NCBI RefSeq assembly: GCF_026151205.1
Contig: NC_087075.1
Location: 4,004,359-4,068,358 of the forward strand
Direction: 5' to 3'
DNA: 64,000 bases
Source of the DNA: Bolinopsis microptera
Lineage: Eukaryota > Ctenophora > Tentaculata > Lobata > Bolinopsidae
Part shown: in pieces, positions 1 to 64,000 of the stretch
How positions within the stretch are numbered: the first letter of the stretch is position 1
How the letters are laid out: each line of letters starts with the position of its first letter
Position numbers and translations under genes: made by a program
The notes under the pieces: model-generated
The model's input: the letters and a program-made list of their open reading frames with translations, nothing else
What the model was told of the DNA's origin: nothing
Database searches by the model: none

Positions 1-1400
1 AACTTGTGACCGTGAAGGTGTATTGGGTGAGGAAATGCTGTGACAGAACGTATGATTATAGTTACTGATTTGTTTAGAGGCAGAGTCAGGACATCAGTGT
101 TGGGGTGAAGATCCTCCACTGGGTTGAAACTGTCCGCAATCATGGCTTTATGAGGTAAAACACTTTGTTTCCAAATTCCGTGGTCTATTGACCACAGGTG
201 ACCGTATTGGGGCACAAACTGGAACAAGAAATCTGCAATGTGGGTCTCTGATTCCGGTAGTCGAACTCTTTTGATCGTGGAGATCAGATTTGTCACGGAG
301 TTACAGTCATACTGTGGCATCTCGAACATGTCACAGTTCAGAATCTTGGCCTTGGTCATGTCCACTAGTTCCGTCTCTGGCGAGTCTTCTTGGTATGAGA
401 TACTTTCGTTCGCACGGATCCTGAGGACACCCATAATCCCTCTCTTCTGCTCTGCAGAAGGAGTCATTGCTCGAATCCAAACATTCTGATGGGGCTGAGT
501 TAAGTTGAAGTTGATCCGGACATCGTACCTTTCTCCAGCGCTGATCAGGATCACATCTGTTTCGTATGGTTCAACTGATCCTCCATCAGTTCCTACGACC
601 GTGAGTTTGTATCCATCAACACTAAAGAAATAGGAAAAGATTCCTCCTCCATTAATAACCCTAAACAAAATCTCCCCGTTTTGAACATCTATTATTGGCT
701 CTGCTTCTCCATTCAAGATACCAGATGTCCACCCGATAGCACCGCTGTGGTAACCCTCAAAATCAGGGAGAGGGCTGCGAACAAGACCTCCCATGGTTAA
801 AGGATGGTCGTAACCAGGAAAGTTCGGAAATAAATCCTTGTAAAAAAGTGATATTTCATTCCCACGAACATAAGACCCAGAAGTTGAATCATCTTTGGCA
901 CTGCTCCAACTTGCCGGTTGAACAATAAGAGGACCTCGTATGAAATCATGCCCAACAGGCACCATATTGGAGTGTCCATGCCACCAATACGTCCCTGGTT
1001 CTTCATCCACTACAAACTCATAAAGAAAGCTCTCCCCAGGTGCCACAGCACACTGGGTGAGCCCCACCACCCCGTCGTAGTGCTGGACCCCTCTCATCTC
1101 AAACCCGTGCCAGTGAAGACTTACTCCGTGGTCCGGTAGCTCGTTTGTAAGTAGAACGGACAGTCTTTCTCCTCTTCTCACGTTAATCGCGGGTCCCTTT
1201 ATGTTACCGTTTACTGTGTTAACGATCAAAGTCTTCCCGCCGACAATCTGTACATTTCGTTGAATCTTGAAGTGATATCGAGGCGGGTCTGATGTCTTCT
1301 CAAATTTCGCCATGCCAACTACCACAGCACAAATAATTACTAATAGCCCAACTATCAATAGTCCAATTATTTGCTTCCGTGTCAAATTCAACTTCATCAT
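1..1400 (-). CDS. Multicopper oxidase (laccase-like), N-terminal part, runs off the window
   Basis: One uninterrupted reading frame of 466 codons starts at ATG 1400 (a tandem ATG-ATG) and leaves the window at base 1. A short basic N-terminus is followed by a hydrophobic helix (about residues 9-30), so this is probably a type II membrane-anchored or secreted enzyme. Copper ligand motifs are in the expected order: HWHG at 96-99, WWHGHS at 139-144, and HPIHLHGHK at 458-466, which is the start of the third copper-ligand region; the last HCH and type-1 Cys motif lies outside the window. Known multicopper oxidases use these ligands to oxidise phenols, metals or ascorbate with reduction of oxygen to water. 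The substrate cannot be told from this part. The absence of introns over 1.4 kb is notable beside the intron-rich genes further right. Confidence 0.93.
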   Translation of the reverse strand, partial: MMKLNLTRKQIIGLLIVGLLVIICAVVVGMAKFEKTSDPPRYHFKIQRNVQIVGGKTLIVNTVNGNIKGPAINVRRGERLSVLLTNELPDHGVSLHWHGFEMRGVQHYDGVVGLTQCAVAPGESFLYEFVVDEEPGTYWWHGHSNMVPVGHDFIRGPLIVQPASWSSAKDDSTSGSYVRGNEISLFYKDLFPNFPGYDHPLTMGGLVRSPLPDFEGYHSGAIGWTSGILNGEAEPIIDVQNGEILFRVINGGGIFSYFFSVDGYKLTVVGTDGGSVEPYETDVILISAGERYDVRINFNLTQPHQNVWIRAMTPSAEQKRGIMGVLRIRANESISYQEDSPETELVDMTKAKILNCDMFEMPQYDCNSVTNLISTIKRVRLPESETHIADFLFQFVPQYGHLWSIDHGIWKQSVLPHKAMIADSFNPVEDLHPNTDVLTLPLNKSVTIIIRSVTAFPHPIHLHGHK

Positions 1401-3130
1401 GGTCGATCGATTAAGCAAACTAAGCTAACTGAGCAAACAACTGAAACAATGCCAAGATAACCGCTCACGACTGACTTGGTCTTCTCCGGTCTACGTATTT
1501 TGTGTCATCAACAATTACAGAATATTACACTACTGTCTTTGTGATACAGTTTGTTCCAAACTATCGCATTTCAAGAATGCCACCAAAGAGCTGCGTTTAA
1601 GTCTAATCTAATAATTGCCAAAATAATTTCAATTAGAATGCATTACAAAATTTAGCAGACACTCCTTTTGCAACTCCATTCGCAACGAATTCAGTTAGTC
1701 TTCCATTTCCCGAAAATTCCATTTCCCGAAAATTCGCGACTCAAATTCAATTTGATTGATCAAGATATAGCACCACAATTAGGAAGTGCACGATAAAAAT
1801 AAACTGATCAAATTTTTAAAATTTTTGTACCATTGTTATACCAAATTTGTCATACCTTTTTGAGATGATCAGCGAGTTTCGCCTAGGTGCCATATTCTAA
1901 TGCAGATGCGTGGCTTTTGGAGCTTCAGTAAGTGTAAAATTAGTCACGTAATTTGACGAAATTTGTTGATTTTCGTCGTATTATTCTGTTATATCATTGG
2001 TTCCTGGAATGAGATCATTCTGAAAATTTGTTAAGACCTTCCACTTCCAATCGGACTTTCAAAACTGTCCGAAAAACTTGTATTGGTGGATATCGGAGTT
2101 GATATATTTATGAAAATTTGGCAAAAAATTGGATAGAGGGAAAGTTACTCAATATGCATTTGTTTCAAGAATTTTGTGCTGGCCGAAATTAGCGCTAACA
2201 AACATCCTACAGTCGGCACGCACGGTTCACTGTCGATGGCGCACTACCTACCACAATCTCACAATGATAGGGTTAGGACTTAGGTTTTAGGGGGGTTTTA
2301 GGGGGGGGGGGGGGGGTTTTGGCTCCCGGACCAAAAACGGTCGGATATCAATTTATTTTATGATTCGCCGAGAGAATAATTTTGAGAAGAAAAGAGATCA
2401 GTCTCGAACGTAATATAACATAAATAAACTTTATAGTAAAATTGTTTTTAGAACGTATTCTCAAAACATTTTTTGTAAAATGACTCGTCTAGATGCAGTC
2501 TTATCTTTAAATTGGAGATAACTCACTAGCTGAACTAGCCCTTATATGTCGGATTAATCTGACCTCCAGCATGCCATTTTTGTACTGTGTACGGCTAATT
2601 GCCGTGGATGCTGTGCTAATACGAAAATCGACACCTGCAAACGCCCATACTTACCAGACTTCAATGAAAAATCTGAAGGTGTCACAGGGCCGGTGCAGGT
2701 TCGTTCACATGATACTGACGAGGCTAGAACAAACAACTTCACGGAAACGCATAGCAGCAGTTTCTTATTCCCTCTCGATTATACTAGCAGAGAGGGACAT
2801 GTTTGCGCCACCATGACGAACCAAGAAGTTGTATTTGTTTCAAATATGCAACTACTTTACACAGTCGTACCTAATTTGGATGAATTCAACCTCTATTCCT
2901 ACAATATTTAGGTATCCCTTCAGAATGCAGATACAAAAGTATATCCCTCCGTTTACTCTCATCATGACGTAGAGCTTAAATTTTATCTGCCTCATTTTTG
3001 TGTAGTATCATGCTTGTTACTTAAGTGTTTTGTCTTGTTACTTGTTGTTAACTTAAACTCTTCTTATACGGACGAGGATGCATATGTCGTTTACTAAAAG
3101 TAAACGATTTGGTGCCGCTGCATATACTTA
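1401..3130. other. Intergenic, no gene recognised
   Basis: AT-rich sequence upstream of the oxidase. It contains a G-run (about 2291-2316). Short open frames around 2554-2911 show no motif, signal peptide or splice logic that I could support. Confidence 0.6.
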
Positions 3131-3136
3131 TATACG

Positions 3137-3560
3137 AACACATATAAATATATACTTGTAGTTAGCTACGTATATAATTATAATAATACATATAAATATA
3201 TACTTGTAGTAAGCTACGTATAAAATTATAATGATACATATAAATATATACTTGTAGTAAGCTACGTATAAAATTATAATGATACATATAAATATATACT
3301 TGTAGTAAGCTACGTATAAAATTATAATGATACATATAAATATATACTTGTAGTAAGCTACGTATAAAATTATAATGATACATATAAATATATACTTGTA
3401 GTAAGCTACGTATAAAATTATAATGATACATATAAATATATACTTGTAGTAAGCTACGTATAAAATTATAATGATACATATAAATATATACTTGTAGTAA
3501 GCTATGTATATAATACATATAAATATATACTTTTAGTTAGCTACGTATATAAGAATACAT
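3137..3560. repeat. 48-bp tandem repeat, about 8 units
   Basis: A unit of 48 bp containing TACTTGTAGTAAGCTACGTA is repeated nearly perfectly; the outermost units are divergent. As 48 is a multiple of 3, the minus strand stays open over 118 codons, which is a repeat artefact and not a gene. Confidence 0.9.
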
Positions 3561-3714
3561 AAAAGGCACTATATCGGAGTGTTAAGTCGATTTAAAACCT
3601 TTGCGTTTATTTGATAAATCTGAATTATAGTATAATAAAAATAAATCTACACTATAATGTGGAAGGGTAAAATGACTTATTACTGAAATGGACATTGAAA
3701 GAACTAAATACTGA

Positions 3715-3811
3715 TCACTATAATGCATGGATTCATGGAAGTATCCAGATAGCCCAGTTGTTCGCAAACAATTCTGTTCGGGCTATCTGGATACTGCCTA
3801 ATGCATTATAT
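3715..3811. repeat. Inverted repeat (hairpin)
   Basis: Perfect 15-bp arms GTATCCAGATAGCCC / GGGCTATCTGGATAC surround a 24-bp loop. Outer arms TATAATGCAT / ATGCATTATA extend the stem. It resembles a small foldback MITE. Confidence 0.7.
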
Positions 3812-4064
3812 AATTTAGGGGTGTCGTAACGTACAAAGGGTATTGTTGTTGAATATCGGCTCAACCTCAGTCAACGTGTTCATTACTAATTAAATCTTGT
3901 GGGCGAGGTGACGTCACATAATCCCTGTAACAGGTATGGTGACGTCATAGTCACGTGACCTCAGGCTATATCCCTGGCTATACCAATTAGATTTGTTTAA
4001 TATCATAAGCCCTAGAGATGAACAACAGGAACACTACTAGACTTGTAAGACCCTGTAGAATGCA

Positions 4065-4100
4065 GGTTTATCAGTTCATTGCAAGGTAAACTGATAAACC
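4065..4100. repeat. Short inverted repeat
   Basis: 12-bp perfect arms GGTTTATCAGTT (4065-4076) and AACTGATAAACC (4089-4100) with a 12-bp loop. No associated gene. The surrounding 3812-5150 region otherwise holds nothing I can name, apart from loosely repeated motifs such as CCCGAACTATTCCGAC (two copies). Confidence 0.6.
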
Positions 4101-5177
4101 TACCTGCCCCGGTCATGTCCCCGCACTCTGTCCCGAACTATTCCGACTGCAGATCCCTGTATATTCCAATAATTAGATTCTAGATATCATGCCCCGCTAG
4201 TCTCTACAGCTCTACGAACAACAACAACACTATATAGACACTTAATAGCCAGGTTGGGAACACACCACAAGTTATTCTTCTGCCTCGTATTTAGTCACTG
4301 GTACCTGGCCAACTGTTCATCACCAGTTCATTATTAATCATGACCAGTGCAGGTACCTGACTATTCCTCTGTATATCCAACACCCTGACCCTGGCCCCTG
4401 TTCGTTAGTACCCCGAACTATTCCGACGCTACAGACCGATCCTCAATCCAGACAAGGTCATTGTCCAGCTGTGCCCTGGGTAGTTCACCCCGTTTAATTA
4501 ATATTTAGAGCCACTTTATATTTTATGAGATGAACTATAGCGTGATAAGACTTGTACCTGCCCTGATTCTGTTTGTCTTGAGTCTGCTCGGCGTTTTATC
4601 ACAAATACGATTTTGTCACAGCAAATAATTTGAAGTTGGTTTTCTAATTTTATTTGCTGTCGTCATACGGAGTTGTCTTCAGCTAGAAAAAGCGTCTGTT
4701 TGAAGGTTTTACGGGGTTGTATGTGCTCGATTCACGGTCGTATGTGAAAATTTCAAGTACGATCAGACCATTCACTATTAAAAATAATTTATTAATATCA
4801 AAATGAGACTGAAAGATTGGACAATAGTGAGTTAATGAATTTAAATTTGTCAAAGTGAGTCGAACGCAATATTTTATGATCATGCCTCTAACAAACTAAT
4901 GATTCAGACAATTGCGTTGTGTTAGTCATTTGCCTGTATAGACTATAGAGTCGGTCTTATAAATTCTCTACTTCTAAACTGTTGCTCATTACTTTGAGCT
5001 CACTGCTCAGTCTAGTTTCTTGTTTGGGCCATTCATCATTTCAATAAATCCAATGATACTACACCAGATTCAGAAAAAACAATAAATAAATTCCAATTCG
5101 TCACACTCTTCGCAGCCTTTTATACTATAGTTTCGTCTGTCTTTAAGCAGTCGTCATCAGTAATCCAGCGGCCATGT

Positions 5178-5345
5178 TGAATGCCATTTACTCAAATCAT
5201 TTGTTATGTAGTATTGTTGTTATGTAGTAGTGTTGTTATGTAGTAGTGTTGTTTGTTATGTAGTATTAGTAGTGTTGAATGCCATTTACTCAAATCATTT
5301 GTTATGTAGTATTAGTAGTGTTAGTGTTGAAAGTATTAAAACCGC
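5178..5345. repeat. Degenerate tandem/dispersed repeat (GTTATGTAGTA type)
   Basis: GAATGCCATTTACTCAAATC and GTTATGTAGTAGTGTTG motifs recur. Related sequence (GTTATATAGTAGTGTTGAAA) returns at 43113-43315 as a hairpin arm, so this is a dispersed family. Confidence 0.6.
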
Positions 5346-5791
5346 TCAGACGAGTCTAGTTTCGTCAAAATTATTGCTTGCTCCTTTACCTTACGTCATG
5401 GACATAGAATATACGTGATCTCAATCGGTTAAATTGAATTTTCTCAACAATCTCTGTATAAATATAATTAAATATACCCGACCACGGATTAGTGTAGCGT
5501 CATGATATTTTTCTTTATGATTTTTGTATGTGAATAATTTATTACGAGCATACGAATATGTTGGTGATATCTTTTAAATTTTTGTTCTTTTGATTCAGTC
5601 CATATTATGTATTTATGCTATTTATTCGACTCTTGGGGCTTGATTCCCATTTTCATCACTTACGATCCAATTTAATTTAGTTTCCTAGATAAGCAGTTAA
5701 AATGTAACTGTTAAATGCACACAAGTTTAATGAGAATAAATCGGAATTTATCTTTTAAAAACTCAGGTGCTCTCACTGTTTGTTTAGCACA
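5346..5791. other. Region upstream of the GPI-anchored protein gene
   Basis: AT-rich. A TATAAATA sequence lies near 5457 and a possible 3' splice site (AACTCAG, about 5760-5766) precedes the start codon, so a 5' UTR intron is possible. No other feature is seen. Confidence 0.35.
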
Positions 5792-7004
5792 ATGATAAAA
5801 TTCCTGTTGCTGTTGACCTTCACCACGCTTGTTCGCACTGAAGAAGCCCCCCCAAATTCGGTCTTCCTAAATATGTTTGAAGATAAGTTCAAGATTCCAG
5901 AGTCTACCGTGGACACGGAAAGTCTCACTTTGTTTGATTGTGCGGATGCAACTGTGTACGACACAGAGAAGGTTCTAGCTCAAATTGATGAGGAAAGTGA
6001 GTATCTGTGTGCTTTTATCGCTTTCCAGATCAACAAAGTGGAGGGTGAAGGTATCCCTAACTACGCTGATGAAGCTGAAGCGACCAAACGATATCCTTTC
6101 TTCAAGAAATGTGTGAATGACGTGAAAGGATATAACGCAGAAACAGATCAGACACAGTTCGAAGTAAACTTCTTCTGTGACATGAGCGAGGAGGAGAAAA
6201 GCCCCTACTCTAGCGCTAATAATGGAGAAGATAGCTTTGGAGTTGGAGCAGGAATTGGTGCCTCTGGAGTTGGAGCCCCTGGAGAACCTGGATCGGAAAC
6301 TGAGGAAAAAGCCCCAAATTCTATGTTCGTAGATTTGTTTGGAGATAAGTTCAAGATTCCAGAGTCTACTGTGGATACGGAAAGTTTAATACTGGTTGAT
6401 TGCGGGGTTACTTCTGTGTACGACACAGAGAAGGTTCTAGCTCAAATTGATGAGGAAAGTGAGTATCTGTGTGCTTTTATCGCTTTCCAGGTCAACAAAG
6501 TGGAGGGTGAAGGTATCCCTAACTACGCTGATGAAGCTGAAGCGACCAAACGATATCCTTTCTTCAAGAAATGTGTGGATGATGTGAAGGGGTATAACGC
6601 AGAAACCGATCTGACACAGTTCGAAGTAAACTTCTTTTGTGACATGAGCGAGGAGGAGAAGAAGCCCTACTCCAGCCACACTGGTGGAAAAGACAGCTTC
6701 GGAGTCGGATCGGGTTACGATGGAGGTAATTTATTATAATTAATTATAATTATTTAAATCCTTTGCATTTTTTTCAAGATTCAGATGTTTGATATGAGAA
6801 ATCAGGACCACACAGAAATGCCTTGCGTATCACAAAAAACTGAAATTCTTGAAATGGTCAGCACATCTAAACTAACTAATTTTACGTAAAACTGAATTCT
6901 TCTCAGGAGCTTCGGAGACAAACGCTGCAGCGGAGACAAAAACCAGTTATATGATCGTTACCGCTGCTTTGGCAATCACTCTGAACCTCGTCCACGCTCT
7001 CTAA
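5792..7004 (+). CDS. GPI-anchored two-domain Cys protein, family not recognised
   Basis: Two exons: 5792-6725 and 6907-7004 (phase-1 junction GGAG|gtaatt ... tctcag|GAGC), about 343 residues. The ATG at 5792 starts a signal peptide (MIKFLLLLTFTTLVRT). Two tandem copies of a domain of about 130 residues follow, each starting PNS.F...F.DKFKIPESTVD and carrying four cysteines in the contexts DC, YLC, KKC and NFFC. A Gly/Ala/Pro/Glu-rich linker separates them. Exon 2 adds a small-residue stretch and a C-terminal hydrophobic tail (SYMIVTAALAITLNLVHAL), the classic GPI-attachment signal, so the mature protein is probably surface-bound. Parts of the two copies are identical at DNA level over more than 70 bases (5955-6029 and 6416-6490), indicating recent duplication or gene conversion. 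I do not recognise the domain and infer no function. Without the splice the frame would stop at 6739 and lack the anchor. A polyadenylation signal AATAAA lies at 7239-7244. Confidence 0.85.
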
Positions 7005-7559
7005 ATTATTAGACAAATCATAGAACTGTTGTAGTCAAACTGTTTGAATAGTTTAACTTTGGACCACTTTCACCGTTTCAATCGAAATGTTTTTATTGTA
7101 GTTTTGATTTCATGCAATGAATTCTTGATTAATAATGATTTTAACATTCGATGAATGGTACGTCGATTCAAAATATCATTTTGTAAAAAATGTGTTGATT
7201 TATTGAATTGAGGAATATTTATTATAAAAAGTTTTAAAAATAAAAGCTTTTCACTGAGGGTCGAAAAATATAATTTATAACTGTAAATATTATGAACCTC
7301 AGATTTGTCAATGAAGGGAGAAATTGTCCAAATTATACAATAATTTTAATAGAAATAAAATTTGCAATATTTGCATACTCTCGTGTACGACACAAAGTTG
7401 GCTGTGTTCCAGAATCTTCCAAGCAGCAAGACTTCAACGTGCCCTTACCAGGCAGCACATCCAATTAGACTCCAGTATAGTATACTGTATACGCTATACT
7501 GCAATACAGTTTCACCAACATACTCTACCAAGTTTGAATCTACTCGTATAGTTCCATTA

Positions 7560-8032
7560 GGGGCCATCTACTTAGGACGTCCGGCAAATAGGGAGGGGTG
7601 GTTTTGGAATTTCGGACAAATCCGGACAGGGGGAGGGGAAGGGTGGTTTCTGAAAATCCGGACATCCGGAAATTTTGGCAGAATTAACGAAAAAGTCCCA
7701 TTTATTTCAACTCTTTGACACTAATTACTTTGTTAGTTTAGATCCCTGTATATTGAACGAGTACTTAAATGTACTTAAATATTTAAATGGAACTGTGCTA
7801 AATTTGTTCGACACTAAATGTATTATTTTCTATTTAAGTAACTACACATTTTATTAAAAAAAAATTTGAGTTGGTTTTATTTGTACTCTTAAAAGTAGCT
7901 GTAAATCCGGACGTCCGGGGGAGGGGGGGGGGGGGGTGGTTTTGAATATTCGGACACACCCGGACAGGGGGAGGCCGGAGGGGGTGGTATGAAAATCTGC
8001 GATTTTGGAGGACGTCCTAAATAGATGGCCCC
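7560..8032. mobile_element. Harbinger-like MITE (non-autonomous DNA transposon)
   Basis: Terminal inverted repeats of 23 bp with one mismatch (7560-7582 and 8010-8032) begin GGGGCCATCT. They are flanked by a 3-bp direct duplication TTA (7557-7559 and 8033-8035). A TWA target duplication and GGGGCC-type termini are typical of PIF/Harbinger elements. The interior has GC-rich subterminal stretches (TCCGGACAGGGGGAGG) repeated near both ends and no transposase. Confidence 0.85.
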
Positions 8033-8377
8033 TTACCGAGAATAAAAAGACGTAATTTATCACTTACACAATGGAATGTTCTACCAATAAGTAAACTTTC
8101 AGCAAACAATCTACATACAGCTATAAATTCTGAATATTAAACAAATTTCGCTAATCGCTTGATAGAGACTCTCTAAAAGAGATTACCTCAAATGTTTTAC
8201 ACTAGGCTTTCATGATGTAGTTTTACGAAGAATTCATACCTCATATATTGTATGCCTTCCTCCGTTTCCAAATGTAACATTTTTTAACAAGCACCTATAA
8301 ATTAACATACGAAATTTATATTACAATATTCATTTTTATAATTCATGTTATAAAGTAACATACGACTACCCACTGCA

Positions 8378-8494
8378 GGGACAAAAGGAAATCGCGGCAT
8401 GTGCGGAATCGCGATTTTTCCTATTATTTGCAACAAATTTTATGTATAGTCTTATGTATAGTCTTTTAAAATAATCGCGATTTTCTTTTGTCCC
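8378..8494. mobile_element. 117-bp MITE
   Basis: Ends are inverted: GGGACAAAAGGAAATCGCG on the left and CGCGATTTTCTTTTGTCCC on the right (about 1 mismatch in 19). It sits immediately upstream of the splice acceptor of the first visible beta-trefoil exon. No clear target duplication. A related but more decayed sequence lies near 18700-18795. Confidence 0.6.
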
Positions 8495-8514
8495 AACCAA
8501 CGTCTCACACTCAG

Positions 8515-11500
8515 GGCAGAGGAGGTAACGGACCATGGGCTACCTTCACAGTCCACAGTCGGGGACCTAATATTGCACTGTCTCTAGCTGCTCATCCTAA
8601 AAGGTTCCTGGCTATCAAGGAAAACATGCTCACTGAGGTTAGCACATCAGGGATTAGGATAAATTAATAGTTGATAAATTTAATTATCATTAATTGATAA
8701 TTTATCAATAGTTGATAAATTGTCAATAGTTGATAAATTATCAATACCTAGTCGATAAATAATCAATAGTTGATAAATTATGAATAGTCGATAAATAATC
8801 AATAGTTGATAAATTATCAGTAGTTGATACATTATGAATAGTTGATACATTATGAATAGTTGATACATTATCAATAGTTGATGCATTATCAATAGTCGAT
8901 AAATAATCAATAATTGATACATTATGAATAGTTGATACATTATCACTGACTTACTGACTTAAGTCGGCTTCTTGGTCCGAGCAACTACAATTCCTCGCCA
9001 CACGTCGCGGTCAAGCATAACAGATCTTATCGCTTCAACACAGGAAAGGCTGGTGCCCTTCTTTAGCATGTCCAGAAACGTAAGGTGGGGCCTCCCCGGT
9101 CTCCTGTATCCATGCTGAGGGTCCCAGAACAGAAGTTGGTTTGCCAGAAGGTCGTCATGCCTGGCTACATGTCCAGCCAGTCTCATTCTTCTGGAGGCTA
9201 TCATCGCTGATGGCTTGGGGATGTTGCCGTATGAATCACTGTTGTTGATGATTTGTGGCCAACGTATGTTCAAGGCCATCCGGAGCATTCTAGTGTAGCA
9301 TCCATTGATCCGCTTAGTCATGGATTGGCTTATCGTCCAAGCTTCAGAGCCGTACAGGAGTACGGGCTCAACCGTTGCTCGAAAGACACGGATCTTTAAG
9401 TCCCTGCGCATTCCAGACTTCCAGGTTGTCTTTAACTGATGACAGGCCCCCCATGCCTTTGCTTTCCTAACATCAAAGTCCTTTTCCGCACTCATTATTC
9501 TGCTTCCAAGGTAGACAAAGTCATCTACTTGCTCTATCTCCTGCCCACTTGCTGCTTTAATGACGGTAGAGTCAGACTCAGAGAGATTGACTCTGATGTA
9601 CTTCGTCTTACTCTCGTTGAGGTGAAGTCCAACGGAGTTAGCAGCCAGCTCCACACTGAGGAAAAGATCTTGCGCTTGCTCTGCGGTGTCTGTTGTCAGT
9701 GCAAGATCGTCAGCAAAGTCGACATCTGTCATCTTAACTGCTGGGTATCTCCTGCTTCTTCTGGGGTTGACAGTGAAGCCCAGATCTTTGCCTCTAAGTG
9801 CTGTTGTCATCACATAGTCAATGACAATCACGAAGAGGTAGGGCGCCAGTGTATCTCCCTGCATAACTCCAGCAAGTATAAGGAAAGCTTCAGTCAGACC
9901 ATCCTCCGTGATGACTCGTGCCATGGTTTCCTTGTACATAGCATCTATCAGCCTAACAATGGGCTCTGGTATCCCATATGCCAGGAGTATCTTCATCAAT
10001 ATACCCCTATGAATGCTATCAAAGGCCTTCTTAAAATCGATGAACAAGAGAAGGGCGGTCAGGTTTTTGTCTCTAGCCCCCTCCAAGATCCTCCTTAGAC
10101 ACAGAATGTGGCTGGTGGTACTGCGTCCCTCCCGAAATCCGTTTTGGTTGATCCTCAGGATTTTCTCCATCGCTGGTTTGATTCTGTTAAGGATCATACG
10201 ATTCAGGGTCTTACTAACAATGGACGTAAGAGCGATTCCTCTGTAGTTATCCACTTTAGTTAGATTACCTTTCTTTGGCACAGGCACGATGTTGAGTTGC
10301 CGCCATTGATCAGGGATTTTTCCATCAACCAGAGCGCTGTTACAGAACTCTAGAATCAGGTCGTCCATGTCCACTCTTTTGAGAATCTCTGGAGCTATGC
10401 CATCATCACCATAGGCCTTACCCTCCTTGATCTGCTTCCTCGCCTCCGCTAACTCCTCCCTGCAAAACAGACCAGTCTCTATATCCTGCTGGGGGTGGAT
10501 GGTTTGGATAACTATTTCCTGGTCAGGTACAGATGGTGGTTGACCCAGGAGCTTAGTGAAGTGGTCCTTCCAGCTCTTCAATCTCCCCTCTGCACTACCT
10601 CCATCAACCAGGCTGCATGGCTTGCTTTTCCTGCCATTTATGTCATTAATAAGGTCCCAGCTTTCCTTATTCTTGCACCTGTCAGCAGCATCCTCAGCCC
10701 GCCTGATCCGAGAAACAAGAGTCTCCTCATCAACCTCTTTGTAGCTCACTGCAAGTGCATCCTTACACTCCTTAACTACCTCTCTACTCTCCTCTGTAGG
10801 ATTCTCATGATATGCGTCTTTGGCCTGAAACAGAGTTCTCCTCCTCTCCGATACCCTAGGATCTTGGGAGGGGTTGTTACGTTGTCTTCTTGGGATGGGC
10901 TTAAGCAACTTATGATTGGTTGCTTTCACGGCATCCATAAGCTTTCCGTACTGAATCGTGGGATCGTTCTGCTCACTAGATTCTTCCTCCAGTAGCATAG
11001 AGAATCTGTTTTTCACCTCCACAGAATACAAGGCTTGCAACTCCTTATTCTCTTTGAGCAGTCTGTAGTCATATCTTACTACTCTAGGTGCATTCTGGCA
11101 CTTTCGCAGGCTGAGTTTGACTGAACTAACTACTAGACGGTGGTCCGACCCAAGAGAGTTAAAAGAATTGGAGACAACAGTGTCCTTGACTGAGTTACGC
11201 CACTTCTTCCTTATCAGGATGTAATCAATCTGACTCTTGCTCAGTGTTCCGTCAGAGAGATACGTCCATAGTTTACCGGGACGTTTCTGGAATCGGTGGT
11301 TAGTTGCCTCAAGGTTTCCCTCCAACAAAGTATCCCTGAGAAGCGATCCGTTTCTGTTGGATACTCGATGCCAGTACCAACCTGAATCCTCCTCATTCAA
11401 TCTGCTAAGATGGGCGTTAAGATCACCAACAACCATTAGCAGATGATGGGCTGGTACCTCTCCTAATGCAGATCTTAGTCCCTCGTGAAAGTCCTCTGCC

Positions 11501-14500
11501 TCTTCATTTGATGCTGCTTCAGTGGGACTGTACACCGTTATTACTGTAAGCCGTGGGTTTCCATCAAAGGATATGAGAAAAATTCGCTTCCCAAAAGATT
11601 TCATGAGACTCACTGCTTTGTAGGCCTGCTTGGTCAGCATAAACCCAACTCCACCAGTAGCAGCTTGTCGGGTGTTTCTCCAAGCAGGTGTGGTCACCAG
11701 GTGCACACCCTTCTCAAAACTCTGGATCTTGATCTCCTCCTCATGCACAATCCGGTGCTCTTGTACCCCTAAAACTGCAACTCTACTCTCAAGGAAGAGC
11801 GATGCTAACTTTATCCTCTTATACTGTTCCCTAACAGTACGAACGTTCAGTGTCCCGATGAACGTTTTCCTACTACACGACACAACGCTGCCACTATTAC
11901 TGCTCTTCTTTTCCGGTTCTGTACTTATCCTGTTGTGTTGTGATGGGTACGACAGTACATCATCGCCTGGCCCTCCCAGATTGGGTTTTAAGCCAACCAA
12001 GTCATAAAACTGCCGACCCTCCACAAGATTCGTGTTAGGGGCTTTAACCCTAGTGCTGTTTAAATTCATCATATTTGTTTTTCAAATAGCTAAATGACCC
12101 CATGGAGTCCCCTCCATGGTGGCAAATGGTCATTTCCCAAAGCCACGCTACCGGAACATTTGGGTTTGAACCGCAGGAACATCAACTTGAGTTGAACTTT
12201 TTATCAGACTTTAACCAATCGAACTGTCTGCTCAGGGTAAATGATGTGGTGAGTTCTTCTTCTTCTTCTTCTTCTTCTCCGACACTACCCGAAGGTAGCC
12301 ACTCCTGTCCCTGAGCTAGGGGGGCTAGGGTGTCAGCATAAGCTAAACTTTTGCAGGAGCTAGCCCTCTCCCTGACTGCCCGTTACCCCGGGTATGGGGG
12401 GTCATCCTTTCCACCAGAGCGTGGTCCAATCATTTGGGTCGTAGTGGAAAGTCAGAGGATATAATGACCAACACCTCCAGCTGATGCTCCGCACCTCTCT
12501 TCTTCAGAGGCTAGGAGTTCGAGAGACAACTGACGTTCCTATCTTGTCTCTCCGGGGGTCAGCTATCTACCCGTCGCCCATCCTGATTCTTGCCTGGAGT
12601 TCACCACCATCCATCGTCCAGTATCCAGTCTTCACCACGTGGAGGCATCAGGAGGACTTGTTGCAGAGAGGCTAAGGTCGACTTATTCGACTAGGTACTG
12701 ACAGGGTGGCACTAGCGGGGTACCTCCGATTCACAGCCCTGGCTTTTATAGTGAGAGCACAGAACTGCTAGTCAGCGGTGATCTTTTTGATCACCTACGC
12801 ATCTACAACCATTGGAAGACTAAAAATATACATTATCAATAGTTTATAAATTATCAATAGTTGATAAATTATCAATAGTTGATAAATTATCAATAGTTGA
12901 TAAATTATCAATAGTTGATAAATTATCAATAGTTGATAAATTATCAACTATTGATAATTTATCAACTATTGATAAATTATCAATAGCATATATAATAATC
13001 ATTTCGATTAATAAGGAACATTTAAAAAACCTTTAATATAAATAAAGCCTCGTATCTTAACAAGTAATAACTAATGTAACTCAGGGTACTGGTGGCAAGT
13101 TCTGTACGCTGATTGTCAAGCACGATCCTGGTGACGGGACTGTAACTCTTGGTGAGTGAGGTTTTCATTCAATGATCAATTTATTTCATAGTATAGACTA
13201 TAGATTCGTGATGTCTAATTTTGCGTTTTAGGTGTGGGTCTATATGTTATGCTTCTTCTGTAAATTCACTACTTAGACTGTTGATGTAATTTCTGATTTA
13301 GGGAGGAGTTATTGCTCGTTCTATGACGTCATCATCATCTATGAGTATGACGTATCATTACTGGAAACACACATTCAATAAACTTCTTTTTGCTTATGTA
13401 TGTTTCATTAACCTGCCCTTTAACGATTACTCCTTGTCCAAGATATATGGCACCGGTGTATTGTAGGGACTACCGGTGTAAGATCCAACAGCATCTTGTT
13501 CTCTTCATTGTGCTGATTCCGGGAAGCATTCTCTTTACGCTCTAATAATAATCATATTAAAAATCGAGAAATCGGTCATTTAAAAATGAGTAATTATAGG
13601 CCTGTTTATGATTGCAGCACCAAAATATATGGCGCTCCCACTAATTACTAAATCGCTTGATCATTGAAAGTAATTATAATTGATGTATTCTACTAGTCTT
13701 GATCGCTGATTCCAAATCACCCATCCCATGAAATAGTAGATATGCCGATATGGATCCTTGAAATGTTATAAACACGTGACATGATAGTACAGGGTGTTTC
13801 AAGATTTTTTGAAGGAGTAAATTAAATGAAATCGGTTTGGAAATACTTGTTAGGTCTAACATTTTTGTTATTTTTTGCAGAATTGTGTCAAAACCCATTT
13901 TTTTCACAATTCTACAATCTTGTGCAGAACACAAATTCTATTGCGTAGGGCTAATGCTATGGTTGTGGTAAGGGTTGTCATGGTTATGATTAACTTCCGG
14001 GTTATGGTTAGGTTCGTTCGGCTGCAAAACCGTTAATCCAAGCCACGTGATAATTATTGGGCTAGTGAAATAATATGAGTGTCAGTGTATAATTTATGTA
14101 CATTGTACATCAGTAAGTAATTCAATAATAACCTTACGAAGTTAAAACACTGTTCAAAAGTTATTTGTTTTATTTTTATTTGGATTCGAATGTCAAAGTT
14201 CAAATTTAGGTCTTTAGATCGACAACTATGGTAACTATGGTAACTATGGCATGGCATAGTTGACTGTGACAGAAAGTCAGATAAAGATGACACAGGTTTT
14301 AGAATGATAAAACTCATTTAATTTTATCACAAACCGTACATTCAAAAAGGTTTAAAATTTTTACATAATTTTTAATCTTTAAATCTGCCTGGAGAATATT
14401 TCAACAGTCGCACTTTTTGTACGACAGAATTTCTTATTAGGTCTTATTTATAGCTGTTCGGTAATGTGATTAGAGTGGTATCAATTGTCAATACTGTGAA

Positions 14501-17500
14501 AATACACTTCTGACTGATAGGCAGGTATGGTTAAAGTTTAAACCCGTCCACAGTTATTGAAAATATAAACGTTAACTACCACTACCAGTTCGGTACCGGC
14601 TACTAGACTTCCCAAAATTCTAGTACGATCTACGAAGATTTCACTATAGTATGAGACCAGCTTCAAACTTAGCTCGACTTGGTTCTCTGGAGTCTGGCGC
14701 TTCAGCTGGCGATGTCAATTTCAATTGTCTTGAACTTCTCATCGCTGCTCCAGTTTTTTCTCACTCTTCCTCCCTGAGCTGGGACTGCCATGTCTGCTTC
14801 CCCCGGAATACCTGGTGTTAGCTGAGGAGGAGCGCCTCCTTAGTATCTCTTCTCTTCTGTTGGACTGCAGCTGTTCCAGCTCCTTATCAGAAACACCGTC
14901 ACCTGCCGTTAGCTTCTTCCACAGGTTACTCAACCACATCTGCATCTCATCAGTTCGGGTAAAGTATACCACGGGGTTGAGAGCAGATTTCAGGGGCAGG
15001 AGAATGTAAGTGGAACACAAACTGAGGAAATCAGGAAGTGTGAAGCTGTCTCCGGAGAAGCCTGCCACTAACACCATAAGGTTCCCCACGTTGAAGACGC
15101 AGTAGAAGAAACACAGCCAGATTACAGTGTGGGTGGTGTGTTTCCGCTCCTCGTTATCGTGGTCTTCAGACTGGGCGGATTTCAGCTTTGACAAGGTGAG
15201 ACAACACGTTCCCACAATAACAGCGAACATGCTAGCCAGGATGATGAACTGAAGGATGAACGCCACGGTGTAGCTCGTTCTGAATAAGTAAGGTCCGATC
15301 TCCAGAGATGAAGTCAGGACCGTGAAGAGGACGACTGATATAGCCATAGCAAAGGCGTCCAGCAAATAGGAAGTCCATATTGTATTTATAAACCGCGTAA
15401 TGGCCATCATGCAGGTCAGAAAGCCAGTAACCTGAACGGAAGACATGAGGATCATAAATATGAACCAGTAGCCAGAAGGAATCTTGAACTCGTCAGGAAA
15501 CAACATGAGTTTGCCGTGGATCAGGAAGAACATGCTTGAAACACAGACGAGCAGATCAAAGAAGTTGAGCATCTTGTAGACGTATCTGGTGCAGCTCTCT
15601 GCTGTTTGAAGCTGGTACTTCTGGCTCCGGAAATACCCCATGGTACATATGGTAGAGGCGATCCCAAAACTGGATATCACCCCGCTGGTGTAGGTGAGGA
15701 TTATGTCCATTGTAGGGGTCCTGCTACTTAGATTCCCCATCCTGACTCAGCTTTCAAAGTGGACGTTTATTGAAAGTTGCGCAAAAACAATATGCAAGAT
15801 AACTGTTATCCGGCGTTATAAATATATCAAAGGAAGAAAAATCAATCTCTCCACAGGGTTGTGTGCTCAGGATCACGAGCCAGAAAGGTTGCCGCTACTT
15901 GGCAACCACAATGCCAGTTTAATTGAGTCCCTTTTGTCCGGGCTGGGATGCAGTCAATAGCCAACTCCTGGTTTAACATAGTCTCTTTCTGTGGAGGAAG
16001 GTTGTTCGCATTGTGGAGTACTTAGACCATGTTATGCGCCCACGTGTTATGAGGTCACGTGGTATGTGCCCTCGTGTTATGATGTCACATGGGCCATATA
16101 TGTGACCTAGACAATGAATCCTGCATTTAATCAAATAAAGCAACTTGAACAGGTAAATCCAATGGTATACGTTGATATCTGATTGTGATACGGATATGAA
16201 GTACAGAGCTGCTTGTTCCAGGAGATAAAGCAATACTATTTATTTGTTCAAACTCAATTAAAGCTTTGCTTGAAGCTTGAAGTACGGCTGCTTTTTGAAA
16301 ATTGATGCAATTGTTCCTAGTCATTGGAGTATATTAGCATTTTAAACACTTAATTAAAAATACAATATGGCTATTAGTGAAGTCGGCATTTCATAAAAGC
16401 AACTAAAATCGACTTATTAACTTCTTTGATATTTTTTTGATTAACTGTTCCAATGTTGTACGGTCAATAAAGTTGATCATTGAAGCATTGGGAAACATGA
16501 CGCAACGATCAACATGGAACAATGAAGAATCGTGAAAAATTGAATAGAAAGGTAAATAAGGCTCCAGTCTCCCCTGTGTTGACATGAAAATAAATTAGAT
16601 GGCTACCAGATACGAATAAGAAAGAAAGGGCGTCTCCCGGCTTTCAATTAACTTTAAGTAGTTTCTTCCTCGCTGATTTCATCAATTTCCAGACAACAAT
16701 TGTTGTCAATGGCACATCTGTTTCAAATTCAAGGTGAACAAACAGTTTAAATGCTAAGTTGAGGAACAGACATCCATAAAATGTGAAAGATACGAAACTG
16801 ATAAAAAGTTTGAAAGATCATCAATGGAGTAATGGCCATGGTGTAAGTAAAACCTTCGTGGAATTTGGTTCGAGATAACAGATAATTTGAACCAAACCAG
16901 ATCAAAATGGAAGTAACTCTGCAGTCGGGAGACCTTTCTCAGAAAAAAAAAAGAAAGTACCATTTAGTGTTTTTATGAGACCAAGGAGACCTTGCCATGC
17001 TCAAAAGAAAAAAGTAGTACCATCTAGGTTATAGCAACTTGTTTCATCTACTTTCGTTGTAATAAAGTGAGCTCAGAAAGCTCAGATCATTGCGTACCTA
17101 CTAGTTCACCTAGACACCCCCCCCCCCCCCAGTATGAAAAAGTCTTGGAATTGATACCTGGCCTTCCTGAAAGAAGATACACGAGAGGATGGAGAAGGAT
17201 ACCTTTTTAAAAACGACTCTGCAAATTTGGCGAAAGCAGAATGTATTTCACAATTCCATTACACTGAACGAAACTAAATCGTACCACCAAAAACCATCCC
17301 TTCCACTGAACGTCGAGTTGAACGATCAAATAGTTTCATTTGAAGATCTCCATTGTTTAGCAGCCTGCCACTATTATGAATGTTCATTATTCGTCATTGG
17401 GCTGAAATTAAAACTCGTGGAAACATCCATTCCATTGTTTTCCATTTGCACACAAATTTTCTTACAGAAAAACGCTACTTCTAATAATAATATTCAAATG

Positions 17501-20500
17501 GGTAGAGAAATCCTCCATCTTCAAAACAATAAGCTAATTAAATTTCACGCCACAGTGAAATATTTTCTAAAAACTTAAATTATCTTCTTTTGATTGAGAC
17601 TTTTAGGGAGCTACAGCAACAACGTCGTTCTAGCAACAACAAAAAACAAGCCATAATGATGAATCGTATGCCCCCATCTATATTGATATGTTTTTCGTTG
17701 GAGCAATCATGTATGTACAATCAGTGATATATATCGTTTGATAAAGTAGGTCGATACTTGGTAGGCCACATCTTCGAAGCATCTTATCAACTAGTTCCAT
17801 GTAAAACATAAACAATTTGCAAATACACCAAACACTGTGCGTATGTCCGTTCTTGGACATACTATGTATGTTGAAATAAATTATGTTAATTATGTTGAAA
17901 TAAATTATGTTGAAATAAAAATTATGTTGAAATAAATTATGTTGAAATAAATTATGTTGAAATAAATTATGTTGAAATAAATTATGTTAAAATTAATTAT
18001 GTTGAAATTAATTATGTTGAAATTAATTATTTGCTGTACGTTTTAGTCTGAGTTGCCATTGCGTTCAGGACAAGTACGATAAATTACAATTTGACCAGAA
18101 TTAATAATTCAAAATATCTTTTAAAATTTGTATATAAAATTCGGTTTTCACTGTATGTTTGTTTAAAACAAGTAATATGCAGAATGATTATTTTAATGCG
18201 GATAATTGTAATCAAGATAAGATAAAATACATGGTAGATGTGGATTCTCAACTAAAATACATGATACATGTGGATTCTCAACTAAAATACATGATAGATG
18301 TGGATTCTCAACTAAAATACATGATAGATGTGGATTCTCAACTAAAATACATGATAGATGTGGATTCTCAACTAAAATACATGATAGATGTGGATTCTCA
18401 ACTAAAATACATGACAGATGTGGATTCTCAACTAAAATACATTATAGATGTGGATTCTCAACTAAAATACATGATAGATGTGGATTCTCAACTAAAATAC
18501 ATGATAGATGTGGATTCTCAACTATTCCCTGCTACTAGAGTATTATTTAGCGGTTTTTTTCGATTTCAGGATTTTAGGTTAAATTCGCAGTGGCAATGGC
18601 CGGAAGGGGCCTTTATAGTTATAAAGAACGTGATATTTGGCCCTCAGATTTAAAGGAGAATGCGTACATTTTGCCCTCAAAATATATTCTTTAAAGAAGA
18701 ATGCACAATTTGTCGCGGAGAACTGAAAAAATTGCGATTTGTCACGGAGATTGGAAAAATCGAGATTCCGCAAGTGCCGCAATTTCCTTTTGACCTTGTT
18801 ACAAGCGTTCCATAATACAAAATGTGCATCACCATTCACTTCTTCCCTCTGCTGAAAGTTAACAAAAGTACCTCACCACCCCACGAGAATCCACATCTAT
18901 TAATCGTCTACACATTAATTCAGTCCAAATATTATAGGCACAGGCCAACATGTAAGTTCTACAGTTTCCTAAGTGTATCCTTTTTACCTTTAGTCCAGGT
19001 ACTCCATGCCAACTTGTCGATTGCATTTTTCAAATCCATCTTGGGGGCAGTTATTGCAAGATCCTCTAATCCAATGTTAACTTTCATCTTTAGGATATCT
19101 TTTGTGCTGTATGCTACACCGCTGACCTTTATTCCCTGCACTTCTTGCTTGCCACCGGAAATTTTCACCATGACCGTCGAGCCACAATCCATTTCGAGGG
19201 GCACTTTCTCGAAGGGCTTCATGGCAGATATCCGGGTCTCCGGTCCAGTACCAACTTTGTATGCCACTTCTACTTTTTCTGGCCTTGAACTATCCACCCA
19301 GGATAATTCTATTTCACTTATAGCACAGATCTGCTTTAGATCGATCTCAAACCAGCTATCTTCGCTGTTTCCACACCATAAGGTCGACTTTGTTCCATCC
19401 ACCAAAGCTTCCGGATCAGAACTTCCCGGGCTTGCTGTTACTGGTTTACCTTTCGAGACATTAATGATAACATCGAGATTAATCCCGAATACTTTAAAAT
19501 GTCTTATCCGGATGTCTATGTTTGATTTAGATTTTTTTACATCAACCTTTATTTTAGTGGTTTTTATTTCCCATCCATCAAGATGGATCCAACGGTTTGC
19601 CTCAATTTTGTGATCTTCTTCCGTCCTTACACTCTTCACTAAAACATAATTGTTTTCCTCCGACATTGCATATATATCGTACTCTTCTGGCATTCCTTTC
19701 TTCGACCATTGCATCCTGATCTCAGTTATTGATGAAGGCTTCACAAGATCTATCTCAAAATCGCCTGTTTCTTTGTTGCAGTAGGCAATCTTATTCCTCT
19801 TACTGTCAGTTAGCTGTGCGGCAGTTTCCCCGAAGCATTCTGAAATGACATTCTTTTCCAGGGCAATGTCAAAAATATCTTTGTCCTTTTTCCGCTGTGC
19901 TAAAACGATTGGTAACAGTTCACTTATCACTGTTGCTTTCTGTAGACTCGGCTCCATAATCGCAACTTCGAGATCCACCCATGCAGCAATGTTGTAAGGG
20001 CACCTTGTTGTAGCATCTTCCAATATATTGAACCGATCCCCAGGGTTCGCTAGCATACCTAATATTCTCATCTTTTCCGACATTCTATAGTCCTTCAGAT
20101 TCTTTTGGGCTTCATTCATAACTGGGAAGTAATATGCTCTCTTGTTCCACGTATATTGTACTCTTGGAGGCATATTGGATTCAGCCGTCCAGCCGGAAAG
20201 ACTATTTCCGAGCTTCCAAGTTCCATTTCTGTACCACATGTATGCGCTATGGCCAGGCTGGTGAACATGAGCCGCCGGAACACCAAATGCCTGACAGAAA
20301 CCTACACGGAAACTAGATACGGCACCACAGACCCCACCTATTTCATGGAACGTTTTGAGCGTTAGGGGCTGATAATAGTAGTAAACAGCCCCAGCAAAAA
20401 TCCTTATTCCATCTTTGTTAGTATTGTCGTACGAAATCATATTCAACCCACCCATTCCTATCATTAAGGGGTCATCATAGCCCTCTCTTATATTCTCCCT

Positions 20501-22516
20501 TGCCCAAACTTGCTCCTCTTCACTCTGGTATGAGTCCACCACGTAGCGAAGATGCCAGGCAGATACCTCAAAAAATGGTTGGAGAAATTTCCCTTCTTGG
20601 CTCCATTTCATGTATGCCTGGTAGCGAGACACCCCATCCACTTCGTTTCTGCCCGTTGGTTTTCTACCTCTTCCTGTCATCACTAGTGTTGAATGTGTGA
20701 GGGCTGTTGCAACTGCTAGTCTCAGCCTTAAAGAGTCCTCTTTGATGCCAGGATCTATTTGAATCAGATGTCCCAGTATATACAAAGCTTTGCGGTATCG
20801 TTTGTCGTAGACATCACCTGAGGTCATTAACATTTCTAATGGTTCTCTATTTGATAAAATCCAGTTCAGTGTTTCGTCACCGAAGTGAAGAATTTGTCCA
20901 GTGTCTTGAATATTTTTCATAAGCCACCATTGGAAAATTGCCAGTGATCCCTCAGTTGAGTCAGCATACGATTTTATCTGCTGAAGAATTTTTCCATCTG
21001 CCTTTTTTTCGATTTCTTGTTTAAGTCCATTCAATCTTGCCTGAAACTCCATCAGTCCTGGTCGACATGTAATAACCTCAAAGTCAGCCCCGCAGCCTTT
21101 GCTAACCCAAATTACTCTCCCGTCAAACCCAAAGCTTTTCCACAATTGGCATTTTTTCTTCGATGTAATAGCTTTCGTCGTCATGCTTATAACTCCAATC
21201 ATTCTTCTTTCAAAATATCCGCCTTTTTTCCGATTTTCTAGATGAACAATCGTACTGTGTGGCTCACAGCTACCTTCAGTGTCGTTTGTTGGTACCGAGT
21301 AGTCATCATCATCCTCGAAATCTGTCAAAGATTCTACCTCCCACATCCAAGCATCGTCCTCGGAATCTTCACCACCCAGGTAACTATCCTCGGTGTCATA
21401 ATCCTCATCTTGCTCATACTCATCTTCAGGATCTTCTTTCTGGCTATAGATGGATGCGATGCAGCAGACTACTAATATTGCAGTCAGCTGACACAGTCGT
21501 CTCATCTTCTCAGCTTGTCTACAGGAGTATAAACAGTATAAACAGCGTACTGGAGGGTTCAAAAAAAGGTTAAATTTAATTGTGGTAAAGTTGCTTATAT
21601 AATACGCGGATAAAGGTACGTGGGTGCTATATAGTTTGGTCTGCACTCTGCTATATAGTCTGCTACATAGTTTGGTTATAATAATGGAAACGTTTAGAAG
21701 TTCAGTTTAAGGTGCACCATTAACCCTGGCGGCTATAAGGCTTGTTCTCATAACTTTAATTGAGTACGAGCTTCTCCAAGTCCAAAGTCATTTGTCACTC
21801 AATATGTTCTTTGTTTCGTTTTTGCCAAAAAAACTTTCCATAAATTGGCATGGCTGAACTTTGACTATATTTTTGAGTCTCTGCATAAATTATGTTTAGT
21901 CGGGATTGTTAACTATGTCTAATCAACAGCCCCGACAAAAATGCTAAAAGATAATGATGTGCTCCTTGTTCGTCTGAGCTAAACTATTTATTATGACACT
22001 CAAAACACTTTTAATTACGAGTAAAACTGAGCTAAGTAGAGATAGTGTGATATTATTCTTTTGTTATACATTATATAAATTTATAATTAATTTATAATTA
22101 ATTTTACGACGAAGTTGAGTACAAAGGAACGGCCACACCACTCATGATTAATTTTCCCTGCCACGAAAAGAGAAAAGGCATGATCATATCGCTCTCAAGT
22201 GGAGGCAAAATGAAGCGGACGCAACATATAACTATAAGTGAGGCTAAATGTTGCAAAATATGCGGCGGATTTTTTCAATTTAAGGTCGGTCTTTCTGTGT
22301 TGGTGAGCAGCTGCTCAAATGCATCATATCATGGGGTAGGTTTAATACTTTTTTTCTATAAGAACAAACGAGTAATTTTATAGATCGTTACAATTTATTT
22401 CTATTTCAGAGTCTGCCGAGTACCGCACCCAATATGTAGGAATACGTTCCAGTGGGGACTTTAAAGAGCCAGACCAGACAAGGCCAGGGTATAACGCCAA
22501 ATTCTACGTCAACTAG
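8515..22516 (+). CDS. Beta-trefoil protein, three 3' exons; 5' exon(s) not identified
   Basis: Exons 8515-8637 (phase 0 both ends), 13085-13151 (0 to 1) and 22410-22516 (stop TAG 22514-22516) join in a single frame of 98 residues. All junctions are GT-AG and phase-consistent. The joined protein shows the beta-trefoil pattern of fascin/FGF-like folds: F.V hydrophobic strands, IALSL...PKRFLAIKENML, DGTVTLESAEYRTQYVGI, then GDFKEPDQTRPGYNAKFYV. About two trefoil lobes are present, so an N-terminal exon is missing; I could not place it in 7005-8514 or further left. Intron 1 (8638-13084) carries a minisatellite with a LINE inside it. Intron 2 (13152-22409, 9.3 kb) contains two complete intronless genes on the opposite strand. 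The exact member of the superfamily cannot be assigned. Confidence 0.75.
8655..8946. repeat. 18-bp minisatellite (TTGATAAATTATCAATAG), left of LINE
   Basis: Diverged units of TTGATAAATTATCAATAG with variants GTTGATACATTATGAATA. The same satellite reappears on the right side of the LINE at 12836-12985. Confidence 0.85.
8947..12835 (-). mobile_element. Near-complete non-LTR retrotransposon (LINE)
   Basis: The element is bounded on both sides by the same 18-bp satellite. Its 3' end is on the left, just after the ORF stop, with a short AAGTCAGT-type tail. A 5' UTR of about 760 bp lies at 12073-12835 and includes a (GAA)n tract (12257-12279 on the + strand as TTC). One intact ORF is present, so the copy is young. 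Confidence 0.85.
8959..12072 (-). CDS. LINE polyprotein: APE endonuclease plus reverse transcriptase
   Basis: The 1037-residue ORF is uninterrupted. An apurinic-type endonuclease domain spans about residues 70-335: TLNVRT at 74-79, QEH near 104-106, then VVGDLNAH and the C-terminal SDHRLV motif. A reverse transcriptase follows: YRGIALTSIVSK, FREGRSTTSH, the motif A segment LLFIDFKKAFDSI (about 677) and the catalytic FADD (about 785). The C-terminus has the LAGHVARHDD...YRRPGRPHLTFLDML region seen in RTE-like and related single-ORF LINEs. These domains nick target DNA and copy the RNA in situ. The clade (RTE-like or a neighbour) is a judgement from motif style. No stop or frameshift was seen, so the protein could be functional. 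Confidence 0.93.
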   Translation of the reverse strand: MMNLNSTRVKAPNTNLVEGRQFYDLVGLKPNLGGPGDDVLSYPSQHNRISTEPEKKSSNSGSVVSCSRKTFIGTLNVRTVREQYKRIKLASLFLESRVAVLGVQEHRIVHEEEIKIQSFEKGVHLVTTPAWRNTRQAATGGVGFMLTKQAYKAVSLMKSFGKRIFLISFDGNPRLTVITVYSPTEAASNEEAEDFHEGLRSALGEVPAHHLLMVVGDLNAHLSRLNEEDSGWYWHRVSNRNGSLLRDTLLEGNLEATNHRFQKRPGKLWTYLSDGTLSKSQIDYILIRKKWRNSVKDTVVSNSFNSLGSDHRLVVSSVKLSLRKCQNAPRVVRYDYRLLKENKELQALYSVEVKNRFSMLLEEESSEQNDPTIQYGKLMDAVKATNHKLLKPIPRRQRNNPSQDPRVSERRRTLFQAKDAYHENPTEESREVVKECKDALAVSYKEVDEETLVSRIRRAEDAADRCKNKESWDLINDINGRKSKPCSLVDGGSAEGRLKSWKDHFTKLLGQPPSVPDQEIVIQTIHPQQDIETGLFCREELAEARKQIKEGKAYGDDGIAPEILKRVDMDDLILEFCNSALVDGKIPDQWRQLNIVPVPKKGNLTKVDNYRGIALTSIVSKTLNRMILNRIKPAMEKILRINQNGFREGRSTTSHILCLRRILEGARDKNLTALLLFIDFKKAFDSIHRGILMKILLAYGIPEPIVRLIDAMYKETMARVITEDGLTEAFLILAGVMQGDTLAPYLFVIVIDYVMTTALRGKDLGFTVNPRRSRRYPAVKMTDVDFADDLALTTDTAEQAQDLFLSVELAANSVGLHLNESKTKYIRVNLSESDSTVIKAASGQEIEQVDDFVYLGSRIMSAEKDFDVRKAKAWGACHQLKTTWKSGMRRDLKIRVFRATVEPVLLYGSEAWTISQSMTKRINGCYTRMLRMALNIRWPQIINNSDSYGNIPKPSAMIASRRMRLAGHVARHDDLLANQLLFWDPQHGYRRPGRPHLTFLDMLKKGTSLSCVEAIRSVMLDRDVWRGIVVARTKKPT
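12836..12985. repeat. 18-bp minisatellite, right of LINE, with an inverted segment
   Basis: About eight nearly perfect units of TTGATAAATTATCAATAG. Around 12944-12975 the orientation flips (TATCAACTATTGATAATTTA) and then returns, so part of the array is a palindrome. Confidence 0.85.
13160..14738. other. Intron of the trefoil gene, no extra gene seen
   Basis: Non-coding. Contains a single mariner-like terminus (ACAGGGTGTTTCAAGATTTT, 13793) without a partner and a three-fold AACTATGGT repeat near 14225-14250. Confidence 0.5.
14739..15740 (-). CDS. Intronless class-A-like G protein-coupled receptor (orphan)
   Basis: A 333-residue single-exon ORF with seven hydrophobic segments. The N-terminus MGNLSS has a potential N-glycosylation site. 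The end of TM3 reads MMAITRFINTIW, so the usual DRY triad is replaced by TRF. TM5 is ILQFIILASMFAVIVGTCCL. TM7 carries the conserved NPVVY (NPxxY), followed by helix 8. A Ser/Arg-rich tail (RREEILRRRSSSANTRYSGG) offers phosphorylation sites. Ligand unknown. The gene lies antisense inside the second intron of the beta-trefoil gene. Confidence 0.85.
   Translation of the reverse strand: MGNLSSRTPTMDIILTYTSGVISSFGIASTICTMGYFRSQKYQLQTAESCTRYVYKMLNFFDLLVCVSSMFFLIHGKLMLFPDEFKIPSGYWFIFMILMSSVQVTGFLTCMMAITRFINTIWTSYLLDAFAMAISVVLFTVLTSSLEIGPYLFRTSYTVAFILQFIILASMFAVIVGTCCLTLSKLKSAQSEDHDNEERKHTTHTVIWLCFFYCVFNVGNLMVLVAGFSGDSFTLPDFLSLCSTYILLPLKSALNPVVYFTRTDEMQMWLSNLWKKLTAGDGVSDKELEQLQSNRREEILRRRSSSANTRYSGGSRHGSPSSGRKSEKKLEQR
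15815..15830 (-). promoter_or_regulatory. Possible TATA element of the GPCR gene
   Basis: On the minus strand GATATATTTATAACGCC lies about 75-90 bases upstream of the GPCR start codon, a fitting place for a TATA box. Position and composition are the only evidence. Confidence 0.4.
15841..17188. other. Intronic/intergenic, no gene recognised
   Basis: Includes a short CACGTGTTATGAGGTCACGT-type repeat (16035-16095) and a C-run (17117-17130). Short ORFs have no recognisable features. Confidence 0.5.
17189..17578 (+). CDS. Unrecognised 129-codon ORF, doubtful
   Basis: Open frame beginning MEKDTFLKTTL with mixed composition and one internal hydrophobic stretch (CSLFVIGLKLKL). I see no signal peptide, repeat, domain motif or splice evidence. 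It lies inside a large intron and may be chance. Recorded because it is the longest non-repeat ORF in this stretch. Confidence 0.15.
   Translation: MEKDTFLKTTLQIWRKQNVFHNSITLNETKSYHQKPSLPLNVELNDQIVSFEDLHCLAACHYYECSLFVIGLKLKLVETSIPLFSICTQIFLQKNATSNNNIQMGREILHLQNNKLIKFHATVKYFLKT
17866..18032. repeat. 15-bp tandem repeat (AAATAAATTATGTTG)
   Basis: About ten units, drifting to AAATTAATTATGTTG at the right end. Confidence 0.85.
18222..18524. repeat. 30-bp tandem repeat, about 10 units
   Basis: Nearly perfect units containing GTGGATTCTCAACTAAAATA. The + frame is open (period multiple of 3). Units abut with no spacers, so this is not a CRISPR array. On the minus strand each unit contains GTATTTTAG, a splice-acceptor-like sequence. 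Confidence 0.9.
18959..21505 (-). CDS. Secreted transglutaminase-like protein with DUF3011-like and discoidin-type domains
   Basis: Single exon of 848 residues. I choose ATG 21505 because it begins a signal peptide (MRRLCQLTAILVVCCIASIY) and lies about 90 bases after a TATA box; the upstream in-frame ATG at 21646 lies before that box. After the signal comes a very acidic segment (EDPEDEYEQDEDYDTED), then a DUF3011-like region with KSFGFDGRVIWVSKGCGADF. A transglutaminase-like core carries GGVCGAVSSFR (Cys393) and HVHQPGHSAYMW (His419). Two galactose-binding/F5-8C-like segments follow, the second marked by KPVTASPGSSDPEALVDG and SWFEIDLKQICAISEIELSW. Families with this core act as proteases or acyltransferases. 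The third catalytic residue (Asp/Asn) is not obvious after the His, so activity is uncertain. The gene is nested antisense in the trefoil intron. Confidence 0.85.
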   Translation of the reverse strand: MRRLCQLTAILVVCCIASIYSQKEDPEDEYEQDEDYDTEDSYLGGEDSEDDAWMWEVESLTDFEDDDDYSVPTNDTEGSCEPHSTIVHLENRKKGGYFERRMIGVISMTTKAITSKKKCQLWKSFGFDGRVIWVSKGCGADFEVITCRPGLMEFQARLNGLKQEIEKKADGKILQQIKSYADSTEGSLAIFQWWLMKNIQDTGQILHFGDETLNWILSNREPLEMLMTSGDVYDKRYRKALYILGHLIQIDPGIKEDSLRLRLAVATALTHSTLVMTGRGRKPTGRNEVDGVSRYQAYMKWSQEGKFLQPFFEVSAWHLRYVVDSYQSEEEQVWARENIREGYDDPLMIGMGGLNMISYDNTNKDGIRIFAGAVYYYYQPLTLKTFHEIGGVCGAVSSFRVGFCQAFGVPAAHVHQPGHSAYMWYRNGTWKLGNSLSGWTAESNMPPRVQYTWNKRAYYFPVMNEAQKNLKDYRMSEKMRILGMLANPGDRFNILEDATTRCPYNIAAWVDLEVAIMEPSLQKATVISELLPIVLAQRKKDKDIFDIALEKNVISECFGETAAQLTDSKRNKIAYCNKETGDFEIDLVKPSSITEIRMQWSKKGMPEEYDIYAMSEENNYVLVKSVRTEEDHKIEANRWIHLDGWEIKTTKIKVDVKKSKSNIDIRIRHFKVFGINLDVIINVSKGKPVTASPGSSDPEALVDGTKSTLWCGNSEDSWFEIDLKQICAISEIELSWVDSSRPEKVEVAYKVGTGPETRISAMKPFEKVPLEMDCGSTVMVKISGGKQEVQGIKVSGVAYSTKDILKMKVNIGLEDLAITAPKMDLKNAIDKLAWSTWTKGKKDTLRKL
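21594..21601 (-). promoter_or_regulatory. TATA box of the transglutaminase-like gene
   Basis: TATATAAG on the minus strand, about 90 bases before the chosen ATG at 21505. It supports that start over the longer open frame. Confidence 0.6.
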
Positions 22517-23082
22517 TTGTAAGTTACCTTCTCTTTCTCTTTCTTAATCAGTTTATTTTTAAGTTTCTCGTCCCGGTTTGTTGGTTTCTTTATCACTAAA
22601 CCATTTTTCTATTATAATTTATATTTCTGTACCAAAATCCTCAAAATGTACAGAAAAATATCGTCATCTGGTGGAGTTTCATGAGCATTACCCGAAATAA
22701 AACTTTTTTAGGAAATGAAAGTGCGATCAGATCACTTTTCTTGAATATTGATCCTCTGCCCCACGGTTTGCTCCTCAAGGAGTAGTTTCAGAACTGCTCC
22801 TTCTCTTGAATTCAGATATAATACGTTTTAAAGCAATTTACACGAGAGTATAATGATAATTATAACCAGTTTAATCTTGTTCAGCGTCATCGAAAATGTA
22901 GGGTTACAAGGTTTTCCCTTCGATTTTCATCCTTAAAAAAATCCTTCTATTTTCGATTCTCTGGGCGAGCTAACGCCCCGCTCATATCACTTACAAGTTA
23001 AAATGGAACTTTCACTTCAAAACATGTTTTGTGATTATTATTGTGCTGACTGATACCCTATCCAGCGCGTTTCTCATATGAC
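22517..23082. other. Downstream of the beta-trefoil gene, nothing named
   Basis: Non-coding AT-rich sequence after the trefoil stop; no gene seen. Confidence 0.5.
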
Positions 23083-23386
23083 TCCATCCTTATAACTCCA
23101 TCCTTATGACTCCATCCTTATGACTCCATCCTTATGACTCCATCCTTATGACTCCATCCTTATGACTCCATCCTTATGACTCCATCCTTATGACTCCATC
23201 CTTATGACTCCATCCTTATGACTCCATCCTTATGACTCCATCCTTATGACTCCATCCTTATGACTCCATCCTTATGACTCCATCCTTATGACTCCATCCT
23301 TATGACTCCATCCTTATGACTGCATCCTTATGACTCCATCCTTATGACTCCATCCTTATGACTCCATCCTTATGACTCCATCCTTT
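23083..23386. repeat. 14-bp tandem repeat (ATGACTCCATCCTT), about 21 units
   Basis: Nearly perfect 14-bp units; a few are variant (ATAACTCCATCCTT, ATGACTGCATCCTT). Confidence 0.95.
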
Positions 23387-23542
23387 GAGCTTAGATTACA
23401 TCCTTTATATCCACTAAAGAGTAGTTTTAGTCACGCTGACTGCAGTATTTTTCTCTTGCATTTCTTAGTCCCGTGTAAAATAAAATGCGTCACATCACCG
23501 AATTCCAAGCAGTATCCTGATCAAATTTCTCTCATATCTTAA

Positions 23543-26209
23543 CCCATTAGGGACGATAGGGTCGTTTACGACCCACCTTTTCTAGAGGCTATAGAGGACA
23601 AACCAAAATACTAAACGCCACGAATCTTTCGCACATATGCTCAAAATTTATTGGGCTACATTATTGACTTTCCAGTCGAGACCCAATTAATCACTAACAA
23701 TTAAATAATTAGACTAATTAGTCGTCATAATTGGAAAATATTTAACTTAACTTCTTGCCTTGATTGGGACATTAAAACTTTATGTAGGCTTATTTTTTTG
23801 AAAACAAAATAGTTGCGGGCAACGATTTCCTTGGCACAAATGAAAAGCCCGTGATAATCAAATGTTCACAAACAGAGCTAGACGCTGTTTACTAACTGCG
23901 GTCGCATACGACCCACTCGTCCGGGTCGCAAACGACCCATCACGGTTTTTCGGCTATTACTTCTGAAACAAAGACGTTAGGATAAAATAAAAACTGTAGC
24001 ATAAGTTAAAAACGTATGGTCAATACTGTGTGACTCTAACTTTTCAAAAATAGAGAATTTGGGTCATTAACGACCCACTCGGCTCACTTGCTTATTACTA
24101 CATTTGTCCATGTAACTTCTTGAATTCAGCCTAAAACATGACATCATAAGTGCAAAATCGCCTCTCAGCAAGTGATTATCATCATAAACTGCGAAAAATC
24201 GGTTAAATGGGTCATTAGCGACCCACTAGGACCACAAAATTGATTAATTAAATATAATGTTGTCAAACTTTTACAAATATTAGTATAAAAACATATTATA
24301 TCTTGGTCATTACTCCTGTACGTTGATTTAACTTCTTAAATCGATCAACTGGGTCAATAACGACCCACTCGGAAGTTGAACCACTTCATTAATTATCAGT
24401 ATCATGCTGTTCCACCATCAAGAAAGACACTCGTAGGTCTTAATTCCACACAAACCACGGTGGCTGACAACTAGTCCTTCTGAGATCCAGGGCCAACTGA
24501 AGGGCAGTCATCACTCATCAAAGAGCTGCGAGAATAACACGACTGCATATGCCTGGAGTTGCGTCCTGACTATGGTGCGTGGAAATCTGTACCGAAAGGA
24601 CCGTGGCCGTGTCGCAAAAGAAAAGGAGATCGGCCCTCGTTCCTAACTTGCTAGGTAATAGCCATGCTGTTGTTGTTGCTTATTAGATTCTGTTACCTTT
24701 TTCGTCAATTTCGAATCTTGGTAAACGACCTGCTACAACTCACCGCTTGAGACCCAGGGTCCCACGGTGATCAGATCATGTCACTCAAGAAAAATCCCCT
24801 GAACGAAGTTTACGAGATATCCTGTATCCTTGGGTAAATACTGAAAGAAGAGCGGTCAAATTGCATATTCTAATCCAACATGCCAATCTGTTTGACATTC
24901 CTAGAAAGTACAAGAATAACTAAACAACTGCTGCATTCAGATGGCTAAATCTACAGCTCTGTGAAGAAGGACAAGGAAAAAGTACCCCCCCCCCCCCATC
25001 TGGCTGGCGGTGCTGCAACCTGCAATCTCTCAGACAACTACTCCGTTGTGGGTAACAACCCCGCAACAACGAGGCAGCTTTCAAAACGAAACCAAGTATT
25101 ACGTAATCGGCCGAGAGGGAGGGGGGTTTCCAAATGATTACGCTAGTGTAATTTTGACATAATAGCTATGTGGTGAGGGGCGGGGGGCGGGGCTAAAAAT
25201 TGTCCAATAAGTGATTACGTAATATTATGTCAATGTGAACGGCCCCTAAGAAGTAAAGAAAGGCAGCTGCGAAATGAGTAGATGCAGCCATCTGAAATCT
25301 GAATCCAGCAGTTGTATAGTTCTTCTTGGACTTTTTAGGAATCGGGAAAAGATAGGCATGTTGTTTGTTGTCTCACGACATTACGGTCGTGTACTAACAG
25401 CTGATAAACTCACCTACCTATCAATCCAATTCTGTCCATTATTCGTCAGTGATTGGGTGACGTGATCTACAGATCACCTTGAGACTCCAGATCTCAGGAG
25501 GGCTAGTGGTCATCCACCCGTGGTTTGCGTGGAATTAAGACCTACAAGTGTCTTTCTTGATGGTGGAACAGCATGATACTGATAATTAATGACGTGGTTC
25601 AACTTCCGAGTGGGTCGTTATTGACCCAGTTGATCGATTTTAAAAGTTAAATCAACGTACAGGAGTAATGACCAAGATATAACATGTTTTTATACTAATA
25701 TTTGTAATAGTTTGACAACATTATATTTAATTAATCAATTTTGTGGTCCTGGTGGGTCGCTAATGACCCATCTAACCGATTTTTCGCAGTTTATGATGAT
25801 AATCACTTGCTGAGAGGCGAGTTTGCACTTATGATGTCATGTTTTAGGCTGAATTCAAGAAGTTACATGGACAAATGTAGTAATAAGCAAGTGAGCCGAG
25901 TGGGTCGTTAATGACCCAAATTCTCTATTTTTGAAAAGTTAGAGTCAGACAGTATTGACCATATGTTTTTAACTTATGCTACAGTTTTTATTTTATCCTA
26001 ACGTCTCTGTTTCAGAAGTAATAGCCGAAAAACCGTGATGGGTCGTTTGCGACCCGGACGAGTGGGTCGTATGCGACCATAGCTGTATCTTTTAAAGTAA
26101 ACGAGATACAGATTAGCTTATTTGGATATCTCATTTTTGCTGTAATGTGACCTAGTGTGTTAAACGGCATCAAAATCGGCAAACTTTAAAACTCGTCGTC
26201 CCTAATGGG
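23543..26209. mobile_element. piggyBac-like foldback element with regularly spaced palindromes
   Basis: A TTAA duplication (23539-23542 and 26210-26213) flanks perfect 14-bp termini CCCATTAGGGACGA / TCGTCCCTAATGGG. TTAA targets with CCC-starting ends are the hallmark of piggyBac. Inside lie two nearly identical inverted arms of about 590 bp (roughly 23900-24489 and 25494-26078). Each arm carries five copies of an imperfect palindrome of the form TGGGTCRTTAACGACCCA; one more copy lies near 23558. The left part of the core (about 24880-24960) also matches the right core inversely but is diverged, so the element looks like two inverted copies of one half-element. No intact transposase is present; a 63-codon ORF at 25274-25465 is unremarkable. 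Confidence 0.85.
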
Positions 26210-26361
26210 TTAAAGTTAGTGGAGTGATGACCCTGTATTTTTATGAGGTAATAGTGTCATGTTCTGTTCTGATAACGATAAGGCTAAAAGTTTCAACTTG
26301 CACTTCTTCGTGGCAAACGTTCTTACCAACTACAAATACTTACTTACTTGGGTAACTTGGG

Positions 26362-26620
26362 TTAAGTTGGGTTCCGAGCTAGAGTGCTACCAGGCCAAGA
26401 ATGTCTTGCATCTCCACCGCCAAGTAGTAGCGCGTCAGAGACACGTGCCACCGGCCCACTCCAGCATTGATTTCCTGTTCTGTCCAGTGTACCCAGGTGT
26501 TGGTGGAGTGTCAGGGAATTCATTGAGGAAGCATCAAGAGTAGGTTTGAAAGTGGTCAAGGTAAGGAGGGACTTGATGCTAGGAGGGACCACGTTGTACA
26601 GTGCAGTACTGTTGGAATAA
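26362..26620 (-). pseudogene. LINE 3'-end remnant (CR1/L2-like)
   Basis: On the minus strand an open frame reads YNVVPPSIKSLLTLTTFKPT..., the C-terminal pattern (W/YN.LP..I....T...FK..L) of CR1/L2-type LINE proteins, followed by VARVSDALLLGGGDARHS. Only the 3' end is present. The + strand ORF over the same bases is a shadow. Confidence 0.5.
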
Positions 26621-27278
26621 TATTTATATAGTTTTACTGATTTTTCTTAAATTCATTATATTCATTTTCAGAGACGCAGATATTTGCGACATCAATCACT
26701 TTCTGGATTAACATTCATGGCCATGAGTAGTAATTGCACCCTTGATTTTTGCTTTAAAATAATATCTTTTAATACTCTTATAAATTTTATTGTTTTAGCT
26801 GATTTTTTTTTCAACGAATCATCTGAAGACTCGTATTTTTTATTGCAATTAATGTGCATGTGATCTATTAGCCGTTTTGAGAATCAAAAGTATTTTAAGC
26901 ATCAGGGCATGACACCAGTAGTGTTTGTTGTTTTTATCCACAGAAACGTAAATGATTTTTATTTTCATATGATTTAATAATAGTTATCAAACAGTATGTT
27001 TTTATTTTTGCTTTTAAAAGATTCATTTTTACCCATCTACACCGCTTGTTTCTCTTGCTAGAATTACCACTAACTATAAGCTTGTTACTGTTTTCCAAAA
27101 ACTGTATAAATACATATTTCCATTTTAAAATTGTATCATTAGTAAGAATTATGTTTTTCTACTGTCCCCAGATCAATCAATTGCACGTCTTAAAGTTAAG
27201 ATTTAAGCTAAATTAATCATTGTCATTAACTGGTAACTTAAACTACTAACTAATTAAAACTATTAACTATATAGCAAG

Positions 27279-27409
27279 ATGTATGACCTGGTGCAGAACA
27301 TGGGTCAAATCCCACCTTGTGATAGTTTCAAACAGGGTCATCAGAACGACGGATCAGGTCACTTGTGGTGTGTAATAGCTAACACTCCCCACGGACAGAT
27401 CCAGCAAAG
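27279..27409 (+). CDS. Isolated exon of an unidentified gene, possibly DM9-like
   Basis: ATG 27279 opens 43 codons ending at a good donor (CAAAG|gtacgtg) in phase 2. The protein contains GHQNDGSGHLWCVIANTPHG, which recalls DM9/DUF3421 repeats (a G..DG..L...A.T..G.I pattern). I could not find the following exon before 29090 nor a sure upstream one. Function not inferred. Confidence 0.35.
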
Positions 27410-27433
27410 GTACGTGACCGTCAGATTTTTGAG

Positions 27434-27464
27434 GAGGAGCTTTTCTGCTGCAGAAAAGCTCCTC
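27434..27464. repeat. Perfect 15-bp inverted repeat
   Basis: Arms GAGGAGCTTTTCTGC and GCAGAAAAGCTCCTC are separated by one base, with TTTTTGA/TCAAAAA-type flanks. It lies just inside the intron after the 27279 exon. Confidence 0.75.
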
Positions 27465-27539
27465 TTCAAAAATTACTATTATTTCTTTTTGAATTGAAAT
27501 ATAGTTTTGTTTTACTATACATTTATAGTAAACTGTAGC

Positions 27540-28025
27540 CGAATAGAGGCCGTATGGTGGCTGTATTAGAGGCCGTATAGTGGCCGTATGGTGGCTGTAT
27601 TAGAGGCCGTATAGTGGCCGTATAGTGGTCGTATGGTGGCCATATAGTGGTCGTACAGTGGCCGTTTAGTGGCTGTATGGTGGCCGTATAGTGTCTGTAT
27701 AGTGGCCGTATAGTGGCTGTATAATAGTGGCCGTATAGTGGCCGTATAGTGGCCGTATAGTGGCCGTATAGTGGTCGTATGGTGGCCATATAGTGGTCGT
27801 ACAGTGGCCGTTTAGTGGCTGTATGGTGGCCGTATAGTGTCTGTATAGTGGCCGTATAGTGGCTGTATAATAGTGGCCGTATAGTGGCCGTATATTGGCC
27901 GTATAGTGGCCGTATAGTGGCCGTATAGTGGCCGTATAGTGGCAGTATGGTGGCCGTATAGTGGCTGTATAGTGGCCATATGGTGGCCGTATTGTGGATG
28001 TTTAGTGGCTGTATTAGGGTTCGTA
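27540..28025. repeat. Tandem repeat of GTATAGTGGCC type, with a longer higher-order unit
   Basis: About 40 units of roughly 11 bp (GGCCGTATAGT and variants). A higher-order block of about 180 bp is duplicated (compare 27600-27740 with 27765-27895). Confidence 0.85.
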
Positions 28026-29089
28026 TTAAAGAGGCTGTAAAGTGAATAAAGTGCAAACCAAATCTGTTGATTGGGTGTGGCCTCTGTAATAGCAATACCC
28101 ATGAACGTATAGTATATTGTGTAATTAATTTTTGCTCTAATGAATTACTTTTAACATTTTTATGTGAGCTATTAATGAAAAATTGGCAGGTTCAGCCGAC
28201 ATCGAATAAATTCTTTATACTTTTATAACAATCTTGCCATATTTCTCAAAGCACGTTTAGTTTCATTAACAATTTCATGAAAACCCTACAATCTCATGAA
28301 AATAATTCAAAACACATGAGAAAAACTTTATTATCACAGGAACAGAGAAATTCACTGATATTCAGACAGTATGCCAATAATTTATAATGATTGCATAATT
28401 ATAAGTTCATCAGAGCTATGCCCGACTACATATTACGCACCACATCGAATGAACTTATGAGATGACACTGCAAGTACATAACACCTCATATGCCTAGAAC
28501 GAACTTATTAAGATGACCACTTCTAGAACTGTGTTCGCTGGGCAATATATCTTTATTTCTTAATAAATTTTGCATGTGCTGAGAATTTTCGTTAGAGTTA
28601 TTTAAACTTCTTCTGGTCTAATCAAGTCTTGTTAAGCAGCTAGACTTAGTGGGAGTAGCTATATTTAGACACCTCATAGGATGGCATTACTTAATGATGT
28701 GCATTGGAACACAATAGATTAATAGATTGGAATCTGCAACCATGGTTACAGAGCTGCTTCCCTTGAACATTTGTACATTTCTTTAGTTTTCTCAACAAAG
28801 TGAACCCTAGTATTCTCCTATTTTCTTGGTATGAATCTTGTGTATCGCTATTTTTCGCAGTTTAGTCTCCAATCTTGAATCTATAAGTAGCTTGGTTCTA
28901 TAAATAGTTTGGTTCTAAATCTGTTAATAGTTTACCAACTGCTACTGGTTGTAGTTCTGACAGTTTCACTAATTTACCACCTGCTAACCTGCTTGTTTGT
29001 ATAATTAGCTTGGTGATAAAGTTCTGATAGTTTTAATACTTCACTAATTTATCACCTACCCGCCAGTCATTTCTCGTTCTCTTCCTACG
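28026..29089. other. Upstream region of the Cys-rich protein gene
   Basis: No gene seen in this stretch. TATAAGTAG/TATAAATAG sequences occur in a short duplication near 28880-28915, about 185 bases before the next start codon. Confidence 0.4.
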
Positions 29090-30421
29090 ATGTCCCGGAG
29101 CCTACTGCTGATCACGCTGTGCCTCATTTTATTAATGCTGGTTAATCCAGGTGACTAGGTTACTAGGTTACTAGGTTACTAGGTTACTATGTTACTAGGT
29201 TACTAGGTAAATAGGTTACTAGGTTACTAGGTTACTAGGTTACTAGGTTACTAGGTTACTAGGTTACTAGGTTACTAGGTTACTATGTTACTAGGTTACT
29301 AGGTTACTAGGTTACTAGGTTACTAGGTTACTAGGTTACTAGGTTACTAGGTTACTAGGTTACTAGGTTACTAGGTTACTAGGTTACTAGGTTACTTGGT
29401 TACTATAGTTAATCCAAGTGACTTTATTTAGTTCATTTACTTATTACGTAAGTCAGCCTAAGGGGTAGAGAGTTTGGAATAGCTATAATTTAAAAATGAC
29501 CAAAATCTGGTTTATGTAATATGTGAACTATCCCCTTAAATTTCTGACGCAAATTTTGCACTTTCAGGATACCTCCTTTAATTTGATATTGCTTAATTAA
29601 TAATGTAATCGGAATATTAATTATTCAATTAGTGTCAAATTAATATTTTCCTTCAAGATGTATCATTCGGCAAAAGTTTATCAGCTTCCTATTTTGTTTC
29701 TATGAATAATTTTACAATTCACACTGACAAGCAGTTTTTCCTTTCAGGACTAGCAAAGAAAAACAAAAAAAGGAGAAACCAAAACAGATATGATGTATGA
29801 AATTTTAAGCTTGATAAGTAATCCTTCAATATTCCAGTGTACTATATATAAGCTGGTTTATTCACTTTGCCACAATGAACCATTATAAATCAAAATGTTA
29901 AAGCTTTAAAGACATCACTTTTCAAATCAAAACATCCGCAAAAAATTTAGTCCAGTTTGCATTCGTTAAACGAACATCATGATCTCTTTATGGATTATCG
30001 CAAGTTTATTAATCAAGCTTCAATTACGAAATAAGATGTAATCTCCACAGAATCTGACAAGCTGCTCAGGACATCAACTACGGGGCATGAACTGCGAGTG
30101 TCTAGCTTCTAACTATAACATGAGGGGGTGTCCTGATGATTTAAAAAAAGGTAATATACTTTCTGTATACAAAATGGTAACCTGGTAACCTTGTAAACTT
30201 GTAACCTTGTAACTCGGTAACCTGGTAACATGGTAACCTTGTAACCTTGTAACCTGGTAACCTGGTAACCTCATGGTATTGAATCCTCCTTCTCCCGCCT
30301 AGGTTCCAAACAGTGCATCCACTATGAAACCTACTGCAAAAGCTCCAAATTATCAGCAGCAAAACAGGGTAAAATGTGTTGTCAAGCTATCCTTTGCAAT
30401 ATCAACCTTAAAAACTGTTGA
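29090..30421 (+). CDS. Small secreted Cys-rich protein, family not recognised
   Basis: Four exons, all phase-consistent: 29090-29150, 29748-29794, 30051-30150 and 30303-30421, about 108 residues. Exon 1 is a clean signal peptide (MSRSLLLITLCLILLMLV). Exon 2 is very basic (AKKNKKRRNQNR), which could hold a dibasic processing site. Exons 3 and 4 carry ten cysteines in the order C, CEC, GC, QC, YC, CC, LC, NC, so the mature protein is probably a disulfide-stabilised extracellular peptide. Exon 4 also contains a possible internal donor (CAGG|gtaaaa); using it would remove the last four cysteines. I do not recognise the family and cannot say whether it is a defence, signalling or other peptide. 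Intron 1 starts with an array of 8-bp repeats grown from the donor site; intron 3 has a GGTAACCT array. Confidence 0.75.
29151..29418. repeat. 8-bp tandem repeat (GGTTACTA) starting at a splice donor
   Basis: The array begins exactly at the donor of exon 1 (AATCCAG|GTGACTAGG) and continues as about 30 units of GGTTACTA. It ends with a second copy of the exon end (GTTAATCCAAGTGACT, about 29408). Confidence 0.9.
30169..30272. repeat. GGTAACCT/GTAACCTT tandem repeat in intron 3
   Basis: About 12 units of 8-9 bp (GGTAACCTG, TGTAACCTT). Confidence 0.85.
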
Positions 30422-30885
30422 TTTGACGAAGTTGGGAATATAAACGGTAGTGGAAGAACTGTGGAAGTACTACCAATACCATAACTTCATAATGTAACAA
30501 TAGCAGATGTTGAGCTTACTGATCACGTAATTTATTGACAATAATTTTAGCCGCTTTGGAATTTCTTGGAAGAAAAATTACATAATCGTGATCAATGAAT
30601 TTATCCACAATAGCATTTTGACGATTTCATAAACGTGCGATTTTTAAAAGTGTTCATTTAACAAATATATACTTTGTAAATGTAATATTAGAAATAGTGT
30701 TTGAAATGTTGTTTATCTAATGTATATGAAAAAGTTTACACCGTGTTGACTGTTGACGTATTGCAGAAAGATTGCATATTGCAACAAACATAACGAAGAC
30801 ACACGGTAAAATTGTATTTTAACTTATCCCGCGGCGCGCGCAGGATACTGATAAGTAGATAACAATCCAAAGTAGTAAACTTGTA
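30422..30885. other. Between the Cys-rich gene and the zinc-finger gene
   Basis: AT-rich, with a short CG-rich CCGCGGCGCGCG motif near 30829. No gene seen. Confidence 0.5.
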
Positions 30886-31160
30886 TCAATCAGACGTCTA
30901 GGACCCCGCATTTACAGCAAGTTTTTTGACCTGGTAACCTGGTAACCTGGTAACCTGGTAACCTGGTAACCTGGTAACCTGGTAACCTGGTAACCTGATA
31001 ACCTGATAACCTGGTAACCTGGTAACCTGGTAACCTGGTAACCTGGTAACCTGGTAACCTGGTAACCTGGTAACCTGGTAACCTGGTAACCTGGTAACCT
31101 GGTAACCTGGTAACCTGGTAACAATCAGACGTCTAGGACCCCGCATTTACAGCAAGTTTG
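30886..31160. repeat. GGTAACCT array bracketed by two copies of a zinc-finger exon end
   Basis: About 25 units of GGTAACCT (30930-31120). Both sides carry the same 37-base segment (AATCAGACGTCTAGGACCCC...), which on the minus strand encodes the last residues and stop of the zinc-finger protein. The right copy is the true exon end; the left copy is a downstream duplicate. Confidence 0.9.
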
Positions 31161-32905
31161 TGTCGTGGAACTGTTTTCATTCTGACACTGTTTACAGGTC
31201 CAAGAGTAGGATGGTGGCCCTGAAGCAAATATTTGTATATAATTAATTACACCAGCAAATAAATCGTGTATAAACATATTTTCTGATTTATTGATTCTAT
31301 GGCAGCTAAACTTAAAGGGTTGGAAGAAAACTAAATAATCGGCATTGTCATCATTAGGAAGCCAAACATGAAGCGTTTTCTCCTTATCAATCACTAAGAA
31401 AATTACACGACAAACTAAGATAAAAGATCATTACTTGGTTGTGGAGTAGAAGATGAAGAGGATCCTGGAGCAATAGAAGTAGAGGGTCGTGGAGCAGAAG
31501 AAGAAGATGACTGAGGGGCAAAATGTTGTCTGGAATTAGTCGGTCTTCTTGATCTGCACTCGGCGCAATCTGAGAAGTATTTGGTTCAATGTCATTGTGT
31601 CTGTGAATAAACAAGCGAAGGAATGAAGGGTATTGAGTCAAGGAAAGTGTAAGGCCAAGGGGTTATCCGTTATGGAAACTCACTGTTTCCACCGTCAGTA
31701 TTGATTCTTCCACACCCAATACATATCCACTGGGTAACCTGGGAAGATAAGCATGATTCCCAAAACAATTAGACGAACCAGATGTAAAATTTTCAGATGA
31801 GACCCTAGCGTTCATTTTAATGTCCGTTCAAACAATGTCCGACAAGGTAGTTAAATTAAACACATTAACTGAATGCCTTTGATCAAGCGTTCATTTTTAT
31901 GTCTGTTGAAAATTATGCCTGTTCACGCATTGTCCGGTAAAATAACGTCCGATAAGGAATATGACATATCAGCTTATTAGGCACTACGTCATCAGTGCAC
32001 CTACCTGAACAGGTGTTGGACGCTTGGTCCTACACATCACACAGACAGTGTTACGAGTGCTGTTCACTGTTGTGCAGCTCAAACAGGCCCACTGTGGTGT
32101 GTCACCTTTCGAGGATCTGAGTTGACAAATTAAAATATAATTATAAGGTACATTTTTAAAATTCCTGATAGAATTTCCATGGTGAAAAATGAATTTTAAA
32201 TGCTGATAAAAAGGGAAACTCTAGAACTCGTTGTAAGTATAAAATGTACTTGGAATTGTTGGCTCCAGGAGCGGAGGAAGAAGTGGTAGGGACCGGTTGA
32301 TCGTTTATAGGTTCGTTTACGAAGAAGTAACATTTGCAGCAGCAATCAGTCCGAGGTGGATTAGCTGTTCTACATCGGGGACAGTACCAACCACCACTGA
32401 AAGAGGAGTTGTTGTTGGTTCAGTGTTCATGACTATGTGACAGCATATTAACTGGCTTAAGTCGAGTTACACTTGTATTTAATGATAGTCCCTTATTTAA
32501 TGACAGTCCTTTATTTAATAATAGTCCTTGCCGATTTTTAGTGGTTTGCTACATTCCAACGCAACGTTTTTGCGGCAAAATCAATTCTTACTCAAAAGTT
32601 GTCTTTCTCAAGTTAATGCAAAAACAAGGAAAATGTAATTTACTAACGCAGATGTGTATACAACGGTAGTTCTCCTCACTCCTCCGTAATAAGCTCCTCC
32701 GTAGTATCCAGGTCCCCAGCCAGGGTGTCCGGGCCCCCAGCCTCCGCCATGACCCCACCCTCCTCCGTGTCCGCCCCAACCTCCTCCCCCGTGCCCGCCA
32801 TGTCCGCCTCCGTGGCCGCCACCGTGGCCGCCTCCGTGGCCGCCTCCACCACCACCTCCTCCTCCCCCCGCCTCCACCTCCTCCACCTCCTCCGCCTCCG
32901 TGTGC
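31125..32905 (-). CDS. Protein with four RanBP2-type zinc fingers and a Gly/His/Trp-rich region; N-terminus unresolved
   Basis: Six phase-consistent exons: 32648-32905, 32250-32396, 32005-32116, 31684-31729, 31435-31569 and 31125-31219 (stop 31125-31127). The joined frame has 263 residues after a one-base leftover, so at least one 5' exon is missing. The first exon is low-complexity Gly/His/Trp/Tyr (GGHGGGWGHGGGWGPG...). Four fingers of the W.C..C...N......C..C type follow: GWYCPRCRTANPP, PQWACLSCTTVNS, WICIGCGRINTDGGN (its last cysteines CAEC lie in the next exon) and YSWTCKQCQNENSS ending CCKCGVLDV. Ser-rich linkers separate them. RanBP2 fingers bind ubiquitin, RanGDP or single-stranded RNA; with a Gly-rich region an RNA-binding role is plausible but inferred. 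A possible extra finger-like exon (GCWLTTPCLACTTNT) lies near 33150-33249. Confidence 0.85.
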
Positions 32906-33271
32906 CTGAAAAAATATCGTTTTAATTTTGTTCAAGTCGAACTCGAGTTCGGAGACAAAAACTGTTACCAAGGTGTCTGCAAAACCACAACCTAGGGATG
33001 ATTTGACTTACAACCATATTAGGCCCGTCCTCAAACTATCAGAACCAACTCAGATGATCAGATTGTCAAATTTAACACATTAAATACAAAGTATAACGAA
33101 TAACAATTAACAGAATAACTACTGTCTAATAAGTTGTACGGAGAGAGTGTACATCTTGATACTGTAACTGTGTTAGTTGCAGTGTTAGTTGTACAAGCTA
33201 AACACGGAGTCGTGAGCCAACAACCACGGTATTGTTTAACTACTGTCATTTTCCGCTCATTTACATTTTCT

Positions 33272-33382
33272 AATTGATGTTTTGGGACAAAGTGAGAGTC
33301 TCAACTCAGTTTTTCAAACAAACAGTTGTCGACGTTTCGGCCCACTGAGTGGAAACTTTCACTTTGTCCCAAAACATCAATT
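33272..33382. mobile_element. 111-bp MITE
   Basis: Perfect terminal inverted repeats of 24 bp (33272-33295 and 33359-33382), with AATTGATGTTTTGGGACAAA at the left end. The core contains GTCGACGTTTCGGCC. No coding capacity. The next 1.2 kb (33383-34650) holds no gene I can support. Confidence 0.8.
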
Positions 33383-34654
33383 ATATGATCGACCCACTCA
33401 AAAGAGCGAAAAAACAGATTCTGATTAATATCATTTATGAGTATTGCTGAAAGCACAGTGTAAGGCCTACACGGACCGCCTCTAACTAGCCAATCCCTGT
33501 TTACATGCCGTGTAGCAGGGGACTAGAAAGATATATATTATATTTTCATGAAAAACCGCTCCATTGCATATAATATAAAGCCAAAGTATTCATAATAAAG
33601 TTTTAACTTGTCACTGATGTCATTTTCCCCCCGAAATATTCATTTTTCGGTAAAACGTAAATGTGTGATTATATTAACCGTAACGCTCAGATACTATACT
33701 ATTACTATTTACGCTCAATTACTAATACACAATTAAAATACGATTTTATTAAAAAGAAATAAATTAAATCAAATAATTTTGTAATTCTATAAGTATAATA
33801 TCTCTGCAGTGCACTGTAAATTGATAAACAGAACAGCAATTTAGTAATAGAATAATGGATTGTACACGACTAGCGTGTAAAAACTCAAACTCAACGTCAA
33901 ACGTGACGCGTAACATTTCAAACAAAAACAGAAATGGCGGACAATTTTATAGTGCGCGTGTTTGATCGTCCACATGTTCGATTTGTTCCAGAATAATCTT
34001 GCGCATGCGGCAAGTACGATTTTATTATTATGACCAAGGATCAACCGAAACCGCTTTTTTGGACTGGCAATAATCTCATCATATTTAGCATTAATAATAA
34101 TTTCGAATGTTCGTTTCATCTTGATGCTCGAGAGTCACTGTCGAAAGTAAAAACAGCTTATGATTTTTAAGGCATTGAATACAAATTAAGTTGATTTTAT
34201 CATCAATTCATATTTCAGCTGTATTGAGAAAAGACAATTGCAAAGAGAAGTCCTTTTAAATTCTTTAAGTCCTTCTAAAGTCTTTAAGTCCTTTTATATT
34301 CTTTAACGTGATAACTGATAAAGTTAATTCCAATAAGAACTTTAAAAACATTGAACAATTATCTACAAATATAATTCAATTGGTTAATTCTTGTTATTGA
34401 TTATTGAAGGTTGCATAAGCAGTTATTGCCAAATTAGTGTCCGACTGACATTTATTTTTCACAGTCACAATAATACACGTTTTTGTGGCAATCATAACTG
34501 GTTAAGTCTCTAATTAGTCATATCTGAATTTCTGACTGCAAAGTTATTTTTCAATGATACTGGATTCTATCCGAGGGTCTCTATAGAGATCACGACAGTG
34601 TCTACTTACAACACAACTCTACGGATACAATGTTATAATGTACGGAATTTTATA

Positions 34655-35815
34655 ATGACTGACTGAAAGAAGACTGAAAGAAGCTGGCAGCATGTTAAAA
34701 CGGCAAGTTATTGTAATATAGCAGTGTTGTTGACTGAAAGAAGACTGAAAGAAGCTGGCAGCATGTTAAAACGGCAAGTTATTGTAATATAGCTGACTGA
34801 AAGAAGACTGAAAGAAGCTGGCAGCATGTTAATACGGCAAGAAGACTGAAAGAAGCTGGCAGCATGTTAATACGGCAAGTTATTACACTGAAAGAAGCTG
34901 GCAGCATGTTAATACGGCAAGTTATTGTAATATAGACTGAAAGAAGCTGGCAGCATGTTAATACGGCAAGTTATTAGACTGAAAGAAGCTGGCAGCATGT
35001 TAATACGGCAAGTTATTGTAGTATAGCAGTGTTGTTGACTGAAAGAAGACTGAAAGAAGCTGGCAGCATGTTAATACGGCAAGTTATTGTAATATAGCAG
35101 TGTTTTATAATGACTGACTGAAAGAAGACTGAAAGAAGCTGGCAGCATGTTAATGACTGACTGAAAGAAGCTGGCAGCATGTTAATACGGCAAGAAGACT
35201 GAAAGAAGCTGGCAGCATGTTAATGACTGACTGAAAGAAGCAGGCAGGATGTTAATACGGCAAGAAGACTGAAAGAAGCTGGCAGGATGTTAATACGGCA
35301 AGAAGACTGAAAGAAGCTGGCAGCATGTTAATACTCTGCAAGAAGACTGAAAGAAGCTGGCAGCATGTTAATACGGCAGGTTATTGTAATATAGCAGTGT
35401 TGTTGTTCTGAAAGAAGCTGGCAGCATGTTAATACGGCAGGTTATTGTAATATAGCAGTGTTGTTGTTCTGAAAGAAGCTGGCAGCATGTTAATACGGCA
35501 AGAAGACTGAAAGAAGCTGGCAGCATGTTAATACGGCAGGTTATTGTAATATAGCAGTGTTGTTGTTCTGAAAGAAGCTGGCAGCATGTTAATACGGCAG
35601 GTTATTGTAATATAGCAGTGTTGTTGTTCTGAAAGAAGCTGGCAGCATGTTAATACGGCAGGTTATTGTAATATAGCAGTGTTGTTGTTCTGAAAGAAGC
35701 TGGCAGCATGTTAATACGGCAGGTTATTGTAATATAGCAGTGTTGTTGTTCTGAAAGAAGCTGGCAGCATGTTAAAACGGCAAGTTATTGTAATATAGCA
35801 GTGTTGTTGTTCGTG
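34655..35815. repeat. Complex tandem array grown from the terminal exon of the guanylate cyclase gene
   Basis: Units of about 36-66 bp mix GACTGAAAGAAGCTGGCAGC, ATGTTAATACGGCAAG and TTATTGTAATATAGCAGTGT. The last block (35785-35815) is the real 3' end of the coding exon, including its stop codon. The other copies lie downstream in the 3' flank. Read on the minus strand many units have the form CTTCTTTCAG|AACAACAACA...TAA, that is, an acceptor-like site, a coding fragment and a stop. Confidence 0.9.
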
Positions 35816-38800
35816 TATCTGGATATTTCTTCACTACTGTTCCTCTCTCCAATCAGCCAATGTGTCTCCATCTCCCCTTTTCCCTGCAAACAAACAATAG
35901 ATCACTTTCACTTTCACTTTATTGCACACAAGATACTGAAGAACAGCTTTTAGTTCACCACTATATAAAAGCTTCATACGTTTTTCGACCAAATAGTTAT
36001 TAAATGTTCACTTCACAAATTTTAACCTTGACGAAGATAATGCCTCTTTTAGATATGAGAAAACCTTCCTCCAGGATGACACCACAAACGTCTGTGATTT
36101 GTATTCTCATGCCTGTTGTATTATTTCATTAAATTTGAGTTTTTAATATAAAAACAATTAAGATATAAGCAGATTGTCAAAAAGACGTGGCTTTCACAAA
36201 CAATTAAACAGAAAAAAAATCAAGAAGGTCCAAAACTTCAACTCTTTTGCAAGTGCACCTAAACAAGACGATTTCATTCTAGCAGCAGTGTTGACGGTGT
36301 CTCCGAAAACACAGAATCTGGGTAACTTTACTCCGATAATCCCAGCTGCACATGGTCCTGTAATAACGTTGTCTGGTCATAACAAATGTATATCAACCCC
36401 GTAGTTATGATAAATACACTGGTAAAGTTAAAAGTGGTTTCCAACTGCAAATAACCAGAGTCGTCTCGAATACAATCGATAACAAAAACGTTCACTCTTG
36501 CCTCTTTACCAAATTTAAGATAAAGTACAGACCTGAATCCCACCTGTCACACTTGATCCCGGCATCCTCTTCTTGCTGGGACACTACAACTTAGAGGTAA
36601 ACTAACCATATAAATGCTATCCTCTTCCAGTCCCTAAAAAAACAAAAAACAAACCTGAAGCGATGCCCTGTATGAGCCTAAAACAGACAAAATCCCCATG
36701 AACACCCAGCTGCAGACCCCGACACATAACACTCCTCAGTCCCAGAGCAGTGAGCGCTATCTCCGAGCAGTGTTTGGTTGTGGGACTTCTGTCAGGTAGA
36801 CCCGATACCACCAAACACTCTCCTGCTGCTGTTTCTATTTCGTTTACCTTGTGGGATTCAAGCACCTGGTGGAGGGGCTGTGTTGGAGCATTGTTAAAAC
36901 AAAACACTTATAGGTCACTAGAATTGGTTACTAGGTTACTAGAACTGGTTACTAGGTAACTAGAACTTGTTACTAGGTAACTAGAACTTGTTACTAGGTT
37001 ACAAGCACCTGGTGGAGGGGCTGTGTTGGACCATTGTTAAAGCAAGACACTTTTAGGTCACTAGAATTGGTTACTAGGTTACTAGAACTGGTTACTAGGT
37101 AACTAGAACTTGTTACTAGGTAACTAGAACTTGTTACTAGGTTACAAGCACCTGGTGGAGGGTACTGTGTTGGACCACTGTTAAAACAAGATACTTATAG
37201 GTCACTAGAATTGGTTACTAGGTTACTAGAACTGGTTACTAGGTAACTAGAACTTGTTACTAGGTTACAAGTTCCTGGTGGAGGGTGCTTTGTTTGACCA
37301 TTGTTAAAACAAGTCAAACAAGTGACTAGGTGAGGGGGCGGGCCGCAGCACTCTTGTTGTCGGAACCTATCTACAGTAACAACTATAATCTGGTTGGTAT
37401 ACTGAGAAACCTTGAGGTAGATCCATGAGCAAACAAAGAACTATGATGACGAAGTATCTCGATTTCCTGTCTGTCAAAGAATTTATTGTCGTCAAAACAA
37501 GATATACTTATTGAAACAAGTAAAGTTAGGTTAAGTAAAAAGTACTTTTATATTAAATAAAGATTTATTTGAATTGTAGATTGGTTCTTTAAAGATTTAT
37601 GGAGAGGAATTACGACGGAATGTAACGTCAGGGTATGTTGTATTGATCTGAATACTTAAAGGAAGGTAAACCATATTTGCGCATATCATTAAGAAACTGA
37701 CCCTGTCTCAACCACTTGCCATAATACAGATATCCACACTTGTCTTAAATATGAGTGCTTATTTCCTCACCAGTGAAGCAGTAATACTCACCAGTCATCA
37801 GTGTCTACATTAATTAATATGTAACGTGCATTATTGAAAAATATTAGAATTTTCTTGTTACGCTATAAATGAGAAAAAATAATCTTACACAGTTACACAA
37901 CTAAAAGTTTGCAATTTACCTCTGCAATCCTCGTGTAAAACGCCTCTAGGAACCGCACATAAGCAAATGGACTCATATCTCGTGCAGCTAACCGCTGTGA
38001 CGTGAGTTTTCTTTAGACTAAACTAATTATAATCAAATAATTAAGTAATTAACTATTGTAGCAAATTTTCTCATCTTTAAACGTTATCCACGTGTAATAA
38101 TACATATTATATATATATTATTAAACGAATGAAAATGTTTCATCTAATAACTGCGGAGTCAAAAATTTTAACAAATTAGTAATAAATTAGTTAATCATTG
38201 GATCAGTCTCTTACCTGGAAATCAGCTAGATCTGCGAATAGAACTGTAGCACTCTGATAACTTCCTACATACGGTGTGTTGGTTTCACGGCACCTGCAAA
38301 ATATTTATAGGTTTAAAAATATATTATGTATAATGTTTAGTAATGTAAAATGTATTTATATCCACCAGCGTGCGCTTTTTCGCATAGCGGGCTCTCGCCA
38401 GCCCGCTGTCAAAGGGCCCGATATCTCTACAGCCCGCTCATGATATAGCCCGCTAACAAGTGACATTTAATTTGACCAGTAGCAATATAGCCCGGAGTTC
38501 TCTAAAATATTTTCAGTTTCTGTATCGTCTCCATGTGAAATTCCTTATTACACTGACTATATATACATTTTATTTTTGTGTCCGGTAGGGCTGCTCATGC
38601 AGCTCGTGAGCAGATGACATGATACTTTGATTTATATCAAAGTTATCATAACACACTACATAATACACATCAGCACTATAATCCCCCTATATTATTGATA
38701 TTCATCGTCACTGACATTACATCCATTATTCCCACGGCCCAGGAATGCAGTGCATCTCCAGCCCCTATATACGACACAGCCCTTTATGATTGGCTTACAT

Positions 38801-41800
38801 TGAACACGTGACGTGTTACCATGGTTACAACAATTAGTGGCGACCTTTTCTAGAGTTGACTTTTATACAAGCTCCATTGTTTATTTATAAAATTATATAT
38901 TAACTGTAATACGCCCGCTGGTGGATATAATCCACATCACCTCGACCCGCGGGCGGAAAAATCGTATAGCACTCGGGCCCGATGGGCCCTCCGTGCTATA
39001 CGAAAATATGTCCTCCTCGGGCTAGCGCCCTCGGGGACATATGAAATATTGCACGCGCGTGCGCGTGCAATATTTTGTTCCGCCCGCGAGTCTCCGGTGA
39101 TATGTATATATATTGGAGCTTAGTTTCATTCAATTATTCTGTTAAACTTCTTTGGTATTTTAGTGACCGCAGTTTACGATCATTAGCATTTTATGGAGTT
39201 AAGTTATTGAGTTAAGTTTTAGGGAGACGAAGTTGATGAATGAACTTTGTTTGAGAATTTAATTGGACTCTGACCCCTGCAGGTCTGTTAGACCCACAGG
39301 AATTGAAATTAAATTATAAACTTTGGAGGACAATAACCTTCTCATTTCTCAGTTTCTTCTCAGTTGCCACTTAAGCGTTCATACACGACACATCTTACAA
39401 CACTTACCATCATCCTACATTACACATTCTGATTCCCCCGGCATCCTCCCGTAGGACTGCCATACCCCAGAGGTAGGCAAAGCTGAAAGCATCCACATGC
39501 TATCCTTTCGTGGGCCACCCAGGCTACACAGTACACAATAGGGCATAACCTTCAAATTTCCTTAACCACACAATATGGCATCATCCGGAACAAACCTTCT
39601 AATTTCCTTAACCACACAATAGGGCATCATCCGAAACAAACTTTTTCATTTCCTTAACCACACAATAGGGCATCATCCAGAACAAACCTTTTCATTTCCT
39701 TAGCCACACAATAGGGCATCATCCAGAACAAACCTTCTCATTTCCTTATCCACACAATAGGGCATCATCCGGAACAAACCTTTTCATTTCCTTAACCACA
39801 CAATAAGGCATCATCCAGAACAAACCTTTTCATTTCCTTAACCACACAATAGGGCATCATCCAGAACAAACCTTTTCATTTCCTTAGCCACACAATAGGG
39901 CATCATCCAGAACAAACCTTCTCATTTCCTTAACCACACAATAGGGCATCATCCAGAACAAACCTTTCCATTTCCTTAACCACACAATAGGGCATCATCC
40001 AGAACAAACCTTCTCATTTCCTTAACCACACAATAGGGCATCATCCAGAACAAACCTTTCCATTTCCTTAACCACACAATAGGGCATCATCCGGAACAAA
40101 CCTTCTCATTTCCTTAACCACACAATAGGGCATCATCCAGAACAAACCTTTTCATTTCCTTAACCACACAATAGGGCATCATCCAGAACAAACCTTTTCA
40201 TTTCCTTAACCACACAATAGGGCATCATCCAGAACAAACCTTTTCATTTCCTTAACCACACAATAGGGCATCATCCAGAACAAACCTTTTCATTTCCTTA
40301 GCCACACAATAGGGCATCATCCAGAACGAACCTTCTCATTTCCATAACCACACAATAGGGCATCATCCAGAACAAACCTTTTCATTTCCTTAACCACACA
40401 ATAGGGCATCATCCAGAACAAACCTTCTCATTTCCTTAACCACACAATATAGGGCATCATCCAGAACAAACCTTTTCATTTCCTTAACCACACAATAGGG
40501 CATCATCCAGAACAAACCTTCCCATTTCCTTAACCACACAATAGGGCATCATCCGGAACAAACCTTCTCATTTCCTTAACCACACCATAGGGCATCATCC
40601 AGAACAAACCTTCTCATTTCCTTAACCACACAATAGGGCATCATCCGGAACAGCAGCGCCTCCGACATGTCGTTTTGCATTTTCAGTACTTTCATTGTCG
40701 TCTTCGTTCTTTCGCTTTGAGCCTGTGAGAGGAGCCGAGCTTTACACCAACATACAAATTTATTAATACTCATTGATTTCATACAATTTGTTTAAAATGG
40801 ATTTTACCGTAAGGTCTGTACTATTCACTTATTGGCCCATAAAATATTAAAATCGCTAAAATATTCAAAATCTCTACTATCAGATCTACACCTTGAGGTA
40901 CAGATAGATTTGTTTTATCTTTCTGATGTCGATGACAGCAAAAACAGAAAGAACAAGGCATAGTATGATGAGGACAACTTCTGTAGCGTACTGGTAGAGG
41001 ATAGCTTTATTGATAAGACTGGTCATGTTCTCGTTCACTGTGAAGGCTACTGCATCTTGGATCGCTTTTATGTGCTGAAGGTGAAGTAATTACAGATGTA
41101 ATTCGGACAGTTTTAGAGCTTATTATTTAAACTTCGTGAAAATTCAATACGGTTCAATATAATCATATTACTATATAGCAATGCACTATTTTGTACAAAT
41201 TGTCACATGGTATCCTATCAACTCAGCAGCTATAAAAGTATAAACACGCAACATAATCATAGTAGTATGAATGTAATAACTAATATATGCTACTAATCAA
41301 TATTACAGGTAGTAAGTTACAAATACGTATTATAATGTTACATACCATTACTAAAGTACTAAGTTACTACTAATCACGGTCCCTTGCAGGTATTAAATCT
41401 ACAAACCCACCTCATCGTAGCTCATGCCGATGTTAATCCAGAACAGAGCGATCTTGTGGGACTGCTCCACCGGTGCATTGTCTCTAATCTGCTTGAGGAG
41501 AGTCCTCAGATCACCGCTGAAACGGCATTTTAATTGGAAGTAGTCATGGAAACGGTATTATTAAACATAGTTTGGATTTTTATTCCGATAAATAAGTCCA
41601 ACTTCAAAGCAGCTGTCTTACTAAAGAATCTCCTAATCACATTGAAGACATTGTATACTACTAGTTGATAGTTTATATTACCATGAAGCAGTGTATTAAC
41701 AATAACGTAAAAGACTTTGTGTTTGGAATGATGGTATATCATGTTTGATATTTCATATTATATAATATTGGTAGCAGTGGACAATGTCCGTTACCTCTGT

Positions 41801-44800
41801 ATTGTGCTCTGCCAATTGCAACACTTGAATTACTTTATTGTATAATTATACTGTTTGACACTTTTTAGTAACTGCAGAAGATGCATCTGACCATTTTCAA
41901 TAGTTCCTACTTTTAGTTTTATCATGTTTGAAATGTATACCTGTATTTGAACAGAGACTGGTATATTTTCGATCTGATTGAGTCCCCGCCATAAATTTGG
42001 GAGAATTGCAGTGAATAGTCGTGCAGCTGAAACGAGTGTTAGTTAGAAAAATAATGCTTGTTCGATTGGTTTTAGCCAGTAGATACTTAGATAGTATACC
42101 AGAATATTTTGAAGTAATGATACATCTTCTGCATCATTAACCCAACATAATGTTTAAAGTGATTCCGATGATAAATCCAAGAAGTGTCCAACATAGCTGG
42201 CATGTCAAAATGAGCCAGATGTAATATTAAAGCTACATTCAAAGCACCAATAAAGAGGGATTGTATGTCGAGGGAGATAGTTACTAGGTTACTAGGTTAC
42301 TAAAACTCACCTAGGTTACTAGGTTACTAAAACTCACCTTCAAAGCACCAATAAAGAGGGAGTGTATGTCGAGGGAGATGGTTCCGTTCATGAAGTACAT
42401 CACTCCCACGCTCTCTATCAAGAAGAGCTGGTACCTGCTAAAGATGATCGTCTCGTACGTGACCTGCAGTTATTAGAACTGGTTACTAGGTTGCTAAAAC
42501 TCATCTTAATTTTTTAAAAGACAAGACTAAAAAAGACTAACAAAATCGTCCACTCGAGGTACAACAGATTCCTTACTGTGAAGCTTAACAGAATTGATTG
42601 AAATGATTACCTTGGTAACCTTGGTAACTCATTTAAAAAAGTTAAGACTATAACCAATCACTTGACTCACCAAAGTGTTCCACACAAGTGAAAAAGAACC
42701 ACCCTGTAACGACTGAATTACTCCTTCATAAATAATCTTAATCATGATGTGATAAGCTTTAAAGGCCTCTTCTGCACGCAGCCTCTGTGCGTCAATAAGT
42801 CCCCGTAGCTTCTCCAAGTCCGCTATAAATTCAAGCTTACTCGCGTAGTTGGTTTCAAGTGTCTTGGGCCACGTTGATATGAGAGCTGAGAGATAAAAAT
42901 ATCATTTAGAATATTTTAAAATGGAATTTTGTGTGGACAAGGTTATTAGTAATTAGTATTACTATGATATTTTGGAGAGGTTCACTGTTTATCAGTCTCA
43001 TGATAAGATAATAATTTTAGGGATAATATCCGGTAGTAGAGACTAGGTAGGAAAAGTGAAACTACTGTTTAGGAGGAAACGCGAGCTTTAAGTTTGCTAC
43101 ACTTTTATCAGGCTCAAATTATTTGTTATATAGTAGTGTTGAAAGTATTAAAGGTTATTAATACTTTCAACACTACTATATAAAAAATAATTTGAGGCTC
43201 TAATGATGTAGTTTTACGAAGATTTCAAGCCTTATGTTGTGTGTTTCCTTTCGTGTTCAAAAGCATTATAAAGGTTATTTGTTATATAGTAGTGTTGAAA
43301 GTATTAAAGGTTATTAATGTATCACAATTTCTCTCTTGGAATTACAAAAACCAGCTTCATTTCTTTTAATAATCTGACCTAAAGATTCGTTGCTCTTTAT
43401 TCTGAGGTCACTGACAACCACAACTGGGTAGTCGAGGTTTCCGTATATGTACATCATAGTCCACAACATCTCAGCATTCAGTCCTTCTACTGCTTTAGAA
43501 AACTGAAATAAAATAGTCAAGTAAAAATAAATAAATTAGTCCCTCATAAGCTTTAGGAAGCTGAAATGTATTAGTCCCTTAGAAAATGAAATACGCTCAT
43601 ACAGGGTGAGTTGAAAATAGTGTGTGGAATGTAAAGATCGATAATTTTTTTTATGAAGGAGCAAATTTTGAAAGGTGTATTGCTATCAGTTCATAAACGT
43701 TACACATTTCATTGTTGCATCTCATTCGATTCTGACTCATAATTTGGATGATTTTTGGCAGTTTCCCAAAAATTCGTAAATTCGTCCTAATGGGGTTCTC
43801 AAATCGCGTGCCCTGAAAATCGAGTCTACAAATATATCTTCTCCTACATATTTTGCGCAATCACCCTGAAACTTTCAGGATATGTTCTAGGGATCATTTA
43901 GAAGAGATGAGCCAGACAAAATTTTGAGATAAGCCTTTAATACATTTTTGTAGTTCTTCAACTGATATAACAGTGTAGTGAGCTGAAAAATAAAGATAAA
44001 AAGTCATTAAAACTACTTTAGAAAAATAAAATAGAATTGATTAAAATATCCGCAAAGTTATTTAAGTAAAACTAACTTGTTGGCTGCTTCCCACTAGATT
44101 GTGATTAGCACGACTTTGTCCGTGCGACGTATTTCCCTGGAATACATACAATTATGTAACGTGATGGAAATATTTTAAACGGGTAATAACCTGTCCAAAC
44201 CCAGGATACATAACATGAAGACTTTGTTGTAACTTTGTATGAGAAGCATTAATACTGATAATTAAATAATATCCAGTTGAAGGAAAATAAATGAAACAGG
44301 AAGTTAGGAATATGGGCAAATGTTCGGCGTCAACACCATCTTCAGACTCAATAAATGTATTTAAATGTAGTTGTGAAAATAGTTTAAAACTTATTTTATC
44401 TATATTATATTTTTGTCTATCAATTTTTTTCTATTATCAATTTTTTATAAGGGTAACTTAGTAACTGGTTACTAGGCTACTAAAACTGGTTACTAGGTTA
44501 CTAGAACTGGTTACTAGAACTGGTTACTAGAACTGGTTACTAGAACTGGTTACTAGAACTGGTTACTAGAACTGGTTACTAGAACTGGTTACTAGAACTG
44601 ATTACTATAACTAGGTTACTAGGTTACTAGAACTGGTTACTAGGTTACTAAAACTGGTTACTAGGTTACTAGAACTGGTTACTAGGTTACTAGAACTGTT
44701 AACTAGGTTACTAGAACTGGTTACTAGGTAACTATAACTGGTGACTAGGTTACTAGAACTGGTTACTAGGCTACTAGAACTGGTTACTAGGTTACTAGAA

Positions 44801-47725
44801 ACTGGTTACTAGGTAACTAAAACTGGTTACTAGGTAACTAGAACTTATTACTAGGTTGCTAGAACTGGTTACTAGAACTGGTTACTAAAACTGGTTACTA
44901 GAACTGGTTACTAGAACTGGTTACTGGCACTGGTTACTAGAACTGGTTACTAAAACTGGTTACTAGAACTGATTACTATAACTAGGTTACTAGAACTGGT
45001 TACTAGGTTACTAGAACTGGTTACTAGGTTACTAAAACTGGTTACTAGGTTACTAGAACTGGTTACTAGGTTACTAGAACTGGTTACTAGGTTACTAGAA
45101 CTGGTTACTAGAACTGGTTACTAGAACTGGTTACTAGAACTGGTTACTAGAACTGGTTACTAGAACTGGTTACTAGAACTGGTTACTAGAACTGGTTACT
45201 AGAACTGGTTACTAGAACTGACTACTATAACTAGGTTACTATAACTGGTTACTAGGTTACTAGAACTGGTTACTAGGTTACTAGAACTGGTTACTAGGTT
45301 ACTAGAACTGGTTACTAGGTTACTAGAACTGGTTACTAGGTTACTCAAACTGGTTACTAGGTTACTAGAACTGGTTACTAGGTTACTAGAACTGGTTACT
45401 AGGTTACTAGAACTGGTTACTAGGTTACTAGAACTGGTTACTAGGTTACTAGAACTGGTTACTAGGTTAATATAGAACTGGTACCTGGTAGATATGGTAG
45501 CAGGAGTAACAAACCACCGCTAAGATGGGAATTATAATACAGACTATTATATTCCTGCTCTTCTTCTTGTACTCGAAACCTTTGTCGTCCTGTCACATGA
45601 TGTTTAATTCCAGTTACACCACAAGATACAAAATAGAATAACAAGGTCACATGTTACAGTAAGAAAAAGATTCAACGAACCCTTATACTTTACCGCGGCT
45701 GGTTCCTTTTTCTTAAACTCTGTGGTAAATTGTGGTTTTACAGTAGTGATAATTACGGTTATTCTGCCTCTTGATCGCTCAGTATAAATTGTAAAATAAA
45801 TTGTCTTACCATAATATATTGATCTTTATACGACCCGCTTATCATTGGTTATAATTCTAGCTGGTCGAGTCGATTAGTGGTAGACGGAGTCAGTATTTGA
45901 GAAAAGGTGGATACAAAGTCATATCAATCGTAGAAAATCATAGAGTTTAAGTTTTAAACAGTTTTATCGCAAAATATAAGAAAATACTTACATTCACTAC
46001 GCTGTCCACAATATCATTAAAATCATTTTGTATTTTATCCCAGGAATTTACTGAATCTGAAAAAATAATTTCATGATAATTTGATCGTTTGATAATGAAA
46101 CATATCGCATCAGGAATATGAGGAATAAGAATTTGTAAAATGAGATAATGACTGATCAGGAAAGCATGTCCACGAAATACTTGATAGTGATCGCATGGGG
46201 CCAACAATGCTGAGTGGAAGGGTTGAAGACAAATAATTAAAATTACCAGCAATCCTGAGTGAAAGGATTGAAGACAGATAATTAACTTTACCAGCAATAC
46301 TGAGTGAAAAGGTTGAAGACAGATAATTAACTTTACCAGCAATACTGAGTGAAAGGATTGAAGACAGACAATTAACTTTACCAGCAATACTGAGTGAAAA
46401 GGTTGAAGACAGATAATTAACTTTACCAGCAATACTGAGTGAAAAGGTTGAAGACAGATAATTAACTTTACCAGCAATACTGAGTGAAAGGATTGAAGAC
46501 AGATAATTAACTTTACCAGCAATACTGAGTGAAAAGGTTGAAGACAGATAATTAACTTTACCAGCAATACTGAGTGAAAAGGTTGAAGACAGATAATTAA
46601 CTTTACCAGCAATACTGAGTGAAAAGGTTGAAGACAGATAATTAACTTTACCAGCAATACTGAGTGAAAGGATTGAAGACAGATAATTAACTTTACCAGC
46701 AATACTGAGTGAAAAGGTTGAAGACAGATAATTAACTTTACCAGCAATACTGAGTGAAAAGGTTGAAGACAGATAATTAACTTTACCAGCAATACTGAGT
46801 GAAAAGGTTGAAGACAGATAATTAACTTTACCAGCAATACTGAGTGAAAGGGTTGAAGACAAATAATTAAAATTACCAGCATTCCTGAGTGAAAGGATTG
46901 AAGACAGATAATTAACTTTACCAGCAATACTGAGTGAAAGGATTGAAGGCAGACAATTAACTTTACCAGCAATACTGAGTGAAAAGGTTGAAGACAGATA
47001 ATTAACTTTACCAGCAATACTGAGCGAAAGGGTTGAAGACAGATAATTAACTTTACCAGCAATACTGAGTGAAAGGGTTGAAGACAAATAATTAAAATTA
47101 CCAGCATTCCTGAGTGAAAGGATTGAAGACAGATAATTAACTTTACCAGCAATACTGAGTGAAAGGATTGAAGACAAACAATTAACTTTACCAGCAATAC
47201 TGAGTGAAAAGGTTGAAGACAGATAATTAACTTTACCAGCAATATTGAGTGAAAGGGTTGAAGACAGATAATTAATATCAAATAACGGAGTAGTTCGCTG
47301 TTTATTAGTCTCATGATTGAAATACTGATATCTGGATATTATCCGGTTGGAAGAGACAAGGACAAGTGAAACAAGGAAGTTAGGAGTAAGGGCAAATTTT
47401 CGGCGTCAACGCCATCTTCAGGCTCAATAAATGTAATAGATTTGTGGTGTTGTAATTAGTTTAAAACTCATTACAAATCTATTACATTTATTGAGCCTGA
47501 AGATGGCGTTGACGCCGAAAATTTGCCCTTACTCCTAACTTCCTTGTTTCACTTGTCCTTGTCTCTTCCAACCGGATAATATCCAGATAACAGATAATTA
47601 ACTTTACCAGCAATACTGAGTGAAAGGGTTGAAGCACCGGGAGACTTGTTCTTTTCCCCTTTAATGTGCACCTTTTTCTTAGGGAGGAGCCGTCTCCGTG
47701 ACTTGTACAGCTTATTAATCCTCAT
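35785..47725 (-). CDS. NIT-domain receptor guanylate cyclase
   Basis: Nineteen exons: 47608-47725, 45992-46056, 45694-45717, 45485-45589, 44077-44136, 43944-43982, 43379-43502, 42671-42885, 42338-42463, 41941-42026, 41411-41516, 40892-41074, 40610-40722, 38215-38293, 37920-37994, 36697-36865, 36259-36357, 36027-36112, 35785-35883. Every junction keeps phase, giving about 656 residues. A basic N-terminus ([14 protein letters not shown]) leads to TM1 (about 82-104) and a helical extracellular nitrate/nitrite-sensing (NIT)-type domain (about 125-385). TM2 (about 388-404, [16 protein letters not shown]) and the signalling-helix linker ([20 protein letters not shown]) precede the cyclase domain: [13 protein letters not shown] (first metal Asp kept), [36 protein letters not shown] and [11 protein letters not shown]. 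The Cys of PRFC is the residue that favours GTP. The usual GDAYM is AGECL, so the second metal Asp appears lost. The 36697 donor is unclear (see findings). Introns contain arrays seeded from exon ends. Confidence 0.9.
36866..37332. repeat. Tandem array of a splice-acceptor/exon-start segment, 3.5 units
   Basis: Units of about 143 bp (shorter later units) start CAAGCACCTGGTGGAGGG and continue with AACAATGG and GGTTACTAGAACT-type blocks. On the minus strand each unit repeats CCCCTCCACCAG|GTGCTTG, the acceptor and first bases of the exon at 36697-36865. Confidence 0.9.
38357..38929. mobile_element. TIR-bounded insertion inside a cyclase intron
   Basis: Ends TATATCCACCAGCG (38357-38370) and CGCTGGTGGATATA (38916-38929) are perfect inverse copies, and the match continues imperfectly inward. 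The left subterminal region holds repeated AGCCCGCT motifs. No coding capacity and no clear target duplication. Confidence 0.55.
38948..39088. other. Cloverleaf-like cluster of perfect inverted repeats
   Basis: An 11-bp closing stem (38948-38958 CGCGGGCGGAA with 39078-39088 TTCCGCCCGCG) encloses three consecutive hairpins. The first is 38962-39003 (arms TCGTATAGCAC/GTGCTATACGA, inner GGGCCC pair). The second is 39006-39042 (arms ATATGTCC/GGACATAT, inner GGGC/GCCC). The third is 39045-39074 (14-bp arms AATATTGCACGCGC). The block is GC- and CpG-rich in an AT-rich intron. Confidence 0.75.
39543..40645. repeat. 46-bp tandem array grown from a guanylate cyclase exon end, about 24 units
   Basis: The unit includes GGGCATCATCCAGAACAAAC and TTCCTTAACCACACAATA. 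On the minus strand it equals the 3' end of the linker exon ([13 protein letters not shown]) plus its donor (AGAAG|GTTTGTTCTGG). The array fills the intron from the exon end leftwards. Confidence 0.95.
42237..42337. repeat. Partial duplicate of an exon end plus donor
   Basis: 42237-42280 repeats the last 40 or so bases of exon 42338-42463 (CAAAGCACCAATAAAGAGGG) with small changes. Between the copies the donor region (AACTCACC) with GGTTACTA units is itself doubled. Confidence 0.8.
43020..43315. repeat. Foldback-family fragment with a 38-bp imperfect hairpin
   Basis: 43113-43196 forms a hairpin with arms CTCAAATTATTTGTTATATA... / ...TATATAAAAAATAATTTGAG. Flanking pieces (GATAATATCCGGTAG, AATGATGTAGTTTTACGAAG) match sequences at 47329 and 8213, so this is a dispersed repeat family. 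Confidence 0.65.
43603..43868. mobile_element. Possible MITE with CAGGGTGA ends
   Basis: Left CAGGGTGAGTTGAAAAT and right ATTTTGCGCAATCACCCTG share an inverted core (CAGGGTGA) followed by similar bases. The match is short and no target duplication is clear. Confidence 0.4.
44260..44400. repeat. Diverged single-arm copy of the 47329-47589 foldback element
   Basis: AATATCCAGTTGAAGG, GAAACAGGAAGTTAGGA and TTCGGCGTCAACACCATCTT match the foldback arm in order, without the second arm. Confidence 0.7.
44455..45478. repeat. GGTTACTAGAACT-type tandem array
   Basis: About 1 kb of mixed 8-bp (GGTTACTA) and 13-bp (GGTTACTAGAACT) units fills the intron after exon 45485-45589. The array abuts the donor; the first intron bases (minus strand GTACCAGTTCTA) resemble the repeat GTAACCAGTTCTA. 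Confidence 0.9.
46207..47277. repeat. 45-bp tandem array grown from guanylate cyclase exon 1, 24 units
   Basis: Each unit contains AACTTTACCAGCAATACTGA and GTGAAAAGGTTGAAGACAG. On the minus strand it is the 3' end of exon 1 (STLSLSIAG) plus the donor TTGCTG|GTAAAG. The true exon end is at 47608-47640; the 47329-47589 foldback separates it from the other 24 copies. The unit is a multiple of 3 and open in two frames, which produces 455- and 355-codon artefact ORFs. Confidence 0.95.
47329..47589. mobile_element. Foldback element with 117-bp perfect arms
   Basis: Arms 47329-47445 and 47473-47589 are exact reverse complements over all 117 bases, with a 27-base loop. Inserted within the 45-bp array in intron 1. 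It carries TTCGGCGTCAACGCCATCTT. No ORF. Confidence 0.9.
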
Positions 47726-48270
47726 CCTGAGTTGACCAATTAAGACGGAAGTTGTTTCGTTTTTTCAGCTGTGATATGAAGTTTAATTTGGTAAAATGCT
47801 AAATTAACTGTAATTAGTGCTTTAGTGATCCAAGACATTTTCGTCCATTTAGAATAATTCTTTTACTCAATCAATGATCAACTCAGTTTCTAAGTTTATA
47901 AATTCGTTTCCGTAACATAAAAGTAAATTGATAAGAATCTCAATTCTCAAATACTATAATACAACTGCCAGAAATGTAAACTTTTACTAAAACACGATAA
48001 AAAATCATATTAAAACCGATACAATCTTCGAAGGACCCGAGTGAATTCAATAGTAATAAAGTCTGCAGGTGACAGTAGTAAGGTTTTATTGGAAGCGCCT
48101 GTCAAAGTCTATGAACTTACACCAGCCATTATTAAAGTTCTGAAAAGTGTACCCGTAATCTGGTGGTCACGTGATAACACACGTGATAGCACTATTTAGC
48201 TCTCAGCGACACGTACTTATAAATATAAGACGTACAAACTATATAAGTATATATTACGTAATTTTCGGTG
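47726..48270. other. Region upstream of guanylate cyclase exon 1
   Basis: No coding feature. The start ATG at 47725 is preceded by AACTCAG, so exon 1 could have an upstream non-coding exon; no TATA box is obvious. Confidence 0.4.
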
Positions 48271-48271
48271 C

Positions 48272-48796
48272 ACTGTGTAGTGGTGTGGTGTGTGGTGTGT
48301 GGTGTGTGGTGTGTGGTGTGTGGTGTGTAGTGTGTAGTGTGTAGTGTGTAGTGTGTAGTGTGTGGTGTGTGGTGTGTGGTGTGTGGTGTGTAGTGGTGTG
48401 GTGTGTGGTGTGTGGTGTGTGGTGTGTGGTGTGTGGTGTGTAGTGTGTAGTGTGTAGTGTGTAGTGTGTAGTGTGTGGTGTGTGGTGTGTGGTGTGTGGT
48501 GTGTGGTGTGTGGTGTGTGGTGTGTGGTGTGTGGTGTGTGGTGTGTGGTGTGTGGTGTGTGGTGTGTGGTGTGTGGTGTGTGGTGTGTGGTGTGTGGTGT
48601 GTGTTGTGTGGTGTGTGGTGTGTGGTGTGTGGTGTGTGGTGTGTGGTGTGTGGTGTGTGGTGTGTGGTGTGTGGTGTGTGGTGTGTGGTGTGTGGTGTGT
48701 GGTGTGTAGTGTGTAGTGTGTAGTGTGTAGTGTGTAGTGTGTGGTGTGTGGTGTGTGGTGTGTGGTGTGTGGTGTGTGGTGTGTGGTGTGTGGTGT
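48272..48796. repeat. 7-bp tandem array (TGTGGTG / TGTAGTG)
   Basis: About 75 units in runs of TGTGGTG interrupted by blocks of TGTAGTG, giving a higher-order pattern. Six frames stay open as artefacts. Confidence 0.95.
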
Positions 48797-49350
48797 AGGT
48801 ACCAACTACCAACTTAGCACTGCTTTGACAGCACTATGACACTACCGATATATTGTTTTTTCGATAAAGATGTGACAAAGTTAAATTCAGATAATTTCTT
48901 ACTTTTATTTAAAAAACATTCTTGCATAATATCTATTTTTATTGATGTATACTGTATAGACAAGACGGGAGCGTTAGGGCTCTCATTGACAAATTTTTGT
49001 TTAATCCTGTTTGCTTTGATACACTGTTTTGAAAGCTTTGACAGCATTCTGACACTACTGATACACTACTTTGAAAGCAGTGTGGCATTCACTTTCAAAT
49101 ACATTTTTTAATGATTTTAAGGACAACTACCTACAATGCCGGTAATTAACGTTCGTCTGTTCTTTTGTTGATAGACGAGCAGTTAGGAATAATGTTTGAG
49201 GAAATCATGGGATTATCTGTGAATAAATTCGTATCAGGCGTTTACTGCAGAAATAAGTTTCCATAGTCCCAAAAATCACCTCAATAATTGATCAGACTGG
49301 ATCTATGGTGAAAAGTATTTTGAGCAATTATTCAGGCATGAATTAGAACT
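48797..49350. other. No gene recognised
   Basis: AT-rich spacer between the 7-bp array and a LINE remnant. Short ORFs only. Confidence 0.5.
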
Positions 49351-49351
49351 T

Positions 49352-50655
49352 GCTTGTACTTGTACTTGAAAAGGTCTCCTCCTAGTCGTTGGAGTGGCCT
49401 GCACCACATAGTAACTCCTTTCTCCGGTGTATTAGACCTCTCCAGTGAACCCTGTCTGTAGCTTGTTGTTCTGCATCTTCTATCGAGATGTTATCGACAA
49501 CTGTGAAGATTGCTGCATCCTGCTGGACACATGACAACCAGTTTTTCCGAGGTCTACCTCTTGAACTTTTACCATGCTTTGGGATCCAGTGCAGAAGATA
49601 GTTGGGTATTCTTTCTTCTGCCATCCTCACCACATGGCCAAACCATCGGAGTCTAGCTGCTCGCACGAAAGTATCAACAGGGGCGATGTTAGCCCGCTTA
49701 AGTACATCAGCATTTAGATACATGATAAAACCATTTGATTTTCAGGATTCTCCTCATATCAGACATCTATGATGGTACACCTCAAATCTTTTCATCTGCG
49801 TCTGTGTGGTATCCCATACCTCACTTCCATAAAGCAGTATAGTGAGAACAGCCGCTTTGTAAATCCTGATTTTAGTTGGAGTCTTGATGTTGCGACTGTA
49901 CCATATACTGCTGAGCTGATAGAATGCCCCAAAGGCCTTTTGAATTCGAGCTGATAGTTCTTTGTCAATTGTTCCATTCGCACTGATGATTGCACCCAAG
50001 TAAGTGAAATTGCTGACCTGCTGTATTGGGAGACCTTGATGTCCATAGTGTCGTCTTTAGAATACGGCCTCTGCGATGCACTTTTGCTGACAACCATGCT
50101 CTGTGTTTTGCCAGCATTAATCTTTAGACCCGCATAGGCACTGTATTTGCAAAGAAGGTCAGTGGTTTCCTGGAGCCCTTCTTTTGAGTTATCTAACATG
50201 GCCATGTCATCAGCGTAATCAGTGTCCAAGAGATGTTTCTCTTCTACCCCGGGGGCTGGCAGCTGTAATAAAGCCCCCTTGCTAATGACCTTGTTCAGTT
50301 CCATAAGGTATGCCGAAAAATTCAAACAAAAGTTGACTGGTGGTCCCTGTATATCACCTTGCCCAGTTCCCGAGTTGACATCAAACCAACCTGTAACCTC
50401 TCCATTGACCCTAACAGCACTAACTGTGTGAGTGAAGAACGCCTTCATAATTCTAATGTACTTGTCAGGTAAGCCGTAGTGTTGCATACTTCTCCAAATG
50501 AACTGCCTGTCAATCGAATCAAAAGCTGCTTTGAAATCAACAAAATTAATATACAGAGGGATATTATACTCAATGCATTGGTGTATAATACAGCGGAGTG
50601 AATAAACCTGGTCAATACATGAACGATTCTGTCTAAAACCACTTTGATTCTCCCG
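49352..50655 (-). pseudogene. 5'-truncated, frameshifted LINE reverse transcriptase
   Basis: On the minus strand the fragment starts within the RT domain (NQSGFRQNRSCIDQVYSLR), continues with FVDFKAAFDSIDR, GTGQGDIQGP and the catalytic YADD, then shifts frame near 50020 (VSNFTYLGAIISANG) and again near 49750 before the C-terminal LRWFGHVVRMAEERIPNYLL and GRPRKNWL segment. The tail is an AAGTAC repeat at 49352-49372. Sequence differs clearly from the intact LINE at 8959-12072, so it is another family, RTE-like in style. At least two frameshifts and the missing endonuclease make it inactive. Confidence 0.85.
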
Positions 50656-51149
50656 GAGGAATTAGAACCACGTTTCTATAATCATTATTGCATTCCAAAA
50701 TAAATGTCTTCATTTTCATTTTTCCTCCATTTATTTTAAAGTGTGCTGATAATGAAAACGAGTAGATTCGGAGTCTCTATAAAATCAAGTCTTGTGATGC
50801 AATAGTAGTCATGCTAAATAATATTCTATCCTGGAATTAGAATCCAATGAAATATAATGCGTATAATATCTTTTTAAGATTGACAGATCTTCCCCGACAA
50901 GTTCACCGAACTTATTCAATCAGGTTACAAAGAAATAGACCCAATGTTAAAAATACACCAAGCCCAAAAATATAATTCCTGCGCATGCCGGAGTTATGTG
51001 TGTTGTAATCATGCTAAATAATAATTTATCCTGGAATCCAATTAAATATAGTGTGTATTATATCTTTTAAGATTGATTATCGGATGAAATAAAGTCAAAT
51101 TCTTTAAAACAGTGTGTAAGAAACGTCTACCCCGACAAGTTCTCCAAAT
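50656..51149. other. Between a LINE remnant and the MFS gene
   Basis: Contains a diverged duplicate of the MFS 3' end: 50887-50990 (CCGACAAGTTCACCGAACTTATTCAATCA...) parallels 51131-51215. Otherwise nothing seen. Confidence 0.5.
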
Positions 51150-54100
51150 TTATTCAACAAAGTTACAAAGAAATAGTCCCAATGTTAAAAATACACAAAG
51201 CCCGGAAATTGCAGTTGGGATTTCACTCCCTTCATTCAACGACAGGGCTGATGCGATAGTCCCCAAAGTGGAAGCAGCGCTCATAACGATGTTGAAGATC
51301 TTAGCAGATTGTTCTCCGAGGTTACTGTTGTCCAAACTCCACTTTTTGTAAAGGTAGAACTTGCTGGCGGTGTACAGGTTAGCATGAAACGCCTCCCCTA
51401 TACCCATTAGAATCAATCAGTCAATCCTATCACCAATTGGTAGGTGAAGTCAAAGAATTTGAAATCACTTGTTGTGGCTCCAAATGCGACTACTGATCCA
51501 CAGTGATAGAGTACGTTTCCTATCGCCATTGTGGTGATGACATTAAGCGTTTTGATTCTACCAGCTAAAAAGCTCAATGTTAACGCAGAAATGAATGAGG
51601 TAATTCCCATGATGCGCAATATTTGTACGGCTGAAGAAAGGGACATGGTGGTGGAATACAAAATCCTTGCAGGCAGCACATAACGTATAAGATCACTTAA
51701 CGTATTATTCAGGAACAAGACTACATCGGGAAAGTAGAATGCAATTTTTTGTGACCAAAGCGAAATAGACTGAGGGCCGATGCTGTTAGTGTTACTTCGA
51801 TCGGTCAATTCTGGGGACTCCTTATTAGTGCCGGTGGAATCAACTTTTTTTTATTACTTTCTTTCACCTCTATGTTTGTTAGGAATGGAAATACTAAAAG
51901 AGGGAGGATGTTGAAGGAGGCTATACCAAAACCAACTAATACCCACCCACCAGCTACAAATAGCTCAGTGCCCAATATTGCTGAGAGGATTGCCCCAACT
52001 TGCATGAAACTGCTTATCAAGATCATTGTCTTCTTATCTTCCTTAAGATACAAATCTATTACCTCGCCCTGAAATTATTTTTAATAACTGTCCCTGCAAT
52101 ATAGAAAATTGATAAATCTATATTTGAAATTTTTGAAAGCTGCAAATCATATGCTTGACATAGTTTAAAATAAAAGTTAGAAAAAAACATATGGCTGCAG
52201 ATGGAATAATTCCTCACCTGGACAAACACATGCATTATGCCCATTGCAAACCCTTGAATACCCCTCAGTAATGCTATAGTTACGAAAATAACAGGAGCAT
52301 CACAGTTCATATCAATGAATACTTGAATCAAAGCCATCATGGAGGAGCAGGTAAGGTTCAAAAGGCTCGCACAAAAATATCTTTTGAAAAGTGACGCGTT
52401 TCTGATGGTTTTTGGTAGATAGTTGTAGATGTATGGGCCGGCAGGCGAAGTTATTAGAGCTGCAGAAATGGAAACAGTGCCTGAAAAAAACAGCGATTGT
52501 TTTGTACTTTTAGTTTTATATAATTGTTTAAACTCTTGAAATACCGCTATAGGTTTTCTAGTTTTAGCTTTATATAATTTTACTTGAGTTTAAACTCTCT
52601 AATGTCTCGATGCATTTTCCTTGGAACTACAGCTTTAATACGTGATGCGGAAATTTTTATGTTTGGAAGATGAATATGTATTATGTAATTTACCCAAAAC
52701 CCATAATTGGGTAGAGTGGACCGCTGCCAGTGCCAGTGTCTCTCTTTCCCGAACAAAAGTAAATGATATTAATTTGAATGACCGCCCGCAAATACAAAAT
52801 GACACAAATAATGAAATCGGTTGGTCGCTTTTCCCATTCATTCACGGCTTACGAATTGTAATAAGTTTCGATTAATTACATCAATCACATGCCGTAAAAA
52901 TCTCTTTGGGTTGCTTTCGGGTCGATACCTAGTATTTTGGGATAAGGGCGGTAGTTAGTGTTCAATTAGCTGATGTTTATTGAATCGTTATTCCGAGTAC
53001 AGCTGCCTTAGGGTAATTCTTCTGAAAGATTACTCATTACAATTCGTAAGCCGTGAATGAATGGGAAAAGCGACCAACTAATTTCATTATCTCAATCATT
53101 TTGTATTTGCGGACGGTCATTCAAATTAATATCATTTATATTTCGATACTAGGTATCGAAAGAGAAACTGGCAGCAGTCCACTCTACCCAATTATGGGTT
53201 TTTGGTCAATATCATCTCTTTTTGATTAATGTCAGGGTATACTTTACAAATTTATAACTAATAACTTCATTAATAAAGAGGTTATTTCGACGATTTCAAA
53301 ATTTCACCTTTGAAAACATTTCCTAGTGTTTCGCTAAGTATATCTGTCGATAATAACTGACTGAATATGTCACTTTATACTTTTTACTTATTCAAGTTGG
53401 CATTAAATTCATATTTAATGCCATTCAACTATCATGGGAAAGCAGAATCTAATCTAAATCACGAATGAGCAAAATTCTCACCTTTCGCACGTGAAAACGA
53501 AAACTTTGAGCTGACGTTGCGTGCGCTTCCAATATTGAATCACCACGACCGTAAATTTTTGCATATTTGTATTTATAATTATATACAGGGGGGAGGGGGG
53601 GGGGGGGGGGGCAAAATTCAGTCTGCAAACGTTGGCCTTAATATTAATAACTCAGTCACTAAGTGCCCAATTGAAATAATTATTTCTTGTATGACTTATA
53701 TTAGTACCACTAGCTGGTTCGAGAAATTTGTCAAATCTACAAATATTCGTGTTCATATTTTTCAAATGACGGTTTATTTTCGCATTTATTTGATAGTTTG
53801 GATGGTACCGCGACAATTGACCCCCCGACAATTGACCCCCCGACAATTGACCCCCCGACAATTGACCCCCCGACAATTGACCCCCCGACAATTGACCCCT
53901 ATGTAATTACACTGGGGTGCAATTGTCGCGAAATCTAGGTTTTAGTACGACAATTGACCCCCCGACAATTGACCCCTATGTAATTACACTGGGGTGCAAT
54001 TGTCGCGAAATCTAGGTTTTAGTACGACAATTGACCCCCCGACAATTGACCCCCCATGTAATTACACTGGGGTTAGCCTTAGGGTCAGGGTCCTGGATCA

Positions 54101-56533
54101 GGGTCCTGGGTCAGGGTTAGGGTTAGGGTTAGGCCGTTAGGGTTAGGGTTAGGGTCAGGGTCCTGGGTCAGGGTAAGAATTAGGGTTAGGCCGTTAGGGT
54201 TAGGGTTAGGGTCAGGGTCCTGGGTCAGGGTTAGGGTTAGGGTTAGGGTTAGGGTTAGGGTCAGGGTCAGGGTCAGGGTCAGGGTCAGGGTCAGGGTCAG
54301 GGTCAGGGTCAGGGTCCTGGGTCCTGGGTCCTGGGTCCTGGGTCCTGGGTCCTGGGTCCTGGGTCCTGGGTCCTGGGTCCTGGGTCCTGGGTCCTGGGTC
54401 CTGGGTCCTGGGTCCTGGGTCCTGGGTCCTGGGTCCTGGGTCCTGGGTCCTGGGTCCTGGGTCCTGGGTCCTGGGTCCTGGGTCCTGGGTCCTGGGTCCT
54501 GGGTCCTGGGTCCTGGGTCCTGGGTCCTGGGTCCTGGGTCCTGGGTCCTGGGTCCTGGGTCCTGGGTCCTGGGTCCTGGGTCCTGGGTCCTGGGTCCTGG
54601 GTCCTGGGTCCTGGGTCCTGGGTCCTGGGTCCTGGGTCCTGGGTCCTGGGTCCTGGGTCCTGGGTCCTGGGTCCTGGGTCCTGGGTCCTGGGTCCTGGGT
54701 CCTGGGTCCTGGGTCCTGGGTCCTGGGTCCTGGGTCCTGGGTCCTGGGTCCTGGGTCCTGGGTCCTGGGTTCTGGGTCCTGGGTCCTGGGTCCTGGGTCC
54801 TGGGTCCTGGGTCCTGGGTCCTGGGTCCTGGGTCCTGGGTCCTGGGTCCTGGGTCCTGGGTCCTGGGTCATGGGTCCTGGGTCAGGGTTAGGGTCAGGGT
54901 CAAGGTCCGGGGGGTCAATTGTCGGGGGGTCAATTGTCGGGGGGTCAATTGTCGGGGGGTCAATTGTCGGGGGGTCAATTGTCGCCCACCCAGTTTGGAT
55001 AGTTGTAATAATTGTAGCTTCTCAGATGACCGAGATACGAAACAAAACGAGTTTATTCATTACGTGTAATCAGAAGATTGGCTTACCTAATCACGTGATA
55101 AGGTCACCCCATGGCCCATTAACCACCCCGTTTAACATTATTGGAATCGTTAAGGCTGCCCAATAAAGGTGTCGTTTCACGGTGTCAAATAATCAATGAA
55201 ATCACCCAGTCAATTTTGTTAACGAGATACACAAAATGCTTGATAACTTCGTCATTTCTGATCTGTTTAGCCTCATTGTTTCATATCAGATGCAATATTT
55301 GACACCCTACCGTCTTTGAAAAAATTAGGCGTTCAGCATGTTCAAAAAGAACAATATAGGTGTTTTAATATTGAATGAGCGTGGTCTAAAATATTCGAAT
55401 TTCAAATTTTGGCGACGGACTCCTCGAACAAGTAGGTACAGTATGCCATTTGCAAAGCAACAACTCTCAAATATAAAACACAGCGGAGGTATAATAAGAC
55501 CCAACGGTTGCACACTGACTCCCCCCCCCCCCCCCCCCCATATAAAATATACAGGGTGGCCCAAAAGTAACTACCCCGCACGCAACCCTTTAGCTTTAAT
55601 AACTCACGTAATTGGTATCAGAATTGCTAAAAAATTTCAGAGAACATAGATATGGGTCAAACTTGAATTTCTTGAAATTTCTTAAAATTTTCATAAAATT
55701 CCATCAGTTACAGAGGGTGTGGCACACCACTTCCTCTTTTTCTCTTTTGTCGCCATAAATTGAGAACGTTTTAAGTTAGAGACATCTTTAACATCGAATT
55801 AGAATGTTATTGTTTTGACCTTAAACATGTTAAAATATGCCTGCTGAATTACTTTCGATAAGTCTTAATGCCAGAAAAACAGTAAAGGGGGTATAATAGT
55901 ATAGGGGGTAATTAGTATAGTGAGTATAATGGCGGCGGTCGTGCTTGCCAGCACTGTAAATGTAATTATCTCACTTACCTATTATGGTACTGAAGCCAGA
56001 TTGTTTAAGGAAGTCTAAATAAAATCCGGACGGATACAGCCGGGTCATAAATACGACGTACATTCCAAGGCAAGCAAAGATCACTATAGTCATCCGATGG
56101 CATGTTGTCATTTCTGCAAATTTTTTAACGCGAACGATATTCTCGTGAGCGGAAAAGAACAGAAACTAAACATTTACCCTCCGAACGTTCCTCGTCTTCT
56201 GATGACACCGGTTTGTCCTCATCGTTCCCTTCTGAAGTTTCACCAAAAACAGTAACTTCCAATGTCAGGCTAGAGTCTGAAATTACCATTTATCGTCAGC
56301 TTATTTGAAATCATTTCGCTTTGGAAATGTCATATTCAATAACAAAAATAATAATTTAACTCTATTTAACTAAAAAACTGCAGCAAGTAATGTAAATACT
56401 TTCAATTTTGCTAACCGTATATTTGCCATCCATGTTTGCTTTGAGCAGATTCACTTTCAGAATCATCGAAGTCTTCAACGTTTAAAACAGGATTTGCAAT
56501 GACCAAGTTTTCGTCTAAAATTTCTACTGTCAT
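51150..56533 (-). CDS. MFS transporter, SLC18/SLC18B1-like, with a frameshift or assembly error in the last exon
   Basis: Exons 56416-56533, 56178-56276, 55979-56113, 52218-52480, 51858-52068 and 51150-51810, phase-consistent. A cytosolic acidic N-terminus (NVEDFDDSESESAQ) precedes TM1 (MTIVIFACLGMYVVFM). Then come GFSTIIGTVSISAALITSPAG and ALLRGIQGFAMGIMHVFVQ, which match the layout of SLC18-family vesicular amine/polyamine transporters. Intron 5 is only 47 nt (GAAA|gtaata ... ccccag|AATTG). Near 51415 the frame breaks between ...YQLVIGLTD and ILMGIGEAFHANLY: one missing T (GATTTGATT read as GATTGATT) would restore a full membrane helix. The protein ends LFLCNFVE. Total about 495 residues if the frame is continuous. 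An in-frame ATG at 56632 could extend the start. Intron 3 (3.5 kb) holds the G-rich satellites and a foldback. Confidence 0.8.
52690..53208. mobile_element. Foldback element, arms about 175 bp
   Basis: Left arm 52690-52868 and right arm 53035-53208 are diverged inverse copies (for example CCCATAATTGGGTAGAGTGG against CCACTCTACCCAATTATGGG, and AAGCGACCAACTAATTTCAT against ATGAAATCGGTTGGTCGCTT). Spacer about 165 bp. Lies in MFS intron 3; ORFs in the arms are artefacts. Confidence 0.8.
53587..53611. repeat. G-run
   Basis: About 24 G with one A, within an intron of the MFS gene. Confidence 0.9.
53808..54073. repeat. CCGACAATTGACCC minisatellite and larger duplicate
   Basis: Several CCCCGACAATTGAC units, then two copies of a longer block with TATGTAATTACACTGGGGTG. 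An inverse version lies on the far side of the G-rich satellite (54907-54988). Confidence 0.9.
54074..54317. repeat. Interstitial telomere-type (TTAGGG) and GGGTCA repeats
   Basis: Runs of GGGTTA mixed with GGGTCA and GGGTCCT variants, including a nine-unit GGGTCA block just before the pure GGGTCCT array. TTAGGG is the usual metazoan telomere repeat; here it is internal and degenerate. Confidence 0.9.
54318..54880. repeat. 7-bp satellite (GGGTCCT), about 79 units
   Basis: Almost perfect 7-bp units with a GGG in every unit on the + strand, giving strong potential for G-quadruplexes. The host gene is transcribed from the minus strand, so its pre-mRNA would carry the C-rich version. Confidence 0.95.
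54907..54988. repeat. GGGGGTCAATTGTC minisatellite, inverse of 53808 array
   Basis: Five units of GGGGGTCAATTGTC, the reverse complement of the left array, so the G-rich satellite is bracketed by an inverted pair. Confidence 0.9.
55179..55304. mobile_element. Possible MITE with GGTGTCAAATA ends
   Basis: GGTGTCAAATA on the left and TATTTGACACC on the right form 11-bp perfect inverted ends around about 100 bases. No duplication of the target is clear. A C-run follows at 55520-55540. Confidence 0.5.
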
Positions 56534-56702
56534 GACTTTAACGATACAATGTAGCTGATTCTCCGTGAAGTAGCAGCACGTGGGCGCTAAAATAATGTAA
56601 GTTTTTCGACAGGAGACCCTAGAATAACTCATGCTGAATAGGAGAATTTTGCTACAATCACTGCAAGCTTTTAACTATTTTAACTATTTTACGCACAAAA
56701 AA

Positions 56703-57000
56703 GGGGCGCGGATCGAATGTACCTTAACGGACCTTATTTGACAGGACATTAAATGAACGGACATAATTATGAACAGACATTCAAATGAAAGCTTAATAAA
56801 GGCATTCAAAACCATCAAAAATACAAATTTTTTCATCTTTGTTTTGGCGTTTTTAAAATTTTAGCAGATAATTTGTAAACTAATTTTCCATACAATGAGC
56901 AAGAAAGGCCGTCGTGAAGCAGTAAAAATGTCAAAATATCTGTAGATCAGTGTCTATGATTATGAAAGTTTGAGACGGAGGATTGAAGTTTCCTAAATAA
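56703..57000. repeat. Dispersed repeat family, copy 1
   Basis: GGGGCGCGGATCGAATGTAC, GGACATTAAATGAACGG, then GCAAGAAAGGCCGTCGTGAA and CTGTAGATCAGTGTCTATGA. Matched by 59148-59347 over about 200 bases and by 57472-57535 at its left end. A looser relative (TTTTAATGTCCGTTC..., inverse) lies at 31815-31960. Confidence 0.8.
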
Positions 57001-57534
57001 TAAACCATAATGCCGGTTAGAATTAACAAGTAGGCCGTGGGAGTGCTTTCGATAGTTAAGGAAATAGTTGGATTATTAAGTTTTAATATTTGCTTTATTA
57101 AAACTATAATCGAATAATATAAAGATAGTAGCTTGAAAAGCTGTGCCCTGCATGCTATATTAATATAAATCTAATTATAGGAAACCTGCTAGTCGAAAGC
57201 TTAATTCGAGGATTTTTTAAAAACAGTTATGTTCTAATTTCTCTTCGTCATCTATAGTGTGAAAAAAGTTAAAGACGCAGTCAAATTGCGATGAAATAAA
57301 TGCTATTTATATTATTTTATCGTCAATTCATCTCTTCCGACGTTAATTATAAAAAATCTAAAGCCTGAATCAAATTTCTAAAGATGCTATAATAGATGGA
57401 TATTCTTTTTCTGTAACCTTGCTAAAAATCGCGAGTTTTCAACTCTATTTTCGAGCTGTAATTGACACAAAAGGGGCGCGGATCGAATGTATCTTATCGG
57501 ACCTTATTTGACCGGACATTAAATGAACGGGGAG

Positions 57535-58270
57535 TTTCTGTTTCATTATCTTAAAATTTATTCCGCTTTTATTTTTATTCCCACTCGACTCTCGATTCCT
57601 TGCTAGCAGTCCGGTTAATTTAATACCTTTAGTGGGTCTCATTTAATCATTAGCTCTAATTAAAGAACCTCTCAGTCTCACCCTCTCAGATTTTCACCGA
57701 TCCGTTCATTTTTATAGCTTTATTATTTTTATCTTTTTACTACACTTACTAACAGTAACACGTGCATATTACAAAGGAGCAATAGTTTGCGGAGGCATTC
57801 TAGAACGGTATATATTTTAGCTTTCAGTTTCTGTTTCATTATCTTAAAATTTATTCCGCTTTTATTTTTATTCCCACTCGACTCTCGATTCCTTGCTAGC
57901 AGTCCGGTTAATTTAGTACCTTTAGTGGGTCTCATTTAATCATTAGCTCTAATTAAAGAACCTCTCAGTCTCACCCTCTCAGATTTTCACCGATCCGTTC
58001 ATTTTTATAGCTTTATTATTTTTATCTTTTTACTACACTTACTAACAGTAACACGTGCATATTACAAAGGAGCAATAGTTTGCGGAGGCATTCTAGAACG
58101 GTATATATTTTAGCTTTCAGTTTCTGTTTCATTGTCTTAAAATTTATTCCGCTTTTATTTTTATTCTCACTCGACTCTCGATTCCTTGCTAGCAGTCCGG
58201 TTAATTTAGTACCTTTAGTGGGTCTCATTTAATCATTAGCTCTAATTAAAGAACCTCTCACCCTCTCAGA
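57535..58270. repeat. 293-bp tandem repeat, about 2.5 units
   Basis: Units begin TTTCTGTTTCATTATCTTAA and include CTCGATTCCTTGCTAGCAGT. Copies differ by only a few bases. Minus-strand ORFs of 65-68 codons are repeated with them and are not supported as genes. The preceding 57001-57470 stretch is plain AT-rich DNA. Confidence 0.9.
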
Positions 58271-58827
58271 AAACTCCGTTTGGAGATATTCCTTATTACG
58301 CTCTAAGTTATTAATTTTCCTTGTGTTTGAATCCTGTCACTTTTTAACTGTTTTTAGTTTTTGTTATTTTCGGCCGATTTCTGCACTTTTACACTGGGTC
58401 ATCATTCATAATTTCTGGGATTGAGACGACTTATATCAGCATTAAAGGAAGAGTTTGCTTGTCTGACTTACTTCATTAGACACTTCTGGTCAAGAACTGA
58501 ACAAGAACCAAATTCGAAAACTGGAACATCTAAATGACTCCGCAACCCAGGAATCAACTACTCAGTTATTATCGCTCAATAATCGGTTTGGTATCGACGT
58601 TACATACTTTATTATTTTTTTTTAAAAAGCTGATTTTAGAAACCAGGGAATTAAAGTTACCCTCCTAAGGCTAACATTAAATCGCTGATTTTATTTATAT
58701 ATATCACTTTTTTTTTGTTCTTTCTTTTCCTTCAAAACATTCCAGTACATTGTGCAGAAAGTTGGAGATGAAGCCGTAGTACGTACATGTAGCATTGCAC
58801 TGGATCGAACTTGCAGAGTGTGGTTTC

Positions 58828-58886
58828 CTCCAGTCTGCGCAGCGCGCTTATATAAACATACGCGGCGCAGATCGACTGGAGGAGAT
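58828..58886. repeat. Inverted repeat around a TATATAA loop
   Basis: CCTCCAGTC...GCGC and GCGC...GACTGGAGG form imperfect arms around TTATATAAACATAC. No gene is evident in the surrounding 58271-59140. Confidence 0.5.
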
Positions 58887-59147
58887 TGCACTGTGTAGGC
58901 TCCGGTGTAATGTGATATGTATGTAAGACGGCTTTACAAATTTTGGAAGCATGTAGGGATATATATCTGATACCAATCGTATATACTAAAAATACTCTAG
59001 CACAATTGTAACTGCAGTTTTACAGAACTCTAAATGCTTAATGAACACTCTTGCAGGTACCACCCGTATTCACACTCAGACCTGAGTTTAGTCATTTTCC
59101 GATACGAGATTGGGGACGGGTTCTATAAACAAACAAACAAATGAACG

Positions 59148-59347
59148 GGCATAATTATGAACAGGCATTAAAATGAACGCTTAATGAAGGCATTCAAAAC
59201 CTTCAAAAATGCACATTTTTTCATCTTTGTTTTGGCGTTTTTAAAATAATTTGTAAACTAATTTTTCATACAATGAGCAAGAAAGGCAGTCGTTAAGCAG
59301 TAAAAAATGTCAAAATATCTGTAGATCAGTGTCTATGATTATGAAAC
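59148..59347. repeat. Dispersed repeat family, copy 2
   Basis: Same order of motifs as 56760-56970 (AACGGGCATAATTATGAACA, CTGTAGATCAGTGTCTATGA), same orientation. Confidence 0.8.
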
Positions 59348-59506
59348 TTGTGTAAAAACAACAGATACGAAATATGACCAGATTTTATGATCACATCACA
59401 GGTCATCTTCCTCAAATGGGTTATCGTGCATTAAATATTTCATGCCTAAAGCATCAGTAAAACCTGCGTTTTTAAAACAATTGTTTATTTGACCAGTACC
59501 TCGGTC

Positions 59507-61184
59507 CAGTGATGCACGCCGCCGCCGGACGCCGCCGCGCCGGCACATTTTCACACGCCGCCACGCCGATACCTCTCAAGTCGGCGTGGTGTGAAAATTT
59601 AAAAAAATTTCAAAGCAAATTTTTTTGGACGATACAATTTAGAAAAATATAATTTTAGGGCACATACCAGCTACTAGTTCTGAAATAGAAAGAGTATGGA
59701 GCCGGGGTCGATTTTGAACTCTAGGAGATCCAAATTTTCCAGCGACAATGTTAAGAATTTGATTTTTCTTAAATATAATTGGGACAATGTGAAGTCATCC
59801 CTGAATGTAACTGAGTAAACTGAATAATTTTTCTTTTAACAAAAGGAAGACCTTTTTCTTGTATTAGCCGTTTAATATGAACATTCCTATTTATTGAAAC
59901 ATAACAGGAATTAGAATTAACAGGAATTAACAAAATTAGGTCATGTTACAAAATTGATTCCAGGTATTGTAACACTTATAGTAGAGGCTCTTACGGGCAT
60001 TGGCTGCTTGATACGCTAGGGGCCCCAGATACACCTTACTAGACGTATTTTTGACCGTAGAATCGATTAAAAGTGGTTTCAAGATGATTGGACTGAGTTA
60101 GCGCGGTTGAAATCGCAAAAAACCGATTTTTAGGCCAAAAATAGGCCAAAAAACCATGTTTTTTGATAATTTGAGCAAGTTAATTTTGTTGGCATGTCGG
60201 CTAAACTTACATGAAGATAGCTAAAAGACAGCCGCACAAGATGGTATAAAAATAAAACAAATCCCTCTATTTTAGCGCAGGTGAAAATCCAAAAAAGTGG
60301 TAAAAATTTTGACTTTTTTGCTTGAAGTTTGAATAATTTTTTGCAGTTGTATTAAATCAACCCAAAAATAGTCACATCGTGTTTGCCTAAATTTTTCCTT
60401 TCCGAGAAGTACCCATTTCATATACTTTATCGAAGTTTGAAAATTGTCACTCCGCATGCGTTTTTGCCAAATTTTCGACGCGCACTACGCGCAAAAGCAT
60501 TTAGTTGTTATCAATTAGCACCCGCGCGTTCATCATAAATTTCAAACAGCTATAACTCAGCGAGATTATGTCCGTTCTAGCTCATATTTTCACACCAAAT
60601 ACAAAATAATGTGATCTTATTGCTGACAAAATATGAATATAATTACTCTATTTGCCTTAGAGTAATATACTGTCAAAGTTTAAAACGCGCATTGGTATAT
60701 CACGTGACTAATAAGGCCAAATTTATACTTCTTAACATATTATCGATCCTTAGACATCATACTATTGTGTCTAATTAGCGGTTAGGTCTCTAAACTCGTA
60801 GCAGAATACACGTCTTTTTGCCCGTAAGAGCCTCTACTGATACTATTAAAGTCATTATACTCATGAAAGTACAAATTAGAGTTTTCTGATGGTAGCATTG
60901 ATAATTGTAGTTCAGCGGGTGGATGTCGTATTTTATGGGGCTACTCGCTGCTATGAGGCCACTTCGTTACGTTCATCATCACATTCAGCCACTTTAATGC
61001 TGTAAAAACTACACTTATTACATCATTATTTCATGCGCGCACGTACGCCACAATTTTTGTGGGCCTGGAAATTCAAACCTAAATTTTGACAAAATTATGT
61101 TCCACGCCGCCGAACGCCGCCACGCCGGGCCATTTTGGGCACGCCGCCGCCGGTTGGCGAAAAATGAACCGGCGTGCATCACTG
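59507..61184. mobile_element. hAT-like transposon remnant with decayed transposase end
   Basis: Perfect 15-bp termini CAGTGATGCACGCCG / CGGCGTGCATCACTG are flanked by an 8-bp duplication with one mismatch (CCTCGGTC 59499-59506; CCTCAGTC 61185-61192), as expected for hAT. Subterminal ACGCCGCC repeats occur at both ends. At about 59665-59795 (+) a broken frame resembles the hAT C-terminal dimerisation region: IPATSSEIERVWSRGRF, then, one frame over, NSRRSKFSSDNVKNLIFLKY. Only this piece of the transposase is seen, so the element is defective. Another TIR element is nested inside. Confidence 0.85.
59980..60838. mobile_element. Element nested in the hAT copy
   Basis: 20-bp perfect inverted ends AGTAGAGGCTCTTACGGGCA (59980-59999) and TGCCCGTAAGAGCCTCTACT (60819-60838) enclose 859 bp without a gene. 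Target duplication uncertain. Superfamily not assigned. Confidence 0.75.
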
Positions 61185-61457
61185 CCTCAGTCCTGCATTT
61201 CAGTGTAAACTTTTTACAAGATGTGGAGGTAAATAATAACTCCGAAGAAGTGAACGAGGAAGCCGTAGATCAAGAAAGTTATCATGCCATAATGAGTAGA
61301 CAGTAACCGCTTACATAGTCCTAATATTCTATAAATTCACTCGACCTGAGGTGTGTAACAGATATCTGTAATACGTTTATTTGGGTGCCATTAAATCGCG
61401 ATCTTATGTCATGAGGCTTTTGAGGTGCAGGCTAAAAAGTTATTTATCGACTATTGA

Positions 61458-61577
61458 GGGTTACTAGGTTACTAGAACTGGTTACTAGAGCTAGGTTACT
61501 AAAACTGGTTACTAGGTTACTAGAACTGGTGACTAGGTTACTAGAACTGGTTACTAGAACTGGTTACTAGGTTACTG
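61458..61577. repeat. GGTTACTAGAACT minisatellite, intergenic copy
   Basis: About ten units of the same GGTTACTA/GGTTACTAGAACT family as in the guanylate cyclase introns. Confidence 0.85.
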
Positions 61578-61668
61578 CATAGAAGTGACAAAAATACGCT
61601 ATAGATCGTGAAATTGAGTGGCCACCCATAAAAGAAATGCGTACCCATATCTAAATAGAAAATACCTT

Positions 61669-62603
61669 ACTCGGGATTATCATGACCGGGATAAAGTGGC
61701 GGGTTTAGGGTAATTTCGCCATATTTTTCCCGAGCCACATTTTCACCGGTCGTTAATAAACCCGCCGACTCAGCTTTTAGGGTTCCCAAGGGGTATCATG
61801 GGTGCTCATATTTTAATCGTTGTCTTATATTCACTAAAGAAGACTATTGGGACACTTTTTGTAGGTTTTTCGACTTCATTTGGCTAAAATTGCAAAAAAT
61901 TCACCTTTTTGCCCAATCGGCTCAAAACACGAGGTTTAGTGGCTCCAATTTTAGTGACTGTTGGCCACGTGCCGTTGGAGATAAGTAAGTTATGCCATTT
62001 CTTCTTGATGCACGGCGGAGAGATAAGTGGGGTTGTTGAAGATATGGTGCCCAGGAGATCTCCTATACCAAGTGGGGGGTTGGAAATCAAGTTAAAGGCA
62101 ACGTTCAAAGCTGTCGCACCTTTAGCTGACAAAATGAAGGTACTCCTAAGAGCGGCATATGATTACGAGTTCCAGGCTCAGAAAAGGGGGGATGATGAAA
62201 GGGATGATCCAGATGAAGATAACGAAGATGATTACAACTTATTGGAAGACTAAACAGCTCTCCCTTTATCTTAATATCGATCTGGTTGTTACGCATCTAA
62301 TGTTAAAAATTATTTTCCATCTATAGTTTGATTAACCACGAGTCATTATTTCTGTCTACTTTCAACAATTATTGATAATTCGACTTGTTTCACAAGTTTT
62401 AGCAATGCGAAAATTTCTAAATTTGCTTATCTCTAATAAGGAAATTTACATCTGAGACAACATTTTTGAATCTAAAATTGAAAGGTTGGACACCGGTAAA
62501 ATGGCGACCGGGAAAATGTGGTGGGTTTTGAGCAATTTCGCCATATTTTTCCCGAACCATATTTTAACCGGTCGTTAATAAACCCGTCGTAATAATCCCG
62601 AGT
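61669..62603. mobile_element. TIR element with duplicated subterminal blocks and an ORF
   Basis: Ends ACTCGGGATTAT (61669-61680) and ATAATCCCGAGT (62592-62603) are inverse. Both halves also contain a direct repeat (AATTTCGCCATATTTTTCCC ... CCGGTCGTTAATAAACCCG), at about 61710-61770 and 62530-62590. The interior carries an open frame on the + strand. Superfamily not assigned. Confidence 0.65.
61909..62253 (+). CDS. ORF inside the TIR element, HIRAN-like fragment
   Basis: About 114 open codons to a stop at 62253; no ATG at the left limit, so it may be an exon or the 3' end of a gene. GHVPLEISKLCHFFLMHGGE and RRSPIPSGGLEIKLKATF recall a conserved module (GH.P...S....FL..GG....GLE) that I associate with HIRAN-like regions of transposon-encoded proteins. 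The acidic tail (DDERDDPDEDNEDD) is unlike the rest. Function not assigned. Confidence 0.4.
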   Translation: MPNRLKTRGLVAPILVTVGHVPLEISKLCHFFLMHGGEISGVVEDMVPRRSPIPSGGLEIKLKATFKAVAPLADKMKVLLRAAYDYEFQAQKRGDDERDDPDEDNEDDYNLLED

Positions 62604-64000
62604 AGGTAAAGTGTTTTTGATTGACATAAAATTGAAACTCAAACATTTAAATTTGAAAACGGAAATTTTTTAACAGCTTTACAGTTATGCGACTTCAGTT
62701 TTCACTTTTATTTGTAAACATTTTAATTCTAGTTTAGCTAAATTCAAAATGAAATCCGAAAGGGTTTAATTCAAAATCAAACTTAATCATTGCCATAATA
62801 ATGTTATGTAAATAATAAGTGATGATGTATCAAAAATATTATACCACAAAATTTAAATTTGTATCCTGCATGTGTATGTTTAACATTTTTTATTAAATAC
62901 TTTTAATAAAATCAGCGAGGCTATGAAAACCAACAATGGCACAAAGAGCGAAAACTCAACAGAAAATTAGGATTCTACAACCTCATCAAGGTAAGCTTCG
63001 GTTGCGAAACATACTTGTCGATCAACATACGGCCACAGCAGACTAGGAGACTTGCGCAACTCAGAATAAGCTCGCATCAATACAACACCGAAACAGGAAG
63101 ACACGGTGCATGCATCGCCATAAACTTTCGAATAGGATATGTAAACACTGTTCTACTACAGATGAGGAGTCACTCGACCTTCTTCTAGAGCTTCCTTTCC
63201 CCAATCATCGAAGATGAGCTTCATGTATTGCGCACTTGCCCTCTCTATGAAGATTTCCATCACTTTTTGTCCCCACAAAGTAAAACATTACTCTTCTCTA
63301 TGATATTGGAGAGATCTTCGTACACCCTATAACCATCGGTTGTAGGGTGCGCGAAGATCCCCTAAACAAATTCCTAAGAATAACAATATTGCCTAATATA
63401 AGACACTTTTATAAGAGTTTATTTAAATTTTTAGAAAATTAAATCTCATTTTGAAGATTTGAGGAGATTATTTTTTGTTTATTATAGCTTTATAGTGGAT
63501 TTAATTTTATTCTCATCCTCTTAGTCTTGTATACAAGACTATATACATATATACTTTTTGACTTTTGGGTAAATTTACTTTTTATATTGGGTCAGACATT
63601 ACATTGTAATTTGACTTTTGAATCGTTTAATCCGTTTTAGAGTACAGCAATAAATGAATACCTTAGGGCCAATAATTTTGGTTACCATAAATTTAGTCAC
63701 TAATTTTGCAAATTTTTAGTCTACAACAATTTTAGTCACATTTTTCGACTTTTCGAGACCATTTTCCATTCCATTTACATTAAGATTAAGAACGACAAAT
63801 TTAGTCTACCCCTTCTGAACACAGATTAAGCTGCAATTTATTACTCAGGAATTTCAGTAACATCAGATCCAGAGTTTGTATTGATGATTTATACATTTTT
63901 AATCTTATAAGAATAATAACAATATTGCACTTTGAACTGTAATCACATTAAGTACTTTTCCTGATTAAAATACAATTTTTTAAATTAATTTAAAAAATAA
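62604..64000. other. No gene recognised
   Basis: AT-rich. A short inverted repeat with GGATCTTCGTACACCCTA-like arms lies near 63310-63360 (GATCTTCGTACACCCTATAACC / GGTTGTAGGGTGCGCGAAGATC, imperfect). TTTTAGTC/ATTTAGTC motifs recur near 63680-63810. Confidence 0.5.

Follow-up and report, generated by a model that had tools for sequence, protein, structure and literature searches.

Why should one gene carry several tandem arrays that each copy the end of the exon beside them, together with its splice site or stop codon? The question is raised by a 64,000-nucleotide stretch of DNA from the ctenophore Bolinopsis microptera (the window; C4:4004359-4068358 in the genome of 264.65 Mb and 232 contigs that we searched). 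In a hand-built model, a gene of 17 exons runs along its minus strand (window positions 47725-35785); every intron is GT-AG and 16/16 intron phases are consistent. This phase-consistent splicing, a match to PF00211 and an alignment with the M. leidyi protein P0001 identify it as a NIT-like, class III (adenylate/guanylate) cyclase gene. Its product, 649 residues long, contains the class III cyclase domain (PF00211, E 7.5e-37); a match to NIT (PF08376), at 22.9 bits, lies slightly below the cut-off of 24.9. Since the product is 97% identical to P0001 from end to end, and 83% identical to P0002, the protein of a paralogue in the same genome, the junctions of the window gene appear sound at the protein level. 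In the protein alignment, P0001 is joined without gaps at the equivalent exon-adjacent sites, and relative to it the window-gene product is unaltered across the array junctions. Elsewhere the window holds two LINE-like open reading frames with RVT_1 reverse-transcriptase domains, at 8959-12081 (1039 residues, with an endonuclease domain as well) and at 49792-50661.

A preliminary description of this locus, made from its sequence, had held that four arrays copy the ends of their own exons: the donors of exons 1 and 11, the acceptor of exon 14 and the stop-codon end. TRF and BLAST searches of the locus with 60-nt probes (30 nt either side of each exon edge) bear this out for all four and add two more: a small fifth array made of copies of the exon 7 donor, and a sixth, which abuts the exon 3 donor. 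All of these lie on the minus strand. Exon 1 (coding part 47608..47725, donor G|GTAAAG) has an array of a 45-bp unit in 23.9 copies (46201..47275), 23 of them crossing the boundary by probe; the unit joins 27 nt of the end of exon 1 to 18 nt of intron, and under a loose pattern that counts the source copy all 24 units have GT at the donor place (GTAAAG in 21, GTAATT in 3). A foldback element, also new to the description, separates exon 1 from its array (47325..47593; arms of 121 nt at 47325-47445 and 47473-47593, 99% complementary). By eye, foldback-like sequence occurs again near 44310-44360. Exon 11, the linker before the catalytic domain (40610..40722, donor AAG|GTTTGT), has a 46-bp unit in 23.8 copies (39556..40652), with 22 boundary-crossing copies by probe.

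The unit at the acceptor of the catalytic exon 14 (36655..36865, CACCAG|GTGCTTG) is longer, about 143 bp (36859..37313; TRF gives 143 bp x 2.8 at 36859-37265, and overlapping rows reach 37313), and the probe finds three crossing copies; these three intronic copies of the acceptor region each include 7 nt of exon 14 and an embedded GTTACTAG repeat. At the terminal coding part of exon 17 with its TAA stop (35785..35883 in the gene model), an irregular array with a main unit of 61 bp (34660..35812; TRF rows of 38-160 bp) derives from the final 27 nt of coding sequence in the exon, eight codons and the stop, plus 3' sequence. It has 22 core copies, 14 of them with the stop-codon stretch, and the probe finds 11 copies across the stop-codon end. 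The exon 7 donor (exon 42338..42463, AAG|GTGAGT) is followed by a 27-bp repeat in 2.1 copies and then by the exon 7 tail once more (42225..42339); this single downstream repeat aligns over 59 nt at 90%, and the probe finds it once (88%). At the donor of exon 3 (45485..45589, CAG|GTACCAG), an array of GTTACTAG type (44463..45482, TRF) starts 2 nt past the junction and abuts the boundary without crossing it. Six weak probe matches of 68-84%, at the donors of exons 3 (one), 4 (two) and 8 (one) and at the acceptor of exon 5 (two), are treated as chance.

Arrays of this form have been seen in other animals. The human interferon-induced gene 6-16 (G1P3/IFI6) has a 12-bp repeat over a splice donor; it is a single short array giving repeated donor sites, and we know of no tie between it and intron gain. 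The primary description of the class known as mirages is reportedly that of Canestro (2002). The preliminary description, which knew of no named process that makes arrays at splice junctions, was mistaken on this point: in the parts of PMC3087553 and PMC3902484 drawn on here, minisatellites at the exon-intron boundaries of the amphioxus Adh3, globin, TnC and PGBD5 genes are called mirages, and these sources report that splicing is undisturbed, that array length varies even somatically and that mirages are a proposed route to new introns. As in amphioxus, so far as those parts describe it, the ctenophore units cross 5' or 3' splice boundaries and come in several lengths, AG/GT signals are kept in many copies and a link to intron gain is proposed (PMC3087553, PMC3902484). 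In the window gene, repeat units span the exon-intron boundary at the donors of exons 1, 7 and 11 and at the acceptor of exon 14, donors and acceptors both being affected; the array at the stop codon of exon 17 falls outside the definition of a mirage. Unlike the amphioxus cases, the present one comes from another phylum and involves a single gene with arrays at four of its splice boundaries and at its stop-codon end, with up to about 24 copies, as well as two splice boundaries in the paralogue, and here intron presence and absence can be compared between paralogues. The titles on ctenophore tandem repeats and introns and the parts of the ctenophore genome papers that we consulted contained no boundary arrays, which does not prove their absence. 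The ctenophore case, the density of arrays in one gene and their tie to introns found in one paralogue only are absent from the portion of the literature consulted.

The units differ in where their sequence is found. For the units of exons 1, 11 and 17, the only match among the genomic candidates that were scored is their own locus, and these three arrays are of local origin. Matches to the GTTACTAG-type repeat, at least 179 of them, are scattered through the genome. In the window gene this repeat makes up the arrays beside the donors of exons 3 and 7, adjoins the acceptor of exon 7 as well as its donor and lies inside the exon 14 unit. Of the earlier claim that the arrays had separate local origins, the part concerning exons 1, 11 and 17 stands and that concerning exon 14 stands only partly; likewise, the units of exons 1, 11 and 17 are unrelated in sequence as had been said, whereas the exon 14 unit and the arrays at the exon 3 and 7 donors have GTTACTAG in common. 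A single repeat family behind all arrays was considered and rejected on the same matches.

The dispersed repeat could instead be the active agent: an introner-like or satellite family that inserts, makes introns and leaves the arrays as its traces. Its places at exons 3, 7 and 14 would fit, as would the fact that I3 and I13, the third and thirteenth introns, are introns of the window gene only. Introners are the same element in the introns of many genes, but the exon 1, 11 and 17 units contain no GTTACTAG and were found nowhere else among the scored candidates, and the arrays of the paralogue have other sequences. We regard this explanation as improbable. False tandem copies introduced by the assembly are a far more remote prospect, even with one single assembly to go on: there are point changes and a single 2-nt insertion among the copies, the foldback element interrupts one array, and independent arrays are present in the paralogue.

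That paralogue (C2:4545602-4551275, locus L035) was chosen by protein homology only. Spliced alignment gives it 15 exons, and its start codon presumably lies in an exon upstream of the coding DNA analysed. A second match to residues 2-48 of its protein, 98% identical, lies about 52 kb upstream (G000:C2:4493208-4493348). TRF finds a 34-bp unit in 10.3 copies at the P3 acceptor (L035 1106-1453) and a 30-bp unit in 3.5 copies at the P11 acceptor (L035 4665-4771), P denoting introns of the paralogue. By TRF extents and reading, these arrays reach 9 and 12 nt into the paralogue exons, at other junctions than in the window gene, so that acceptors are array-affected here too; a third intronic array, of 11 bp, lies 198 nt from its boundary. 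That a paralogue not selected for arrays has them over two other boundaries is new, and two boundary-crossing arrays (by TRF extent) among three intronic ones has a chance probability of 0.036. In the window gene, which was picked for this very pattern, the probability of at least five boundary-crossing arrays among six is 1.3e-4 if founding units fall uniformly on the gene. A self-BLAST repeat test (at least 25 nt, 80%), also applied to myosin genes, flags 5/33 window-gene edges whether 6 or 10 nt are required on each side; in the paralogue the 6-nt setting flags the P3 exon alone and the 10-nt setting flags nothing, and one TRF array is missed.

How general the pattern is was judged against exon edges that, outside these genes, are ab initio predictions. 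They come from a home-made exon finder trained on the window gene and on myosin domain matches, which on its training data recovers 14/17 window-gene exons and covers 28/34 HMM-matched myosin segments in frame, and which is weak on random DNA (at score 10 it yields 10 chains from the real sequence and 5 from reversed decoys). A first junction solver working from HMM coordinates left some of the myosin introns unresolved and was abandoned. For random DNA and the rest of the window, exons with less than 30 nt of unique body were left out, as were chains scoring below 10 (edge count) or 12 (array distances); the distance counts take in arrays of period at least 10 and length at least 45. A myosin intron (L029 5883-5981) opens with a 48-bp repeat in two copies, 1 nt past the predicted donor.

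The preliminary description had proposed a common mechanism acting at exon-intron junctions, such as R-loop breaks or slippage where junctions are transcribed. On a reading of this kind, junction-directed mutation, through breaks at R-loops, transcription-replication conflict or repair from spliced or lariat RNA, would make arrays preferentially at exon ends, genome-wide. Outside the window gene and with the paralogue included, 7/39 intronic arrays are found no more than 10 nt from a boundary, where 2.3 are expected (P 0.0007; Fisher test on distances, P 0.0024), and for the myosins alone the count is 4/19 against 0.64 (P 0.002). Together with the two crossing arrays of the paralogue, these counts lend the proposal slight support: arrays seem to occur preferentially close to exon edges. 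Against it, none of the 131 predicted myosin exon edges (six loci, two extended loci counted once) lies inside a local repeat, and by TRF extent just one myosin array in 19 extends over a boundary, by 1 nt, where 0.76 are expected. Predicted edges also do no better than reversed decoys in random DNA (1/34 against 2/12) or in the rest of the window (1/28 against 2/6), and the arrays of these two sets alone show no significant excess near boundaries (1/17, Fisher P 0.18), the junctions being predictions throughout. Within the DNA examined, exon-end copying is concentrated in the window gene and its paralogue, and we consider a genome-wide process of this kind unlikely.

Pure survivorship offers another account, in which duplications would arise anywhere, those in exons would be purged and those at junctions or in introns would persist, several falling in one gene by chance in a genome rich in minisatellites. 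Arrays are indeed very common (200 kb of random DNA from the same contig holds 53 of period at least 10 and length at least 80, together 29.9 kb), the copy contiguous with the exon is the one kept in the window gene, and the rate at which myosin arrays span boundaries fits chance. Simple tolerance explains much of the pattern, a duplication across a boundary leaving one good exon copy. What it fits less well are the crossing counts in the window gene and in the unselected paralogue and the excess of boundary-abutting arrays elsewhere, and it does not predict a tie between arrays and gained introns. As the whole explanation, survivorship is possible, with the balance somewhat against it.

Such a tie is suggested by aligning the two genes. 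Twelve intron positions are common to both; I3, I11, I13 and I14 occur in the window gene only and P11 in the paralogue only, and a further paralogue-only intron, P14, lies in a non-alignable tail that has no counterpart. In a more distant cyclase (L036; 43% identity over 86 residues), one uninterrupted open frame spans the positions of I11, I12 and I13, and a second spans those of P11 and I14. At I11, I13, I14 and P11, therefore, parsimony would most simply make the introns gains. L036 may itself have lost introns, since it also lacks intron 12, which both paralogues share; the alternative would take two losses per position. Two arrays of its own were noted in L036: a GACA array that begins a few nucleotides past an apparent exon end (1630-1770; the exon finder ran through it) and an 11-bp array that ends about 5 nt ahead of the next predicted acceptor (1802-1913).

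Boundary-crossing arrays are present at three of the four apparent gains (I11, I13 and P11) and at 3/26 other introns (I1, I7 and P3), a difference with a Fisher P of 0.018 in a test that has only four gains and was chosen after the data were seen. Other ways of counting give 3/5 lineage-specific against 3/24 common introns (P 0.046), or 3/6 with P14 included (P 0.075); I14 would be a gained intron without an array. At P11 and I13 the array may be later than the intron, because its units are mostly intronic. For the same reason the simple reading after Rogers, in which an exon segment becomes the whole intron, was by eye unsupported for these two introns.

Intron 11 is of another kind. The consensus of its 46-bp unit is identical to the last 46 coding nucleotides of exon 11 at 41/46 positions, all 23 intronic units begin with GT and 22/23 finish with AG, and for 22 of the 23 extra copies, removing the copy as a GT...AG stretch restores exon 11. 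Exon 11 is not matched by the opening 3 nt of the unit, where the donor GT lies; since the paralogue, which has no intron here, reads GTTGTTGTTC upstream of the matching stretch, this GT could be ancestral exon sequence. The intron is absent from both comparators, L035 and L036, the latter lacking I12 as well, and a duplicated exon segment can be named as the source of the array, though not of the remaining 1.3 kb of the intron. Today's acceptor lies about 1.3 kb past the array and is not the AG of any copy, so that a founding splice within the array can only be inferred. In this remainder, at 38354-38935, an inverted-ended element ATATCCACCAGCG ... CGCTGGTGGATATAAT was seen by eye.

Introns gained by tandem duplication have been collected before, in ATP2A1, in fission yeast, where 24-bp exonic repeats are spliced as introns, and in a potato RdRp (all from the part of PMC4974935 drawn on here). 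I11 resembles these cases, as that part presents them, in its tandem exonic segment, its AG/GT-flanked copies and its unchanged protein; it differs in having 23 intronic copies in a minisatellite and a present acceptor outside the array, and in being known here from DNA alone (PMC4974935). On these grounds I11 may have arisen as an exonic tandem duplication.

The reading that we think probable is that these are mirage-type minisatellites, grown neutrally on the intron or 3' side of exon ends, and that I11 was most likely born by tandem duplication of coding DNA. A short local tandem duplication, presumably by slippage or unequal exchange, would capture the end of an exon, splice site or stop codon included. 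The copy still joined to the exon body would remain the one used in the RNA, and added copies would land on the intron or 3' flank side; because they fall outside the exon end in use, the array would be nearly neutral and able to grow. At I11 the duplicated segment would have been essentially exonic, its copies running from GT to AG, so that splicing them out would have restored the original exon; a new intron would thus have come, most likely, from tandem-duplicated coding DNA and then have undergone minisatellite growth.

The source sequences of new introns are seldom found, and the mirage model of intron gain has so far been argued from a few amphioxus genes. More tentatively, and as a conjecture that we would not yet back, minisatellite-forming duplication at or inside exon ends might be a continuing engine of intron birth in this ctenophore lineage, arrays of an exon's own edge marking recent gains. 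If boundary arrays do mark young ctenophore introns, a genome-wide comparison of Bolinopsis with Mnemiopsis could put the mirage model to the test, and, if true, the same process would be at work in two distant animal phyla.
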